A stretch of 64,000 bases of DNA from an uncultured Pseudomonadota bacterium (GTDB lineage Bacteria > Myxococcota_A > UBA796 > SXON01), in the NCBI GenBank assembly GCA_903921785.1, contig CAIXRH010000136.1:1-64000 (forward strand), written 5' to 3'. The notes beneath the pieces were generated by a model. That model had not been told where the DNA came from. It saw only the letters and a list, made by a program, of their open reading frames with translations, and searched no databases. Positions within the stretch are counted from its first letter, which is position 1. Each line of letters opens with the position of its first letter. Made by a program: the position numbers and the translations under genes. Of this stretch, positions 1-64,000 are shown one piece after another.

Positions 1-437
1 GCTCCCCACCCCCCACTCCCCAACCCCTCGCCCCCCGGGTGGGGGCGAGGGGCGGGCGGCGCGGGCTTCGCCGCGCCGCGGGCCTGCGGCCCCAGGCCGG
101 AGGCTTCAGGCCTTAGGCTTCAGGTCTAAGCGTTGTTTTTCCCACGGCGGCCCTCGCCGCACGCCAGATCCCCGGGAACGTGCTCCACCCGAGCACCGCC
201 GTCCACATCACCAAGTCCCTCGGACCTCCAGCCTCCAGCCTCCCGTCGTCGCCCGCGGGAGCCCCGGAGACCGTGTTCCACCCGAGCACCGCCGTCCGCA
301 TCACCAAATCCCTCGGACCTCCAGCATCCAGTCTCCAGCCTCCAGCCTCCCTTCTCCGCGCCCGCCGCCCGCCGCCCGCCACATCGCCCTCACTCCGCTG
401 TCGGCAACTTCAAAAACCCGAGCCATACTGCCCGCCG
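1..437. other. Gene-free lead with strong hairpins
   Basis: No credible gene precedes the start at 438. Two GC-rich hairpins lie at the edge: a perfect 12-bp stem (24-35 with 41-52, loop CGGGT) and a 9-bp stem (56-64 with 71-79). Neither is followed by a T-run, so they could be terminator-like hairpins of a gene left of the window or simple extragenic palindromes. Short imperfect repeats of the type GGCTTCAGG follow at about 100-128, and then the minisatellite listed separately. Open frames here on both strands only reflect the repeats. Confidence 0.5.
179..325. repeat. Two-copy 54-nt direct repeat with CTCCAGC microrepeats
   Basis: Bases 179-232 and 272-325 are direct copies that differ at three positions of 54, with starts 93 nt apart. 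Each copy ends in CCTCCAGC, and from there to about 350 several short CTCCAGC-like units follow. This looks like a young minisatellite just upstream of the PmbA/TldE-like gene. A purely repeat-driven origin is as likely as a regulatory one. Confidence 0.7.
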
Positions 438-1703
438 ATGGACGACCGTGCCGAGCTCCTCCCCGTGCTCGAGGGTTGCCGTGCTCGCGGTGCGCGTGCG
501 GCTGAACTCCTCCGCCAACGTTTCGATCGTTTCGAGACGAGCGGCGCCCGTGTACGCGGCGCCCGCACCGCCTCCGAACGGTGGACCCTCCGGGTCTGGC
601 TGGAAGGAGGGCGCGCCGGCGTCGTCGCCGCCCCGAGCCGTGGCGGGCTGGTCGCCGCGGCGATTGCCGCCGCCGAAGCTGCGCCCCCCTCCTCGCTCGC
701 CGGCCCCGCCGACAAGCTCCCCCCCACCTCCGGGCCGCTCGGCATCGACGATCGGCGCCACGAGGCCATCGAGGAGGGCGACCGCAACGAGCTCCTCACC
801 CTCGCCGAACGGGCGCTGAACCTCGGCGGCGCCCAGCTCCGCCGCCTCCGGTACGTGGAGCTGCGGGAGCGCCGGAGCTGGATGTCCAGCCGCGACGTGG
901 AACAACGTTCGGCGGCGACCACGTACAGCCTGCACGCCACCGCCGCCCTGGGGGACGTGGAGCTCACCCACCGCATCGGCTCTCGGCACTTCTCCGACGT
1001 GGCCAGCCTCCCCTTTGGCACCGAGCTTCGCCGCCGGCTCGACGGGCTCTCGCGCAAGGCCTCGCTGCCGGGCGCGCCGCTCCCCGTGGTGCTCGACCCG
1101 CGGGGGATGGCGTCGCTGGTCCGGTCGATCGCCCCGGCGTTCGCCGCACAGTCCGTCGCCACCGGTAACTTCCTCTCGGGGCGCCTGAACCGGCCGTTGG
1201 CCTCCCCGATCCTCCACCTCACCGACGACGCCGGGTTGGCCAGCGGCCTGCACACCCGCGCGTTCGACGACCGGGGCGTGCCCCCGATCACCGTCACGTT
1301 GCTGAAGGAGGGCGTCCCCGCCGGGCTCTTTCACGACCCGGAGAGCGCTCGCGCCCACGGGCTCCGCCCCACGGGCCACTACCTCGACGGCGACCTGCGC
1401 CCGAGCAACCTCGTCGTCCGCCCCGGCTCCCGCACCCGCAACGTGATCCTCACCGAGCTCAAGGACCACCTCGCCGCCGACGAACTGCCCCCGGTCGACC
1501 TGGCCACCGGTCGCATGCACGGCCCCGTCCGTCTCGGGGTCGTCTCCGGCGGCCAGCGGGTCGGCGCCGTCACCGCGGTGCTGGACGTCGACGTGCCCAC
1601 GCTCCTCGCCCGCATCACCGAGGTCGCCTCCGACCAGGAGCGTACAGAAGAGGTCGATGCGCCGACCACGATCTTCGATCCGCTGCCCTGGCGGGCGGAG
1701 TAG
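438..1703 (+). CDS. PmbA/TldE-like protein (TldD/PmbA family)
   Basis: A 421-residue protein. The C-terminal half carries the family hallmarks: HTRAFDDRGVPP, then a stretch reading EGVPAGLFHD, then GLRPTGHYL, matching the region of PmbA/TldE around its D-x-EGV and K-x-GxxSTGH segments. The zinc motif HExxxH of the TldD subunit is not visible, so this resembles the TldE partner. In E. coli TldD and TldE form a heterodimeric peptidase that matures peptides such as microcin B17; no tldD neighbour is in the window. The start was set at ATG 438 because the frame upstream runs into the minisatellite and has unnatural composition. There is no clear Shine-Dalgarno sequence. The family is fairly certain; substrate and partner are unknown. 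Confidence 0.75.
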   Translation: MDDRAELLPVLEGCRARGARAAELLRQRFDRFETSGARVRGARTASERWTLRVWLEGGRAGVVAAPSRGGLVAAAIAAAEAAPPSSLAGPADKLPPTSGPLGIDDRRHEAIEEGDRNELLTLAERALNLGGAQLRRLRYVELRERRSWMSSRDVEQRSAATTYSLHATAALGDVELTHRIGSRHFSDVASLPFGTELRRRLDGLSRKASLPGAPLPVVLDPRGMASLVRSIAPAFAAQSVATGNFLSGRLNRPLASPILHLTDDAGLASGLHTRAFDDRGVPPITVTLLKEGVPAGLFHDPESARAHGLRPTGHYLDGDLRPSNLVVRPGSRTRNVILTELKDHLAADELPPVDLATGRMHGPVRLGVVSGGQRVGAVTAVLDVDVPTLLARITEVASDQERTEEVDAPTTIFDPLPWRAE

Positions 1704-1818
1704 CGCTGCCGCTCGGACCCAGCGACCCCACCTCGCCGACGCCTGTCCCGGCTCGCGACGGTGTAGGAGGGCCGGGAGGGAAGGGCATGATCGGCATCGG
1801 ACCGGCCGTCGCGACCGT

Positions 1819-4095
1819 TCACCCCCCGAAGAACGCCGCCAGCTCCGTCCACGGTGCGCCCGTCGGCCGCGGCGCCCACTCCTCGGGGAGGTAGGTCTGA
1901 AGCTCGTTCTGGAGGAACCGGCGGCACACCAGCACCACGGCGCCGCGCTCCTCCGCGCTGCGCACGACGCGGCCCGCCGCCTGTACGACTCGCGTCATCC
2001 CTGACTGCACGGAGGCGAGCCCGAAGCCGTCGTCGAAGCGCCGCTCGTACCAGTCGGTGAGCAGTTGGGTCTCGAGGTCCGGCGGCGGAAACGCAGGTCC
2101 GACGATGATTGCGGCCCCGAGCGCGCCGGAGGGCAGGTCCACCGACTCCCCGAAGACCCCGCCGAGCACCGCGCACAGCACGTGCCCGGGCTCGCCCATC
2201 GCCGCGGCCATCTCGGCGCGCGCCGCGCTGCTCATTCCGGGGCGTTGAACGAGGCGTTCCCGCCCGGGCAGGTCCATCCGCGACAGCAGGTCGAGCATCG
2301 ACTCGAAGCTCCCGAAGAACAACGCCACGTTCCCCGGGACGGCCGCCACGCAGCGCTCCAGCACCTCGGCGATCCGGTCGCGCTCCTTCGCCCGGTCCTT
2401 CCACGCCGTGGACACCCCACGGGCCACGAGCACCAGGCGGTTCTCCGCGGGAAACCCTGAAGGGACCGCCACCTCGTCGAAGCGGTCCGCCGGCACGCCC
2501 ACCCGCTCCCGCCAGAACCACGTCGGCGTGAGCGTGGCGCTCATCGCGATGAGCGATACGCACGCCGCGACCCGCTCCCGGAGGAGGAACGCCGCGTCCC
2601 GACAGAGGAGCTGCAAGGAAGCCCCGTCGGTGAGCGCCACGACCTCCTCGCCCTCCCGGTCGGCGTAGGTGGCGAGGCGGAAGAGGCACTGCCCGAGGGT
2701 TCGCCAAGGATCTTCGCCAGGAACCGGCGACGCCTCCCGGAGCCGCGCGTGCTCCGCCGCCAGCGCGTCGTATCGCCCGAGCACCTCCTCCACGTCGAGC
2801 GCCTCGATCTCCCACCGCCGTGGCTCGCCCGACATCGCCTCCGCGAGGAGCCAGCCGCGCACCTCATCCGCGAGATCCCGGAATGGGGCGCCGTCGTGTC
2901 CGACGAACGAAGCGTCCACCTTGTCCAGGAGCGGCGCGTCGATCCTCGCGGAGGCCCAGCCCCGCGCCCGGTCGGGGAGTTGGTGTGCTTCGTCCACCAC
3001 CACCGCCCATCGACGCGGCGCCCCGGCTCCGAAGAGCGGACGGAGGTGTACGTCGGGATCAAAGGCGTAGTTGAGGTCCGCGACCACCACATCCGCGAGG
3101 TGCGCCGCGTACTCTACGGCCATCGCCCAGGCGCAGGCGCCCTGACGTTCGGCTTCGGCGAGCACCTCTGCCGGCGTCACCACGCCCCGCTCAGCCAGGG
3201 GTTGCAGGTCGGCGAGCTCGGCCGTGCCTACGCACTCGCCCCGCGCGCACGCCGGACACGCCTCCGCCCGCGCCGGCACCACGACCGCCCGCAGCGGCAA
3301 TCCGGCCCGGCCAAGGCGCGTGATCGTGTCCAGCACGATCCATCGCTGGGTGCCCCGCGCCGTCGCCCAGCAGACGCCCAGGTCTTGCCGAAAAGCCTCC
3401 CGCAACGCCCCGACCAACGCCGGCGCCGTCTTCCCGACCCCCGTCGGCGCGCTCACCGCCAGGACGCGCCCCTGCGCCACCGCCTCCACCGTCGACGCCA
3501 GCAGCGTGTCCTGCCCAGGGCGAAGCTCCGGAAACGGGAACGGCACCGTCCGCGCCCGCCGGTCGTGGCGCCATGCCAACCACAACTCCCGTGTACGTAC
3601 CCGGGCGCGCAGCCACGCCCGCAGCCACTCCCCGACTGAAACATCAGGGTCTACCTGGATCACCCGCTCGCTGCCGTCCACCAGCGACACCATCCGCAGC
3701 CGCCCCACCGGCATCGGCCGGCGCGCCGCCACCGCCACGTGCAGGTAGAGCTGGAGCTGGCGGAGCCACGGCTCGGGCACCGGCGAAGCGTCGAGCGCGG
3801 CTTCGCCGAGCCCGACACTCTTGATCTCCTCGACCACGGTCCGCCCGCCTTCGTCCTCCGCGAGCCCGTCCACCCGCGCGGTGAGGACGCAGCGCCAACC
3901 GTCAATCTCCTCGACGTGCCGCCACGTGACCTCGGCCTCGCCCTCCGCCTCCTCCTGCACCCGCTGGTGCGCCCGCGACCCGGCCCGCGCCCGCGCCCGC
4001 GAGGACATCGCCAACCCCCGCAGCTCCGAACGGGAGGTCACCACGTCGCGGACCGCGAGCTCCAGCGTCTTCGGGTCGTCGGTCCAGCGGAGCAT
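1819..4095 (-). CDS. PD-(D/E)XK nuclease / XPD-DinG superfamily 2 helicase fusion
   Basis: A 758-residue protein. Residues about 40-130 look like a RecB/Cas4-type PD-(D/E)XK nuclease: an Asp in RVDGLAE, then EEIKS, then a QLQLYLHVA helix. From about residue 190 an XPD/DinG helicase follows: Walker A APTGVGKT (Lys222), a Cys cluster CPACARGEC plus a later Cys in GACAW that would fit the four-Cys iron-sulfur site, DEAH at 368-371, motif III MSATL and a late motif VI QAAGRVVRSAEERG. Enzymes of this family unwind DNA 5'-3' using ATP; the nuclease suggests repair or processing of branched DNA. It is divergent from the PH-domain gene 54 bp away. The fusion order is seen directly; the biological role is inferred. 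Confidence 0.85.
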   Translation of the reverse strand: MLRWTDDPKTLELAVRDVVTSRSELRGLAMSSRARARAGSRAHQRVQEEAEGEAEVTWRHVEEIDGWRCVLTARVDGLAEDEGGRTVVEEIKSVGLGEAALDASPVPEPWLRQLQLYLHVAVAARRPMPVGRLRMVSLVDGSERVIQVDPDVSVGEWLRAWLRARVRTRELWLAWRHDRRARTVPFPFPELRPGQDTLLASTVEAVAQGRVLAVSAPTGVGKTAPALVGALREAFRQDLGVCWATARGTQRWIVLDTITRLGRAGLPLRAVVVPARAEACPACARGECVGTAELADLQPLAERGVVTPAEVLAEAERQGACAWAMAVEYAAHLADVVVADLNYAFDPDVHLRPLFGAGAPRRWAVVVDEAHQLPDRARGWASARIDAPLLDKVDASFVGHDGAPFRDLADEVRGWLLAEAMSGEPRRWEIEALDVEEVLGRYDALAAEHARLREASPVPGEDPWRTLGQCLFRLATYADREGEEVVALTDGASLQLLCRDAAFLLRERVAACVSLIAMSATLTPTWFWRERVGVPADRFDEVAVPSGFPAENRLVLVARGVSTAWKDRAKERDRIAEVLERCVAAVPGNVALFFGSFESMLDLLSRMDLPGRERLVQRPGMSSAARAEMAAAMGEPGHVLCAVLGGVFGESVDLPSGALGAAIIVGPAFPPPDLETQLLTDWYERRFDDGFGLASVQSGMTRVVQAAGRVVRSAEERGAVVLVCRRFLQNELQTYLPEEWAPRPTGAPWTELAAFFGG

Positions 4096-4149
4096 CGCCC
4101 GGCGGGTCTATCGCGGCGGCCAACGGACCGGCCGATTAGGCGAGCGACG

Positions 4150-4617
4150 ATGATCCTGCGCCCGGCTCCCCTCCCCCCGCGCGCCCGCGTGCTCGGCGGA
4201 GTCGCCCTGGTGGCCTGGGCCTTCGCCGTCCTCCTCCTCACCGGCGACGTGAGCGCGGGCCGCTCCTTCTTCGGTTCCGGCTCGTTCTGCGCCTCGATGT
4301 CGGCAGCGCTCCTCTGGGTCCTCGCCGACGCACCGCTGCGGTACCAGGTCAGCGGCGCCGAGCTGCACGTGATCACCCGCTTCCGCCGGGTCGTTGTGCC
4401 ATTTCGCAGCGCCGCGCGGGTCGAGGGCATCGGCCGCGACCGCTTCGCCATCAACGGAGGCTTCGGCTGGTACGGCTGGTTCAAGCTCGGAGACAGCGTC
4501 GCCCGCGCCTGGGTGACCGACCCCGCCTTCGCCGTGCGCGTCGAGACCGGCGGTCGCCCCGTCCTGGTGTCGCCCGCTGAGCCCGACCGCTTGATTGGCG
4601 CAGGGTCCGGCGTCTGA
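4150..4617 (+). CDS. Membrane-anchored bacterial PH-domain protein
   Basis: A 155-residue protein with two hydrophobic segments near the N-terminus (about 12-30 and 42-60), then a beta-rich part beginning YQVSGAELHV and ending LVSPAEPDRLIGA. This pattern, including GGFGWYGWFKL and a final SP-x-x-P element, resembles bacterial PH domains of the bPH_5 type. These are small membrane-associated domains without a well-defined role. The ATG at 4150 is the first plausible start after the divergent helicase. The domain call is moderately sure, since bacterial PH domains are weakly conserved. The 76-nt dispersed repeat follows 13 nt after its stop. Confidence 0.6.
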   Translation: MILRPAPLPPRARVLGGVALVAWAFAVLLLTGDVSAGRSFFGSGSFCASMSAALLWVLADAPLRYQVSGAELHVITRFRRVVVPFRSAARVEGIGRDRFAINGGFGWYGWFKLGDSVARAWVTDPAFAVRVETGGRPVLVSPAEPDRLIGAGSGV

Positions 4618-4629
4618 AGGGCTGATTTT

Positions 4630-4705
4630 GCGCATCCCCACCCTCGGCGCTCCGGAGGACCGACGGCAAGCGCACGGTCGCGCTTCAACCCACGCTCAGC
4701 GCTCC
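4630..4705 (+). repeat. 76-nt dispersed intergenic repeat, copy A
   Basis: Bases 4630-4705 match the reverse complement of 62594-62669 without a gap, 64 of 76 positions identical. The outer blocks are nearly invariant; most differences fall in one central block. Read on the minus strand, bases 2-7 (GAGCGC) pair with 33-38 (GCGCTT, one G-U pair), and TCGG at 43-46 pairs with CCGA at 59-62. It occupies most of the gap between the PH-domain gene and the transporter. No coding sense is visible. Confidence 0.75.
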
Positions 4706-4823
4706 GGTGGCGGGCGACCGCGGCCACACGCCCGCCAGCCCGAGCGTCGCCCGCCTCACCAGCTCCTCGATCGCGCCCCCGGAGCGACGCCGCCGACGGC
4801 GGTCCCAGGCTAAGCCGCCCGCG

Positions 4824-6035
4824 TTGGCCGAGACCCGCTACGACGCGCTCACCCTGCCGGTGTTCCGGGCCTACCAGGCCGCGCGGATCCTCACGGTCTT
4901 CGCCCTGCAGATCCAAGGCGTCGCCGTCGGCTGGCAGGTCTACAGCCTCACCGGGAACGCGATGGACCTCGGCTGGGTCGGCCTCGCCCAGTTCCTCCCC
5001 ACCCTCGTCTTCTGGCCGCTCATCGGCATGGCGGTGGACCGCTTCGATCGCCGCGACCTCCTCGTCGCCTGCTGGATCGCCATCGGCTTCGCCACGCTCG
5101 GCCTCGCCGCATTCGACTACTCGGGCTCCCACGCGATGCCCGCGCTCCTGGCGTGCAACTTCGCGATCGGCCTCGCCCGGGCGTTCTCCAGCCCCGCCAG
5201 CCAGAGCATCCTCCCGGAGCTCGTCCCGGGGGAGTATTACCCCAACGCGCTCACCTGGTCGTCCACGGTGTTCCAGCTCGGTGCCATCGGCGGGCCGGCG
5301 TTGGGCGGGGCGATCTTCGCGGTGCTCGGCGCGGCCTGGAAGGTCCACCTCGTCGCCAGCGCGTGCGCGGTCGCCGGCGCCGTCGCCATCCTCCGGGTGC
5401 CGCGCCCCGGCCCCGCCACCACCGCCGGCAACCGGGGCGCCGTCTTCGACGGCCTGAAGTTCGTCGTCTCCCGCCCCGAGATGCTCGCCGCCCTCTCCAT
5501 CGACCTCGTCGCCGTGCTCTTCGGCGGCGTCGTGGCGCTCTTGCCGATCTACGCCCACGATCGCCTCGGCGGCGGCCCCGACACGCTGGGGTGGCTGCGC
5601 GCGGCTCCGGCCGCGGGCGCGGCCGTCTGCGCGGTGTGGATGAGCCGTTTCCCGGTCACCCGGCGCGCGGGGGCGAAGATGTTGTCCGCGGTGGTGCTCT
5701 TCGGCGTCGCCACCATCGCCTTCGCCGTCTCCACGAACCTCGGCCTCTCGCTGGTCGCGCTCTTCGTCGCCGGCGCCGCGGACGAGGTGAGCGTCGTCAT
5801 CCGCCAGTGCATCGTCCAGATGCAGACGCCGAACGAGATGCGCGGGCGGGTCAGCACGGTGAACTGGCTGTTCGTCTCCGTCTCCAACGAGCTCGGGCAG
5901 TTCGAGTCGGGGCTGGCCGCGGCGTGGCTCGGCCTCGTCCCTGCCGCCATCGCCGGCGGCGTGGTCGCCGTGATCACCGCCGGGATCGCCGCGGCCGCCG
6001 TCCCCAAGCTCCGCAACTTCGACCGGCTCTCGTAG
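4824..6035 (+). CDS. MFS transporter, EntS/MFS_3-like exporter
   Basis: A major facilitator protein of about 403 residues with roughly 12 membrane segments. It begins LTLPVFRAYQAARIL and shows the loop 2-3 signature GMAVDRFDRRDLL (the MFS G-x-x-x-D-R motif). The C-terminal half contains QMQTPNEMRGRVST, typical of the MFS_3 / enterobactin exporter (EntS) group, which export siderophores or drugs. An in-frame GTG at 4707 would add 39 Arg- and Ser-rich residues and would lie directly against the dispersed repeat, so TTG 4824 is preferred although neither has a good Shine-Dalgarno sequence. The substrate cannot be predicted. Confidence 0.85.
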   Translation: MAETRYDALTLPVFRAYQAARILTVFALQIQGVAVGWQVYSLTGNAMDLGWVGLAQFLPTLVFWPLIGMAVDRFDRRDLLVACWIAIGFATLGLAAFDYSGSHAMPALLACNFAIGLARAFSSPASQSILPELVPGEYYPNALTWSSTVFQLGAIGGPALGGAIFAVLGAAWKVHLVASACAVAGAVAILRVPRPGPATTAGNRGAVFDGLKFVVSRPEMLAALSIDLVAVLFGGVVALLPIYAHDRLGGGPDTLGWLRAAPAAGAAVCAVWMSRFPVTRRAGAKMLSAVVLFGVATIAFAVSTNLGLSLVALFVAGAADEVSVVIRQCIVQMQTPNEMRGRVSTVNWLFVSVSNELGQFESGLAAAWLGLVPAAIAGGVVAVITAGIAAAAVPKLRNFDRLS

Positions 6036-6073
6036 TCGACAGCCAGTACGCCCGCCTCGACCCACACGCGCCG

Positions 6074-6589
6074 TCAGAGGTTCGAGACCGCCCCCTCCGT
6101 CGTCACCCCGACGTCCACCGTCCAGTCGCCGCGGACCTCGGTGTCCTCCTCCGGCCGATGCGCCGTGACGTCCGTCGTCAGCGTCATCGCCTGGCTGGTC
6201 ACGTATTCGTGGATGTCGGCGCCCGTGGTCTTGAAGTCCACGGTGGCGCTTCCCTTGGGGAAGCTCTCGGACCATGCGATGCGCAGCACGTCGTAGGGCT
6301 CCGCCTCCACCGAGAGGTCCATCGCCGAGAGGAAGCTCAGGTCCGACGCCCCGCTCGTCGCGGTGAGCGTGAAGTCGGTGAGCACCGCCGAGGAGATTTC
6401 CTCCGGCGCGACTCCCTGGTTCTGCAGCGCCTGGGCCTCGGTGAGGTCCATGCTCACGAACTCCCCGAAGCCGAGGTCCCCCACGAGGTCTTCGAGCAGG
6501 GTGCCGGCCTCCACCGTGGCGGTGGAACTTCCGGTCACTGCGATGTGGGTCAGCGTGACGCCGCAGCCGGCCAGGAGCAAGAGGGTCAT
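6074..6589 (-). CDS. Lipoprotein of unknown function
   Basis: A 171-residue protein with a very short lipoprotein signal (MTLLLLAGC, Cys9). The mature part is rich in Thr, Ser, Asp and Glu and is probably beta-rich; no known domain was recognised. It is the last gene of the grxC / lysoplasmalogenase operon, 8 nt downstream of the preceding stop. Its frame stays open upstream, but that part overlaps the lysoplasmalogenase gene and is not used. It is likely an outer-membrane or periplasmic lipoprotein. Confidence 0.7.
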   Translation of the reverse strand: MTLLLLAGCGVTLTHIAVTGSSTATVEAGTLLEDLVGDLGFGEFVSMDLTEAQALQNQGVAPEEISSAVLTDFTLTATSGASDLSFLSAMDLSVEAEPYDVLRIAWSESFPKGSATVDFKTTGADIHEYVTSQAMTLTTDVTAHRPEEDTEVRGDWTVDVGVTTEGAVSNL

Positions 6590-6597
6590 CTCCGCCC

Positions 6598-7179
6598 CTA
6601 ACCCGGTCCCAGCGCGAGCCCGATGGTGAGGATCGCCGCGTAGTACGTCAGCATCACCACGATCTCGGCGCCGCGGAACGGGCGCACGAAGCGGTTGACC
6701 GCCAGGGCCCCGTCCGAGACCGCGAACGTGGCCGCGCCTGCCGCCGCGAGCGGGCTCAACGCCCCCGCGGCGACCACCATCCCGGCGAGCGCCAGCGCGT
6801 AGATCGGCACCGCCACCCTCAGCACCCCCGTGAGCCGCGGCACGACGGCGGCCAGCACGGCGATCGCAAACAGGCCCATCGCCCCGACCAGCCACCACGG
6901 CGGCGATCCCGGCGCGCGAAGCACGAACGTCGGGATGAAGAGCGCGTGGCCGACCAGGAATGCCGCCAGCCCGTGAAGGAAGAACCGCTCCTTCACGAGC
7001 AGGAACGCGTCCCCGAGCGCGCAGCAGGCGAACGCCGCCGCCGCGAGCGGGCTGGATGCCCCGACATACCCGGCGAGAAGCAGCGCCGGCACCACCTTCG
7101 GCCACCCCTTGGCGCCCCACACCACCGCCACCAGGTACCCGGCCGCCGCCACGACGGCTGCGGCCCAGACGGGGCTCAC
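6598..7179 (-). CDS. YhhN/TMEM86-family lysoplasmalogenase
   Basis: A 193-residue integral membrane protein with about eight hydrophobic helices. The family features are visible: KVVPALLLAGYVG, the segment FACCALGDAFL with its conserved Gly-Asp, and LVGHALFIPTF. Eukaryotic TMEM86B of this family hydrolyses the vinyl-ether bond of lysoplasmalogens; most bacterial members are untested. Its GTG start shares four bases (GTGA) with the stop of grxC, so translation is probably coupled. Longer in-frame starts lie inside grxC and give unnatural sequence. Confidence 0.8.
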   Translation of the reverse strand: MSPVWAAAVVAAAGYLVAVVWGAKGWPKVVPALLLAGYVGASSPLAAAAFACCALGDAFLLVKERFFLHGLAAFLVGHALFIPTFVLRAPGSPPWWLVGAMGLFAIAVLAAVVPRLTGVLRVAVPIYALALAGMVVAAGALSPLAAAGAATFAVSDGALAVNRFVRPFRGAEIVVMLTYYAAILTIGLALGPG

Positions 7180-7433
7180 GCCGGCGTGACCAGCGGCATC
7201 AACCCACCGCGCGAGTCCAGCGCCCGAAGGTCGTCGTACCCGCCCACGTGGGTCTCTCCCACGAAGATCTGCGGCACCGTGCGCCGGCCCGTACGCTCGA
7301 CGAGCGCCTCCCTGCCCGAGTCGTCCCCGGTGAGGTCGATGTCCTCCCAGGGCACGCCCTTCTGATCGAGAAACCGCTTGGCCGCGGTGCAGTAGGGACA
7401 CCAGTTCGTGCTGTAGATGGTGACAGTCTTCAT
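7176..7433 (-). CDS. grxC: Glutaredoxin 3-type
   Basis: An 85-residue glutaredoxin with the dithiol active site WCPYC (Cys12 and Cys15), the cis-Pro element RTVPQIFVG and the glutathione-binding GGYDDL. It reduces disulfides and glutathione mixed disulfides in the cytoplasm using glutathione. The length is typical of GrxC. It is first in a three-gene operon and overlaps the lysoplasmalogenase start by four bases. Longer in-frame starts were rejected because they run into the neighbouring lipoprotein gene in another frame. Confidence 0.95.
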   Translation of the reverse strand: MKTVTIYSTNWCPYCTAAKRFLDQKGVPWEDIDLTGDDSGREALVERTGRRTVPQIFVGETHVGGYDDLRALDSRGGLMPLVTPA

Positions 7434-7480
7434 GGGCTCACCGATTAGCCCCCCCACGACGCCGGGCAAGCGCGAACCCC

Positions 7481-7516
7481 AAAACCGGCGAGGGGAGCCA
7501 CAAGTGGCTCCCCTCG
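7481..7516 (-). terminator. Intrinsic terminator of the 7537 lipoprotein gene
   Basis: On the minus strand a perfect 13-bp inverted repeat (7516-7504 with 7501-7489, two bases between, so in practice about 11 bp with a small loop) is followed by CCGG and TTTT. It lies 20 nt past the stop of the lipoprotein gene and before grxC, so it separates the two transcription units. Confidence 0.7.
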
Positions 7517-7536
7517 GGAGGCGGTTCAGACGCGGG

Positions 7537-7950
7537 CTAGTACAGGTCGATCGTGTAGACTTCGCCGGGACCAGCGGTGTCCTCGGGGGTGAAGTCGACG
7601 AGGTAGTCGTAGTAGCCGCAGTCCAGGTAGGTCGAGCGGCCCTGCCACGCGGAGTAGAAGGTGTCGCCCTGGTCGTAGTACAGCTCGAACGCGTCGACCC
7701 ACTCGCCGGTCTGCCCGTCGTACACGTCGGCGTACACGCCGGTGATGTCGTCGAGGCCATTGGGGTCAGTCACGTCGGCTTGGAACCACCAGACGTCGTC
7801 AGCGTAGTAGTCGTCCCAGTAGCAGCTCGCGTCGGCGACGTCGATCACCGGGGCGTAGTTCTTCGGCGCCTTGGAGCGGTGATCCGGGCCGCTGCCGTAC
7901 ACGAAGCAACCGGAGGCGAAGAGGGCGGCAGAGACGGTGAGCGTGCGCAT
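7537..7950 (-). CDS. Small acidic Tyr-rich lipoprotein
   Basis: A 137-residue protein with signal MRTLTVSAALFASGC (lipobox FASGC, Cys15). The mature chain is rich in Asp and Tyr (for example YWDDYYADDVWWFQ) and may form a small Ig-like beta domain, as suggested by alternating ADVTDPNGLDDITG and VYADVYDG, which recall cadherin/PKD-type strands. No named family was recognised. It is transcribed alone, divergent from the DUF2325 gene and closed by a terminator. Confidence 0.7.
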   Translation of the reverse strand: MRTLTVSAALFASGCFVYGSGPDHRSKAPKNYAPVIDVADASCYWDDYYADDVWWFQADVTDPNGLDDITGVYADVYDGQTGEWVDAFELYYDQGDTFYSAWQGRSTYLDCGYYDYLVDFTPEDTAGPGEVYTIDLY

Positions 7951-8049
7951 GGTGATCCTTGGCTGGCCCCCCTGCTACGTCGCCGACCCCGACGCTATTC
8001 ACAAGCGCGGCGAAGCGCATTACGGTTCGGTTACGGCCAGGAGGGCCCG

Positions 8050-9534
8050 ATGAACACGGCGAGACCCGAGGCGGGTGGCAAGACAGGTGCGTTCCAGGCG
8101 AGTCGAGAGGCGAACACCGGGCGCCTGGGCGATTTACTGCTTCGTGCCGGACGGCTCCAACGCTGGCTCGCCCAGCCCATTGAGGCCGATCTGCGGGCGC
8201 AGTTGGTCGACGACCAGCGCCGCCTCGCCGACGAGCTCCTCGAAGCGCTGGTCAGCTGGGTAGACCTTGGGGGAACGGTCACCCTCGGTGAAGTCGACCT
8301 CGACCGGGCCGGTCCCCCGGTCGTCGTCGAACGCAAGGGCGCCCCGCCTGCCCCGCCAGTCGTCGTCGTCACGGCGCCGTTGGCACCTCCGGTGCGCGAG
8401 CCGCGGGAGCCACGCGAGCCCAGCGCCGTGGTGGTCGCCCGGCCGCCCAGCGCGAGCGGGGACGCGCTCCGCTCTCTCGCCAAACACTTCGAAGCCGGCT
8501 CCCAGGTCAAGTCGGAAGGCATCGCCGCGAACTGGGAGGAGATGCTCGCCAAGGTGGTCGCCGATCTCGGCGTGCCCGGCGAGGATGGCGACGCAGAGCT
8601 CCTCGTCCTCCAGAACGTGGTGCGGGACGCCGATCGCTGGCGCGCCCTCCCCCGCGAGGTGCAGCGCACCCTCGTCGGGCTCATCACGGCCCGTCTCCGC
8701 CGCTCCCAGGACGAGATGGGCGTCAGCGGCACCCGGCTCGACGACACGTTCTCCATGCTCAGCGCCTGGTCCAAGCGGGAGCAGCCGGGCTGGGTCAACG
8801 GCCTCTCGCGCGGCCATGTCCCGACCCGCGGCAGCTGGACGGCCGACGCCGAAGCCTACGCCGCCCGCCTCCCCCGCGCCGAGCCCCCCCCGGCCGCCAA
8901 GGAGAACATCGAGCGCCAGCTCAGCGCGGTGAGCGCGTTCGCCACCGAGTTCGACACCGCGCCCGCCGAGGCCATGGAAGCGGTGGCCGCGCAGTTCCGC
9001 ACGCTGGTGCGCAAGGCCATCGAAGGCGGCGTTCGCGCCACCGATCCCCGCCTGGTGAAGCTGTGCGCCGCCCGCGTCGAGCTCTTCGACGGCCCCGAGT
9101 TCCGCTACCTCCGGCGCGCGCTCCGGGAAGAGGCGGAGCCCGCCGACGTGGACGACGACGAGAAGGCGCCGGCGCTACCGCCAGACTGGGCCTGGTGGGG
9201 TCGCACCCGCTACCGCCGCGGGGTCCTCGTCGGCGGAGACCCGCGCGAGCTCAACCGCGAGCGCCTCGAGCGGGCGTTCGGGTTCGCCGAGCTGGAGTGG
9301 GTGGGCACCGAATTCAAGCGCAACAACCTACAGACCGTGCGGGATCGGGTGCGCGCCGGCAAGCTCGACATCGTGATCATCCTCGGCGCGTTCGTCGGCC
9401 ACGACGCGGACGAGGTGATCCTGCCCGCCGCCCGCGAATGCGGGGTGGACTGGGTGCATGTCGACAAGGGCTACGGAATCGTGCGCGTACGTCGCGCGAT
9501 CGAGCGGTTCCTGGATCCGCTGGCCTCACGCTGA
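8050..9534 (+). CDS. DUF2325 C-terminal domain protein
   Basis: A 494-residue cytoplasmic protein. The first 90 residues are helical, followed by a Pro/Val/Glu linker, a helical middle part (about 140-370) and a Rossmann-like C-terminal domain at about 395-490: VGGDPRELN, then GTEFKRNN, then VIILGAFVGHDADEVI, then VDKGYGIVRVRRAI. This matches DUF2325, a short alpha/beta domain that is thought to bind a small ligand or nucleic acid but has no settled role. The ATG at 8050 is supported by a strong ribosome site AGGAGGG at 8039-8045. A large in-frame extension upstream overlaps the divergent lipoprotein gene and was discarded. Confidence 0.65.
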   Translation: MNTARPEAGGKTGAFQASREANTGRLGDLLLRAGRLQRWLAQPIEADLRAQLVDDQRRLADELLEALVSWVDLGGTVTLGEVDLDRAGPPVVVERKGAPPAPPVVVVTAPLAPPVREPREPREPSAVVVARPPSASGDALRSLAKHFEAGSQVKSEGIAANWEEMLAKVVADLGVPGEDGDAELLVLQNVVRDADRWRALPREVQRTLVGLITARLRRSQDEMGVSGTRLDDTFSMLSAWSKREQPGWVNGLSRGHVPTRGSWTADAEAYAARLPRAEPPPAAKENIERQLSAVSAFATEFDTAPAEAMEAVAAQFRTLVRKAIEGGVRATDPRLVKLCAARVELFDGPEFRYLRRALREEAEPADVDDDEKAPALPPDWAWWGRTRYRRGVLVGGDPRELNRERLERAFGFAELEWVGTEFKRNNLQTVRDRVRAGKLDIVIILGAFVGHDADEVILPAARECGVDWVHVDKGYGIVRVRRAIERFLDPLASR

Positions 9535-9544
9535 GGCGGTCCTG

Positions 9545-9568
9545 CCCGGCGCCGGGATAGGCGCCGGG
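9545..9568 (+). promoter_or_regulatory. Hairpin abutting the pyk start codon
   Basis: CCCGGCGCC (9545-9553) pairs perfectly with GGCGCCGGG (9560-9568) around the loop GGGATA and ends two bases before the ATG at 9571. There is no T-run, so a classical terminator is unlikely. It covers the place where a ribosome binding site should be, and none is visible outside it. Confidence 0.5.
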
Positions 9569-9570
9569 CC

Positions 9571-11001
9571 ATGAGCCATCGCCGCACCCGCATCGTCGCC
9601 ACCCTCGGTCCCGCCTCCCGCGACCCGGAGACCGTCGCCGCCCTCGTCCAGGCGGGCGTCGATGTGTTCCGGATCAACTGTTCGCATGCTTCGCCCGACA
9701 GCATCCGCGAGGCCATCGCCCGTGTCCGCCGCGCCGGCCGCACCGCCGACCGCGCCATCGCCATCCTCCTCGACCTGCAGGGCCCCAAGATCCGCACGGG
9801 AGACCTCGATTCCCCGCTGAGCCTCGCCACCGGCGACGTGCTCACCGTGGTGATGGAAGAGCACTACGTGGCGGATGGCAACCGGATCGGCACGACCTAC
9901 ACCGGCATGGCCGGCGACGTCCACGTGGGCGACGTGGTGCTCTTCGCCGACGGGGCGCTCTCCGGAAAGGTCAGTGCCGTACGCCGTGATCTTCCCGTCG
10001 CCGAAGTCGACGTGACGATCGAGGACGGGGGGGAGCTCGGCTCCCACAAGGGCATCAACCTCCCTGGGGTGAACGTCTCCGCGCCGTCGCTCACCGAGAA
10101 GGACCTCGCGGACCTCGCCGTCGGCGCCGCCGCCGGGGTCGACTACGTCGCGCTCAGCTTTGTCCGCGAAGCGGCCGATGTGCTCGCGCTCCGCGAGGAG
10201 CTGGAGCGCCTCGGCCACCCCGACGTGCCGATCATCGCCAAGATCGAGAAGCCCCAGGGCGTCGCGAACCTCCCCGAGATCCTCGCGGTGGTCGACGGCA
10301 TCATGGTCGCGCGCGGGGACCTCGGCGTCGAGGTCAACCTCGAGAAGGTACCCGTGCTCCAGAAGGAGCTCATCGCGGCGGCGAACAAGGCGGGCGTGCT
10401 GGTGATCACCGCCACCCAGATGCTCGACTCGATGGAGCGCAACCCCCGCCCCACGCGCGCCGAGACGACCGACGTGGCCAACGCCATCCTCGACGGAACC
10501 GACGCCCTCATGCTCTCCGGCGAGACCGCGGCCGGCCGCTACCCCGTACGCTCCGTCGAGACGATGGACCGCATCGCGAAGGAAGTGGAGAAGAGCCGGT
10601 GGATGCGGCCGCCCATCGACGAGGTGAGCGTGCTCGCCGGCCCCTCCCAGACCGTCGTACGCTCGGCGTGCTGGGCCGTCCAGGAGGTCCCGCGGCCCCT
10701 CGTGGTCTTCACCTGGAGCGGGGCCACCGCGATCCTCGCCTCGAAGTCCCGGCCGCCGGGGCCGATCTACGCGCTCACCTCCAACCAGGCCACCTACGAC
10801 CGCCTCGCCCTGGTCTGGGGTGTCACCCCGGTGATGGCGCCCAGCGTCCACAACACCGACGATCTCATCGCCATCGGCGAGGAGCGTCTCCTGGAGCGCG
10901 GCCTGGTGCAGCGCGGCCAGGAGGTGGTGGTGCTCGCCGGCAACACCCCGATGAAGGGCGCGACGAACACCATGAAGGTGTTCGCGATCGGAACGAACTG
11001 A
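9571..11001 (+). CDS. pyk: Pyruvate kinase
   Basis: A 476-residue pyruvate kinase, which transfers phosphate from phosphoenolpyruvate to ADP in the last step of glycolysis. Visible landmarks are TRIVATLGPAS at the N-terminus, the first active-site strand FRINCSHAS (commonly FRLNFSHG), LLDLQGPKIRTG, the catalytic Lys224 in IIAKIEKPQG, the metal site VARGDLGVEV, and ATQMLDSM with PTRAETTDVANAILDG. The C-terminal regulatory domain is complete. The next gene follows 10 nt downstream, so a shared transcript is likely. The length is normal and the start is fixed by the conserved N-terminus. Confidence 0.97.
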   Translation: MSHRRTRIVATLGPASRDPETVAALVQAGVDVFRINCSHASPDSIREAIARVRRAGRTADRAIAILLDLQGPKIRTGDLDSPLSLATGDVLTVVMEEHYVADGNRIGTTYTGMAGDVHVGDVVLFADGALSGKVSAVRRDLPVAEVDVTIEDGGELGSHKGINLPGVNVSAPSLTEKDLADLAVGAAAGVDYVALSFVREAADVLALREELERLGHPDVPIIAKIEKPQGVANLPEILAVVDGIMVARGDLGVEVNLEKVPVLQKELIAAANKAGVLVITATQMLDSMERNPRPTRAETTDVANAILDGTDALMLSGETAAGRYPVRSVETMDRIAKEVEKSRWMRPPIDEVSVLAGPSQTVVRSACWAVQEVPRPLVVFTWSGATAILASKSRPPGPIYALTSNQATYDRLALVWGVTPVMAPSVHNTDDLIAIGEERLLERGLVQRGQEVVVLAGNTPMKGATNTMKVFAIGTN

Positions 11002-11011
11002 CCGCCCGACC

Positions 11012-13636
11012 ATGCCGCTGCCCGAGCTCCTCGCCCCCGCCGGTGACGCCGCCGCGCTCGCCGCCGCGCTCGCCGCGGGTGCGGACGCCGTCTACTTTGG
11101 CCTCGACGAGGGCCTGAACGCCCGGGCGCGGGCCAAGAACTTCGCCCTCGCCGAGCTCCCCGCCACCTGCGACCGCATCCACCGGGCCGGCGCCCGCGCG
11201 TTCCTCACTCTCAACACCGTCGTGTTTGAGGAAGAACTACCCCTTTTGGAGGAGCTCCTCCGCGGCGCCGCCCGCGCGGGAGTGGACGCCGTGATCGTCC
11301 AGGACCCTGCCGTCGCGCTCCTCGCGCGCGCCCTCGCGCCGACGCTGCACGTGCACGCGTCCACCCAGATGACGATCTCCAGCCCGGAAGGCGCGCAGTT
11401 TGCGGCGTCGCTCGGGGTGCGACGCATCGTGCTCCCGCGCGAGTTGTCCACCGCCGAGGTGGGTAAGTTCGTGGCCGGCACCGACCTGGAGACCGAGGTC
11501 TTCGTCCACGGCGCGCTCTGCGTGTCATGGTCCGGGCAGTGCCTGACGAGCGAAGCGTGGGGCGGGCGCAGCGCCAACCGCGGCCAATGCGCACAATCTT
11601 GCCGCCTCCCGTACGACCTCCTCGTCGACGGCGCCGTCCAGGACACGGCAGACGTCCGCTACCTCCTCTCCCCGCTGGACCAGGCCGCCTTCCGCGCCGT
11701 TCCGACCCTCGTCGAGATCGGCGTGACCAGCCTGAAGATCGAAGGTCGGATGAAAGGTCCGGCGTACGTCATGACTGCCGTCGAGGGCTACCGCCGGTGG
11801 CTGGACGCCATCGCCGCTCGCCGGGAGACCACTCCCGCCGCGCAATCCACCGCCCGCGCCGACCTCGCCCGGATGGGCGTCGCCTACTCCCGCGGCTTCG
11901 GCGACGGGTTCTTCGCGGGCAGCGACCACCAGTCCCTGGTTGAAGGTCGCTTCCCCAAGCATCGCGGCCTGCTCCTCGGCGAGGTCGTGGAGGTGGCCAG
12001 GGGCGGCGTTCGCGTGGTCCCCACCCCACGCGCCCCCACCGGCGGGCTCGCCCTCCACGACGGCGGCCTGCCCACCGGCGCGCTGTCCGCCCCCCTCCCC
12101 GCGCTGGCCGGCGCCGAACCAACGAGCGCCCGGGGCGTTCCCCCGGCCGACGTCACGCCCATCGCTGGCTTGGGCGTCGGCTTCGACACCGGCGCGCCCG
12201 AGACCGAGGAGCCCGGCGGAATCCTCTGGACCGTCGACCCAGCCGGGCCGGGCTGGTGGTTGCGTTTCAGTCGGGACAACGCATCGATTGCCCGTGTCCA
12301 GCCAGGACACCGCGTGTGGATCACCCACGATCCGCGCGTCGAGTCCGACGCGGAGCGGCTGCTCGGTGCGGACGAGCCGGAGGGCCGTGTGGCGATCACG
12401 GTCGAGGTCACCGGGGCCGTCGGCAGTCCGCTGCGCATCCGCCTCTTCCACGGTGGCGTCACCGTGGAAACCGAGGTCGGACTTCTCGAACCTTCCCGCG
12501 GCGACGGGCTCGACGGCGCGCTGCTCACCGAGAAGCTCTGCGCCTTCGGGGGTACGCCCTTCCGCCTGGGCGCGCTTGACACGACCCAGCTCGCCCCCCG
12601 ACTCCACCTCTCCCCCACGCTGCTGAAGTCCGCGCGCCGGGAGCTGGTTCCGCGCCTGCTCTCGGCCTGGCTGGCCTCGTTCCGCCACGAGGTGGCCGCG
12701 GCCCCGGTCGCCGACAGCGTGATCGCCGCCGCACGCGCGCTGACCCCCGAGCACTCCACCACGACGGCCCCGCAGCTCATCCCCCTCTGTCGCACCGAAG
12801 CGCAGCTCGAAGCGGTGATCGCCTCGGGCCTGCCCGCCGTGGAGCTCGACTGGATGGAGCTCGTCGGCCTCGGCCGGGCCGTCGAACGCGCCCGCAGCGC
12901 CGGGCTCCGGGTAGGCATCGCGACGGTTCGCGTCCACAAGCCTGGCGAAGAGGCCTTCGATCGCCGTATTGCCTCGCTCCGGCCGGACTCCGTCCTGGTG
13001 CGGCACTGGGCGGGCCTCGTGCACTTCTCCCGCCTCCCCGAAGGCGATCGCCCCGAGGTGCACGGGGACTTCTCGCTCAACGTCACCAACTCGGTCACGG
13101 CGCACCACCTGCTGGCGATGGGCGCCACCACCCTCACCGCCGCCCACGACCTGGACGAAACGCAGCTCGTCGCGCTCCTCCGGAGGTTCCCGGCCGATCG
13201 GCTCACCGTCGTCGCCCACCACCACATCGCCACCTTCCACACCGAGCACTGCGTCTACGCGCACACGCTCTCTCACGGCCGCGACTTCCGCTCGTGCGGG
13301 CGCCCCTGCGAAGCCCACCGCGTCGCCCTCCGAGACGCCGCAAAGCGGGACCACCCCGTGATCGTGGACGTCGGGTGCCGCAACACGGTCTTCGAAGCGC
13401 GTGCCCAATCTGCAGCGGGTGCAGTCCCCCGGCTGCTCGCGCGGGGGGTGCGCCGGTTTCGCGTGGAATTCGTGTGGGAGTCCGGCGAGGAGGCGGCGAC
13501 CGTGCTCGAGGCCTACCAGGCGCTGCTCGCCGGGAAGGCCTCCCCCGGCGAGGTGCTGCGTCGCGTCTCCGCCCACGAGCAGTTCGGCGTCACCGCGGGC
13601 ACCATGCGCACCCTGGCCCCGCCGGTGGCCCCATGA
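11012..13636 (+). CDS. Peptidase U32 family protein, RlhA/TrhP-like RNA hydroxylase
   Basis: An 874-residue protein. Residues 1-260 are the U32 core: LLAPAGDAAAL, GADAVYFG, VHASTQM, then the Cys-rich signature CVSWSGQC followed by RGQCAQSCR. U32 proteins of this kind bind an iron-sulfur cluster; in E. coli RlhA hydroxylates 23S rRNA C2501, TrhP hydroxylates wobble uridines of tRNA, and UbiU/UbiV act on ubiquinone. The long middle and C-terminal part, with further cysteines in CVYAHTL and SCGRPCEAH, fits the large RlhA-type architecture better than TrhP. The stop overlaps the ATG of a chorismate-mutase-like gene (ATGA). Family assignment is secure; the exact RNA target is inferred. Confidence 0.85.
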   Translation: MPLPELLAPAGDAAALAAALAAGADAVYFGLDEGLNARARAKNFALAELPATCDRIHRAGARAFLTLNTVVFEEELPLLEELLRGAARAGVDAVIVQDPAVALLARALAPTLHVHASTQMTISSPEGAQFAASLGVRRIVLPRELSTAEVGKFVAGTDLETEVFVHGALCVSWSGQCLTSEAWGGRSANRGQCAQSCRLPYDLLVDGAVQDTADVRYLLSPLDQAAFRAVPTLVEIGVTSLKIEGRMKGPAYVMTAVEGYRRWLDAIAARRETTPAAQSTARADLARMGVAYSRGFGDGFFAGSDHQSLVEGRFPKHRGLLLGEVVEVARGGVRVVPTPRAPTGGLALHDGGLPTGALSAPLPALAGAEPTSARGVPPADVTPIAGLGVGFDTGAPETEEPGGILWTVDPAGPGWWLRFSRDNASIARVQPGHRVWITHDPRVESDAERLLGADEPEGRVAITVEVTGAVGSPLRIRLFHGGVTVETEVGLLEPSRGDGLDGALLTEKLCAFGGTPFRLGALDTTQLAPRLHLSPTLLKSARRELVPRLLSAWLASFRHEVAAAPVADSVIAAARALTPEHSTTTAPQLIPLCRTEAQLEAVIASGLPAVELDWMELVGLGRAVERARSAGLRVGIATVRVHKPGEEAFDRRIASLRPDSVLVRHWAGLVHFSRLPEGDRPEVHGDFSLNVTNSVTAHHLLAMGATTLTAAHDLDETQLVALLRRFPADRLTVVAHHHIATFHTEHCVYAHTLSHGRDFRSCGRPCEAHRVALRDAAKRDHPVIVDVGCRNTVFEARAQSAAGAVPRLLARGVRRFRVEFVWESGEEAATVLEAYQALLAGKASPGEVLRRVSAHEQFGVTAGTMRTLAPPVAP

Positions 13637-13869
13637 GCCGCGCCGCCCTCGACCGGATCGATGACGCGATCCTGGTCCTCCTCGCCGAGCGAGACGAGGT
13701 GGTCGCCGCGCTCTGGGCCGACAAGGTGGCACAGGGCGTACCCCTGCGCGATGCCGCTCGCGAGGCGGAGCTGTTCGTAAGGGTTCGGTCAAACGCACAG
13801 GAACGGGGCATGGACCCTGACGCCGTCGAGGCCGTCTACCGTACCTTCGTCGGTCGGCGCCTGCGCTGA
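13633..13869 (+). CDS. Chorismate mutase-like protein (AroQ fold)
   Basis: A 78-residue helical protein. Aligned by eye with the E. coli AroQ domain it keeps the equivalents of Arg11 (Arg3), Arg28 (Arg20), Lys39 (Lys31), Asp48 (Asp40), Arg51 (Arg43) and Glu52 (Glu44), in the motifs IDDAILVLLAER, DK and PLRDAAREAEL. It ends before the positions of Ser84/Gln88: the first is Arg and the second is missing. Chorismate mutases convert chorismate to prephenate. The ATG overlaps the U32 stop by four bases, so translation is coupled. It could be an active mutase, a pterin or chorismate binder, or a regulatory subunit. The fold is likely; catalysis is uncertain. Confidence 0.7.
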   Translation: MSRAALDRIDDAILVLLAERDEVVAALWADKVAQGVPLRDAAREAELFVRVRSNAQERGMDPDAVEAVYRTFVGRRLR

Positions 13870-13933
13870 TCGAGAAGTGGCCCCATCGACTGAATGGACC
13901 CGCGGGACGATCGTTCAACCCGCGGGAGACACG

Positions 13934-14821
13934 ATGATGCTCAGCTCGCTCGCCCTTCTCGCCACGATGATGTTCAGCCAGCCGGCCGAAGCCGGGGTGT
14001 ACGTCTCCGTCAGCCTTCCCTTCGTCGTCGACGCGTGGGGCCCCCACTACGCGCCTCCGGCCCGCGACGGCTGGGTGTGGGTGGCCGGCTACTACGACGC
14101 GTATGGCTACTACGTCCCCGGCTCCTGGCGCCCCGCCTACGCCCGCGCCGGCTACGACTGGGTCGGCGGCTACTGGGTGGGCAGCCACTACTACGACGGC
14201 TACTGGCGCCCGCTCGCCCGCAGCGGGTTCTCTTGGATTCCCGGCTACTACCGCAGCGGCGTGTGGTGTGAGGGCTACTGGTACGGCCGCAACGCCGAGC
14301 GCGTCTACGAACGCCGCGAAGCCCGTGAGTACTGGCACGACGTGCGTGAATCGCGCCACGAGTGGCACGAGGATCGGGCGGAGGCCCGCCACGAATACCG
14401 GGAAGAGCGCCGTGACGACCGCCAGGAGGCGCGCCGCGACGAGCGCCACGAGCGCCACGAGGAGGCGGTCCGCCAGGACCGTGAAGACGGCGGCCGCGAG
14501 AGCTCCGGCCGCGACACCTCCGGCCACGAACGCGCCGACCGCACCACCGACCGCGGCGAGAGCTCAACCACCAGCCACGCCAGCGCCTCCACCGCCCGCA
14601 CCACCCCGGCCGACGCCTCGGTGAACCGCGGCACCACCCCGTCGACCGGCGGGAAGAAGCACGAGAGCGCCAGCACTTCCGCAAGTGAACGGGCCCCGAG
14701 CGGCAGCAGCAGCCACGGCGCCCGGGCCTCGGCCGACAGCCGGAGCACCGAGCGGACGGCCAGCAGCACCAGCAGCGGCAGCAAGTCCGGCCGCGGCCAT
14801 GGGGCGCACAGCAAGCGGTGA
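13934..14821 (+). CDS. Secreted WXXGXW-repeat protein with charged tail
   Basis: A 295-residue protein with signal MMLSSLALLATMMFSQPAEA. Residues about 30-120 hold several WXXGXW/YXXGXW repeats (WVWVAGYY, VPGSWRP, WVGGYWVG, WIPGYYRSG). The next 80 residues are an Arg/Glu/His-rich, probably helical stretch, and the last 120 are Ser/Thr-rich and disordered. WXXGXW repeats occur in small periplasmic or surface proteins of unknown function. The frame is open upstream to 13877, but the Met pair at 13934/13937 gives the signal peptide. Its TGA overlaps the GTG of the glycosyltransferase. Confidence 0.7.
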   Translation: MMLSSLALLATMMFSQPAEAGVYVSVSLPFVVDAWGPHYAPPARDGWVWVAGYYDAYGYYVPGSWRPAYARAGYDWVGGYWVGSHYYDGYWRPLARSGFSWIPGYYRSGVWCEGYWYGRNAERVYERREAREYWHDVRESRHEWHEDRAEARHEYREERRDDRQEARRDERHERHEEAVRQDREDGGRESSGRDTSGHERADRTTDRGESSTTSHASASTARTTPADASVNRGTTPSTGGKKHESASTSASERAPSGSSSHGARASADSRSTERTASSTSSGSKSGRGHGAHSKR

Positions 14822-15615
14822 TCCTGTTTCTGAGGGGCGGCGCGCTCGGGGACTTCGTCCTGACGCTCCCGGTGCTCGCCGCCCTCTTCGCCACCGGCCG
14901 CAGGGTCGATGTCGCCTGTGCTCGCCGCCACCGCACCCTCGTGCGGCGGGTCGGCGAGCCGGGCCGTTTTTGGGACATCGACGGCGCGGAGTCGGCGTGG
15001 ATGTTCGGAGGCGCGGACCCGGTGGGCTACTCGATGGCGGTGTCGTTCACCGAAGCCCGCGGCGACCTGCCGGTGGCCGGACACCTCCGGGTGGCGGCAC
15101 GACCAGCGCCGGGGGTCGAGGCGTGGCGGCACTTCGCGTCCGTCTTGCCCTCGGAATTCGGCCCCGTGAATCCAGGTCTCGTGCTGCCAGCAGCCCCGCT
15201 GCGCGCCGACGCGCCGGTGGTGCTCGCCCCCGGCGCGAGCGATCCCTCCCGGAGCTGGCCGCTCGCGCGCTGGTTCGCCCTCGCCGAGCGGCTGCGCGCG
15301 CAGGCACCGGTGGTGGTCGTCGGCGGTCCGGCGGAGGCGTGGGCGGAGTACCGCCCCGACCTCGACGAGCTGACGGCGCTCGCCGCAGGGGCTGGTGCCT
15401 GGCTTGGCCCGGACTCCGGCCCCGGTCACCTCGCCGCCCGTTGCGGCGCCCCGACGTTCACCGTGTTCGGGCCGACGGACCCGGCCTGGGCGCCCTACGG
15501 CGCCGCGATCCTCCACTCCGACGTGTCGGACGACGCGGTGGTGGCGATGCTCCTGGCCGCGCGCTCGCGACGGTCCGGCGGGGTGCCACCTGGATTACGC
15601 ACCCCTTCCACCTAG
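14818..15615 (+). CDS. Glycosyltransferase family 9 (heptosyltransferase-like)
   Basis: A 265-residue protein with the GT9 N-terminal motif LRGGALGDFVLTLPVL and the C-terminal donor-site motif LGPDSGPGHLAARCGAPTFTVFG, plus an internal APGASDPSRSWP that matches the family P-G-A-x-x-x-x-K-x-W element. GT9 enzymes add ADP-heptose to the LPS inner core at the inner membrane. It is shorter than typical WaaC/WaaF (about 320-350), and the N-terminal Rossmann half looks compressed, so the donor and acceptor are uncertain. The GTG start overlaps the previous stop by four bases. Confidence 0.85.
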   Translation: MILFLRGGALGDFVLTLPVLAALFATGRRVDVACARRHRTLVRRVGEPGRFWDIDGAESAWMFGGADPVGYSMAVSFTEARGDLPVAGHLRVAARPAPGVEAWRHFASVLPSEFGPVNPGLVLPAAPLRADAPVVLAPGASDPSRSWPLARWFALAERLRAQAPVVVVGGPAEAWAEYRPDLDELTALAAGAGAWLGPDSGPGHLAARCGAPTFTVFGPTDPAWAPYGAAILHSDVSDDAVVAMLLAARSRRSGGVPPGLRTPST

Positions 15616-15684
15616 CTTTTTGCCCGTCGCTGACAGCGTGACGCGCGCGCTCGCGGTAAGTCGGCAGCCGCCCTGAGGGAGTCC

Positions 15685-16758
15685 ATGACCATCTTCGAAC
15701 AGCTGTCCTCCTACGATCACGAGCAGGTGGTCTTCTGTCGCGACGAGGCCGTCGGCCTCAAGGCGATCATCGCGGTCCACAACACGACGCTGGGCCCGGC
15801 CCTCGGCGGAACGCGCATGCTCGACTACCCGTCGGAGGCCGACGCGGTACGGGACGTGCTGCGGCTCTCTCGCGGCATGACCTACAAAGCCGCGGTCGCG
15901 GGGCTGGACCTCGGCGGCGGCAAGGCAGTCATCTTCGGCGACCCGAGCATGAAGACCGAGGCGATGTTCCGCGCCTTCGGCCGCTTCGTGGACACGCTCG
16001 GCGGTCGCTACATCACCGCCGAGGACATGAACACCACCGTCGAGGACATGGGCAACATCCGCCGGGAGACCCGCTGGGTCACCGGGTCCGAGGCGGCGCA
16101 CGGCGGATCGGGGGACCCGTCGCCGGTGACGGCGTGGGGCTGCTTCCACGGAATCCGGGCCTGCCTGGAGGTCACGTACGGGAGCCCCGACGTGGCCGGG
16201 CGCACGGTCGCCATCCAGGGCGTCGGCAACGTCGGCTTCTGGCTCGCGAAGTACCTCCACGAGGCTGGCGCCAAGCTGCTCTACACCGACGTGTCCAGCA
16301 AGCGGCTCGCCAAGGTGGTCGACAGCTTCGGCGGCGCCGTGCTCGAGGGCGACGACTTCTACCGGGCCGAGGCCGACGTGCTCGCGCCCTGCGCGATCGG
16401 CGGCATCATCAATCCCCGCACGATCCCCATGCTCCGCGCCCCGATCATCGCGGGCGGCGCCAACAACCAGCTCGACGACGAACGGCGCGATGGCGAGGCC
16501 CTCTCCAGCCGCAACATCAACTACGCGCCCGACTACGTGATCAACGCCGGCGGACTGATCAACGTCTACAGCGAGCTCAAGGGCTACGGCCGCGAGAAGG
16601 CCATGCAGGACGCCGCGAACATCTTCGACACCGTGAAGCGCGTCATCAACAAGGCCAAGGTGGAGGGGACCACCACCGCCATGGCGGCGAACCGCGTCGC
16701 CGAGGAGCGCATTGCGGCGGTGCACCGGCTGAAGCGGGTGTACCTGCCCCGCGCCTGA
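15685..16758 (+). CDS. Leucine dehydrogenase (Glu/Leu/Phe/Val dehydrogenase family)
   Basis: A 357-residue amino-acid dehydrogenase that interconverts branched-chain amino acids and 2-oxo acids with NAD. It has the family signature LGPALGGTRM, the substrate-binding Lys68 in MTYKAAVAG and the catalytic Lys80 in LGGGKAV (the same number as in the Bacillus enzyme), TAEDMNT, and the nucleotide-binding GVGNVGFWLA. A good ribosome site GAGGGAG lies at 15675-15681. In myxobacteria such enzymes feed branched-chain fatty acid precursors. The leucine preference is inferred from overall similarity; valine or phenylalanine activity is possible. Confidence 0.92.
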   Translation: MTIFEQLSSYDHEQVVFCRDEAVGLKAIIAVHNTTLGPALGGTRMLDYPSEADAVRDVLRLSRGMTYKAAVAGLDLGGGKAVIFGDPSMKTEAMFRAFGRFVDTLGGRYITAEDMNTTVEDMGNIRRETRWVTGSEAAHGGSGDPSPVTAWGCFHGIRACLEVTYGSPDVAGRTVAIQGVGNVGFWLAKYLHEAGAKLLYTDVSSKRLAKVVDSFGGAVLEGDDFYRAEADVLAPCAIGGIINPRTIPMLRAPIIAGGANNQLDDERRDGEALSSRNINYAPDYVINAGGLINVYSELKGYGREKAMQDAANIFDTVKRVINKAKVEGTTTAMAANRVAEERIAAVHRLKRVYLPRA

Positions 16759-16910
16759 GCTCGGTGCCCAAGCGTTGGAGGCGGAGGGCTGACGGTCGTT
16801 GCGCCTGACGCCCTCCCCGCTCGCCGCCGACCTCGTATGGCGCCCCCAACCCCCTCTCCGTCGCCTCGACCGGGGCGGGGGGCCGATCCGTTGCCCCGGC
16901 CTCCCCTCCC

Positions 16911-17453
16911 CTACCGGCTGCGGAGGTCGAGCTCGGCGGTGCGGGCCTTCTTGCCCAGGGCCGCGGCCACATCTTCGAGGAGCTGGCGCTCCTTGCGACA
17001 GCTCGAGGGCACGTCGATCCACTCGTAGATGCTGCCGGTGAAGGTGAGATCGGCGGAGATGATGTCCTTCTCCACCTGCTCGTGGTTCTTCACGGTGACC
17101 CGGGTTTTCCCCTTGGATGCGTCCACCAGGATGCTCATCCGGAAGCGCACCTTCTCCGGGATCCGGGTTCCCCCGAACTGGTTGAAGATGTAGTCGCTCT
17201 GCCCGATCACCCACTCGGTCGTGATCTTGCCGGCTTCTTTGTCCACCCGATCGACCGGCCAGGAGTCGCCGAGCACGCCGAGGGTCTCGTCCCACACGCG
17301 GTTGTAGCTCTCCTCGAAGCTCACCTCGACCGGGCGCTCCTCGTAGATCGGGAGGTGATCCTCCGGAAACGGCGGGGGCGCGCAGGCAGGGAGCAGGGCG
17401 AGGACGGTCGCGAAGAGGACTGGGCGCATGCGGGTGAAGGCAGTGTCCATCAT
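16911..17453 (-). CDS. BamC-like or DUF-type lipoprotein
   Basis: A 180-residue protein with a lipoprotein signal: either from ATG 17453 or from Met9 (17429), with lipobox LLPAC at about residue 24. The mature part (VSFEESYNRVWDETLGVL, then KEAGKITTEWVIG, then FRMSILVDASKGKTRVTV) has the helix-grip pattern of BamC-related or similar outer-membrane lipoproteins that start with a Tyr-x-x-x-W helix. The resemblance is by pattern only. It lies in the same direction as pfaD, 49 nt downstream of it. A weak 7-bp inverted repeat at 16783-16816 lies between it and the convergent leucine dehydrogenase gene. Confidence 0.6.
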   Translation of the reverse strand: MMDTAFTRMRPVLFATVLALLPACAPPPFPEDHLPIYEERPVEVSFEESYNRVWDETLGVLGDSWPVDRVDKEAGKITTEWVIGQSDYIFNQFGGTRIPEKVRFRMSILVDASKGKTRVTVKNHEQVEKDIISADLTFTGSIYEWIDVPSSCRKERQLLEDVAAALGKKARTAELDLRSR

Positions 17454-17502
17454 TCACGGCCCCAGGACAAGCCCCAACGTGATGCGGCGCCGAACGGAGC
17501 GC

Positions 17503-19074
17503 TCAAACTGCCAGTTCGCGCGGGCGGAAGTCGAACGCGGCCGCGGGAACGGGTACGCCGAACGTGCGCAGCTGCGACGCGCGAGTGAGGACCGCGGCGC
17601 CTTCGAGGAGGTTCAAGGCGATCTGTCCCACGGTGCGCGCAGCGGGGGGCTCCAGGAAGCTGCCCTTGACCCAATCGTTGAACGAGCCCATCGCCGGGCC
17701 GCACCAGACCTGGAAGTCGAGGGTACGACGGGGATCGCCGTCGATCGCCCAGCGGCTGGCCCGACCGAGGTACCACCGGAAGACCAGCGCCATCCGGTGT
17801 TTGGGGTCCGCCGCCGCGCGGGCGAGCTGGGCCGGGTCACGCGCGGTGAAGAAGGCCTCGGTCTGGGCCCAGATCTCGTCGAGCGTACCCTGGAAGACCT
17901 CGCGTTCGAGCTTGGCGCGGTCGGCGGCGGGGATGGCGTCGAGCGAGGGCCAGGCGAGGTAGAGCTCGCGGAGCTTGGCGGCGCGTGCCGCGAACATCGT
18001 GCCGCGGCGCAGCACCTGCACCTCCACGCCCATCTCGAACATGTCGGCCGCGGGGGCCATCGCCACGTCGGCGACCTGTGCCTTCGCGAGCATCTCCTTC
18101 GCCGCCGCCGAGACCCCGGCCTCGACCGCCGATTGGTTGACCGAGCCGGTGAGCACGTACGCCGCGCCCATCGCGAAGGCGGCCGCCACGGACGCGGGCG
18201 TGCCGAGCCCCCCCGCGGCGCCCACCCGGGGTACGGTCGCGTAGCCATGCTCGCGCGCCATGGTTCGGGCGAGCTCCGCGATCACCGGGAACATCGCCGG
18301 CAACGGCTGATTGTCGGTGTGCCCGCCGGAGTCGGCCTCGACGGTGATGTCTTCGGCGACGGGCACGAGCCGCGCGAGAGCGCCTTCCTCGGCCGTGAGC
18401 TTGCCCTGCCGCACCAGCTCGTCGAGCATCGCCGCGGGCGCGGGCGCCAGGTAGTGGCGGGCGACTTCGGGTCGAGAGACCTTCGCGACCAGGCGGTTGG
18501 TGCGGACGATACGCCCCTCCGCGTCGCGACGCAGCCCCGCGGAGGCGTAGCGGACGATCGGCGCGGTCATCCGCACGAAGGCGCTGGCCTCCACGGCGCG
18601 GACGCCGCGTTCGACGAGGAGATCGGCCACCGCGGCTTCGACGAGCGGCTCCTGCGGCGAGTGGATCAGGTTGACCCCGAATGGAGTGTCGCCGAGCTCG
18701 GCCTTGAGCCGGTCTACCGCAGCGGCCACCCGATCCGGGAGCAGACCGGCGGCGCCGAAGAAGCCCAACGCGCCCACGCGCGCCGCAGAGACCACCACTT
18801 CGACCGTGGCGATCCCGTTCGCCATGGCGCCGGTGCAGTACGGGAACCGCACCCCGTGCGCCTCGGTGAACGCACGATCGCCGAGCCATTCCGGGTACAG
18901 CGGCGGCAACGTGCCGAGCCACTCGGCGCCCGCGGCCTCCGGCGCGCCGAAGGTGACGCCGACGCGCCCCCCCTGGGCGGACACCTCCCGCACGACGTGC
19001 ATCGTCTCGCGGACGCGAGCGAGAGCGGCGGGGAGATCGGCGGGCGCAAAGACCGGAGCGGAGGACGGGGTCAC
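17503..19074 (-). CDS. pfaD: PfaD-family enoyl reductase, stand-alone
   Basis: A protein of about 523 residues of the PfaD family: an FMN-dependent TIM barrel with FPYCTGAMANGIATVE, GALGFFGAAGL, GVNLIHSPQEP, the segment EADSGGHTDNQPL, and GLGTPASVAAAFAMGAAYVLTGSVNQ. The late element EMGVEVQVLRRGTMFA and the C-terminal FNDWVKGS are typical too. PfaD works in trans as the enoyl reductase of polyunsaturated fatty acid synthases and related polyketide clusters. No pfaA/B/C genes are in the window. GTG 19074 is preferred; ATG 19131 would add 19 residues that overlap the divergent gene. Confidence 0.9.
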   Translation of the reverse strand: MTPSSAPVFAPADLPAALARVRETMHVVREVSAQGGRVGVTFGAPEAAGAEWLGTLPPLYPEWLGDRAFTEAHGVRFPYCTGAMANGIATVEVVVSAARVGALGFFGAAGLLPDRVAAAVDRLKAELGDTPFGVNLIHSPQEPLVEAAVADLLVERGVRAVEASAFVRMTAPIVRYASAGLRRDAEGRIVRTNRLVAKVSRPEVARHYLAPAPAAMLDELVRQGKLTAEEGALARLVPVAEDITVEADSGGHTDNQPLPAMFPVIAELARTMAREHGYATVPRVGAAGGLGTPASVAAAFAMGAAYVLTGSVNQSAVEAGVSAAAKEMLAKAQVADVAMAPAADMFEMGVEVQVLRRGTMFAARAAKLRELYLAWPSLDAIPAADRAKLEREVFQGTLDEIWAQTEAFFTARDPAQLARAAADPKHRMALVFRWYLGRASRWAIDGDPRRTLDFQVWCGPAMGSFNDWVKGSFLEPPAARTVGQIALNLLEGAAVLTRASQLRTFGVPVPAAAFDFRPRELAV

Positions 19075-19106
19075 GCCGCGCCGTGTACCCCGAGCGCCGC
19101 GCGGAG

Positions 19107-20090
19107 GTGTCATGGTCGCGTCACGGTTCACGGACGGCGCCGCCGTGGTACCTTTCTCTCGTGCTGTGGTTGTCCGCCCTCGCCTACGCCACCCCGATCA
19201 CGGAGTGCCCCCGGCCGATCACCTCGGCCGAGATCGTCGACGCGTCCGACCGCGCCGAGGCGCAGTTCGCCGAGCAGGACCCGGAGGGGTTCGACGCGGC
19301 GCAGAAGGAGGTGGTGGAGCGGCTCGGCTGCGTGAAGGACCCCCTCTCCCCCAGCGATGTGGTGCGCGTGCAGCGCGTCGTGGCCCTGGGCGCCTTCATG
19401 CACGACGACGAGCCGGGGATGCGTGCGGCGATCGCCGGGATGGTGCAGGTGGACATTCGGGCCCGGTTCCCCGAGGCCGTCGTCCCCGCCGGCCACAAGC
19501 TCGACAAGCTGATCGACGAGCTGGCCGGCGCCACTCACCCCCCCGGCGCGGCCCTCCGCACCCTCGCCGACGGTTGGATCGAGGTCAACGGCAGCTACGC
19601 GCCCACCGTCCAGGCCGACGTGTCCGCCACCCTCCAGCGACTGGACAACCAGGGCGCCGTGGTCGAGACCCGCTACTGGGTCGCCGGTACGCCGCTCGGG
19701 GACTGGGAGGCGGTGGGCGGGACGGCGCCGAACCCGCCGATCAAGAACCCGCCGAAGCGGCCCGAAGCAAAGAAGCCGGTAAAGGCAGCCAAGCCGTCGC
19801 CCGAGGCCCTCCCGAACGGCAAGCCCGCGAGCCAGACGGACGCCCAGATCGCCAAAGAAAACGCCACTGCCCGCCACGTGGCGCTGGTCGTGAGCACGGG
19901 CGCGCTCGCCGTGGCCTCCGGAGTGGTCTACGCCATCGCCGCGGACGCCAAGCACAAGGCGCTCGACCCCGAGGTGCCCGACCCGAGCGCGCTGGCCTAC
20001 CGCGACCAGGCCAACGGGCTGACCTGGGGCTGGATCGGCGGCGCGGTGGTCAGCGGCGGACTCGCCGCGACGCTCGTCATCACCTGGTAG
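19107..20090 (+). CDS. Secreted/membrane protein with PEGA-like middle, paralogue of 44059-45096
   Basis: About 327 residues. A signal-like segment (YLSLVLWLSALAYA) is followed by a helical domain (TSAEIVD, then GCV, then GAFMHDDEPGMRAAI), a small beta domain (ADGWIEVNGSYAPTV), a Pro/Lys linker and two hydrophobic segments at the C-terminus. The gene at 44059-45096 has the same order and similar motifs (TSAELV, GCV, GAYRYLEHDIDGSRR), so the two are paralogues. The start is uncertain: GTG 19083, 19107 and 19161 are in frame; 19107 gives the best signal peptide without overlapping pfaD. No named family was recognised. An envelope role is inferred. Confidence 0.65.
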   Translation: MSWSRHGSRTAPPWYLSLVLWLSALAYATPITECPRPITSAEIVDASDRAEAQFAEQDPEGFDAAQKEVVERLGCVKDPLSPSDVVRVQRVVALGAFMHDDEPGMRAAIAGMVQVDIRARFPEAVVPAGHKLDKLIDELAGATHPPGAALRTLADGWIEVNGSYAPTVQADVSATLQRLDNQGAVVETRYWVAGTPLGDWEAVGGTAPNPPIKNPPKRPEAKKPVKAAKPSPEALPNGKPASQTDAQIAKENATARHVALVVSTGALAVASGVVYAIAADAKHKALDPEVPDPSALAYRDQANGLTWGWIGGAVVSGGLAATLVITW

Positions 20091-20165
20091 CGCGGCCGCC
20101 GAATCCGTACTCGCGCCGCAACGATCTGCACCACTTCTGCGCGGGTGGAATGCTGCGGGACGGGC

Positions 20166-20171
20166 TATAAA
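20166..20171 (+). promoter_or_regulatory. Possible -10 box TATAAA
   Basis: TATAAA in an otherwise GC-rich stretch, 43 nt before the ATG of the MopE/FG-GAP lipoprotein gene. No good -35 element is seen 16-18 nt upstream, so an extended or activator-dependent promoter would be needed. Confidence 0.3.
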
Positions 20172-20213
20172 CGATCACGCCCGTCCGTCCGACTCCCTCC
20201 CGTCGAGGTCGCC

Positions 20214-23810
<3,597 letters not shown>

Positions 23811-23981
23811 CCGGCGGAGTCCGCGGCGTTCAACGAAAAGGGCGTGAGGGGGCGCGGGCGCTTCCTCGCCCCGCGTGCGGCTCGACGGGGATGGCCATGG
23901 GCTGGTGGCGCTCCACCGGCTTGCTCACCCGGGAGCGCCGAGGTCGAGGAACCACCGCGGCGAGAAGGGCGGGGCGGGCCG
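23811..23981. other. Convergent spacer between MopE gene and epmA
   Basis: 171 nt between two convergent stops. GC-rich with some self-complementary blocks (CGCGGG near 23852 and CCCGCG near 23870), but no T-run on either side. No gene or clear site seen. Confidence 0.4.
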
Positions 23982-24824
23982 TCAGGCCGGCACCGATACA
24001 TCCTGGATGTGTCGCGCCCCGGTGAGCGCCATGACCAGCCGGTCCACCCCGAGCGCGATGCCCGCCGCGCGGGGAAAGCGGTCGGAAGCCGCGATCACGC
24101 CCTCGTCGGTGGGGTGCGGCGCCCTACCGGCGGCGCGCCGGTGCGCGGCCGAGGCTTCGAAGCGGCTGCGTAGCTCCGCCCCATCGCGCAGCTCCGAGAA
24201 GCCATTCGCGAGCTCGATCCCGCCGAAGTACAGCTCCAGCCGCTCGGACACCGGGCCACGGACCTCGGCGAGGGCCGCGTGGCGGGCAGGGTAGTCCCGC
24301 ACCCAGAGCCCGCTCGGCGGCGGACCGGCGGTGCGCGCCGTGATCACCGGGTCGATCTCCTCCACCCAGCTGCGGAAGAACCGGTCGTCGTCCTCGGGGA
24401 CGGCCCCCGCGTAGAGCAACGCGACGGTCGTCTGGTCGAAGCTCGGCGGGGAGGCCGCCACGGCGGACGCACATCGGCCGATCAGCGCCTCGACGACCGG
24501 CACCAGGTCCAGGTAGTTGGCGTTGCAGAAGTAGAGCTCGAGCATGGTGAACTCGAGCTCGTGATGCGCGCCCCGCTCCTCCGCCCGGAAACACGGGGTG
24601 ATGGCGTAGACCCTCGGCAACCCCGCCGCGAGCACGCGCTTGAGGGCGAACTCCGGCGACGTGTGCAACCACGCGTCCCCGGACGGCACCGCCTCGAGGT
24701 TCTCCTCCAGCGCCGGACCGCTCACGCGCACCGGCGGCTGGACCTCCAAGAAGCCCTCCTCGAAGAGCCCATCCCGCAGCGCACGCACCACCGTGGCGCG
24801 CGAACGGAGGAGCGCGGCGTTCAT
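23982..24824 (-). CDS. epmA: EF-P--lysine ligase EpmA (PoxA/GenX)
   Basis: A 280-residue class II lysyl-tRNA-synthetase-like enzyme without the anticodon domain, which attaches lysine to EF-P. Motif 2 is seen as ITPCFRAEERGAHHELEFTMLE, the substrate region as HTSPEFALKRVL, and motif 3 as GIALGVDRLVM. The length fits EpmA rather than LysS. The start is placed at ATG 24824, where homology begins, 16 nt after the efp stop; an in-frame GTG at 24866 would overlap efp. It is in an operon with efp and next to epmB. Confidence 0.93.
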   Translation of the reverse strand: MNAALLRSRATVVRALRDGLFEEGFLEVQPPVRVSGPALEENLEAVPSGDAWLHTSPEFALKRVLAAGLPRVYAITPCFRAEERGAHHELEFTMLELYFCNANYLDLVPVVEALIGRCASAVAASPPSFDQTTVALLYAGAVPEDDDRFFRSWVEEIDPVITARTAGPPPSGLWVRDYPARHAALAEVRGPVSERLELYFGGIELANGFSELRDGAELRSRFEASAAHRRAAGRAPHPTDEGVIAASDRFPRAAGIALGVDRLVMALTGARHIQDVSVPA

Positions 24825-24840
24825 CGCACGAAGTTCCCGC

Positions 24841-25404
24841 TCAGAGGCGGGAGACGTACGCGCCACCCTCGCGGGTGTCGACCTTCAGGAGGTCGCCTTC
24901 TTTCACGAAGATGGGGACCTGGATCTCGGCGCCGCACTCGAGCTTGCAGTTCTTGGTGATGTTGTTCGACGTGTTCCCCTTCACCGCGGGCTCGGTCCAC
25001 GCGACCTTGCTCTCGATGAAGTTCGGCAGGGTGACGTTCACCGCGCGGCCCTTGTAGAACAGCACGTTGACCTCGAGGTTCTCCATGAGGAACTTCGCGT
25101 CGTCGGCCAGGACGGAGCCCTGGATCTCGACCTGCTCGTAGCTCTCGGTGTTCATGAAGGTGTAGACACCCTGCTGCTCGTAGAGGAACTGCATCGGCTG
25201 CTCCTCGACATCCGCCTCATCGAGCGTCTCACCGGTGCGGTACGTGCGCTCGATCACCGCGCCCGTGAGCAGGTTCTTGAGCTTGGTACGCGTGAAGGCG
25301 GTTCCCTTGCCCGGCTTCACGAACTGGAAGTAGACGATGGTATAGGGAGCGCCTTCGGTCTCGACCTTGAGGCCGTTGCGGAAGTCGGAGGTTTCGTACG
25401 CCAT
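24841..25404 (-). CDS. efp: Elongation factor P
   Basis: A 187-residue EF-P, which binds ribosomes stalled at polyproline stretches and stimulates peptide bond formation. The three beta-barrel domains are complete. The modification loop reads KPGKGTAF with Lys33, equivalent to the lysine that is beta-lysylated in E. coli; epmA and epmB beside it support that modification. The C-terminal domain has VPIFVKEGDLLKVDTREGGYVSR-like sequence (here GGAYVSRL). Its ATG (25404-25402) shares two bases with the ATG in use or potentially in use for divergent epmB. Confidence 0.97.
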   Translation of the reverse strand: MAYETSDFRNGLKVETEGAPYTIVYFQFVKPGKGTAFTRTKLKNLLTGAVIERTYRTGETLDEADVEEQPMQFLYEQQGVYTFMNTESYEQVEIQGSVLADDAKFLMENLEVNVLFYKGRAVNVTLPNFIESKVAWTEPAVKGNTSNNITKNCKLECGAEIQVPIFVKEGDLLKVDTREGGAYVSRL

Positions 25405-26392
25405 GGGTGCACCGGGGAGGCCGCGCGACTATCATGTCGGCGCGATTGTGGGTAGGCCCGAAGCCGAACGCCGGTTTCCGTGGCTGCGTGGGGTCGATTG
25501 GACCGCGATCGCCGAACGTTTTCCGGTGCGCCTGCCCCGAGGCTACCTCGGCGACGCCACCGACCCTTCAGATCCTCGCCTCCTAACCGCACTTCCTGCT
25601 CCCGAAGAGCTGGTCGCCGACGCGGGGGACGTCCCGGACCCCGTCGGCGAGCAGGGGCGCTCGCCGCTGCCGTGGGTCGTGCGCAAGCACCCCGACCGGG
25701 TGCTGCTGCTGCTCACGAAACGCTGCCACGTGTACTGCCGCTACTGTTTCCGCCGCGACCACCAGCCGGGGGAAGGCGAGGACCCCTCGGAAACGGAGTG
25801 GAACGCGATGTTGGAGTACGCGCGAGGGTCTGGCGCCCGGGAGGCGATTCTGAGCGGCGGGGACCCCCTCGCCATCCCCGATGCGCGGCTCTTCGCGGCG
25901 ATCGACGCCATCCGTCCCGATGTGCCGGTGATCCGGGTCCACACCCGCGCCCCGATCACCGCGCCGGAGCGGGTGACGACCCGGCTGGTCGCCGGGCTCC
26001 GTGCGCGCGCGCCGGTCTGGGTGCTGGTGCACACCAACCATCCGAAGGAGCTCACGGGTCCGGTGGAGTCCGCGCTCGGTCGGCTCGTGGACGCCGGCAT
26101 CCCAGTGCTGAACCAGGCCGTCTTGCTGCGCGGAGTCAACGACGACGTCGAGACGCTGGTCGAGCTGAGTCAGCGGCTGGTTGAACTAAGGGTGTATCCG
26201 TACTACCTGCATCACCCCGACGCGGCGCCGGGCAACGCGGCGTTCCGGGTTTCGGAGTCGGAGGGGATGGCGCTGGTGGAGCGCCTCCGCGCCCGGGTCT
26301 CGGGCGTCGCGCTCCCCCAATACGTGGTGGATCCCCCCGATGGGACCGGGAAGCGGCCCGTCGGAGCGTACGGCGCGGCCTTCCGCGGTTAA
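25403..26392 (+). CDS. epmB: EpmB/KamA-family lysine 2,3-aminomutase
   Basis: A radical SAM and PLP enzyme of up to 329 residues. The iron-sulfur motif CHVYCRYC is at about residues 110-117, SGGDPL follows, and the PLP lysine is expected in DGTGKRPVGAY near the C-terminus. In EF-P modification EpmB makes (R)-beta-lysine, which EpmA ligates to EF-P; the adjacent genes make this role much more likely than free-lysine metabolism. Two starts are possible: ATG 25403, which overlaps the efp start codon, and GTG 25448, which leaves 43 nt between the genes and begins just before the conserved FPVRLPRGYL. The second may be the real one. Confidence 0.92.
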   Translation: MGAPGRPRDYHVGAIVGRPEAERRFPWLRGVDWTAIAERFPVRLPRGYLGDATDPSDPRLLTALPAPEELVADAGDVPDPVGEQGRSPLPWVVRKHPDRVLLLLTKRCHVYCRYCFRRDHQPGEGEDPSETEWNAMLEYARGSGAREAILSGGDPLAIPDARLFAAIDAIRPDVPVIRVHTRAPITAPERVTTRLVAGLRARAPVWVLVHTNHPKELTGPVESALGRLVDAGIPVLNQAVLLRGVNDDVETLVELSQRLVELRVYPYYLHHPDAAPGNAAFRVSESEGMALVERLRARVSGVALPQYVVDPPDGTGKRPVGAYGAAFRG

Positions 26393-26402
26393 CTGCCGCG
26401 CC

Positions 26403-28127
26403 ATGGCCGTCCGCTCCGCGTCCCGAACCTACCCCACCGTGCGTGCCTTCCTCGAAGACTGGCGGTCCACGCTTCGCCTGGGCGCGCTTACGCTTCCGCC
26501 GGGCGCGGTCGTCGGCGAGCCCGCCCCGAACATGAAGGTCGACCTGATCGTGCCCCTCGCGGGCCGGCTGGGCCCGATCGACGCGCAGGTGATCCAGCAG
26601 ATGCCGGACGGAACGGTGGCGCTGCGCGTCCCTGAGTGGCCCCCCGTGGCGCTCACCGGCTTCCAGGCCGTGTTCGACGCGGTGGAAGAGCTCAAGCAGC
26701 ACCTGCTGGCCGTGGGCGAGGTCGTCGTGCCGAACCCTGCGGTCGAGGCCGAGATCGCGGCGCTCCGTTCGCGGGTCCGAGAGCTGGAGAGCCGCCCGTC
26801 CGTCGTAGCGCACGTCGCTCCCGCGGGCGGAGGGGATCGCGGTGCCCCCGGCGCGCCGCGGAAGATGGTCGACGAAGAGGGGAACCTGGTGGTCGAGCGC
26901 GGCTACCCCATCCCCGATCTCACCGATGTACCCCCGACGCTCTCGGGGCAGATCGGCGACCGGTCGCTGCGCGACGCGATGATGGAGCTCGCCCTCGAGC
27001 GGGTCACCGGGCTCTTGACCCTCCAGCTCCCGGATGGGAGGGTCCGTTGGGGGTTCTGGCAGAAGGGCGGGCCGGTCGCCTGGCGCGCCGAGCCCATCGT
27101 GGAAGACGAGGTGCTCGGCATCCTCATGTTCCGGGCCAGCCAGCTCACGCGCGAACAGCTCGAACAGTCGCTCGACCTGATGGAGCGCAACGGGATCCGC
27201 CAGGGCGAAGCCCTCATCGAGCTCGGCGTCATCACGTTCGCCCAGGTGGTGCTGCTGCTCCAGAAACAGACTGAGTTCGTATTCCAGCGCGTGATCCGCG
27301 AGCGGGCCGGGACCTGGACCTTCCACCTCCTCGATGAGCTTCCCGAACGGTTCGTCGCCCCTCCGCTGCGCGTACCCTCGCTGTTGTTCCGCTCGCTGCG
27401 CACCTACGCGAAGGACATGCCGGCGGAGGACCTGGCCACCTCGCTACGCCCGTGGCTGGACAAGTACGTCTACTTCATCGACGGCGCGCAACGGTTGCTC
27501 GACGAGATGAAGACCAACACCGACGAGACCGGCTTCTTCAAGATCGTCCAGGCCACCAGTTACCGCCTCCGCGAGCTCTTCGCGGTCTCCAACCTCCCCC
27601 GGTCCGCCACGGCCGGCATGATCTGGACCCTGGCCGACCTCCGCCTCATCGAGTTCCGCGACGAAGAGGCCGACGCGCGTGGGGTTCAGCGGCTCGTGCG
27701 GGTGCTCGATGACCGGCGCCGGGCGGTCACCAAGGGCACGCTTTTCGAAGCGTTGGACCTTCACTGGATCTGCACCGCCCCCGACGTGGAGGCGGCGTGG
27801 AAGCGCCTCGCCCCCGAGTACGGACCGGAGGGGGCGGCGAAGTGGGGCGCCGAGAACCGGAAGGCCGTCGACGGGATCTACGAACATCTCCGCGGTGCGT
27901 ACGAGCGACTGCGGCAGGACAAGGCGCGGCGCGACTACCGCGCGAGCATCATGGAGAAGATGCAGATCGAACAGTCGGCGGAGATGCTCGCCAAGAAGGG
28001 CGACATGGCGGTCATGAAGGAGAACGCCCGCGAGTCCCTCGACTGCTTCTCCAAGGCCTGCGAGCTCGCCCCGAACGTGCCTGAGTACCAGGCAGGGCTC
28101 ACCCGGGCGCGGGCGATGCGGCAGTAG
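26403..28127 (+). CDS. DUF4388 (PATAN) protein with PilZ-like and J-like parts
   Basis: A 574-residue cytoplasmic protein. The N-terminal 100 residues recall a PilZ-type domain (FLEDWRSTLRLGALTLPPG, ending TGFQAVFDAVEEL). After a short coiled coil, residues about 175-320 form a DUF4388/PATAN domain (LSGQIGDRSLRDAMMELAL, TGLLTLQLPDGRVRWGF). The C-terminal part has a helix resembling the end of a J-domain (YERLRQDKARRDYRASI) and a final TPR-like helix pair (ESLDCFSKACELAPNVPEYQ). Such combinations are frequent in myxobacterial signalling and motility proteins. The last 29 nt overlap the convergent sulfatase-fold gene. The PilZ and J assignments are tentative. Confidence 0.7.
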   Translation: MAVRSASRTYPTVRAFLEDWRSTLRLGALTLPPGAVVGEPAPNMKVDLIVPLAGRLGPIDAQVIQQMPDGTVALRVPEWPPVALTGFQAVFDAVEELKQHLLAVGEVVVPNPAVEAEIAALRSRVRELESRPSVVAHVAPAGGGDRGAPGAPRKMVDEEGNLVVERGYPIPDLTDVPPTLSGQIGDRSLRDAMMELALERVTGLLTLQLPDGRVRWGFWQKGGPVAWRAEPIVEDEVLGILMFRASQLTREQLEQSLDLMERNGIRQGEALIELGVITFAQVVLLLQKQTEFVFQRVIRERAGTWTFHLLDELPERFVAPPLRVPSLLFRSLRTYAKDMPAEDLATSLRPWLDKYVYFIDGAQRLLDEMKTNTDETGFFKIVQATSYRLRELFAVSNLPRSATAGMIWTLADLRLIEFRDEEADARGVQRLVRVLDDRRRAVTKGTLFEALDLHWICTAPDVEAAWKRLAPEYGPEGAAKWGAENRKAVDGIYEHLRGAYERLRQDKARRDYRASIMEKMQIEQSAEMLAKKGDMAVMKENARESLDCFSKACELAPNVPEYQAGLTRARAMRQ

Positions 28128-29514
28128 CGGGGAGATCGAGCGGACCCCGACCCACCCCATCCAGCCAGCGGTCGATGTCCGGGATCAGACCATCCGGACG
28201 GCCGGGGAGCGGGGAGAGGTACGTTCCTTGGGGATCCTCGGCGAGGTCGACCGTGAACCAGGCGCCGTCGCGCCACACGGACTTTCGGGTACCCTCCCAT
28301 GCGGCCGCGGCCCGGCGGGTCGTGGCGAGGTCCCGAGAGCCACGCCGGGGGGCCGCCGGGCGATTCCCGTAGGATACGACCGGATGTGTCACCCATGTGT
28401 CGCCAGATAGAAACGCTGACACATCCAGGGTCGAAAGCGTCATGTCTGCGGCGATCACCGGGAGCGCGGAAGACGCGGAGGACGCGAGCACCAGCGGCAC
28501 CCGGACCAGCGCCTCTGTTACATCGTTTCCAGCCCCCAACATGCCTTCTTCCCCGAGGGCTGTGCCATTGGAGCCCACGACGGCCATCCGCCATGGACCC
28601 GACCGCCAGCCCCAACGATCGAGCTCCTGGATCGCATGTCCGAGGTGTGCATCACTACGTGAGACGCCGAAGTCGTAGAGGTCGTTGAGCTCGGTCAGGA
28701 AGGTCTCACGGTCTGCCGGACGGAGCCGCCGGTCGAGGAACGCGGCGCAGGTCGGGGACACCACCCCGAAGCAGCCGAGCGCAGACGTGCGCGGGAGCCA
28801 GTTGATGCCGCCCGGCACGGCGCTCAGCGGCTCATGACTCGCCGCCAAAACCAGGGTGAGGAACAGCGGCCGAGCGGGATCCAGCTCCGTCCGAAGCAGG
28901 GTGCCGAGCGCCTCCGCCGAGAAGTCACCGCGAGCGCCTGGATAGCGGGGCGCGACGCGCGTGGTGAAGAAGCCCTGTTGCAAGCCCGAACGATCGTTGA
29001 TCAGCGGGTTCTCCGACACCAGCGCCGTCTGGTACCCCTGATCCACGAAGCGCTCGGCGAGCGTGACCGCGGCGCTCGGCAACGGGTGGACGACCGGCCG
29101 GACCTCCGTCCCATCCGAGGTCCACCGCCGCTCGGTGTCGACCCCGTGCTCGGGCACCGGCTGACCCGTGAACAACGAAGCCACGCTCGGGATCGCCCAC
29201 GAGGCGGGCGCGACCGCGGCACAGCTATGGCGGGCCTCCCCCGCAGCGGCGAGCGCAACGAGGGCCGGCGTGGTTGGGCGGGCGTACCCGCAGAGGCTGG
29301 CGTGGTCGGCACGGAGGGCATCCTGCACCACCAGGATCACCGTGTCGGCGGTGCGGAAGCGACCGCGGAGGCGGTGATTGGCGGAGCGGACGGTGTCCGG
29401 CGGGAGGGCGAAGGCGGCGGCGAGCACCACCGCGGTCAACCCAAGCATCACCGCCCACAGCGGCACCGCCGTGGTGGCCGGGGGCGGGGGCGCGCGGCGA
29501 CGGGGACCGGCCAT
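28099..29514 (-). CDS. Sulfatase-fold membrane protein with degenerate metal site
   Basis: A 471-residue protein with one N-terminal membrane helix and a periplasmic alkaline-phosphatase-superfamily domain. The first strand motif VVQDALRADHASLCGY and the nucleophile region APASWAIPSVASLFTG are present; there is no CxPSR formylglycine site. Where active members have SDHGexxGE, this one has GSNGTALGEEG, so the metal-binding Asp-His is replaced by Asn-Gly. It may be inactive or a transferase with altered metal use. It starts 3 nt after the aldehyde dehydrogenase stop, so the two are co-transcribed. Confidence 0.75.
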   Translation of the reverse strand: MAGPRRRAPPPPATTAVPLWAVMLGLTAVVLAAAFALPPDTVRSANHRLRGRFRTADTVILVVQDALRADHASLCGYARPTTPALVALAAAGEARHSCAAVAPASWAIPSVASLFTGQPVPEHGVDTERRWTSDGTEVRPVVHPLPSAAVTLAERFVDQGYQTALVSENPLINDRSGLQQGFFTTRVAPRYPGARGDFSAEALGTLLRTELDPARPLFLTLVLAASHEPLSAVPGGINWLPRTSALGCFGVVSPTCAAFLDRRLRPADRETFLTELNDLYDFGVSRSDAHLGHAIQELDRWGWRSGPWRMAVVGSNGTALGEEGMLGAGNDVTEALVRVPLVLASSASSALPVIAADMTLSTLDVSAFLSGDTWVTHPVVSYGNRPAAPRRGSRDLATTRRAAAAWEGTRKSVWRDGAWFTVDLAEDPQGTYLSPLPGRPDGLIPDIDRWLDGVGRGPLDLPATAASPAPG

Positions 29515-29517
29515 CGG

Positions 29518-31053
29518 TCAGCCCTTGGGGAAGAGCCGGTTGAGCCCTCGCCCGTAGAGCGCGTGGAGCATCCGCCGGAGGACCGGGAGGCTCTTCGCTT
29601 CGTACGGGTACCACCAGAGCTCCCGGGAGAGCCAGGGGGTTGCGTCGTAGTTCACGTGGCGGGCTTCGCACATATGGCGGAGGCCGAGGTCGGAATGGGC
29701 GACCCCGATCCCAGATTGTTTCACCCCACCCCACGGGGTCTCCGCCGCGGCCGCGGTGGCGATCACGTCGTTGACCATCACCGTCCCCGCGCGGATCTGC
29801 TCGGCGATCCGCCGCCCCCGCGCGCCGCTCTTGGTGAACACGTACGCCAGGAGGCCGAGGTGGCTCCGATTGGCCTCGAGGATCGCCTCCGCTTCGCTGC
29901 CCACCTTCATCACCGGCACGACCGGCCCGAAGGTCTCCTTGTTCAGGATCTCCATCTCCGGCGTGCAGTCGAGCAGCACGGTGGGCGCGTAGAACAGCCC
30001 CGGACCCTCGATCCGGTGACCACCGCAGGCGACACGCGCGCCGCGAGCCACCGCGTCATCGACGAGGCGGGACACGATGTCGAGCTGGCGCTGGTTCACG
30101 AGCGGGCCCACGTCGACGTCGGAGGAGGCGGATGCATCGCCCACACGGAGCGCCTTGACCTTCTCCACGAGGGCGGGAACGAACCGGTCGTAGACCTTCT
30201 CATGGACGACTAGGCGCTCGATGGACGCACAGACCTGGCCGGCGTTGGCGTACCCGCCCCAGAGGACCGCGTTGAGCGACCGGGAGAGGTCCGCATCGTC
30301 CATCACCAGCGCCGGCGCCTTGCCGCCCAGCTCCAGGACACAGGGGATCAGCCGTTCGCCGCACATCTGGGCGACCTTCTTCCCGGTGCCGACGCTGCCG
30401 GTGAACTCCACGAAGTCCACCCCGGCGTCGATGAGCGCGGCGCCGACGTCGCCATAGCCGTTGACCACCTGGATGCAGCCTTCGGGGATCCCGGCCTCCA
30501 CGTAGATGCGCCGGAGGATCTGCGCGGAGAGCGGGGTGAACTCGCTCGGCTTGACGATGACCGAGTTCCCCGCGAAGAGCGCCATCGCCGCGCCCCCGAA
30601 GCCCATGTGGTTCGGGAAGTTCCACGGGGAGATGATCGCGCAGACGCCCCGCGGCTGGAAGTGGATGTAGCTGGCGCGGTGCTTCAACAGGCGCAGCGGG
30701 ATCGGCTCCGGCGCGAGGATCCGCTCGGACTCGGCGGCGAAGTAGCTGATCAGCTCCAGCTGGGTCATCACCTCGTGGAGCAGGCCCTCGTGGCGGGGCT
30801 TGCCGTTCTCCTTCGCGGCGTTCTCGACGATCTCGTCGGTGTGTTCGAGGATCGCCTGGCGCACCTTGAGCATCACCGCGCAGCGTTCGGCGATCGACCG
30901 GGCACCCCACGCGGGCTGCGCACGGCGAGCGCGTTCCACGGCCGCGCGGACCGATTCAGGCGTATCGATCAGCACTTCGCCGACGAAGGAACCGTTCGCC
31001 GGCGAGTGGATTCGGAGGGAAGGGGCGGGTTCGTTGGCGACGGCGACGGACAC
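29518..31053 (-). CDS. NAD(P)-dependent aldehyde dehydrogenase
   Basis: A 511-residue aldehyde dehydrogenase. Landmarks are the cofactor region ISPWNFPNHM, VKPSEFTPL, FTGSVGTGKKVA, the general-base Glu in LELGGKAP, the catalytic Cys in NAGQVCASIERL, and the late EILNKETFGPVVPVM. It oxidises aldehydes to acids. The C-terminus is about 30 residues longer than in many relatives and hydrophobic/aromatic (ELWWYPY, then LRRMLHALYG), as in fatty-aldehyde dehydrogenases bound to membranes, so a fatty aldehyde substrate is possible. GTG 31053 is chosen; the frame further upstream overlaps the next lipoprotein gene. Confidence 0.92.
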   Translation of the reverse strand: MSVAVANEPAPSLRIHSPANGSFVGEVLIDTPESVRAAVERARRAQPAWGARSIAERCAVMLKVRQAILEHTDEIVENAAKENGKPRHEGLLHEVMTQLELISYFAAESERILAPEPIPLRLLKHRASYIHFQPRGVCAIISPWNFPNHMGFGGAAMALFAGNSVIVKPSEFTPLSAQILRRIYVEAGIPEGCIQVVNGYGDVGAALIDAGVDFVEFTGSVGTGKKVAQMCGERLIPCVLELGGKAPALVMDDADLSRSLNAVLWGGYANAGQVCASIERLVVHEKVYDRFVPALVEKVKALRVGDASASSDVDVGPLVNQRQLDIVSRLVDDAVARGARVACGGHRIEGPGLFYAPTVLLDCTPEMEILNKETFGPVVPVMKVGSEAEAILEANRSHLGLLAYVFTKSGARGRRIAEQIRAGTVMVNDVIATAAAAETPWGGVKQSGIGVAHSDLGLRHMCEARHVNYDATPWLSRELWWYPYEAKSLPVLRRMLHALYGRGLNRLFPKG

Positions 31054-31112
31054 GGAGCACCCCGGGGTCCCCAGGTGGGTAACCGGGAGGGCGCCCCGCG
31101 GCCGCCGACGGC

Positions 31113-32066
31113 TCAGTCGGCGCTGGAGAAGCTCGCCTCCTCGGCGTAGCTCGCGGGGGTGAAGGCGCAGACGCTCTCTTCCCCGACCGGGGTGTACAGA
31201 CCGATGCTGTCCGTCCAGTACGCGGTGAGGAAGTCGGTCCCCCAGCACTCGTTCGCCGTGACCTCGGCGACCCCGAGATCGCCACCGAGCACCTTGGCAT
31301 CGCCGCGACCTTGGCCGTCGGCCAGCCAGCGCGACTTCAAGGTGACGATCTCGTCGGTGCCCGAGAGGTTGAGGTCCGCGAGGTAGGCGAGGTCCATCTC
31401 GCCCTCGCCGCCCCAGGTCTCGTCGTAGTCGTAGGCGGCGTCGTACTTCTGGCCGTTTTCGTACCCGTAGTCGTCGGTGCTGACCAGGGCGCTCGCGCCG
31501 TTCTCGTCGTAGGCGTACTCAGTGGCGAACTTGCCGACCTCGAGCGCCGCGGGATCGAGCGCGTTGCGGGCGTCGAAGTCGATGTAGAAGCTGCCGCTTG
31601 CCGCATCCCGGGTGGCCCCGGCGTCCACCTCGCCGAGCACGATGGCCACCGCATCAGCCTCGACCGTGCCGCCGTTGGGGACCTGGAAGACGCTCCACGC
31701 ATAGGTCCCGTCGTCGTTCTTCTGGACCCACACGCCCGTGGAGACGGGGTCCAGCCCGCTCTGGCCCTTGTAGGGGCCCCAGATCGCCTTGGTCTGGGTC
31801 TCGTCGGTCCAGCTCGGGGTCTGCGTGGAGACCACGCCCCAGGTGATGCCGAGGACCGCGCTGATCGTGCCGTTGACGCTGGAGGTGACCGAGCGGGTCT
31901 CTTCGTAGTACAGCGCCCAGGTCGCCGGGTCGTCGGGGGACTTCGCCGCGTCCGACGCGATGGGCATGTTGATGAGGAGCTGGTCGTCGCGAGGGATGAC
32001 GTCGTCGCCGAAGGTGCTGTCGTCGCGCAGGCCACAGGCGATCATGGAGAGGAGAACCAGGGACAT
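31113..32066 (-). CDS. Large acidic lipoprotein of unknown function
   Basis: A 317-residue protein with signal MSLVLLSMIAC (Cys11). The mature chain is acidic and rich in Asp, Tyr, Trp and Thr, without recognisable domains; a beta-rich fold is likely. Segments such as DGTYAWSVFQVP and GSFYIDFDARNALDP look like strands of a jelly-roll or beta-sandwich. It is divergent from the MopE/beta-helix gene, with a 142-nt spacer. Confidence 0.65.
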   Translation of the reverse strand: MSLVLLSMIACGLRDDSTFGDDVIPRDDQLLINMPIASDAAKSPDDPATWALYYEETRSVTSSVNGTISAVLGITWGVVSTQTPSWTDETQTKAIWGPYKGQSGLDPVSTGVWVQKNDDGTYAWSVFQVPNGGTVEADAVAIVLGEVDAGATRDAASGSFYIDFDARNALDPAALEVGKFATEYAYDENGASALVSTDDYGYENGQKYDAAYDYDETWGGEGEMDLAYLADLNLSGTDEIVTLKSRWLADGQGRGDAKVLGGDLGVAEVTANECWGTDFLTAYWTDSIGLYTPVGEESVCAFTPASYAEEASFSSAD

Positions 32067-32109
32067 CGTAGGCTCCGTCGTTCGGGGTTGCGCCTATCCG
32101 ACCCGCGTG

Positions 32110-32135
32110 TCGGCTCCAGCCGAAAAAGATTTTTT
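32110..32135. other. Small hairpin with A/T tract in divergent spacer
   Basis: TCGGCT and AGCCGA form a 6-bp inverted repeat (32110-32123), followed by AAAAAGATTTTTT (32123-32135). In a 70% GC window this tract stands out. It lies between two divergent lipoprotein genes, so bent DNA or a promoter element is plausible, but no clear -35/-10 pair could be assigned. Confidence 0.4.
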
Positions 32136-32208
32136 GGGTCGTCCGCGCGCACACGGGTGCGGGGGCCAACCGTAGTCGCTACTCTGGGAGCGCCGGAGTC
32201 CGCCCCGA

Positions 32209-34818
32209 ATGTCCCGTCTGTTCGTCCTGCCCGCGCTTTTCCTCCTCGCCTGCGCCACGTCCGGTCCCGGGGACGACACCGGCAAGCTCCCGACCGGCCC
32301 GGCCGACGCGGACGCCGACGGGTACGACGTCGAGTCCGACTGCGACGACGCGGATGCCACCGCCTACCCTGGCGCGGACGAGCTCTGCGACGGAGTCGAC
32401 AACGACTGCGACGGCACGGTCGATGACTCCCCGGTGGACGCGACCGCCTGGTACGCCGACCTCGACCGGGACGGCTACGGCGACCCGTCCGCCAAAAAGA
32501 CCGCCTGCGAACAACCGAACGGCTACGTCGCCGACGGTACGGACTGCAACGACGCGAGCACCGACTACCACCCCGGCGCCACCGAGACCGCCTGCACCGG
32601 CCCCGATTTCAATTGCAACGGGGTCAACGACGAAGGCGACGCTGACGGCGATGGCTACGCGTCCTGCACGGACTGCGACGACACGCGCGCCACCGTACAT
32701 CCCGGGCTCGACGAGGCCTGCGACGGGCTCGACAACGACTGCAACGGCGAGATCGACGAAGGCGCCGGCGACAGCCTCACCTTTTACGCCGACGCCGACG
32801 GCGACCTGTACGGGGATGGCGACACGCCCGTGCAGGCGTGCGCGCTCCCCCCCGGCGCCTCCGAGACCAAGAACGACTGCGACGACACCGACCCCAACGT
32901 GCACCCCGGCGCCGACGAATACTGCAACGGGGACGACGACGACTGTGACGGCAACGTGGACGAGAACCCGGTCGACCCGGAGACCTTCTACGCCGATCGC
33001 GACGGTGACACGTTTGGGGATGCCGCTGGCACGGCCACCGGCTGCTCCGCGCCCGTAGGCTACGTCGCCGACGCCACGGACTGCGACGACTCAAACCGCT
33101 CGGTCTACCCGGGCGCCGCCGAGTATTGCGGCGGCACCGACTACGACTGCGACGGCGCCGTCAACGAAGCCGACAGCGTGAACGTCGTTGCGTACTACAC
33201 GGATCGCGACAGCGATGGCTACTTCGGCACCTACGCCGGCGCCGCGTGTAGCAACCCCGCCGGCACCAGCACCAGCTCCACCGATTGCGACGACGCCGAC
33301 GCCTCCGTGAGCCCCGCCGCCGAGGACATCTGCAACGACGCGGACGACGACTGCGACGGCGTGATCGACGACGGGCGGCGCGTACCGGAAGACTACGCCA
33401 CGATCCAGTCCGCGATCACGGCGGCCAGTGCGGGAGACCACGTGTGTGTGGCCGGCGGCACCTACTACGAGGACATCGATCTCGGCGGGAAGTCGTCGCT
33501 CATCATCGAGGGGGAAGACGGCTCGAAGCTCACCACGATCTCCGGCACCGGCGCCGGTCCCGTCGTCGCGATCGACAACTACGAGTACCAGCCGACCCTG
33601 CGCGGGTTCACCATCGAAAACGGCGAAGCCGCGTCCGGGGCCGGCATCTACATCTACGGCAGCGACGCCACGCTCGAAGACCTCGTCGTCGCGTACAACT
33701 ACTGCACGACCAGCGACTATTGCTACGGTACCGGCATGTTTGCCTACGGAGACCTCACCATCCGTGACGTCACCGTGGAGTACAACTACGCCCAACCGCC
33801 GGTGAGCAGCGGGTCCGGGTACATGTACGGGACTGGGGTGTACATCACCAACGCGAACCTGGATGTGGACGGGCTCGCGGTGATCGGCAACGGCGGCTAC
33901 GCGTACGGAGCGGGGAACGCGAGCAGCAACTACGTCCAGGCATACGGCATCGGGATGTACCTGTACTATTCGACGGGAAACCTGGACAACGTGAAGGTGA
34001 ACGAGAACTTCATCTACCGCTCTTCGTCCAGCCTCGGGTACGCGACGGTGTACGGAATCGGGCTCGCGATGGAGACGGGATCCGCGTCGTTCGACCACCT
34101 CACGATCGACGGCAACCAGAGCATCCTCTACGGCCCGAACGACAACACCTTCGGCGGCGGCTTCTACGAAGGGAACGACAGCGCGACGATCGACCACCTG
34201 ATCGTCACGGACAACTCGGCCGACAGCTACTCCGCCTACGGGTCGGGCTGGCTGGTCTACGACTACTCCACGCCGCTGGTCACCAACGCCCTCATCGCCG
34301 GAAACACGGCTACCTACGGGGGCTCCGGCTCCTACAACTATGCCTACGGTGGCGGCATCTGCAGCTACTACTACGCCTCGCCGACGGTCATCAACGCGGA
34401 CATCGCGGGCAACAAGCTCAGCGCCGACTACGCCACCGGTGGTGGCATCGATCTCGACTACTACGGCGGATTCACCGGGGACAACATCTCGGTCTACTCC
34501 AACTCTCTGAGTGGAAGCTCGTCCTACGGCGGCGCCGTCTACCAGTACCCGAGCTACACCTACCCCTACAGCTTCACCTACTCGAACTTCTACGGGAACA
34601 GCTCGTCGGAGTTCTACAACCTCACGAGCCCCGTCGGCAGCTCGGGAAACGTGGCGGTGACGCCGGGCTACACCAACACCAGCGGTGGCGCGAGCGGCTG
34701 GAACTACACGCTCACCGCGAGCTCGAGCCTGAAGAACGCAGGGGACCCCACCCTCACCGATGTGGACGGCTCGCGGAGCGACATCGGCGAGTACGGCGGG
34801 TCCGGCGGCGGCTGGTAG
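32209..34818 (+). CDS. Lipoprotein with six MopE units and a right-handed beta-helix
   Basis: An 869-residue secreted protein with lipobox LLAC (Cys15). Residues about 30-385 hold six MopE-type units of the form DCDDxxxxxxPGAxE and CDGxDNDCDG, alternating with calcium-loop-like DxDGDGYGD segments. From about residue 390 a parallel beta-helix starts (YATIQSAITAASAGDHVCVAGGTYYEDI) and runs to the C-terminus with many Tyr- and Asn-rich turns. Beta-helices of this type bind or cleave polysaccharides; no lyase active site was identified. The last residues SDIGEYGGSGGGW resemble the end of choice-of-anchor beta-helix proteins. A surface polysaccharide-binding role is inferred. Confidence 0.85.
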   Translation: MSRLFVLPALFLLACATSGPGDDTGKLPTGPADADADGYDVESDCDDADATAYPGADELCDGVDNDCDGTVDDSPVDATAWYADLDRDGYGDPSAKKTACEQPNGYVADGTDCNDASTDYHPGATETACTGPDFNCNGVNDEGDADGDGYASCTDCDDTRATVHPGLDEACDGLDNDCNGEIDEGAGDSLTFYADADGDLYGDGDTPVQACALPPGASETKNDCDDTDPNVHPGADEYCNGDDDDCDGNVDENPVDPETFYADRDGDTFGDAAGTATGCSAPVGYVADATDCDDSNRSVYPGAAEYCGGTDYDCDGAVNEADSVNVVAYYTDRDSDGYFGTYAGAACSNPAGTSTSSTDCDDADASVSPAAEDICNDADDDCDGVIDDGRRVPEDYATIQSAITAASAGDHVCVAGGTYYEDIDLGGKSSLIIEGEDGSKLTTISGTGAGPVVAIDNYEYQPTLRGFTIENGEAASGAGIYIYGSDATLEDLVVAYNYCTTSDYCYGTGMFAYGDLTIRDVTVEYNYAQPPVSSGSGYMYGTGVYITNANLDVDGLAVIGNGGYAYGAGNASSNYVQAYGIGMYLYYSTGNLDNVKVNENFIYRSSSSLGYATVYGIGLAMETGSASFDHLTIDGNQSILYGPNDNTFGGGFYEGNDSATIDHLIVTDNSADSYSAYGSGWLVYDYSTPLVTNALIAGNTATYGGSGSYNYAYGGGICSYYYASPTVINADIAGNKLSADYATGGGIDLDYYGGFTGDNISVYSNSLSGSSSYGGAVYQYPSYTYPYSFTYSNFYGNSSSEFYNLTSPVGSSGNVAVTPGYTNTSGGASGWNYTLTASSSLKNAGDPTLTDVDGSRSDIGEYGGSGGGW

Positions 34819-34850
34819 GCGGCCGAACGGCCTCGGGGACCGTCACCTTC

Positions 34851-36254
34851 TCAGCCGCCAACCACCGTGACGTTCGTGTTATCACATGAAAACACGAGCC
34901 TCCCGTGGGCGCGGCTGGCCGGGACGACGGCCCCGCCGCAGGTGACCGTCGGCACACCCAGGCGATCCGGCCAATCGACGACGCTCTCGCCGGCCGACGG
35001 ACCTTCCACCTCGTAGCTCAACGTGGTCCCGTCCCAATGGACGGTAGCGATCTTCCCCGGGATGGCGGCGGGGAACGGGCGGGCGAGGAGGGCGACGGCC
35101 TGGTCGCGGAGGGCGCCGCGGGCGTTTCCGTCGCTGTCGTAGAGCCCCCACCCGCCCTGGGACCACTCTTCGTAGACCCAGAACGCCCAGGAGGTCGGCG
35201 TCGTGTCCATCGTGTCGAGCGCGGCCGTGATGTAGGCCTGCCCTTGCGAATTTCGAGGATCGTGGCCGAATTCGCCGACAAGGACGGCGGCGCCGTGCGC
35301 CGCGGCTTCGTCGTGGATCCCGGCGAGGCTCCGCTCGATGGCGGAGACATCGCCGCTGGCCCACCCATCCTCGAAGACGTCCACGTAGAGGTGCGGGGCG
35401 TACACCGCGTTGTCGACGCCGAAGGGCACCGCGACCGGCGCCTCATCACGGAGGTTCCGCATCGAGTCGGGCTCGAAGTAGACGGGCAGCTCGGGAGCAG
35501 CCTCCCGCACGGCGTCGGCGACGGCGTGGTGGAAGGTGTCGAGCGCAGCGTCGTCCCCGAGCGGGACGGGCTCGTTCTGGAGCTCCAGTCCGATCACCCC
35601 TTCATGGCCGCGCGCGCGGCGGGCGACCTCCGCCGCCATCCGCGCATACGCCGCGTGCAGCCCGTCGGCGTCGGTGTAAAGCGACCGGAAGGCGGCGAGC
35701 ACCTGCCCCGACAGACGCCGCTCACCGAGGTCCGTCAGCGGCCCCTCCAGGAGCTCCTCCGGCGCCGGGACGATCGCCCAGAGCGGAGCTCCATCCTCCC
35801 CGATCTCCTTGCTGTAGGCGTCCTGGTGGAGATCGAGGAGGGTGTAGACGCCCACGCCCGCGCACGCGTCGACCAGGGCGAGCGTGCGATCGAGGTAGGC
35901 ATCGTCGAAGGCGCCCTCGGCGGGCTCAAGCCCCGACCAGCTCAGCGGGAGGCGGAGGAGGTTGCCGCCGAGGGTCTCGGCGACCACCACGCAGTCCTCG
36001 GCGGTGAACGGCGGGATGGGCTCCAGGGCGGTGCGCCCGTCGTCAAACGTGACGTCGAACAGCCCCTCCACCCGGGCGTTCACGCCGCGGAGGAGGACGT
36101 CCCTCCCCGCCTGGTCCACGAGGTGGCCCGCCTCCGAACGAACGGCGGGCGACCACGCCGGGAGGCCGCTCTCGTCCGCAGGCGCCCCACAACCGACGAA
36201 AAACAGGAGCGGCAGCCCACGATACAGATCGAAACGTATCACTCGACACATCAT
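34851..36254 (-). CDS. GH5-type glycosidase lipoprotein, endoglycosylceramidase-like
   Basis: A 467-residue protein with lipobox FFVGC and a glycoside hydrolase TIM barrel. It starts LLRGVNARVEGLFD, has LLRLPLSWSGLEP and LLDLHQDAYSKE, the proton donor Glu in LELQNEP and the nucleophile Glu in VLVGEFGHD. The LDLHQDAYS element and overall order resemble GH5 endoglycosylceramidases, which release glycans from glycolipids. The C-terminal 80 residues form a beta-sandwich. It lies 13 nt downstream of the sensor kinase gene in the same direction. Catalytic residues are complete; the glycolipid substrate is inferred. Confidence 0.85.
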   Translation of the reverse strand: MMCRVIRFDLYRGLPLLFFVGCGAPADESGLPAWSPAVRSEAGHLVDQAGRDVLLRGVNARVEGLFDVTFDDGRTALEPIPPFTAEDCVVVAETLGGNLLRLPLSWSGLEPAEGAFDDAYLDRTLALVDACAGVGVYTLLDLHQDAYSKEIGEDGAPLWAIVPAPEELLEGPLTDLGERRLSGQVLAAFRSLYTDADGLHAAYARMAAEVARRARGHEGVIGLELQNEPVPLGDDAALDTFHHAVADAVREAAPELPVYFEPDSMRNLRDEAPVAVPFGVDNAVYAPHLYVDVFEDGWASGDVSAIERSLAGIHDEAAAHGAAVLVGEFGHDPRNSQGQAYITAALDTMDTTPTSWAFWVYEEWSQGGWGLYDSDGNARGALRDQAVALLARPFPAAIPGKIATVHWDGTTLSYEVEGPSAGESVVDWPDRLGVPTVTCGGAVVPASRAHGRLVFSCDNTNVTVVGG

Positions 36255-36261
36255 GTATCAC
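36220..36261. promoter_or_regulatory. Cluster of GTATC/GATAC elements at the glycosidase start
   Basis: CGATAC (36220-36225), GTATCAC (36236-36242) and GTATCAC (36255-36261) lie within 42 nt around the glycosidase start codon (36254). The same GTATCAC word occurs twice, 11 nt apart, at 38585-38602. These AT-richer words stand out from the GC-rich background and may be binding half-sites. Confidence 0.35.
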
Positions 36262-36267
36262 CCCCAC

Positions 36268-38430
36268 TCACGCCGGACGTTCTCCAGCTTTCGCGGCTGA
36301 ATCCACCTCGTTCCACGGCAGGCGGACGATGAAGGTCGTCCCGCGTCCGACCTCGCTGCGCACATCGAGCTCGCCGTGGTGCGCCTGCACGATGCGCTGG
36401 CTGATCGCGAGGCCGAGGCCCGTGCCGTCGTGGCGCGTGGTGAAGAAAGGCACGAAGAGCTTGTCAAGGTCCTCCGTGGAGATGCCCACGCCGGTGTCCT
36501 CCACGGAGAGCTCGATCGCCCGCGCCTGACGCGCCCGAGGGTCGCCGAGCACCCCCTTGCGCGCGCGCAGGGTGAGGGCGCCGCCCTCCGGCATCGCCTG
36601 AAGCGCGTTCTGCGCCAGGTTCAGCAGGACCTGCCTGAGCTTCCCTTCGTCGATGGCCAGATCGGGCAATTCCGGCTCCACCAGGACGCTGAGCTCCACG
36701 CCCGGCGTACCCGTCGCCGCGAGGCTCCGCGCGGTGGCCGCGAGGAGCTCCCCCGGCGCCACGGGCTCCGCGTGGATGCGGAGCTGGCGCGCATAGTCCA
36801 GGAACTGGGCAACGATCCGGTTCAGCCGATCGGTCTCGTCCACAATGACCCGCACCATCTCCTGATCGGTGCCTGTGCGGGTGGTCTCCAAGAACTGGGC
36901 GGCACCGCGGATCCCGGCGAGCGGGTTGCGGATCTCGTGGGCGAGGCCGGCGGCCATGGTGCCGAGCGCCGTGAGTCGGTGCTCCTCCTTGAGCTGATCG
37001 AAGCTGTGGATGTTCTCTACGGTGCCCGCCGCACGTGCCCCCAGGCGCACGAGCCGCGCGACCTCCTCTTCCGAGAAGCCGTCGCTGTCTGCCTCGTCCG
37101 CGAGGGCGAGCCAGCCGAGCACGAGGTCGCCGCTGGTGAGCGGCACCACGAGATCGGCGTTCATCGAGCGCATCACCTCGAGACGACGGGTGAGGTTCTC
37201 CTCACGGCGCGGGTCGCGGCGAAGCTGCCGCTCCAGGACCACCCGGAGGTACGCGGGCTCGCCGCCGAGGAAACCGTCCACGAACGGCGTGCGCGCGACG
37301 TTGAGCACCGCCGGCAGTGCCCGGGTACCCGCCTCCGACACCAGGCGGTAGAGGCGGCGCTCTTCGTCCCAGAGGTAGAGAGACGCGGTGGGGATCCGCC
37401 CGGAAGAGACGAACCGGTCGAGCAGCGTGGCGCTGAGCGCCGGCAGGGAGATCGCCCTCGGGAGGGCCGCTTCCACGTCGCGCATCGCGTCGCCGAGGAC
37501 CTGGCCGCGGGGGTTGATCACCGCGCCGAGCCAGCGTTCGAGCTGGTTTCGCAGCGGGTCCCACGCCAGGAGGAAGAGCACCGAGCCGACGAAGGCCTGG
37601 AAGAACCCATGGGTGGGGTAGCTGCTCAGGAGCGACAGGGCGCTGAGGCTGTCGAGCAAGACCAGGATCACCGCTGCGATCGACACCGCGCCGACCCGCG
37701 CCACGATCTCCGCCAGATCGAGCATGCGGGTGAGCGAGATCATCTGGAAGAGGAACCACAAAAGCGTGGTGGTCAGCAGCGCGCCGATGGGCGGGAGCGC
37801 CCCCTGCACGTTGCCCTCCCGGGTGAAGAACGACGCGTTCGGATCGTCTGGCGCGAAGGCGCGGACGAACGCTTCAAGCAGCGAGGAGCCGATCGCCGAG
37901 CTCGCCAGGATGAGCAGGTAGCGGATGCGCGCCCGCTCGATCCGCAGGTTGCTCCCCTGATGGCGCTGCCACAGCCGTCGCACCGAGATGCTGAGGCCGG
38001 CGGCGACCCACGCCCCGAGGATCACGTCGGAGAGGCCGGCCTGCCCGAACCGCCACGGGGTGAAGTGGACGCGGAGCCACGCGTCGAGGAACAGCTCGCA
38101 GCCGGCGTAGGCCGCCGCCACGAACGGCGCGAAGCCGCCGAGCTGGGCGAGCCGGGAGTCCTTCGGGGCGCCCTCGCGACCGACGAAGAAGTGGTCCACG
38201 AAGCTCAGGAGCGCGTAGGGGAGGAACGCGGCTGACACCCCGTTGATCAGCTTGCCGACGTGCGCGCCCGGCCAGAACAGGAAGATCGACCACCCGAGCC
38301 AGGTGAGCGCGGCGGTGCCCGCCAGCACCGCGTAGCTACGCCGGACCGGGTCCTCCTTGTCGGCCAGCGGCGCGCGGATCGCCAGCGCGCCCGAGCCCAC
38401 GGTGGCGAGGAGGTAGAGGAGGACGATCAC
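36268..38430 (-). CDS. Sensor histidine kinase with membrane region and GAF domain
   Basis: A 720-residue NtrB-like kinase. The N-terminal 320 residues hold about eight to ten membrane helices (similar to 7TM-type histidine kinase sensors), then a GAF-like domain (about 340-480), a dimerisation domain with the phosphorylated His498 in GLAHEIRNPLAG, and an ATPase domain with LLNLAQNALQAM, VEDTGVGIS and GTGLGLAISQRIV. No response regulator gene is adjacent, so it may act on an unlinked partner. The glycosidase gene follows 13 nt downstream. The length and order are normal for PrsK/XRE-type membrane kinases. Confidence 0.9.
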   Translation of the reverse strand: MIVLLYLLATVGSGALAIRAPLADKEDPVRRSYAVLAGTAALTWLGWSIFLFWPGAHVGKLINGVSAAFLPYALLSFVDHFFVGREGAPKDSRLAQLGGFAPFVAAAYAGCELFLDAWLRVHFTPWRFGQAGLSDVILGAWVAAGLSISVRRLWQRHQGSNLRIERARIRYLLILASSAIGSSLLEAFVRAFAPDDPNASFFTREGNVQGALPPIGALLTTTLLWFLFQMISLTRMLDLAEIVARVGAVSIAAVILVLLDSLSALSLLSSYPTHGFFQAFVGSVLFLLAWDPLRNQLERWLGAVINPRGQVLGDAMRDVEAALPRAISLPALSATLLDRFVSSGRIPTASLYLWDEERRLYRLVSEAGTRALPAVLNVARTPFVDGFLGGEPAYLRVVLERQLRRDPRREENLTRRLEVMRSMNADLVVPLTSGDLVLGWLALADEADSDGFSEEEVARLVRLGARAAGTVENIHSFDQLKEEHRLTALGTMAAGLAHEIRNPLAGIRGAAQFLETTRTGTDQEMVRVIVDETDRLNRIVAQFLDYARQLRIHAEPVAPGELLAATARSLAATGTPGVELSVLVEPELPDLAIDEGKLRQVLLNLAQNALQAMPEGGALTLRARKGVLGDPRARQARAIELSVEDTGVGISTEDLDKLFVPFFTTRHDGTGLGLAISQRIVQAHHGELDVRSEVGRGTTFIVRLPWNEVDSAAKAGERPA

Positions 38431-38557
38431 GCGGGGGATCGGCTATCGCGGGCTGGCGTTCGTGGCGCCCAGATCGCCCACCCCTCGACCGCGCCGCCGA
38501 GGTGCCGCGGTAGGGACCGAACGGAGGCACCCGCAGGGGGCCGAAGGGAGGGCCCGG

Positions 38558-38602
38558 TGCCGGCCTCTGGCCGGCAACCGCCGTGTATCACGTATGTATC
38601 AC
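38558..38602. promoter_or_regulatory. Hairpin plus tandem GTATCAC direct repeat
   Basis: TGCCGGCC (38558-38565) and GGCCGGCA (38569-38576) form an 8-bp stem with loop TCT. Immediately after come two GTATCAC copies, 38585-38591 and 38596-38602, spaced 11 nt, about one helical turn. The second copy contains the stop codon of the adenosine deaminase gene. The hairpin could end transcription of that gene; the repeat could be a binding site near the sensor kinase gene. Confidence 0.4.
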
Positions 38603-39594
38603 GCCGCGAGAAAGCTCGCCTTGTAGGCAGCCTCGTTGCATGCATCAGCCTCCGCATGCGTGAGGATTTCCGAGTCGATCAGCAGCTTGTACTCCCGACG
38701 CAGGTTGGTGCGACACAGGTACGTACCATCCGTGTTGATCGAGAACGGGATCTTCCGCTGCTGGAGCGCCCCGAGAATGTACCGGAACTCCTCGAGGTGC
38801 CGTACCGCCCGGGTGTGCAGGTTGGACGTGGGACAGATCTCCAAGAGCGCTCCGCTGTCCGACAGGCGGGTGAGCGCCTCTTCGCTGTAGGCAGCGCGGA
38901 TGCCGTGCCCGATGCGGCTAGGCTTGAGGCGGTCGATCACGGCGATGACCCCCTCGGCGCCGCTCGACGCGGTCTCTCCCGTATGGATGGTTGTTCCGAG
39001 GCCGGCTTCTCTCGCGCGCGCGAAGAGCTTCTCGTAGCGGGCCACCGATTCGTCCAGCTCGATGGTGTGGGACTCGGGCCCGGCCACGTCGATCCCGATG
39101 ATGCCCCGATCCCGGTAGCGGATCGCCTTCTCGACCAGGATCTCATTGAGCTCCGGCTTGAATTCACGGGCGAGGCAGAAGATGAGCCCGGCCTGCACGC
39201 CGTATTCGAGCGTGGCGCGGTCCATGCCGCGGATGGCAGCGTGGATGATGTGGTCGAGGTCCCGCTCGCCGTGGAGGTTGCGCTTCATCGGGTTGAAGCG
39301 GAGCTCGATCCTCCCGACCAGGCTACCGCGGTACTCCTTGCCGATGATCTCGTAGACGCTGCGCTCGATGGCCGAAGGCGACGACTGAATCTTCTCCGTG
39401 ACGTCGTGCATGATCCGCAGGTAGTCGTCGAGCGACTTGACCTTCTTCGGGTTGACCGTGATGAGCTCCACGAACTCGAAGTAGTCCTTGGTGGGGAGCT
39501 TGAACCCCTGACTATGGGCGATCGACCACATGATGTGGGGGGCGACGCTGCCGCCCACGTGGATGTGCAGGTCGCAGAGGGGGCGGGTGAACAT
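38599..39594 (-). CDS. Adenosine deaminase family protein
   Basis: A 331-residue amidohydrolase of the adenosine/AMP deaminase group. Zinc ligands are expected in DLHIHVGGS (residues 8-16), the His of TTIHTGET and the Asp of SINTDG; the catalytic Glu is in HTGE, and RIGHG supplies the other His. Classical adenosine deaminases have LDGS after the first motif and NTDDP at the last; here these are VGGS and NTDG, so the Asp that binds the purine is Gly. The substrate may therefore be a different purine nucleoside or derivative. The enzyme acts in the cytoplasm. Confidence 0.85.
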   Translation of the reverse strand: MFTRPLCDLHIHVGGSVAPHIMWSIAHSQGFKLPTKDYFEFVELITVNPKKVKSLDDYLRIMHDVTEKIQSSPSAIERSVYEIIGKEYRGSLVGRIELRFNPMKRNLHGERDLDHIIHAAIRGMDRATLEYGVQAGLIFCLAREFKPELNEILVEKAIRYRDRGIIGIDVAGPESHTIELDESVARYEKLFARAREAGLGTTIHTGETASSGAEGVIAVIDRLKPSRIGHGIRAAYSEEALTRLSDSGALLEICPTSNLHTRAVRHLEEFRYILGALQQRKIPFSINTDGTYLCRTNLRREYKLLIDSEILTHAEADACNEAAYKASFLAA

Positions 39595-39704
39595 GCGGCG
39601 ACTCCGGGGCCACGCGTCGCGCGGCCGGCCGTGGCGAGGGACGAAACCGGGTCCGGCGCGGTAACCCGTCGCCGGGTGCGTTACTTCGGGACGTGGAGGT
39701 CTCT

Positions 39705-40472
39705 GTGCTCCTGCTCCTCAGCTTCTCCGTGTCCACCGCCCTGGCCCAGGACGGAGAGCCCCACGTGGGCGACCTCAACTATGGCGGCACCCTCTCCGAA
39801 GAGGCCACCGGCTACACCGTCGGCAAGCCGGTGAGCATCAGCCACTCGGGGGGGAACATCATCGTGAATTGTTCCGATACCCGGAGCCTCAGCGCCCGGA
39901 TGCCGTACAGCCTCACTGGCGCCGGCGAAGGGGCCCTGGAGAGCTTTGGGAAGGGCATCGGGCTGAAGGCCAGCGGCGACGGCAAGGGCGGCGGCGTCGT
40001 GAGCACCATGATGCCGAAGAAGACCTCCGGCGTGTCGACGGTGGATGCGCCGCTCACGGTGAACGTCCCCAACGGCGCGAGCTCGATCAGCGTCTCCCAG
40101 TCCGGCACGGGTTGGGTGAGCGTACGCAACTGTGGCGGGGCGCTCAAGGTCACCTCGGGCGCGGGTGGCCTCGCGGCGAATGGCACCTTCACCGCGGTGA
40201 ACCTCAACGCCACCGGCGCGAACGCCGAGGTGGAGATCGCCGATGGCGCGGTGCTCACCGGCACCTCCAGCGTTTCGGCGCCCAAGGGCAAGGTGAGCTT
40301 GAAGGTGGCGACGGCGCAGGGCGGGAAGATTTCGGCGAAGGCGGCCGAGGTCTCGGTGCAGCAGATGGTCAGCGGCACCAACGAACCCGGCTATGTCTCG
40401 GGCACGTTCGGGATCGGCGGCCCGAGCATCACCCTCTCCGCCGGCGAACGGGTGGACGTCACCGCGGAGTGA
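39705..40472 (+). CDS. Secreted auto-transporter adhesin-head-like (GIN/DUF4097-type) protein
   Basis: A 255-residue protein with a short signal peptide (VLLLLSFSVSTALA) and a repetitive beta-structure: VSISHSGGNIIV, TVNVPNGASSISVSQSGTGWVSV, LNATGANAEVEIADGAV, VSAPKGKVSLKVA. These strand repeats match GIN-domain / DUF4097-type putative adhesin-head folds. The start was moved to GTG 39705 because GGAGG at 39695-39699 sits at the right distance; GTG 39693 overlaps that site. The TPR gene follows after 2 nt. Function unknown. Confidence 0.65.
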   Translation: MLLLLSFSVSTALAQDGEPHVGDLNYGGTLSEEATGYTVGKPVSISHSGGNIIVNCSDTRSLSARMPYSLTGAGEGALESFGKGIGLKASGDGKGGGVVSTMMPKKTSGVSTVDAPLTVNVPNGASSISVSQSGTGWVSVRNCGGALKVTSGAGGLAANGTFTAVNLNATGANAEVEIADGAVLTGTSSVSAPKGKVSLKVATAQGGKISAKAAEVSVQQMVSGTNEPGYVSGTFGIGGPSITLSAGERVDVTAE

Positions 40473-40474
40473 GC

Positions 40475-41167
40475 ATGGCCGTCTCCTGGCAGGACATCCA
40501 CGCGTCGGGGCGTCAGGCGGTTGCCGACGCCCTGCGTGCGGGTTTCTCCGGACGGGTGATCGCGCGCGAGGTGCAGCTGCGGGGCCAAGGCGAAGCGGGC
40601 AACGTGAGCGCCAGCATCGACCGGGTGGCGTGGCTGCTCACCGGGCGCTTGCCCTTCGTGGCGTCCGAGGCGGCGTACGCGGACGTGAGCGCCGCGCTGG
40701 AGACGGCCGGACGCACCGGCGACATGGACCACGTGCTCCAGCTCGCCCAAGCCGCGGAGGAGGCGGATCAGGAAGCCGCGCGCCGACTCGCGCCCGCCGC
40801 CCGCGCTCGCCGGTTCTATGACCGCGCGCTGCGCTTCTGGGAGCAGGGCGACCTGCTCAGCGCCGTCGCCGACGTCACCTCCGCGCTCGAGGCCACCCCC
40901 GACGACGTCCAGATGCTCAGCAACCGCGGAGGATGGTTGTATAACCTTGGTTCTCCGTGGGCAGCCGTGGGCGACTGGGAGCACGCGGTGAAGCTCCAGC
41001 CCGAGTACGCCAATGGCTGGATGAAGATCGCCACGGTGCTCGGGGAGTACGGCCAGCGGGCGAAGGCGATCAAGTGCCTGGAACGTGCATTGGAGGTCGC
41101 GGTGGAGCGGTGGCCGAACCGGGAGCGCGTCGAGGCGCAGCTCAAGGAGTGGCGGGAGGGCGGGTAG
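40475..41167 (+). CDS. TPR protein
   Basis: A 230-residue protein. The first 120 residues are helical without a known domain; the second half holds about three tetratricopeptide repeats (ARRFYDRALRFWEQGDLLSA, VQMLSNRGGWLYNLGSPWAAV, ANGWMKIATVLGEYGQRAKA). No signal peptide, so probably cytoplasmic. The ATG lies 2 nt after the preceding stop, so it is co-expressed with the secreted protein. TPRs bind peptides of partner proteins. Confidence 0.7.
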   Translation: MAVSWQDIHASGRQAVADALRAGFSGRVIAREVQLRGQGEAGNVSASIDRVAWLLTGRLPFVASEAAYADVSAALETAGRTGDMDHVLQLAQAAEEADQEAARRLAPAARARRFYDRALRFWEQGDLLSAVADVTSALEATPDDVQMLSNRGGWLYNLGSPWAAVGDWEHAVKLQPEYANGWMKIATVLGEYGQRAKAIKCLERALEVAVERWPNRERVEAQLKEWREGG

Positions 41168-41203
41168 CCGGCGTTGGGCAGCCCTGGCCGACCGGGGTGT
41201 GGC

Positions 41204-42292
41204 TCAGTACCCCCCACCGACCTCGTGATCGGCTTCCCACGCAGAGAGTTCGTCGAGGTCGAGCGCGGTGGCGTCGTCCTCCGCGTAGGCGCTCCAGGGC
41301 AGCGCGCCCGCGAAACCGCCGGCCCAGGCGGTGTCGAGCGTGGCGGAGAGGTCCTGGTCCTGCGTGGGAAACTCGCCGAGGATGACCGGCTTGCCCAGGT
41401 CAGCGTCGAGCGTGGCGAGGTCCTCCCAGTAGTCGTGGAACTGAAGGATCGGCGGCGCAGCGTCGAGCCAATACTGCACCATCCAGGCGTAGGACGCGCT
41501 GCCGACGCTGACCGGGGTATCGTTCACGCTGGCCAGACCCGCCGTGGCCTCCCCCACATAGGCGACGACGTCAGCGGCGTCGCAATGGTCGCCGAGGCCA
41601 TAGAGCTCCCCGTCAAACGCCCACTCCGGCTCGTTGATGAGGTCCCAGGCAGCGAGGGCGGGGCGGTCCGCTGCGGACGTCGCGAGCGGAATAAGCACGT
41701 CGTCGATCAACGCGGCGCGGCGCACGGGGTCGGCGAAGACTCCGGCATGTCCGCCGAGGGTGACCCCGTTGACCTCCTGCGGCGCGGCGCACCAGCCGAA
41801 GTCGACCACCACCGGCATGACCGTGAGGTCGGCGGCCTCGGCGAGGTCGAGCATGAGCAGGAAGTTGGCGGTGATCTCGTCGTCGGCCCGTAGGGGCACC
41901 GGGACGCCTTCGCCGGTGAAGCGAGGTGCGGCGCGGCCATCGCCGAACAGCCACCACCGGACGCTGCGGACGCCGTGGGCCCGGAGGTCGCCCAGGCGCG
42001 CGGCGACGTCGTCGGGGTGGGCGGACAGCGTGTCGTCGCCCCAGGCCGTCGCATGGAAGTCCACGCCGTAGTCGATCCACGGGAGGTTCACGCCGAGGGC
42101 GAAGGGCGTGCCCTGATCGGCGGGATCGTGAGGATCGCGGCGGGGAGGGGCGGCGTCGACCGGGTCGGTGCACGCGACGAGGAGGCTCATGAGGACGACA
42201 CAAGGGGCGCCATAGACCCTCCGTGCGCTGCTGAACCAGGCCCAGGCGCAACGACCGTCACCGTTCCCGGGAGGCGCCTCACTCCGCGACAT
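41204..42292 (-). CDS. Cellulase-like glycoside hydrolase lipoprotein
   Basis: About 362 residues; the mature protein starts near the lipobox LLVAC. A TIM-barrel glycoside hydrolase follows: LGVNLPWIDYGVDFH, RSVRWWLFGDGR, the proton donor Glu in AWDLINEPEW and the nucleophile Glu in VILGEFPTQ. This is the clan A pattern (GH5-like). ATG 42292 overlaps the kinase stop by 14 nt and provides a basic stretch (SSARR) before the hydrophobic core; ATG 42190 would leave only six residues before the Cys. It is last of four genes read from the PBP. A beta-linked glycan substrate is inferred. Confidence 0.8.
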   Translation of the reverse strand: MSRSEAPPGNGDGRCAWAWFSSARRVYGAPCVVLMSLLVACTDPVDAAPPRRDPHDPADQGTPFALGVNLPWIDYGVDFHATAWGDDTLSAHPDDVAARLGDLRAHGVRSVRWWLFGDGRAAPRFTGEGVPVPLRADDEITANFLLMLDLAEAADLTVMPVVVDFGWCAAPQEVNGVTLGGHAGVFADPVRRAALIDDVLIPLATSAADRPALAAWDLINEPEWAFDGELYGLGDHCDAADVVAYVGEATAGLASVNDTPVSVGSASYAWMVQYWLDAAPPILQFHDYWEDLATLDADLGKPVILGEFPTQDQDLSATLDTAWAGGFAGALPWSAYAEDDATALDLDELSAWEADHEVGGGY

Positions 42293-44096
42293 CGCCGCCT
42301 TCTTCCTCTTCTTCCTCCGCCCCATCCTCGGCGCCGCTGGCCTCGGTCTCCTTACACTTGCCAAAGCCGCAGCGCCAGACGATACGATCACCCGGCTCCA
42401 CCGTGACCGTGCCCTGGTCCACGAACGACGCACTCCCGATCTGGGCGTAGAGCTCGTAGGTGCCCGCCGGGACGGTGCCTGGGGCGCGCCGGCCGCCCTT
42501 GCCCTTGAGGTAGGCCTCGGCGCCGAGCACCAGCACGGTCCCCTCCCCTGCCGGCGCGTGATCGCCGAGCTTCTCCGCGGCGCGCGGCGGGCGTTGCGCG
42601 CCGCCCCCGCTCGCCACCCCGGTGCCCTCCGGCACGCCCGCCGACGCTCCGCTCCCGGCGGGCTCGCCGCCCGGTGCGGCTGGACCGCGGGTCGCGGGAC
42701 CGGGCGTGGCTCCGGGGCCGGCGCCTGAACCTCCAGTTGCCCCCGTTCCGGCGCCGCCCGCAACGGGGCTGCCGGATTCCGCTGGCACACCGCCCGCAAC
42801 AGTGGAGCTTGGCGTCCCTCGCGTGCGCCACCACCAGCCCAGCCCCGCGAGGCCCACCAGGAGCACGAGCCCCGCGGCGATGAGCACGGCGCCGCCTCCG
42901 ACCACCCAGCGCCACGCGCCCCCACCGGCGGGGGCCTGCGCCGCCGAGGGGTGCGGTGGGGAAGGAGCGGGCGCCCGGACCGCGGGAGCGGACGATCGCG
43001 GCCCGGTCGGCCCGCCCTCGGCACGCGCGGCGAGCTCGCGGCCTCGCTGGGCGAGCGCTTCGAGGTCTCCCGCCATCTCGATGGGGTCGACGTAACGGCG
43101 GGCGGGATCGATCTGAAGGGCACGGTCGAGGAGGTTGGTGGCGTCCGCCACCAGGCGCTCTTCGAGCAGGGTGTTGCCGAGGGTGTCCCGCAGCGCGTCG
43201 GCGATGGCGGCGCGGTCCTTGTCGGGGAGGCGCTCGGGGCTCGGGAAGACCGAGGCGTCCAGCTCACGATCGGCGAAGAGGGTCGGGCGGCGGAGCTGGA
43301 GGTCGGCCACCAACGCCGCCCGGTGGGTTCGGAAGTGGTGGGCGTGCGTGCCGTTGGAGGGGAGCTTGCCGCCGCCGCGGAGCAACGAGCACATCCGGAG
43401 GCAGGCGAAGAAGGTGCAGCCGATCGACCAGGTGTCCATCGCCGCCGGGTAGGGCTTGCGGGCGTTGAACAGCGTCTCGGGCGCGATGTAATTCTCGGTG
43501 CCGATGATCATCCGAGTGGCGACCCAGTTCTCTTCGTCGAGCGATCGGGACTTCGCCGCGCCGAAGTCGGTGAGCAGCCACCGCCCCTCGGTGCTGCGCA
43601 GGATGTTGCGCGGCTTGATGTCGGCGTGGACCACCCGCTCGCCGAGCTCCATCTCACTCACGATCGCGTACTCCCGCACACGACGGCACACCGCGGCGAG
43701 CGCCTCGCACAGCTCGGGGAACGAATGGGGTTCTCCGTGGCGATCGGCCCACCACCGCTCCAGATCGGTGGGGCACCACTCCATCACCAGCCCGGGTGCG
43801 GGCTCCTCGACCACGTCGTAGAGACGCGGGCACGGCGGCTCGCCAGGGGCACGGCAGAGCGCCTCGAACACCCGTTGTTCTTTCCGAAGGGCCTCGACCG
43901 AGAGCGGATCGTCGCGACGCGAGAGCTTCAGCGCCGCGAGCACCCCACGGTACGGCCCCTCCCCGTTGACCGGGAGGATCGACGCCATCCCGCCCTCGCG
44001 GACGGACTGCCCGGGCGCGAGGCGCCACCGCCTCCCGCTGCGACCGAGCCAGCCGCCCTCAGAAGTGGCCGGAGATCCCGACACTGGCGCCACCAT
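42279..44096 (-). CDS. Membrane Ser/Thr protein kinase with C-terminal external domain
   Basis: A 605-residue Hanks-type kinase. The glycine loop is around VREGGMASIL, the ATP Lys in AALKLS, the catalytic loop VHADIKPRNIL (HAD instead of HRD), DFG in LTDFGAAKS, and the activation-loop end IAPETLF. After the kinase (about 25-370) come a Pro-rich linker, one membrane helix near residue 400, a Gly/Ala/Pro-rich stretch and a small external domain with two cysteines (WRCGFGKC) and an acidic tail. The GTG start lies inside the end of the upstream gene (38-nt overlap). It probably senses or regulates envelope status together with the PBP in the same operon. Confidence 0.88.
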   Translation of the reverse strand: MVAPVSGSPATSEGGWLGRSGRRWRLAPGQSVREGGMASILPVNGEGPYRGVLAALKLSRRDDPLSVEALRKEQRVFEALCRAPGEPPCPRLYDVVEEPAPGLVMEWCPTDLERWWADRHGEPHSFPELCEALAAVCRRVREYAIVSEMELGERVVHADIKPRNILRSTEGRWLLTDFGAAKSRSLDEENWVATRMIIGTENYIAPETLFNARKPYPAAMDTWSIGCTFFACLRMCSLLRGGGKLPSNGTHAHHFRTHRAALVADLQLRRPTLFADRELDASVFPSPERLPDKDRAAIADALRDTLGNTLLEERLVADATNLLDRALQIDPARRYVDPIEMAGDLEALAQRGRELAARAEGGPTGPRSSAPAVRAPAPSPPHPSAAQAPAGGGAWRWVVGGGAVLIAAGLVLLVGLAGLGWWWRTRGTPSSTVAGGVPAESGSPVAGGAGTGATGGSGAGPGATPGPATRGPAAPGGEPAGSGASAGVPEGTGVASGGGAQRPPRAAEKLGDHAPAGEGTVLVLGAEAYLKGKGGRRAPGTVPAGTYELYAQIGSASFVDQGTVTVEPGDRIVWRCGFGKCKETEASGAEDGAEEEEEEGGDVAE

Positions 44097-45096
44097 CGAG
44101 GATGACGCCCCAGTAGCCCACCCCGAGGCCGGCGAGGAGCACGCCCCCGGACGACAGCACCAGGGCGTTGGTGAGCGTCTGGTTGCTGAGGAGCTCGTCG
44201 GTCGTCTTCGAATTCTCGAACTGGTCGTGGGTCATGAACGAGGCGGCGTAGAGCGCGCCCGCGCCGGCGACGGCGACGGCGCCGACGATGATGAGCGGGG
44301 TCTTCTCGGGGGGACGTACCCGCTCCACCTTCACGGCGCCGGTGTCGCCATACTCGACGTTGGCCACCTTGACCTTCGGCTTCTCCTTCGCCGCCTTGGC
44401 CTTGGCCGCCTTCGCCTCCTTGTCGAGCTTGGCCTGCTCTTCGGGGGTCGGCGCGCCCATGCTGGCGTCCTGCAGGACCTGCTCGGGGAACGCGGGGCCG
44501 TCGATCACCCAGGTGCCACGCACGCTTTTGTCGGCCGTGGCGACCTGCTGGAGCACGTGGGGACGGTTCGGAGTGGCCGCGGCGACGGTGATCGGCCGAC
44601 CGTCCAGCGAGTAGGTGCTTCCGGCGGGCTGGCTGAGGATACGCCCCTCGACCTTGGTGGGGGCGGTGGTGGCGGCGTCCCGCTCCTCCTCGAACACCTG
44701 ACGGATCGGGTTGTCGAGCTCGAGCTCGTTCGCGTCCCACTGGTAGCTCGCATCGAGCTCCAGCGAAGTGCGGAACCACCTACGCGACCCGTCGATGTCG
44801 TGCTCCAGGTAACGGTACGCGCCGATGTAGCGATACGCGCTCGCGAAAACCATCGGCGGCACGGCGTTGCTCACGCAGCCGACGCCGGTTTCCAGGCGCT
44901 TGCCCGCGTCGGTGAACGTGGCTTCGTCGAGGTTGCGCAGGGCGAGCTGGCTGGAGGTGAGGTCGTTGACCAGCTCGGCGCTGGTGTACGCCGCCTTGCA
45001 CTCCGCGTGCGCGGCCGTGGGCAGCAGCAGGCCGAAGAGGAGCGAGCCGACCAAACAGGGGGTGACCAGGCGAGCGGTGACCATCCCCCCGAACAT
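44059..45096 (-). CDS. Secreted/membrane protein with PEGA-like middle, paralogue of 19107-20090
   Basis: A 345-residue protein with a signal peptide (cleavage after AAHA). A helical domain follows (YTSAELVNDLTSSQLALR, then GVGCVSNAVPP, then GAYRYLEHDIDGSRRWF), then a beta domain of PEGA type (ILSQPAGSTYSLDGRPIT, TWVIDG), a Lys/Ala-rich stretch and two C-terminal hydrophobic segments. The same order is seen at 19107-20090. ATG 45084 (Met5) is an alternative start. It sits between the PBP and the kinase genes in one operon, 27 nt after the PBP stop, and its end overlaps the kinase start by 38 nt, so it may be an envelope partner of one of them. Confidence 0.7.
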   Translation of the reverse strand: MFGGMVTARLVTPCLVGSLLFGLLLPTAAHAECKAAYTSAELVNDLTSSQLALRNLDEATFTDAGKRLETGVGCVSNAVPPMVFASAYRYIGAYRYLEHDIDGSRRWFRTSLELDASYQWDANELELDNPIRQVFEEERDAATTAPTKVEGRILSQPAGSTYSLDGRPITVAAATPNRPHVLQQVATADKSVRGTWVIDGPAFPEQVLQDASMGAPTPEEQAKLDKEAKAAKAKAAKEKPKVKVANVEYGDTGAVKVERVRPPEKTPLIIVGAVAVAGAGALYAASFMTHDQFENSKTTDELLSNQTLTNALVLSSGGVLLAGLGVGYWGVILDGGASVGISGHF

Positions 45097-45123
45097 AGCA
45101 CGGGGAACCGCGAGCGCCCCCGT

Positions 45124-47517
45124 TCAGCGGTTGAGCCCGAACAGCTCGCCGATCTTCTGCCAGCCGTCCTTCACCGTGGCCGCGGCCTCGGGGAGCACGC
45201 CGCAGCTCGGCGCCGGAACGGTGCCCGCGCTGAACCACTCGGTGCGCTTCTCCGTGCAGTCCGCGCAGGGCGGGAGCCCGGTGGCGACGCACACCTCGGC
45301 CTGTTCGACGCCGGCGGGCGGGCCCTTGGCTTTTTCGTCGAAGCCGACGGCGTCCACGAAGCGGCCCCAGATGGGGAGCGCCGCCTGGCCGCCGGTGAGC
45401 CCGAGCGGCTTGGGATGGTCGTACCCGATCCACACCACGACCGAGTAGGGCCCGGACACGCCGGCGAACCACGCATCGCCGTAGTCGTCCGTGGTGCCGG
45501 TCTTGCCCGCAGCCCCCGGGCCGACACCGTACTTCGCCGCGGACTTCGCGGTGCCCTCGGTCATCACGCTGTGCAGGACGTCGTAGGCGAGCCAGGTGGC
45601 GCGGGGGGAGAACTTCACCTCGACCTTCTCGGCGGTGACCTCCCGCTCCACCTTGTCCCCGGCGGCCACGGAGCGGACCAGGAAGGGCGCGCGCGCCGTG
45701 CCGTCGGCGGCGAAGAGGGTGTAGGCGCCGGCGAGCTCAACCGGGGTGGCGGAGAAGCCGCCGAGGGACGCCGAAGGGTACGCCGTGGCGCGGCTGAGTC
45801 CGACGCCACGGAGGTTCTTCTTCAGCGACTCCAGGCCGACACGTTCAGCCAGCAGCACCGCCGGAATGTTCCGGGACTTGGCGATCGCCGTCCGCAGCGG
45901 GAGGTCCCCGGCGTAGGTGCCGTCGTAGTTCGCCGGGTTCCACACCTTGCCGTCCACCGTACGCTCGATGGCGGCGTCGGACACGATGGTGGCGGGAGAG
46001 AGCGTCGGATCGGCTTCAAACGCACTGACCAGCGTGAGCGCCTTCACGGTCGAGCCGATCTGCCGGGGACTGTTCACCGCGCGGTTGAAGGCGCTGTCGC
46101 CGTAGTCGCGGCCGCCGACCATGGCGACGATCGCCCCGTCCCGCGCCCGAACCGCCACCAGGGAAGCCTGCACCCCCGCGAGCTTGGGATGATCCTTGAT
46201 CACCTCGGCGAGCCCCTCGTCGACCGCGCGCTCCGCGAGACGTTGGAGCTGGGGCTGGATCGTCGTCTGCACCGTGAGCGCTGCTTGGGCGACCCGGCCT
46301 TCGTCGCCCGCCTCCGCTTCTTCCACCGCGAGGTCCACGGCCCAGGGCGACACTCGCCCCTCGGTGTCGGCGTGGGCGCCGAGCGGGCTGGCCTTGGCCT
46401 TCTCGGCGGACTTCGCGTCCAGGAAGCCGACGTCGACCATGCGGCCGAGCACCACATCGCGCCGCGCCTTGGCCTCGTCCGGGTGCCGGACCGGGTTGTA
46501 CGGGTTGGGCGACTGGATCATCCCCGCGATCGTCGCCGCCTCCGCGACGCTCACCCGGTCGATCGGCTTGGCGAAGAACGCCCGTGCCGCCGCATCCACC
46601 CCGCAGATGGAGCTCCCCCCCGCCTGCCCGAGGTAGATCTCGTTGAGGTACAACGACAGGATCTCGTCCTTGGACTTGCGCTGCTCCAGCGCGAGCGAGA
46701 TGAGCGCCTCTCGGCTCTTGCGGTCCGCCGTGCGCTCCTGGGTGAGGAAGAGGTTCTTCACCAATTGCTGGGTGAGCGTGCTCCCGCCCTCCACCCACGC
46801 GCCCTTGAGCGCGTTGTGGGTCATCGCCCGGAGGATGCCCACCGGATCGATGCCGTGGTGGTCGTAGAACCGGGCGTCCTCGATGGCGAGGACCGCCTGG
46901 ATCATGTGCTTGGGGATTCGCTCCAGCGGCACCGGGTTGCGGCTCTCGTTGTCCGCCCCGCGGACGACGGCGAGCGTGGCCGGACCGACCTCGAGCTGGT
47001 TGTCGGGGGAGATCGACTGGACGCGCCCGCCGGCGAAGGTGACCAGCGCTTCGCCGCCGCCGACCTTCCATCCTGGCCCCTTCGCGGGGGCCTTCACCAC
47101 GTGCACCGCGTCGCTGGTGACCTGGAAGTCCCCGGGCTGGGTGGCCTTGGGGACCCGGGCGTACCCCGCGGCCGCGAGATCGGTGGCCAGCTGCTCCGGC
47201 GCGAGGGTCTCGCCTTCCCACACCACCAACGGCGCGCTCTGCACCTTCCCGGGGACGCTCCAGGTGGGCTTCTCCAGCCCCGCGTCGACCACGCCGAGCG
47301 CCCAGCGCCAGCCCACGGCCGCGACGATCGCAGCGGCGAGCACTCCACCGATCACGATGCTGCGACCGATGGCGCGGAGCCAACCGCGGAGCGTGCCCTT
47401 GGGCGCACCCCCCTTTGCCTTCAGCGGACGCACCTTGGGCGCAGCCGCCTTGGCCTTGCCCGGCGGCTTCGCGCCCTTCGTCTTCATGACCACCCCGCTG
47501 GGCTTCCCCTTGGCCAC
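45124..47517 (-). CDS. Class A penicillin-binding protein, PBP1b-like
   Basis: A 797-residue bifunctional murein synthase. A basic cytoplasmic stretch and one membrane helix (about 50-70) are followed by a UB2H-like domain (LAPEQLATDLAAAGYARVP), the GT51 glycosyltransferase with Glu213 in AIEDARFYDHHGID and STLTQQLVKN, and the transpeptidase with Ser489 in STVK, SRN and Lys672 in KTG. All catalytic motifs are intact. The C-terminus has a Cys-rich extension (LPPCADCTEKRTEW) unusual for PBP1b. GTG 47517 is supported by AAAGGGG just upstream. It heads a four-gene operon and is preceded by a palindrome. Confidence 0.94.
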   Translation of the reverse strand: MAKGKPSGVVMKTKGAKPPGKAKAAAPKVRPLKAKGGAPKGTLRGWLRAIGRSIVIGGVLAAAIVAAVGWRWALGVVDAGLEKPTWSVPGKVQSAPLVVWEGETLAPEQLATDLAAAGYARVPKATQPGDFQVTSDAVHVVKAPAKGPGWKVGGGEALVTFAGGRVQSISPDNQLEVGPATLAVVRGADNESRNPVPLERIPKHMIQAVLAIEDARFYDHHGIDPVGILRAMTHNALKGAWVEGGSTLTQQLVKNLFLTQERTADRKSREALISLALEQRKSKDEILSLYLNEIYLGQAGGSSICGVDAAARAFFAKPIDRVSVAEAATIAGMIQSPNPYNPVRHPDEAKARRDVVLGRMVDVGFLDAKSAEKAKASPLGAHADTEGRVSPWAVDLAVEEAEAGDEGRVAQAALTVQTTIQPQLQRLAERAVDEGLAEVIKDHPKLAGVQASLVAVRARDGAIVAMVGGRDYGDSAFNRAVNSPRQIGSTVKALTLVSAFEADPTLSPATIVSDAAIERTVDGKVWNPANYDGTYAGDLPLRTAIAKSRNIPAVLLAERVGLESLKKNLRGVGLSRATAYPSASLGGFSATPVELAGAYTLFAADGTARAPFLVRSVAAGDKVEREVTAEKVEVKFSPRATWLAYDVLHSVMTEGTAKSAAKYGVGPGAAGKTGTTDDYGDAWFAGVSGPYSVVVWIGYDHPKPLGLTGGQAALPIWGRFVDAVGFDEKAKGPPAGVEQAEVCVATGLPPCADCTEKRTEWFSAGTVPAPSCGVLPEAAATVKDGWQKIGELFGLNR

Positions 47518-47523
47518 GCATCC

Positions 47524-47541
47524 CCTTTGACGCGTCAAGGG
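47524..47541. promoter_or_regulatory. Palindrome TTGACGCGTCAA upstream of the PBP gene
   Basis: TTGACGCGTCAA (47527-47538) is a perfect 12-bp palindrome, extended to 18 bp with one mismatch pair. It lies 10 nt upstream of the GTG of the PBP gene, partly over its ribosome site AAAGGGG, and about 67 nt before the divergent gene at 47605. The position fits an operator or an RNA hairpin limiting ribosome access. Confidence 0.45.
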
Positions 47542-47604
47542 TAGCACGAACGGGGCGAGGGACCAGCGGCGATCATCCGGAATGGGGGTGGCTGATGAGG
47601 TTAT

Positions 47605-48153
47605 GTGCCGCGCATGTTCCTCTTCGCCATGTACGCGTGGGCCGCATCGAGCTGGGTGCCCACCTGCCCTACCAAGGAGGCCCTCAACCTCTGGTTCGTC
47701 TTCGAGGGAGAACCGCCAAAGAAGGACGCCCCGGCGCCGCCCGACTTCGTGTGCAACGGGCTCTTCCTGGAAGACGTGGTCTGCGGCAGCGCGGTGGGCA
47801 TGGGAAAGGTCACGCAGACCGGCACCAACGCGCTCGGGCAACCCAGCTTCGAGCTCCGCTACCTCCCCTACGGAGACATCGCCCAGGTCTCGATGTTCCT
47901 CAACCAGGAGGGGGGTGGGGTGGCCTTCACCCCGCTGTACACCCCCGCCGCGCCCTCGGTCTCGGACCCGCCCCCGGTTCCCGCCGAGCTGCTCCGCCAG
48001 TACTTGATCAAGCGTCAGAAGGCCTCGCAGCCGACGCACGGGGTGAAGCTCCACACCTGGACGTGCCCCGCCGCGCCGTTCGAGGTGCCCTCTGAAGAGA
48101 TGGAGCCGAACGGGATGACGTACCGGGCCCACACCGCCCGGCTGCCGAAGTAG
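47605..48153 (+). CDS. Secreted protein of unknown function
   Basis: About 182 residues (or 179 from ATG 47614). The first 20 residues look like a signal peptide (MFLFAMYAWAASSWVPTC). The mature part has four or five cysteines (PTCPTK, FVCNGLF, VVCGSA, WTCPAAP) that could form disulfides. No family was recognised. The SGNH hydrolase gene starts 2 nt after its stop. A GAGG at 47597-47600 favours the GTG 47605 start. Confidence 0.6.
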   Translation: MPRMFLFAMYAWAASSWVPTCPTKEALNLWFVFEGEPPKKDAPAPPDFVCNGLFLEDVVCGSAVGMGKVTQTGTNALGQPSFELRYLPYGDIAQVSMFLNQEGGGVAFTPLYTPAAPSVSDPPPVPAELLRQYLIKRQKASQPTHGVKLHTWTCPAAPFEVPSEEMEPNGMTYRAHTARLPK

Positions 48154-48155
48154 GC

Positions 48156-49394
48156 ATGACGCGGCTGCGGAAGGCGGGCTTCGCGCTCGTGATGCTCGCA
48201 TTCGCCCTCGCGGGGGCGGAGATCGGCGCGCGCCCGTTCGCCCCCCCCTACGACCGCACGCTGCCGCTGCCCTCCCCCGGTCGGCTCAGCGATCCGGTCC
48301 GCGAGCAGTTCGACGTCGCCCGCGCGGCCCACGCCCAGGACTTCGCCCTCTACGCGCGGAAGGACTTCGGATGGGCGCTCCCGCCCGCCACCGAGGAGCG
48401 CGTCGGGGACATCACCTACCGCTACAACAGCCTCGGCTTTCGCGGGCCCGAGCTCGCCCCGCTCACGGACGGAGAGGTGCGGCTCTTTTCGGTCGGGGAC
48501 AGCTCCACGTTCGGCCACGGCGTGTCGGAGGCCTACATCTACACCAGCGTCGCCGCGGCCCGGCTCAGCGCCGAGTGGGGTCGTGCGGTCAGTACGTTTC
48601 ACGGGGCCGTTCCCGGGCACGACACCTCGCGGAGCCGGGCGGTGCTCGCGCGGCTGGGGCCCGAGGTGGAGCCGGGCTGGGTCATCGTCGGCAACCTGTG
48701 GAGCGACGTCATCGCCACCGCGGACCCGACGGAGCAGTCGGCACTGCGGAAATCAGCGTTGGTACGGCTTCTTGAGGAGCACCTCTCCCCGTGGATGCGC
48801 CAGCGGGAGGTCACGTGGCTCCACGGTCGGGACGACGTCGGCACCCCCGAGTCGGTCCACCGCGTGAGCATCGACGACTACGGCGCGAACCTCCGGAAGC
48901 TGGCGGAAAACGCCAAGGCTCTCGGGGCGCGGGTGGCTTTCGTGATGCTCCCCGCCCCGCTGGACCTCGAGCGCATGCCCGTCCCCGAGAGCGTGCAGCA
49001 ATACCGGGACACGATGCGTGACGTCGCCACCGAAGCTGGCGCCCCGTTGGTCGACGGCCCCGCCCTCCTCCGCTCAGAAGGCGGTGATCTCTCTTGGTTC
49101 CTCGACCAGGTGCACCCCAGCGAGCTTGGCCACGCCAAGCTCGGCGAAGCCCTCGCGGCGGCCCTCGCCGCCACGCCCCCGCCCGCGGGCGCCCACCGCT
49201 ATGCCGAGATCGATCGAGCCGGCCTCCCCCGACCCGAAGGCCCGCCGGACAGCGCCGTGAACGCCGCGGGGCCCCAGGCCGTGCGCAACCTCCCCGATGG
49301 CACCCAGGTTCCCTTCGAACGCCCCAACCAACGGGGTCCCCTCCCGCCCGGTGGCGGCAAGCTCCCGCCGTTGAAGCCGGCTGGGACGCCCTGA
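48156..49394 (+). CDS. SGNH/GDSL-family hydrolase, membrane-anchored
   Basis: A 412-residue protein with one N-terminal membrane helix or signal (FALVMLAFALAGAEIGAR). The SGNH core has the nucleophile Ser in VGDSSTFGHGV, an Asn in IVGNLWSDVI, and the Asp/His pair in FLDQVHPSELGH. The C-terminal 70 residues are Pro/Gly-rich and disordered. Such enzymes cut ester bonds of lipids, or add or remove acetyl groups on surface glycans. It is second in a gene run from 47605. Confidence 0.85.
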   Translation: MTRLRKAGFALVMLAFALAGAEIGARPFAPPYDRTLPLPSPGRLSDPVREQFDVARAAHAQDFALYARKDFGWALPPATEERVGDITYRYNSLGFRGPELAPLTDGEVRLFSVGDSSTFGHGVSEAYIYTSVAAARLSAEWGRAVSTFHGAVPGHDTSRSRAVLARLGPEVEPGWVIVGNLWSDVIATADPTEQSALRKSALVRLLEEHLSPWMRQREVTWLHGRDDVGTPESVHRVSIDDYGANLRKLAENAKALGARVAFVMLPAPLDLERMPVPESVQQYRDTMRDVATEAGAPLVDGPALLRSEGGDLSWFLDQVHPSELGHAKLGEALAAALAATPPPAGAHRYAEIDRAGLPRPEGPPDSAVNAAGPQAVRNLPDGTQVPFERPNQRGPLPPGGGKLPPLKPAGTP

Positions 49395-49404
49395 GGCGCG
49401 CCCG

Positions 49405-50205
49405 ATGCACCGCACCTTCGTCACCGGCCTCCTCCCCTGGATCGACGCCCCGCGGCTGCTCGGCCCCGGAGGGTGGTCGTTTGAGGGGCGCACCGCGCGC
49501 GCCGAGCTGGTGACCCACGCCGCCGCAGACCTCGCCGCGCGCCTGCACAACGTGGCGATCGGCGGGAGCCCGATCACCGTCGAGTTCGTGCCCCCCTTGC
49601 CCCGCCCCGCGGTCCGGGCCGCGCGCACCACCGACGCCCGGCGGCGGCGGGAGACGTCCATCGGCTTCAGCCGCCCCGGCGTGCGCCTCGACGCCGAGGG
49701 CAAGGTGTCACTCACGCCCGAAGCGCTCGCGTTGGAGCTGGGAAAGCGCTTCGGCGGCCGGAAGGTCGTCGATGCCGGCTGCGGCGCCGGCGGCAACGCG
49801 ATCGGCTTCGCCCGCGCTGGGTGTACCGTCGTCGCGGTCGAGCAAGACGCCAGCCGCCTCGCCGACGCCCGTCACAACGCGCGGATCTACGGCGTCGAGC
49901 GGTCCATCGAGTTCGTCCGGGGAGATGCGCTGGACGTGGCCACCCGCCGCGCCGATCCCGAGGCGGTGCTGTTCCTCGACCCTCCGTGGGGGGTCGACTG
50001 GGCGCGCATGGGGGTGAGCGTGGCCGACCTTCCCCTGCTTGAGACGGTGCTGCGAACCGAGCTTCGGGCGCGCTACGCCGCGCTGGTCGTCAAGCTGCCG
50101 CCTTCGTTCCGGGTGGCGGAGATCGACGGTGGGCGCCCCGAGGCCGTCTACGGCGTGGGCAAGGGGGACGAGCGACGGGTGAAGTTCCTGCTGGTGACGC
50201 GCTGA
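49405..50205 (+). CDS. TGS1-like SAM methyltransferase
   Basis: A 266-residue Rossmann methyltransferase. The motif order matches trimethylguanosine synthase (TGS1): VSLTPEALALELGKRF, motif I VVDAGCGAGGNAIGFA, VVAVEQDASRLADARHNA, IYGVERSIEFVRGDALD and the catalytic LFLDPPWGVDW. TGS1 methylates N2 of guanosine in cap structures of small nuclear RNAs; bacteria have no such caps, so the target must be another guanine, for example in rRNA or tRNA. The N-terminal 90 residues are specific to this protein. The gene is in the same direction as its neighbours, 10 nt after the SGNH hydrolase gene. Confidence 0.8.
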   Translation: MHRTFVTGLLPWIDAPRLLGPGGWSFEGRTARAELVTHAAADLAARLHNVAIGGSPITVEFVPPLPRPAVRAARTTDARRRRETSIGFSRPGVRLDAEGKVSLTPEALALELGKRFGGRKVVDAGCGAGGNAIGFARAGCTVVAVEQDASRLADARHNARIYGVERSIEFVRGDALDVATRRADPEAVLFLDPPWGVDWARMGVSVADLPLLETVLRTELRARYAALVVKLPPSFRVAEIDGGRPEAVYGVGKGDERRVKFLLVTR

Positions 50206-50215
50206 GGGTACAAGG

Positions 50216-50226
50216 GTATCCGATAC
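50216..50226. promoter_or_regulatory. Inverted repeat GTATC-C-GATAC upstream of the response regulator
   Basis: GTATC (50216-50220) and GATAC (50222-50226) form a perfect inverted repeat with one central base, 25 nt before the GTG start of the OmpR-type regulator and just upstream of its ribosome site (GGACAGGAGG, 50234-50243). An autoregulatory operator is possible. Confidence 0.4.
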
Positions 50227-50250
50227 ACTACCGAGGACAGGAGGACGAGC

Positions 50251-50940
50251 GTGCCTGCCGACCATCCCGCCGAGATCCTGGTCGTCGATGACGACCCGCG
50301 GCTGCGCGAGCTGGTGCGCTACACGCTCACCCGGGCGGGCTTCAGCGTGCGCGAAGCCGGCGATGGCCGCGCCGCCCTCGCCTCGGTGCGTGCTCGCGTC
50401 CCCGATCTGGTGGTGCTCGACGTGCTGATGCCCGAGCTCGACGGCATCACCGTCTGCCGCGAGCTCCGCGCCTCCTGGGACGTCCCGGTCATCTTCCTGA
50501 GCTCCCGCGCCGAGGAGGTCGACCGCATCGTCGGCCTCGATCTCGGCGGAGACGACTACCTCGCCAAGCCGTTCGCCCCCGGCGAGCTGGTGTCGCGGGT
50601 CAAGGCGGTTCTCCGGCGATCGCAGCGCGCGAGCACCACGCCGCCGCCCCAGGTCGAGGCCGCCGGCGTGCGGGTGGACACCGTCCAATTCCGGGCTTGG
50701 GCCGGGGAGGAAGAGCTGCCGCTCACCCGGACGGAGCTGCGGATGCTCCATGCGCTCCTGGCCGCCCAGGGCGCAGTGCTCAATCGCGAGCAATTGGTGA
50801 AAGCAGCCTGGGAAGGCCCACACTTCGTCGCCGATCGCACGGTGGACAGCCACGTGCGCGGCGTCCGCAACAAGCTACGTCCGCACGGACAGGATCGGAT
50901 CGAGACCGTCAACGGCGTCGGCTGGCGCTGGCGGACGTGA
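50251..50940 (+). CDS. OmpR/PhoB-family response regulator
   Basis: A 229-residue regulator. The receiver domain (1-120) has the acidic pair DDD at 13-15, the phosphorylated Asp57 in VVLDVLMPELDG and Lys in DDYLAKPFAP. The DNA-binding winged helix (135-229) has LTRTELRMLHALL and ETVNGVGWRWRT, typical of PhoB/OmpR (though with VNGVGW where VRGVGY is usual). The GTG start has a strong Shine-Dalgarno sequence. The stop overlaps the sensor kinase start (GTGA). Confidence 0.95.
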   Translation: MPADHPAEILVVDDDPRLRELVRYTLTRAGFSVREAGDGRAALASVRARVPDLVVLDVLMPELDGITVCRELRASWDVPVIFLSSRAEEVDRIVGLDLGGDDYLAKPFAPGELVSRVKAVLRRSQRASTTPPPQVEAAGVRVDTVQFRAWAGEEELPLTRTELRMLHALLAAQGAVLNREQLVKAAWEGPHFVADRTVDSHVRGVRNKLRPHGQDRIETVNGVGWRWRT

Positions 50941-52358
50941 GCCCGACGCGCGAACGCCCCCCGGTCCAGACCACCGGCTGGACGCGTCCCGCGATCCCGC
51001 TCCACTACGCGCTCTTCCTGAGCCACGCCGGGATGTTCCTGCTCCCCTTGCTGCTGCTCTGGGGCACGGGCGCGATCGCCCGCGATGAAGCGCGGCAGCG
51101 GGAGATGGCCGTGAAGCAGGAGGCGGCGCTCGCGGCGGCCGCCGTCGCGCCGCAGCTCACCGACGAGCGCACCGACACCTGGCTCGCCGCCCTCGCGGCG
51201 CTGAAGCTCGATCTTGGCCCAAGCACGCGCATCCGACTCTACGACGCCGCCGGACTCCCACTCGCCAGTGACGACGCCACCGAACCCGCCGCCGAAGTCA
51301 CCGCCGCGCTGGCCGCGGCCCTCCGCGGCGACACCACCACCGCGCGCATCGCCGCCCGCGACGGTCTCCCCGCCGCCACCGTCGCCGCCGCCCCGATTCG
51401 CGGGGATCACGGCGTACAAGGTGCGGTCGTCCTTCAGCGCACCAACCGCCGCGACCTGGAGGTCATCATCGCCCTCACGTACGAAGCGGGCTGGCGCGCG
51501 AGCCTCATCGCCGCGGTTGCCCTGGCTTTTGCTGCGTTCGCAACCTGGCGGGTGTCGCGGTCGCTCCGTGCCCTCGCCCGCGTCACCCGGGAGGTCACCG
51601 AGCGAGGCGAGCGCGGGGAACACGCGCGGTGGCTGCTCGATGCGACGATCGGCACGCGGATCGCCGAGGTTCGCCAGGTCGCCGGCGCGTTCCGGGGCAC
51701 ACTGCGGCGGCTGGAGGAGCGGCTCGCCTACAACCAGGAGTTCGCGTCGAACGTGAGCCACGAGTTCCGTACCCCGCTCACGACGCTGCGGGGCACGGTG
51801 GACCTGCTCCGCGACGACCAGGAGATGCCCCTCGAACAACGCCTGCTGTTCCTGGACAACGCCCGCACGGATCTCGACCGCCTCCTCCGCATGCTCCAGG
51901 GGCTCCTCGAGCTCGCCCGCGTCGATGCCAACGACGCGAACGCCCCGGTGGAGCTCGATCTGGTGGTGGGCACGGTCGTGGCCCGCGCGCCGGGGGTCGT
52001 GGCGGAGAGCGGCGCCAGCGCGGTGATCGGCGACGCCGCGCTCCTGGAGTTGGCGGTGCGGAACCTCATCGACAACGCGCGGCTCCACGGCGGACCCCAC
52101 GTGAGCGTACGCGGATGGACGCGTGGCGCCCGCACCGGCGTCGACGTCGAGGATGACGGCGACGGAATCTCCGCCGCCAACCTCCCCCGGGTGTTCGATC
52201 GATTCTTCACCACCGGGCGGGATCGCCAGGGAACCGGACTCGGCCTGGCGATCGTGAGGGCGGTGGCGCGGGCGCACGGCGGCGACGTACGGGTCGAGAG
52301 CCGGCCTGGACGGACGGTGTTCACCGTGGAGCTGCCGCGGGTGGTGACGCCGGGGTGA
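50937..52358 (+). CDS. Sensor histidine kinase, partner of the 50251 regulator
   Basis: A 473-residue kinase with two membrane helices (about 22-44 and 185-205), a periplasmic sensor of about 140 residues between them, a HAMP-like linker (VSRSLRALARVTREVTERG), the dimerisation domain with His275 in NVSHEFRTPLTTLRG, and the ATPase domain with LAVRNLIDNARLHG, VEDDGDGIS and GTGLGLAIVRAVARAHGG. It should phosphorylate the overlapping upstream response regulator. The signal is unknown; the sensor has no recognised domain. Confidence 0.95.
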   Translation: MSPTRERPPVQTTGWTRPAIPLHYALFLSHAGMFLLPLLLLWGTGAIARDEARQREMAVKQEAALAAAAVAPQLTDERTDTWLAALAALKLDLGPSTRIRLYDAAGLPLASDDATEPAAEVTAALAAALRGDTTTARIAARDGLPAATVAAAPIRGDHGVQGAVVLQRTNRRDLEVIIALTYEAGWRASLIAAVALAFAAFATWRVSRSLRALARVTREVTERGERGEHARWLLDATIGTRIAEVRQVAGAFRGTLRRLEERLAYNQEFASNVSHEFRTPLTTLRGTVDLLRDDQEMPLEQRLLFLDNARTDLDRLLRMLQGLLELARVDANDANAPVELDLVVGTVVARAPGVVAESGASAVIGDAALLELAVRNLIDNARLHGGPHVSVRGWTRGARTGVDVEDDGDGISAANLPRVFDRFFTTGRDRQGTGLGLAIVRAVARAHGGDVRVESRPGRTVFTVELPRVVTPG

Positions 52359-52447
52359 GCGGCGGGCTGACGGGCCAGACGAAGGTGACGAGGGACACCG
52401 GGGGCGCCAGACCGGCGTCGGCGCTCCGGTCCACCCGCCTCAGGCGC

Positions 52448-52466
52448 CGGCCGGCGAAGCCGGCCG
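52448..52466. terminator. GC-rich hairpin after the two-component operon
   Basis: CGGCCGGC (52448-52455) and GCCGGCCG (52459-52466) form an 8-bp stem with loop GAA in the 135-nt spacer between the sensor kinase and the convergent kinase-ATPase gene. No T-run follows, so it is either a weak bidirectional terminator or an extragenic palindrome. Confidence 0.4.
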
Positions 52467-52493
52467 TGAACCGTCGCGCTTCGAGAGACGGCC

Positions 52494-55400
52494 CTACCCC
52501 CGCGACCGCGCCATCGGCGACCGCAGGGGGCCCAGCGAGCCCGTCGCCCGTGCGGCGATGGCCGCAGCCTTGGCCACCACGTCGTTCCACCCCCGCGCCG
52601 CCGCCCGCTCACAGAGCCAGTGCAGCGCCGGGCGCAGCTCGGAGCCCCCCCGCGCCTCCAGGCCCCGTTCCCGCGCCACCGACCACCACGCCCGGCACGT
52701 ACGCTCGTCCCCTTCCTCCGCCGCCAACGCCGCGCGCAACACCCCGACGTGGAGCCAGAGCGCGTGCCGGGGGCTCGACTGGAGGCAAGCCTCGGCGATG
52801 TCCACATCCCCGCGGATGCGGGCGGCCTCGCCGCGCGTCACCGCGAGGAGCGCGAGCCGCAGGCAGGCCTGCGCCCGGGCGGTCTGATCCCCACGTTCCT
52901 CGGCGAAGCGCGCAGCCCACCTCGCGATCTCCTCCGCGGTCTCCAGGTTCCCGGCGCGCTGCTCCAGCTCGGCCAGCATCAGGCGGCAGCGGAGCTGGAG
53001 GCGGTCGGCGCCCAGCGTGGCCGCGATGGCGCTCGCCGTCTCCAGGTCGCGCCGCGCCCGCTCCGGCTCGCCGCGCGCGAGGTGGAGCATGCCCCAGGTG
53101 CTGGTCGCCTCGGCGATCCTCCGGGTGTCCCCGCTGGCGCGACTCACCCGCTGCAGACGTTCCACCTGCTTGTCGATGTGCTCGAGCTGCCCGGCGTCGA
53201 GCATCGCCTCCACCAGCCCGTTGAGCGCCTCCGCCTCCAGCACGAGATCGCCTCGGTTGAGGCGGAGCATCTCGCCCCAATGCGCCAACGCCCGAGCGTG
53301 ACGGCCCTCCGCCCGCGCCAGGCGCGCCCGCTGCCCCGCCACGTCGAGGAGCCCGGCACGGTCGCGCAGCGACTCGAAGGTCTGGTAGGCGGCGTCGAGG
53401 TCCTTGCCGGCCGCCTCCAGGTCGCCGACCTTCCGGGCGGTGCGGCCGCGCAGGACCCGGAGACGGGCACGGGCGAGGCGATCCCCCTCGATCGACGCCA
53501 GGGCGTGATCGATCAGGGAGAGCCCGCGCGCCGGATGGCCGCTCTCCACGAGGGCTTCCGCGTGCACCCGACGCGCCTCCAGCCGCGCCGTCGGCGAACC
53601 CGCAGCGTCCGCGGCTTCGATCGCGATCGCCGCCGCCGCCACCGCGTCCCGGGCGCGACCGCCCCGGTTCATGCGCAGCACCGCCCGCAGCAGCGGGACC
53701 ACCGCCGCCGACGCGTCGCCCGCGCGGAACCGGTGGAGGCCGAGCGGGAGGTCCACGTCCAGGCCGCTGGTGGAGGCGAGCTCCTGCCAGGCGTCGGCGA
53801 TGCGACGGTGAAGCTCCGGGAGGTTCGGGTGCTGCGCGAGCTGCTCGGTGGCGAGCGCACGTACATCGGAGGACTCGATGACCAACGCCGCGAGCTCCTC
53901 GGTGACGAGGCCCGTGGCGAGGAGCGCGTCGACCCCCGCATCGTTGAGCGCTCGGACCAGCGCGACCGGCGGATCGGGGCCGGCGAGCAGGCACACGGCC
54001 AGCGCTTCGCGAGCCGCAGATGGATCGGTCGCGCTCTCCAACGCCGCGTTGAGCCGGCGCACGAGGAGCGTGCCGGCGTCGGGAGGGAGGGCGTCGGAGA
54101 GCAGCACTTCCGGCCGTAGGGCGTAGTGGTTGCGCTCGTTGAGCACCAAGAGGCGACGCGACGCCCACTCCCGAAGGAGCAGCTGGGCACTCCGGGGGTC
54201 GCCTTCGTACTCGATGGCCACGAGGCGAGCGAGCTCCGGCTCCATGGCCAACGACTCTTGGACGACCTTCCTCGTCTCGGTGAGGTTCAGCTTTCGCAGC
54301 CCGATGCGGCGCGCACCGCGCTCCTGGAGCCCCTCCACCTTGCGCCGCAGCGCCGCGTCACGGGCGATCTCCTCGGCGCTCACCGTGCAGATCACCAAGA
54401 CCGGGCGCTCGCCCACGGTGCGGTCGAGCAGCGCCTCGGCGATGGAGAGACCGTCCCCCGCGGCGTAGGCGTGGTGGGCATCTTCCAGGATCAAGCAGGA
54501 CCCGCCACGCCACGCGCGAGCGTCGAGGTAGCGGTAGAGGAAGGCGAGCGCCACGGCGTCGGAGACCGGCGCTTCCCCTTCGCGGACGTACCCGCACCAG
54601 CGGGCGAGCACGCTCGCCTCCTCGTGCACGCTCGCCGCGCTGACCCGGCGGTCGCGGCCGATCCACCGTGCGAGGCGGTCTTCGATGCCTTCGCGGGTGT
54701 CGTTCCAGGGCACGAGGATGTCCCGTACGGCGCCGCGGTACCCGTCGTCCACCGACGCGGGCACCCGGTAACGAAGCCGCACCACCTCCATCCAGCCCGT
54801 CTCCTCCAACGCCAGGGCGATGGAGCGGGTCAGGCGCGACTTTCCGCTCCCGGTGTCGCCGACCACGAGCACCACCCGGGGCTCGTTGAGCGCGACGACC
54901 TCGCGGGCGGCGTCCCAGATGATCTTCCGCTCCCGTTCGCGGCCCACCAGGGGCACTTCTCGAAGCGCGAAAACCGGCAGGGAGAGGCGGGCCGGCGCCT
55001 CCCAACCGCGCTCAGCGGGGGGGTTCGGGGCGATGGGGTCCGGCGCCACCCGGTTCCACCGCGGCACGCCCGACCCCAGCGGCCCGGGCGGCTCCGGCGC
55101 CGAGAGCGGGTATTCGCCGGTGGCGAGGACCGGCCCCGTCGACATGTTCGTGTGCGACGAAGCCGGAACGGCGCGCACGCGGCTGGTGAACGAGAGCCCC
55201 TGGACGGCGTCACGGAGCGCCCGGCGGACGTCCGCCGCGCGGTCGAAGCGCTGACGGGGCTGGGGGTCCAAGAGCGCGGCGACGAGGTCGGCGAGCGCTT
55301 CGGGGACGTCTTCGCTCACCGGGAGGCGCGGCGGCGGCGCCTGCCGCTGTTCGAGCAGCTCCTGGCGCCCTTCCCCCTTGTGCGGCCGCTCGCCGGTGAG

Positions 55401-56021
55401 CGTCTCGTAGAGGATCAACCCGAGCGCATAGATATCGGTCCAAGGCCCGAGATCGTGAGTTCGACCGAGGAGCTGCTCCGGCGCCATGTACCCCGGAGTG
55501 CCGGAGATCACCTTTCGATCGCGGTTGAGCTCCGCGAGCGCGTCGGCGACGCCGAGGTCGGCCACCCATGCGTGCACCTGCCCGTCCGTGCCCGCGTGAA
55601 GGAGCACATTGCCGGGCTTGAGGTCCTGGTGAAGCAACAGGCGGGCGTGGATCGCGGCCAGCGCGTCGAGCACCTGATCGAGCAGGCGGAGCACGTCCGC
55701 CAAGGGAGGGCGCACCCGGAGGAGGTCGGCGAGGTTCCCGCCCACGGCGTAGCCGAGCGCCACCCAGGGTTCGCCCGTGGCGAGCATCCCGGTGTCCACG
55801 ACCGGGACCACATGCGGGTGCACGATCCGCGCGCTGATGGCCACCTCGCGAGCGAACCGCGCCCGGAAGCGCCGGTGCATCGCCAGGTTCGGCTTGACAA
55901 CCTTGACCGCAACCTCCGCGTCGAGGAGGCGATCCTCCGCGTGGTACACCACGCCGGTGGCGCCCTCGCCGATGAGGCGGGTGGCGAGGTACCGGTCAGG
56001 GAGCTGGGGCAGGAGCGGCAG
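52494..56021 (-). CDS. Ser/Thr kinase fused to AAA-type ATPase and helical repeats (PknK-like)
   Basis: About 1175 residues. The kinase domain (1-270) has the glycine loop RLIGEGATGVVYHAED, the ATP Lys in VAVKVV, the catalytic loop LLHQDLKPGNVLL (HQD), VADLGVADA in place of DFG, and GYMAPEQL. A STAND/AAA-type ATPase follows (about 350-700) with Walker A GDTGSGKS and LILEDAHHA, then about 450 residues of TPR-like helices. The architecture is that of PknK-type regulators. The glycine loop is in frame upstream of the first GTG (55952), and no ATG, GTG or TTG lies between it and an upstream stop; CTG 56021, preceded by GAGGA, is the proposed start. It is 11 nt after the stop of the Lys/His/Ala-rich gene. 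Confidence 0.85.
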   Translation of the reverse strand: MPLLPQLPDRYLATRLIGEGATGVVYHAEDRLLDAEVAVKVVKPNLAMHRRFRARFAREVAISARIVHPHVVPVVDTGMLATGEPWVALGYAVGGNLADLLRVRPPLADVLRLLDQVLDALAAIHARLLLHQDLKPGNVLLHAGTDGQVHAWVADLGVADALAELNRDRKVISGTPGYMAPEQLLGRTHDLGPWTDIYALGLILYETLTGERPHKGEGRQELLEQRQAPPPRLPVSEDVPEALADLVAALLDPQPRQRFDRAADVRRALRDAVQGLSFTSRVRAVPASSHTNMSTGPVLATGEYPLSAPEPPGPLGSGVPRWNRVAPDPIAPNPPAERGWEAPARLSLPVFALREVPLVGRERERKIIWDAAREVVALNEPRVVLVVGDTGSGKSRLTRSIALALEETGWMEVVRLRYRVPASVDDGYRGAVRDILVPWNDTREGIEDRLARWIGRDRRVSAASVHEEASVLARWCGYVREGEAPVSDAVALAFLYRYLDARAWRGGSCLILEDAHHAYAAGDGLSIAEALLDRTVGERPVLVICTVSAEEIARDAALRRKVEGLQERGARRIGLRKLNLTETRKVVQESLAMEPELARLVAIEYEGDPRSAQLLLREWASRRLLVLNERNHYALRPEVLLSDALPPDAGTLLVRRLNAALESATDPSAAREALAVCLLAGPDPPVALVRALNDAGVDALLATGLVTEELAALVIESSDVRALATEQLAQHPNLPELHRRIADAWQELASTSGLDVDLPLGLHRFRAGDASAAVVPLLRAVLRMNRGGRARDAVAAAAIAIEAADAAGSPTARLEARRVHAEALVESGHPARGLSLIDHALASIEGDRLARARLRVLRGRTARKVGDLEAAGKDLDAAYQTFESLRDRAGLLDVAGQRARLARAEGRHARALAHWGEMLRLNRGDLVLEAEALNGLVEAMLDAGQLEHIDKQVERLQRVSRASGDTRRIAEATSTWGMLHLARGEPERARRDLETASAIAATLGADRLQLRCRLMLAELEQRAGNLETAEEIARWAARFAEERGDQTARAQACLRLALLAVTRGEAARIRGDVDIAEACLQSSPRHALWLHVGVLRAALAAEEGDERTCRAWWSVARERGLEARGGSELRPALHWLCERAAARGWNDVVAKAAAIAARATGSLGPLRSPMARSRG

Positions 56022-56032
56022 GAATATCCTCG

Positions 56033-57637
56033 CTAACGGCGGTGCGGCGCCCGGAAGCCGGTGAGCACCGGCTTGTCCCGCCGGCCGGGGTCAAGGGCCT
56101 GCCCGGCCTGCTTCTTCAGATCGAGCTTGCCGGTGACCACCACCTTCTCGCCGGCGAGGCGGAGGATCTCGGCGGTGCCGCGCACCTCCTGGCCGAGCTT
56201 CACCTCCTGGTCGCCCACCATCACCGACACGTGGCCGAGGTGCGCGCCGCCGCCTTCGGCCGGCCGCGGGACGTACATCCCGACGAGCGTCACCTCCTCT
56301 CCGTCGTGCGCGTCGAGGTCCCCCGCGTGGGAGACCTCGTGAATCGCCTTGTCCTTCTCCTTCGCAGCCTGCACCGCGTCCACGGATTCGGCGTGCTTCT
56401 TGACTTTATCGTGCGCCGCCTTCTCGGCCGCCGCGTGCTGCGCGGCTTCCCGAGCGTGCGCGGCCTTCTTGGCGGTCTCCACCTCGTGGTCCGCCTTGTG
56501 CTCCGCGACGTGTTTGCGCGACTTGTGCTCCGCGACCTTCTCCTCGGCGTGCTTCTTGGCGGTCTCGGCGTGCGCGATTTTGTGGTGGTGCGCGGCCTGC
56601 TTGGCCTCGTGCGGGTCCACCTTCTTGGCGTGCTCCGCGGCGTGGCCGGTCGCGGCCTTGCCCTTGGGGTCCTTGCCGGCCGCCTTCTTGGCGTGCTTCT
56701 CGGCGTGGTGCTCCTTCTCCACCGGCTTCTTGTGGGGCGCGGCGGCCACGTGGGCCTTCACGTGGTGCGCGGCGTCCTCCGCCTTCTGGTGGGCGTGCGC
56801 GGCAGCGACCTTCTTCTCGGCGGCGCGCTTGCCGGTCTCGGCGAGCTTCTGCTTCGCCGCCTTGCCGTGGTGCGCGACCTCCTTCTGCTTCTTCCCCGCC
56901 AGGCCGCGGCCGACGTCGGCCTTGGTCTTCGCGTGATCGTGCTCCGCCTCCTTCTGCACCACCTTGGCATGCGCCGCGTGCTTCTTGGCCTGGACGTGCG
57001 CTTCCTTCTTGCTGTGTACGTGGGGATCGGCGCCGTGCTTGTCGTGGGCCGAGTGCTCGGGCTTCGCGGCGTGCTTGTCGTGGGCGGGCGCCTTGGCGGC
57101 GTGTTCCTGGGGCTTCGCCGCATGCTTCTCATGGGCGTCCACGTGAGCGGCGGGCTTGCCCTTGCCGTGGGCCTCCGCGTGCACCGCCGGCTTGTGGGCC
57201 TTCTCCCGCGCGTGATGAGCCGCCTCGTCGTGCGCCTTGGCCTTCTCGGCGTCGGCTTCTTTCTTCTTGCGGGCGGCCTCCGCGTCGAGGTGGGCCTTGT
57301 GTTTCTCGTCGAGCTCCGCGGAGTCCCCATGGCCGGCCGGCTTCTTCTTGTGGGCAGGGCCGTGCTTCTCGGAGAGGGCGTGGGCGTCGGCCTTGGCCTG
57401 CGCGCGCAGCTCGTCGGGGCCCATGCGCGCCGGGTCCTTCGCGGGGCCCTTGTGCTTCTCGTCGGCGAGGAGCTCCTTGAGCCCGCTGTTGCCGACGTTG
57501 TGCTGCATGTCAGCGGTCTGCCCCTGATGGAGCTTCGCCCCCACCTCCGGCACGGGCGCCTTCGCCGGCGAGCCGCCGCCCTTGGAGAGCGTCGGCGCCT
57601 TCTTCTTGGGGAGGACGTCGTGGTCGAGACCTTGCAT
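56033..57637 (-). CDS. Lys/His/Ala-rich protein with C-terminal OB-like domain
   Basis: A 534-residue protein. Residues 1-60 hold a segment MQHNVGNSGLKELLADEKH that recalls the GN-x-x-x-x-LL helix of toxin/eCIS cargo leader regions. Residues about 60-430 consist almost only of Ala, Lys, His, Glu and Asp in short HA-K-A patterns (for example HDKHAAKPEHSAHDKHG), probably a long charged helix. The last 100 residues form a compact beta domain (GEEVTLVGMYVPRP, VSVMVGDQEVKLG, EKVVVTGKLDL) like a nucleic-acid-binding OB fold. ATG 57637 is the natural start. Histone-like DNA binding, metal binding, or a kinase substrate are all possible. The kinase-ATPase gene follows 11 nt later. Confidence 0.7.
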   Translation of the reverse strand: MQGLDHDVLPKKKAPTLSKGGGSPAKAPVPEVGAKLHQGQTADMQHNVGNSGLKELLADEKHKGPAKDPARMGPDELRAQAKADAHALSEKHGPAHKKKPAGHGDSAELDEKHKAHLDAEAARKKKEADAEKAKAHDEAAHHAREKAHKPAVHAEAHGKGKPAAHVDAHEKHAAKPQEHAAKAPAHDKHAAKPEHSAHDKHGADPHVHSKKEAHVQAKKHAAHAKVVQKEAEHDHAKTKADVGRGLAGKKQKEVAHHGKAAKQKLAETGKRAAEKKVAAAHAHQKAEDAAHHVKAHVAAAPHKKPVEKEHHAEKHAKKAAGKDPKGKAATGHAAEHAKKVDPHEAKQAAHHHKIAHAETAKKHAEEKVAEHKSRKHVAEHKADHEVETAKKAAHAREAAQHAAAEKAAHDKVKKHAESVDAVQAAKEKDKAIHEVSHAGDLDAHDGEEVTLVGMYVPRPAEGGGAHLGHVSVMVGDQEVKLGQEVRGTAEILRLAGEKVVVTGKLDLKKQAGQALDPGRRDKPVLTGFRAPHRR

Positions 57638-57741
57638 GGGCGCCCCGGAATGACCCGCAGAGCGTAGCACGACCCGGGCCCTTCCGGGGTCGCGCGCCGA
57701 CCCTCGACACGGATAGACTCGCCGACCTCGAGGACGACGCG

Positions 57742-58809
57742 ATGAACGTGGATGGCAAGCCTTTCCGGACGGTGTGGTGGGAGAACGACCGGGTGCGGAT
57801 GATCGATCAGCCGCGTCTCCCGCACGAATTCCGCATCGTCGACATGGCCAGCCACCGGGACACCGCGGTCGCCATCCGGGACATGACCGTCCGCGGCGCC
57901 GGCGCCATCGGGGCCACCGGCGCGCTCGGCCTGGCGCAGGCCGCGGTGGAAGCGCCCGACGGCTCCTTCTTCGAGTACGTAGCGGCCGCCGCAAACCTCC
58001 TCCGCGGCACCCGCCCCACGGCCCAGAACCTCTTCGCCGGGATCGACTACGTCCTCAAGGCGATCGAGGCCGAAGGCAGCGACGTCGCCCGGGCCCGGGC
58101 TGCGGCCGTCGCCGCCGGTAACGCCTTCGCCGACGACGACGCGGCTTCGTGCCGCCGGATCGGCGAGCTCGGCGCGCCGCTCCTCGCCGAGCGCCCCCGG
58201 GTGAACACTCACTGCAACGCCGGCTGGCTCGCGTTCGTGGACTGGGGCAGCGCCCTCTCCCCGATCTACGTGGCTCGCCGCGGTGGGCTCGACGTGAGCG
58301 TATGGGTGGACGAGACGCGCCCCCGCCAGCAGGGCAGCCAGCTCACCGCCTGGGAGCTCGGCCAGGAAGGCGTTCCCCACCAGGTGATCGCCGACAACGC
58401 CACCGGCCACTACATGGCGCACGGGCAGATCGACATCACGATCGTCGGCAGCGATCGCATCGCCGCCAACGGAGACGTGGCCAACAAGATCGGCACGTAC
58501 TCCAGCGCGCTCGCCGCCGCCGCCAACGGCATCCCCTTCTACGTGGCCGCCCCCACCACGACGATCGCGATGCACACCCCCACCGGCGCCGACATCCCCA
58601 TCGAAGAACGTTCGGAGGACGAGGTGCTCTATGTCTGGGGCTGGTCGGACGACGGGCGGTTCATCCGCGTCCGCACCGCGCCGCGCACCAGCAAGGGCCG
58701 AAACCCTGCCTTCGACGTCACTCCCGCCGCGCTCATCGCCGGCATCATCACCGAGCGGGGCATCGTCCCGGCGACGCCCGAGGGGATCGCCAGCGTCGCC
58801 CGGCGCTAG
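57742..58809 (+). CDS. mtnA: S-methyl-5-thioribose-1-phosphate isomerase
   Basis: A 355-residue MtnA, which isomerises methylthioribose-1-phosphate to methylthioribulose-1-phosphate in the methionine salvage pathway. Motifs are TVRGAGAIGATGALG, the catalytic Cys158 in NTHCNAGWLA, Asp238 in IVGSDRIAANGDVANKIGTY, and PFYVAAPTTTI. Compared with the eIF2B-alpha paralogues the Cys and Asp are both kept, so it should be an active isomerase. No other mtn gene is in the window. The N-terminus (VWWENDRVRMIDQPRLP) fixes the start. Confidence 0.95.
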   Translation: MNVDGKPFRTVWWENDRVRMIDQPRLPHEFRIVDMASHRDTAVAIRDMTVRGAGAIGATGALGLAQAAVEAPDGSFFEYVAAAANLLRGTRPTAQNLFAGIDYVLKAIEAEGSDVARARAAAVAAGNAFADDDAASCRRIGELGAPLLAERPRVNTHCNAGWLAFVDWGSALSPIYVARRGGLDVSVWVDETRPRQQGSQLTAWELGQEGVPHQVIADNATGHYMAHGQIDITIVGSDRIAANGDVANKIGTYSSALAAAANGIPFYVAAPTTTIAMHTPTGADIPIEERSEDEVLYVWGWSDDGRFIRVRTAPRTSKGRNPAFDVTPAALIAGIITERGIVPATPEGIASVARR

Positions 58810-58817
58810 AGGCGAAC

Positions 58818-59144
58818 GTGCTCCGCCACGTCCTGTTCCCCCTGGTCGTGAGCCTGCTCTGGCTCCTCGCCGGCGGCGCGTCGGTCGTGCCCGCGATGAT
58901 GTCGGTGATGATGTTCGACGCGCCAGGCTCCACCGAGAATGGGGCGCTCTGGTGGCTGGTGTACAGCGTCTGGGCCTTCCCGGTCCTCAGCGTGATCTCG
59001 GCGATCTCGGTCTGGATCGGGTGGGCGCTCGCCCGGCGCCGGGAGCCCACCGCGGCCACCCGCGCGCTGGTCCTCGTCCCGACGCTCCTCCCCCTCGCCG
59101 CCGTCGCGAGCGGGGCGGCGGCCCTGTTGGTTTCGGGCGTGTGA
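58818..59144 (+). CDS. Small integral membrane protein
   Basis: A 108-residue protein with three or four hydrophobic segments (LFPLVVSLLWLLAGGAS, WWLVYSVWAFPVLSVISAI, ALVLVPTLLPLAAVASGAAA). No family was recognised. The GTG start lies 8 nt after the mtnA stop, so it is probably in the mtnA operon. Start and reality rest on the hydrophobic pattern and position. Confidence 0.55.
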   Translation: MLRHVLFPLVVSLLWLLAGGASVVPAMMSVMMFDAPGSTENGALWWLVYSVWAFPVLSVISAISVWIGWALARRREPTAATRALVLVPTLLPLAAVASGAAALLVSGV

Positions 59145-59206
59145 CGCCCGGCCCCGCCCGACGTGACCACCGTTGACGTCCCCGGCGGGAACGCGCCGAC
59201 GCTACG

Positions 59207-60124
59207 ATGGTCGAAGCCGCCATGCTCTGGCTTTTCCCGGTCTTCGCCCTCGCCCTCCGTCTCGGCCTCGACGAGGTGAGCGTCGGCCTCGTCCTCGCCG
59301 GCTACCGCGACCTCTTCCTGCTCCCGGCCTGGTGGCTCCTGGCGCGCACCCCCGGCCGTAAACGTTGGCTTGCGCTCCCGTTCTGCCTGTGGCAACTCCT
59401 CGGCCTCATCCCGTTCGTGGAGGCCCGCACCCCGCCTGCCGCGTGCGGCGAGTCCATCACCGTGGTGACCGCCAACCTCTTGATGGTGCACCCCGACCCC
59501 GGGCCGCTGGCCGCCGAGCTCAAGGCGATGGACGCGGATATCTACCTCTTTCAGGAGTACTCCTCCCGTTGGGACGACGCGCTCACGGGACTGCGAGAAC
59601 ACGGCTTCACGCACGTCCAGGACGACTCCTTCGGCACGGCGATCTACAGCCGTTGGCCGTTGGAAGGTGCGGAGACGGTGGAGCTCGGCGGCGTGCTCCA
59701 GGCGCACGCCACCGTCGCGACGCCCCTCGGCCGGGTCGAGCTCCTCGACGCCCACACCCTCCCCCCTCGCTCGTTGGAGTACCTGCCGCTTCACCTCGCT
59801 GGCCTCCGGGACATCGAGGGCTGGATCCGCACGGCGACCGCCGACTTCCTCGTCGCGGGCGACTTCAACGCGGGCAGCCGCGCCGCCGTGTTCCGTCGCC
59901 TCCGGGGGGTCGCGGCCGATGCCTGGGACCTGGCGGGGACGGGCCCGGGCTATACATGGCCCAACGGGCTCTTTCCGCTCCCGCCGGCCCGACTGGACCA
60001 CGTCCTCGTCCCGCCGACGCTCACGGTGACCGACATCCAGGTTGGCGTCGGCGCCGGGAGCGATCACCGGCCGGTCCGCGCCGTGGTGGCACGACGCTGC
60101 GCCACGCCGACCGTCAGCCCTTGA
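59207..60124 (+). CDS. Endonuclease/exonuclease/phosphatase (EEP) family membrane protein
   Basis: A 305-residue protein with two or three N-terminal membrane helices (1-65) and an EEP domain: VVTANLLMV, the metal Glu in YLFQEYSS, LLDAHTLPP, FLVAGDFNAGS, RLDHVLVP and the final GSDHRPV. All catalytic elements are present. Similar membrane-anchored EEP proteins (YafD-like) are of unknown substrate: lipid phosphodiester or nucleic acid. ATG 59222 is an alternative start. The end overlaps the convergent gene by 11 nt. Confidence 0.82.
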   Translation: MVEAAMLWLFPVFALALRLGLDEVSVGLVLAGYRDLFLLPAWWLLARTPGRKRWLALPFCLWQLLGLIPFVEARTPPAACGESITVVTANLLMVHPDPGPLAAELKAMDADIYLFQEYSSRWDDALTGLREHGFTHVQDDSFGTAIYSRWPLEGAETVELGGVLQAHATVATPLGRVELLDAHTLPPRSLEYLPLHLAGLRDIEGWIRTATADFLVAGDFNAGSRAAVFRRLRGVAADAWDLAGTGPGYTWPNGLFPLPPARLDHVLVPPTLTVTDIQVGVGAGSDHRPVRAVVARRCATPTVSP

Positions 60125-60887
60125 AGAGCACGCCCAGCACCCGGTGGAGCAACGTTCGCGCGGCCGCTTCGGCGGACACCTTCAACGACGCGGCGTCTGC
60201 TTCGGCGGCGGTCGGGGACTCGGCGCTGGCCGAGACCGTGAAGCCCTTGAGCGTCGCGTCCCGGGCGCGGACCCTGACCTTGTCGAAGACCAGCCCCGTC
60301 CGGGTGACGACGAGCTGACCCTGGGCGCTGGCCGCACCGGCGTCGTGGCTCACCTCCAGGTGCGCCGCGATCAAGGTGTCGGCCGCCGGATCGCCCGGAC
60401 TCACCCACTTCAGCCCGACGTCCTGGACCGCCTTGCGGAGCACCTCGTCCACCCGCGGGTCGGGGCCTCCCTCCCACGTCACGCTCACGGTGCGGACGTC
60501 CTCGACGTAGGCGCGGCCTTCGTCGGTCTCCATCCAGCCGCGGAAGGTCCGCGTGACCAGGTCGGTCGGCAGGTCGGCCGTGGACCACCGCGCCGCCACC
60601 GCGAGCACCTCCATGGCGGCGTGGTGGGGGTCGGTGACGAAACGAGGCGCCGCCGCCGCCCACGCCTTCTCCACGGCCACCTGGGCGCGCAGCCCCGGGA
60701 GCAGCTCTGCGTAGCCGAGACGATCCGCCTCCCCGAGGCACGCCTCCCACACCCCGACGGCGCGCTGCGGATCGACCGATTCGGCGTCTGCGGCGGCCTG
60801 CTGGCAGCCGGCGAGGTGACGGGAGGGTTCGTCCAGCGAGTCGAGGAGCCCGGCGTGAGCGAGGCTGAGGAGGACGACGACGCTCAC
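60114..60887 (-). CDS. Secreted protein of unknown function
   Basis: A 257-residue protein with a short signal (SVVVLLSLAHA), two helical regions with cysteines (LAGCQQAAADAE, VWEACLGEADRLG) and a C-terminal alpha/beta part (VSPGDPAADTLIAAHLEVS, DATLKGFTVSAS). The C-terminal pattern resembles LPP20/CsgG-type fold segments of envelope proteins, but this is weak. The GTG start overlaps the metallophosphoesterase stop (GTGA), so the two are co-translated. Confidence 0.6.
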   Translation of the reverse strand: MSVVVLLSLAHAGLLDSLDEPSRHLAGCQQAAADAESVDPQRAVGVWEACLGEADRLGYAELLPGLRAQVAVEKAWAAAAPRFVTDPHHAAMEVLAVAARWSTADLPTDLVTRTFRGWMETDEGRAYVEDVRTVSVTWEGGPDPRVDEVLRKAVQDVGLKWVSPGDPAADTLIAAHLEVSHDAGAASAQGQLVVTRTGLVFDKVRVRARDATLKGFTVSASAESPTAAEADAASLKVSAEAAARTLLHRVLGVLFKG

Positions 60888-61900
60888 TGGGCCTGCCTCC
60901 GGAGCTCGGCGCTGCGGTAGCGAAACCAGCCGAGGTACTGGTTTTCCCACCAGCGGTCCATGTCGATGTCGACCAGCTCGCCGTCGAGCGCCGCGCGGTA
61001 GAGCTCCTCGCCGAACTCCCGGCCGGTGATCCAGTCGCGGACGAGGAACCGATCCCCGTCGAAGTAGGCGTACTGGGAGTAGCCGTACGTCCAACTGCCG
61101 GTGTTCACGTACTGCACGCCGTCCTTCTCCATGCAGCCGGGCATGTGGGCGTGGCCGCAGACCAGGGTCTTCGCCCCGAGCTGCTTCGCCCCCGCCAGCG
61201 CCGGGTAGAGCATCGACATCGGATCCCCTGCTTCACTCCGCACCCAGTAGCTGACCCACTCCTGGGTTCGGCGCGCATAGCCGCTGAGGCCCACCTTCCG
61301 GGCCAGGGCGCTGCGAGCCTTGAGGAACCACCAGTACTTGTGGAAGCACCAGTACACCACCCGGTTGGCGGGGGTGTAGAACTCGTGCAGCGGCATGCGC
61401 ACCCAGCCCACCACGCGCTCCACGGCGTGATGCAACCGCGTCATCCACTCGGAGCTCTGGAGCTCGGGGCCGATGAAGGGGTCGAACTGGTGGCCGTGCT
61501 GCACGACGATGTCCGGGCCGATGCGCAGGGAGCTGCAGACCTCCCAGCGAAAGAGCTCGTGGAACAGGGCGATGTCGTAGTCGTGGTTGCCGTAGATGTA
61601 GATGACGCCGTTCTTGTCGGCGAGCTCGGAGAGCGCCCGCAAGAGCTGCCCGTGGGCCTTGAGGACCGAGGTGAGGTTCCACGCCTGGTAGAAGTCGATC
61701 GCGTCGCCGACGATGACCAACCGCGCGCCTTCGTCGCGAACGCGGCCGAGGAGCTCCAGCAGCGCCCGGTCCTTGCGCATGAAGATGTCGCTGCGGGTGC
61801 CATCGCCGAGGTGCAGGTCGGAGATGAAGTACACCGGCCGGTCGGCGGCGATCCGCTTCTCCCGCGTGGCTTCCGTGGGCTGGGACCAGGACCAGGACAT
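60884..61900 (-). CDS. Metallophosphoesterase, LpxH-like superfamily
   Basis: A 338-residue calcineurin-type phosphoesterase. The five metal motifs are clear: FISDLHLGDG, VIVGDAIDFY, YIYGNHDYD, VQHGHQFDP and CGHAHMPG. LpxH removes UMP from UDP-2,3-diacylglucosamine in lipid A synthesis; this protein has the same order but is about 100 residues longer, with an aromatic insert (YWCFHKYWWFLKAR) that may touch the membrane. It is first in an operon with the secreted protein at 60114. Whether it is the lipid A enzyme or a relative cannot be told from sequence alone. Confidence 0.82.
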   Translation of the reverse strand: MSWSWSQPTEATREKRIAADRPVYFISDLHLGDGTRSDIFMRKDRALLELLGRVRDEGARLVIVGDAIDFYQAWNLTSVLKAHGQLLRALSELADKNGVIYIYGNHDYDIALFHELFRWEVCSSLRIGPDIVVQHGHQFDPFIGPELQSSEWMTRLHHAVERVVGWVRMPLHEFYTPANRVVYWCFHKYWWFLKARSALARKVGLSGYARRTQEWVSYWVRSEAGDPMSMLYPALAGAKQLGAKTLVCGHAHMPGCMEKDGVQYVNTGSWTYGYSQYAYFDGDRFLVRDWITGREFGEELYRAALDGELVDIDMDRWWENQYLGWFRYRSAELRRQAQ

Positions 61901-61965
61901 CGCACATCAGCATAGCGCGGGGCGGGCGGTCCGCGCCGGGCGCTCAATCGGATTAGCCGCCGACC

Positions 61966-62553
61966 ATGAAGCGCATCTTCCCCACCACCGCCCGCTTCGT
62001 GGGCGCGTTCACCGACCGGGTGCCCGCGTCCACCCTCCCCGAGGTGGTCTTCGCGGGGCGCAGCAACGTCGGCAAGTCCTCCGCGATCAACCTGATCGTT
62101 GGGCAGGCCATCGCGCGCACCAGCAGCACCCCGGGCCGCACCCAGTCGATCAACGTGTTCGACATTGCCGACCGCCTCCGCCTCGTGGACCTCCCCGGGT
62201 ACGGCTACGCGAAGGTCTCCAAGTCGATGCGCGAGGACTGGAAGCACCTCATCGGCGGCTACCTCACCGATCGGACCACGATCAAGCTGGTGCTCGCGCT
62301 GATGGACGCCCGCCGCGAACCCCAAGACCTCGATCGCGCGCTGCTCGAACAGCTCGGCGCCCTGGGCCTGCCGGTGCTCGGGCTGGCCACCAAGGTGGAC
62401 GATCTGCCGAAGCCGAAGCGCAACAGCACCGTGGCCGCGCTCGCCGCCGCCCACGGCCTGCCCGCCGACGCGGTGATCCCCTTCTCGGCGACCGAGAAGA
62501 TCGGCCTCGAAGAAGCGCGCGAAGCGATCGCGTGGGCCATCGCGGACGGCTGA
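61966..62553 (+). CDS. engB: Ribosome biogenesis GTPase EngB (YsxC/YihA)
   Basis: A 195-residue small GTPase needed for 50S subunit assembly. G1 is GRSNVGKS (31-38), G2 the Thr region TPGRTQSINVF, G3 DLPGYGYAKVSK, G4 TKVD and G5 PFSATEKIG. The length is normal. Transcribed alone and convergent with the VWA gene. Confidence 0.96.
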   Translation: MKRIFPTTARFVGAFTDRVPASTLPEVVFAGRSNVGKSSAINLIVGQAIARTSSTPGRTQSINVFDIADRLRLVDLPGYGYAKVSKSMREDWKHLIGGYLTDRTTIKLVLALMDARREPQDLDRALLEQLGALGLPVLGLATKVDDLPKPKRNSTVAALAAAHGLPADAVIPFSATEKIGLEEAREAIAWAIADG

Positions 62554-62593
62554 GCGTCCCGCGCCGGGGGGCTCCCCCGCGGCGCCGGCAGAA

Positions 62594-62669
62594 GGAGCGC
62601 TGACCGTGGATTGAAGCGCGGCCGTGCGCTCGTTGTCGGTCGGTTGAAGCGCCGACGGTGGGGATGCGC
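62594..62669 (-). repeat. 76-nt dispersed intergenic repeat, copy B
   Basis: The reverse complement of this stretch aligns without gaps to 4630-4705 (64 of 76 identical). Read on the plus strand, GAGCGC (bases 2-7) pairs with GCGCTC (33-38), and GTCGG (42-46) pairs with CCGAC (59-63). The most variable block lies mainly in the loop of the second stem. It sits 40 nt after the engB stop. Confidence 0.75.
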
Positions 62670-62706
62670 CCCGTCCCCTCCGCTCGGAAGCGGCCCGCCC
62701 GACCCC

Positions 62707-62745
62707 AAAAAAGCCGACGGCGGCGGGACCGGAGTCCACGCCGCC
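62707..62745 (-). terminator. Likely intrinsic terminator of the VWA gene
   Basis: On the minus strand GGCGGCG (62745-62739) pairs with CGCCGCC (62725-62719), followed by GTCGGC and TTTTTT (62712-62707). It lies 16 nt past the stop of the VWA gene. The six bases between stem and T-run make it slightly atypical. Confidence 0.55.
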
Positions 62746-62761
62746 GCCACGTCGCCCGAGC

Positions 62762-64000
62762 TCAGTACTCGGTGCCGGGGACCACGACGATGATGTCGAG
62801 GGTGTCGAGGAGGATGCTCTGATCGCCGAGCACGTTGAGGGTGAGCTTGAAGAGCTGATCCTCGGTGAGCGCCGCGATGGTGCCCCGGAACGTGAGGGTG
62901 AAGGTGAGCACCTGGCCCTCGTCGTCCGCGCCGAGGCCCTCGTAGTACTCGGGATCGATGCTCTGGACGAACCCGTACACGTCGCCATCCACCGAGAGGT
63001 CCACGCGCTCGAACCGCACGCCGGAGACGAGCTGGGTGATCGCGTTGACGATGTCGGTACGGAAGGTGGCGCTGCTGCCCGTCCACACCTCGACCGGGGG
63101 CTCGGCGGCGACGCCGTCGCCGTCCATGTCGGCCAGGGAGCCGATGTCCGTCGCGAAGTCGACCATCTGCGGGTAGCCGGTGGAGCCGTTGACGCTCACG
63201 CCCACGAAGTAGGCGCCGAGGTCGGTGAACGCGGTGACCGCGTCCGACATGCCGGCGTCGTAGCAGCCGCCAGGCGACTGGTTGTACGCCGGGTTGCTGG
63301 ACTCGGGGTCGCGCAGGTAGTTGTCGCCGGCGAGCACGACGACCGGGAGCGCGTACTCGCGGAAGCCCATGCCGCCGTTGATGCCCGGATCGGGCGTGGA
63401 GCTGTCGTAGGCTTCGCCGCCCGAACCGCCGAACACGTCGCCGGCCTCGGCGATGAAGGGCACCACGTCGGTGGACGCGTCGTAGGAACCGTCGCAGTCC
63501 TGGTCGTAGCCGTTGCCGGAGGCGGCCTGGAAGATGGCCTCCGTGCCGGACTCGGGACCGTCGGAGCCGCCGTGCGTGCTGAGCCCGGAGAACGCCGACT
63601 GCACCAGCGAGGTGTCGGTCGTCGCCTGCTGACGGAGGTAGAACGGCTTGTCCGTACCCGGAGAGCCGAAGCCGCCGTAGGCGTAGTCGTCGTGGCCGCT
63701 CACGGCGTAGGCCGCGTCGGGGAGGACCGCCGCGAGCTCGCCGACCATCGTGTTGAACTCGGTGGCCACCGCGGTGATCGTGCCGCCCATGGAGCACGTC
63801 GTGTCGATGATGAAGCCGATGTCGCCGCGATCGATGGTGAGCTCGAAGTCGAAGTCGTGCTCCACCGTGGTGCGCTCCGGCACCTCCACGTAGATGCCGT
63901 CGATGACGCTGGAGGGGTCGTTCGGGTCGGTGCCCGCGGTGATCTCGCCACCGTCGGAGTAGCCGTCGCCGTCGGAGTCGGAGTCGTAGGGGTCGGTGCC
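62762..64000 (-). CDS. VWA-domain protein, N-terminus outside the window
   Basis: The last 412 residues of a secreted-type protein that continues past base 64000. At the window edge it reads SDSDGDGYSDGGE and GTDPNDPSS, thrombospondin type 3-like calcium loops. Then a von Willebrand A domain with the metal site in IDTTCSMGG (DxTxS-like), a conserved inner part with GSDGPESGTEA, and a C-terminal beta domain (RFERVDLSVDGDV, LTFTLTFRGTI). A GTG at 63889 is in frame but not the true start, because the calcium-loop segment upstream is in the same frame. Similar proteins are surface adhesins of myxobacteria. Confidence 0.85.
   Translation of the reverse strand, partial: GTDPYDSDSDGDGYSDGGEITAGTDPNDPSSVIDGIYVEVPERTTVEHDFDFELTIDRGDIGFIIDTTCSMGGTITAVATEFNTMVGELAAVLPDAAYAVSGHDDYAYGGFGSPGTDKPFYLRQQATTDTSLVQSAFSGLSTHGGSDGPESGTEAIFQAASGNGYDQDCDGSYDASTDVVPFIAEAGDVFGGSGGEAYDSSTPDPGINGGMGFREYALPVVVLAGDNYLRDPESSNPAYNQSPGGCYDAGMSDAVTAFTDLGAYFVGVSVNGSTGYPQMVDFATDIGSLADMDGDGVAAEPPVEVWTGSSATFRTDIVNAITQLVSGVRFERVDLSVDGDVYGFVQSIDPEYYEGLGADDEGQVLTFTLTFRGTIAALTEDQLFKLTLNVLGDQSILLDTLDIIVVVPGTEY

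Follow-up and report, generated by a model that had tools for sequence, protein, structure and literature searches.

The usual role of chorismate mutases (CMs) is the synthesis of phenylalanine and tyrosine, and in Escherichia coli prephenate is supplied by the CM domains of PheA and TyrA. Genetic evidence from E. coli has shown that prephenate is also required for two RNA hydroxylations, the RlhA-mediated formation of ho5C2501 and the TrhP-mediated formation of ho5U34 (PMC6599085). Deletion of pheA together with tyrA impairs the TrhP-dependent modification, and ho5U34 is restored by a CM-only PheA or by feeding of prephenate; the authors of that study stated that they had no evidence for direct catalysis of the hydroxylation by RlhA or TrhP, and reported that the glutamate and two cysteine residues of the shared motif are essential in both proteins (PMC6599085). 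For U32 proteins, CX6CX15CX3/4C has been reported as an Fe–S motif, and RlhA1 and RlhA2 are in most cases domains found together in one protein; the two-domain form is thus already known (PMC6747719). Among small CMs, the enzyme of Mycobacterium tuberculosis (MtCM) lacks Ser84 and Gln88 and has a C-terminal loop in place of the long third helix. Its activity increases more than 100-fold upon binding of DAHP synthase, with the C-terminus located at the interface (PMC4281200).

The locus described here lies in a window of 64,000 nucleotides, the whole stretch of DNA that was analysed, and consists of an RlhA-type U32 gene followed by a small AroQ-type CM gene (Table 1). The first-pass annotation had noted that the two genes share an ATGA, had cited, for E. 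coli, the prephenate requirement of TrhP and the dependence of RlhA on the chorismate pathway, and had proposed a functional link between the neighbours. The overlap is read directly in the sequence, a prephenate requirement of both proteins is borne out by PMC6599085, and the link gains support from a conserved neighbourhood and from the co-occurrence of both genes in genomes without the terminal enzymes of Phe/Tyr synthesis. On the whole, it appears quite probable from these sequence comparisons that the small protein is a dedicated CM feeding an RlhA-type U32 protein for RNA hydroxylation, in a lineage that appears to have lost the Phe/Tyr branch.

Table 1. Coordinates of the U32–CM pair and of its conserved residues in the window.
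Feature	Positions	Strand	Details
RlhA-type U32 gene	11012..13636	+	874 aa; N-terminal U32 domain, DUF3656, C-terminal U32-like domain
Catalytic/Fe–S motif of the N-terminal U32 domain	11495..11602	+	E162, C170-X6-C177-X15-C193-X3-C197; from alignment
Second invariant Cys set of the C-terminal U32-like domain	13250..13378	+	C747, C762, C766, C789; invariant alignment columns in the second PF01136 stretch
ATGA overlap of U32 stop and CM start	13633..13636	+	Direct in sequence
AroQ-type (CM_2) chorismate mutase gene	13633..13869	+	78 aa; PF01817
Active-site residues of the CM	13639..13764	+	R3, R20, K31, D40, R43, E44 = EcCM R11', R28, K39, D48, R51, E52; from alignment

The U32 protein matches PF01136 in two stretches (E=1e-80) together with DUF3656 (PF12392) in profile searches, which is the domain architecture of RlhA and places it among the RlhA-type U32 hydroxylases. 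RlhA is also its closest E. coli paralogue (40% identity over 348 aa, 207 bits), ahead of TrhP (27%, 134 bits) and UbiU (31%, 112 bits). Furthermore, its score with the TrhP equivalog model (NCBIfam PRK15452) is 175.8 bits against a cut-off of 534. The residues E162, C170, C177, C193 and C197 are invariant across 46 aligned sequences and correspond to E161/C169/C176/C192/C196 of RlhA and to E162/C170/C177/C193/C197 of TrhP. The four invariant cysteines of the C-terminal domain possibly form a second Fe–S site. The AlphaFold2 (AF2) model of the protein has a pLDDT of 88.8 and a pTM of 0.91. A sequence search of the PDB yielded no U32 family relative, and a fold search gave partial matches only, to the U32 peptidase Mk0906 (5d88) and to TIM barrels of a generic kind.

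The pairing of the two genes extends well beyond the window, and its conservation across relatives excludes a chance association. Named genome contigs provided 80 relatives of U32 for a survey. In about 55 of them a CM gene lies no more than 3 kb from U32, and these cases are spread over Myxococcota- and Planctomycetota-labelled genomes. Three arrangements occur: a downstream CM on the same strand as U32 (32 hits, Myxococcota-labelled and similar), an upstream, divergent CM (18 hits, Planctomycetota-labelled loci) and a CM convergent with U32 (6 hits, Myxococcus). Of the 26 tightly linked same-strand pairs, 22 allow a 4-nt NTGA start/stop overlap, and in 13 it is the sole listed start candidate. 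At the phylum level, an RlhA-type U32 gene and a CM gene lie less than 5 kb apart in 21 of 153 genomes from five families; a 22nd close pair, in genome G039, was excluded because the U32 match there is weak and different. The neighbours of the pair in the window, pyruvate kinase included, are absent beside U32 at the other loci, where no conserved third gene was found, so it is the pair and not the region that is conserved.

Several loci deserve separate mention. No single-chain U32–CM fusion was found; the long CM frames at L073:6616-7998 and L079:3707-5083, both beside U32, combine the CM domain with a C-terminal glycerophosphodiester phosphodiesterase (GDPD). A Planctomycetota MAG carries three tandem CM-like frames upstream of U32 (L068:2613-3965, − strand). 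Of these, the two lying farther from U32 match less strongly and are possibly copies in decay. The U32–CM pair of the window's lineage, from the same family and with 65% identity, is also present in a record titled Klebsiella pneumoniae (L025, CAMAXZ010000032.1), which is evidently a mislabelled metagenome bin. In genome G031, an RlhA-type U32 gene (PF01136 + DUF3656, 609-aa frame) is convergent with the chorismate synthase gene at a distance of about 20 bp (L192:2895-5802, G031:C40), which connects U32 physically with chorismate metabolism in a second way.

The distribution of the pair within the window's family (f1, 22 genomes) bears most directly on its function. Chorismate synthase is present in 21 of these genomes, and prephenate dehydratase (PDT) was detected in none with PF00800, a profile that would miss cyclohexadienyl dehydratase, a possible route to Phe. 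Prephenate dehydrogenase (PDH) is likewise without a match above cut-off in all 22. U32 is found in eight genomes (G000, G002, G004, G006, G009, G013, G014 and G015), and a CM above cut-off in exactly the same eight; genome G016 has a CM match of 23 bits, below cut-off, in a long frame. CmoA, the other RNA-modification enzyme that uses prephenate, has no match above cut-off in 38 relatives, f1 included. The near-universal chorismate synthase, the undetected PDT and PDH and the exact tracking of U32 by CM in f1 are new here; the open-access literature searched contained no earlier report of a U32–CM pair, and only PMC6599085 was relevant.

As PDT and PDH are undetected and CM occurs only with U32 in f1, the window CM probably does not serve Phe/Tyr synthesis. 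A housekeeping CM for that synthesis, which by chance lies beside U32 and also feeds it, would agree with the usual role of these enzymes and with the CM–PDH and CM–DAHP synthase fusions of other lineages of the phylum. However, neither terminal enzyme is detected in any f1 genome, relatives without U32 also lack CM, and the adjacency is confined to PDT-less genomes, all of which makes a housekeeping role unlikely. With no Phe/Tyr branch detected, U32 is the sole recognised client for prephenate here, and the pair is therefore read as a prephenate generator and its user. To judge from this distribution, RNA hydroxylation is most likely the only purpose for which the mutase is kept.

The same pattern holds at the order level, where the relatives are mostly MAGs of 72–99% completeness. 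Among 35 genomes without PDT and PDH, 11 have both U32 and CM, 24 have neither and none has only one (Fisher 2e-9, phylogeny ignored). On a chorismate-synthase tree, a joint change of the two genes is seen in all 6 independent pairs (p=0.031), and within f1 alone in 5 of 5 (p=0.0625). Passive linkage, the loss or transfer of an old operon as a unit with no functional dependence between its genes, could account for the pattern in f1, where the genes are adjacent and might be lost in a single deletion. More weight therefore attaches to the unlinked cases: U32 and CM are both kept on different contigs in G025 and G034, two closely related genomes of family f5, and in G031, the single case of f2, and a shared deletion is no ready explanation there. 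Together with the three arrangements in different lineages and the unconserved flanking genes, these cases render passive linkage highly improbable.

Across the phylum, 83 of the 153 genomes lack PDT, and of these 43 have both genes, three have only CM, none has only U32 and 37 have neither; the 70 genomes with PDT show no association between U32 and CM (Fisher values ignoring phylogeny). All 21 genomes with adjacent genes are PDT-less, and adjacency is found in none of the 12 PDT-containing genomes that have both. This table is weaker than the result at the family level because it includes CM–PDH and CM–DAHP synthase fusions, such fusions to PDH or DAHP synthase being found in PDT-less genomes elsewhere (G113, G131, G118 and G121). 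Two candidates for a free CM without U32 and PDT were rejected, as that of G040 is a CM–DAHP synthase and that of G139 a fusion with a solute-binding protein (SBP). The sole true exception to the co-occurrence is G122, a PDT-less genome with a free-standing 92-aa CM and no U32 (L181:1299-1574; G122:C201:21322-21552). The G139 protein (L182:954-2306, G139:C82) joins an SBP_bac_3 solute-binding-type domain to a C-terminal CM domain and resembles the exported CM/cyclohexadienyl dehydratase fusions that are reported from only nine bacterial species (PMC10520331). Many partial CM matches (profile positions 11-80) may be of the same SBP–CM type.

The small protein itself is a clear member of PF01817, with 60.3 bits against a gathering score of 27 (E=2e-16). 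Both it and the U32 protein are encoded in single copy in the 7.48-Mb assembly, each as the only CM_2 or U32 of the genome, and an AroH-type CM was not found there. Residues are numbered here after EcCM, the CM domain of E. coli PheA. As the first-pass annotation had observed, alignment to EcCM shows six active-site residues in place and the Ser84/Gln88 end absent: an Arg occupies the position of Ser84, and the chain stops before Gln88, so that the protein lacks the Ser84/Gln88 hallmark of the AroQ-alpha (EcCM) type. In 56 U32-linked CMs, the window's included, R11', R28, K39, D48, R51 and E52 are kept in 56, 56, 55, 53, 55 and 55, respectively; Ser stands at position 84 in 26 of them, the others having various residues there, and Gln88 is rare. 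The AF2 model (pLDDT 96) superimposes on E. coli CM (1ecm) with an rmsd of 0.8 Å over 69 residues, and its third helix stops at residue 70, followed by coil to residue 78. The C-terminal sequence FVGRRLR resembles the dyad but is not the dyad itself, and TIGR01808, the model for high-GC and archaeal CMs, gives 20.8 bits, below its cut-off of 52.

The loss of the Ser84/Gln88 end lowers confidence in full CM activity. The earlier suggestion that the protein could bind rather than convert its ligand was correct as to this loss, and binding alone is possible but not needed to explain the data. A non-catalytic protein that binds chorismate or prephenate, and delivers it to U32 or senses it on its behalf, would fit the Arg at position 84, the absent Gln88 and the drop in EcCM activity by a factor of 2x10^4 upon Gln88Ala substitution (PMC4281200). 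Such a role seems unlikely, however, in view of the six other near-invariant residues, the Ser84 retained in 26 of the 56 linked CMs and the absence from the genome of a further recognised CM that could provide the prephenate. In addition, MtCM is an enzyme without the same two residues, so these are not required of all AroQ enzymes. By this precedent and the near-invariant residues, a working enzyme is favoured.

PchB also has the AroQ fold, and its structures appear in the fold search with the window CM. The protein might catalyse another reaction, such as isochorismate–pyruvate lysis, or feed another, unrecognised pathway, with its proximity to U32 being secondary. This is very unlikely given the conserved D48 and E52 positions, the higher scores with CM models (38-41 bits) than with the isochorismate lyase model (22 bits) and the strict co-occurrence with U32, unlinked cases included.

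For the preferred reading of a dedicated mutase, the following scheme can be proposed. The U32 and CM genes would form one unit for prephenate-dependent RNA hydroxylation, probably translationally coupled. The small protein would act as a working AroQ CM converting chorismate to prephenate, and the U32 protein, as a putative Fe–S hydroxylase of the RlhA family, would use prephenate to add a 5-hydroxyl to an RNA pyrimidine; if E. coli RlhA is a guide, this is most likely C2501 of the 23S rRNA. The lineage appears to have lost the Phe/Tyr branch while still making chorismate, and would have retained the mutase for no other purpose than to supply U32 with prephenate. Turnover without Ser84 and Gln88 may be low but sufficient, or may be raised by the partner. 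The likeness to MtCM raises the idea that U32 could activate the truncated CM. More tentatively, the mutase could bind physically to U32, be completed or activated by it as MtCM is by DAHP synthase, and hand over prephenate directly. Bacteria that do not synthesise Phe/Tyr would then possess an RNA-modifying enzyme that carries its own generator of the co-substrate.

If the preferred reading is true, RNA modification would be the task of this chorismate mutase. The existing genetics come from E. coli strains whose CMs also feed Phe and Tyr synthesis, whereas a lineage apparently without this synthesis, in which CM occurs only with U32, provides independent evolutionary evidence for prephenate as the key metabolite beyond E. 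coli. Moreover, with just two genes, U32 and CM make up a compact system that could be reconstituted in vitro.

In comparison with the known systems, the window CM shares its fold and the six active-site residues with EcCM, the AroQ-alpha domain of PheA/TyrA, but is free-standing, without PDT or PDH and without the Ser84/Gln88 end. It also resembles the DAHP synthase-activated MtCM (AroQ-delta), likewise an AroQ protein of about 80-90 aa with a C-terminal loop and neither Ser84 nor Gln88, although identity to MtCM entries is 26-27%, fold scores are weaker than with EcCM, and its partner would be U32 instead of DAHP synthase. TrhP of E. coli and YrrN–YrrO of Bacillus subtilis, which form ho5U34, have the E162/C170/C177 motif in common with the window U32, and prephenate dependence has been shown in E. 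coli (PMC6599085); the window protein is nevertheless distant from TrhP in identity and far under the cut-off of its model. The closest counterpart is E. coli RlhA (YdcP), the 23S rRNA ho5C2501 synthase, with which the window U32 shares the U32 and DUF3656 domains and the E/Cys motif. The window protein is longer (874 versus 653 aa) and has the second invariant four-Cys set, and its gene overlaps a CM gene, whereas no CM gene lies beside rlhA in E. coli.
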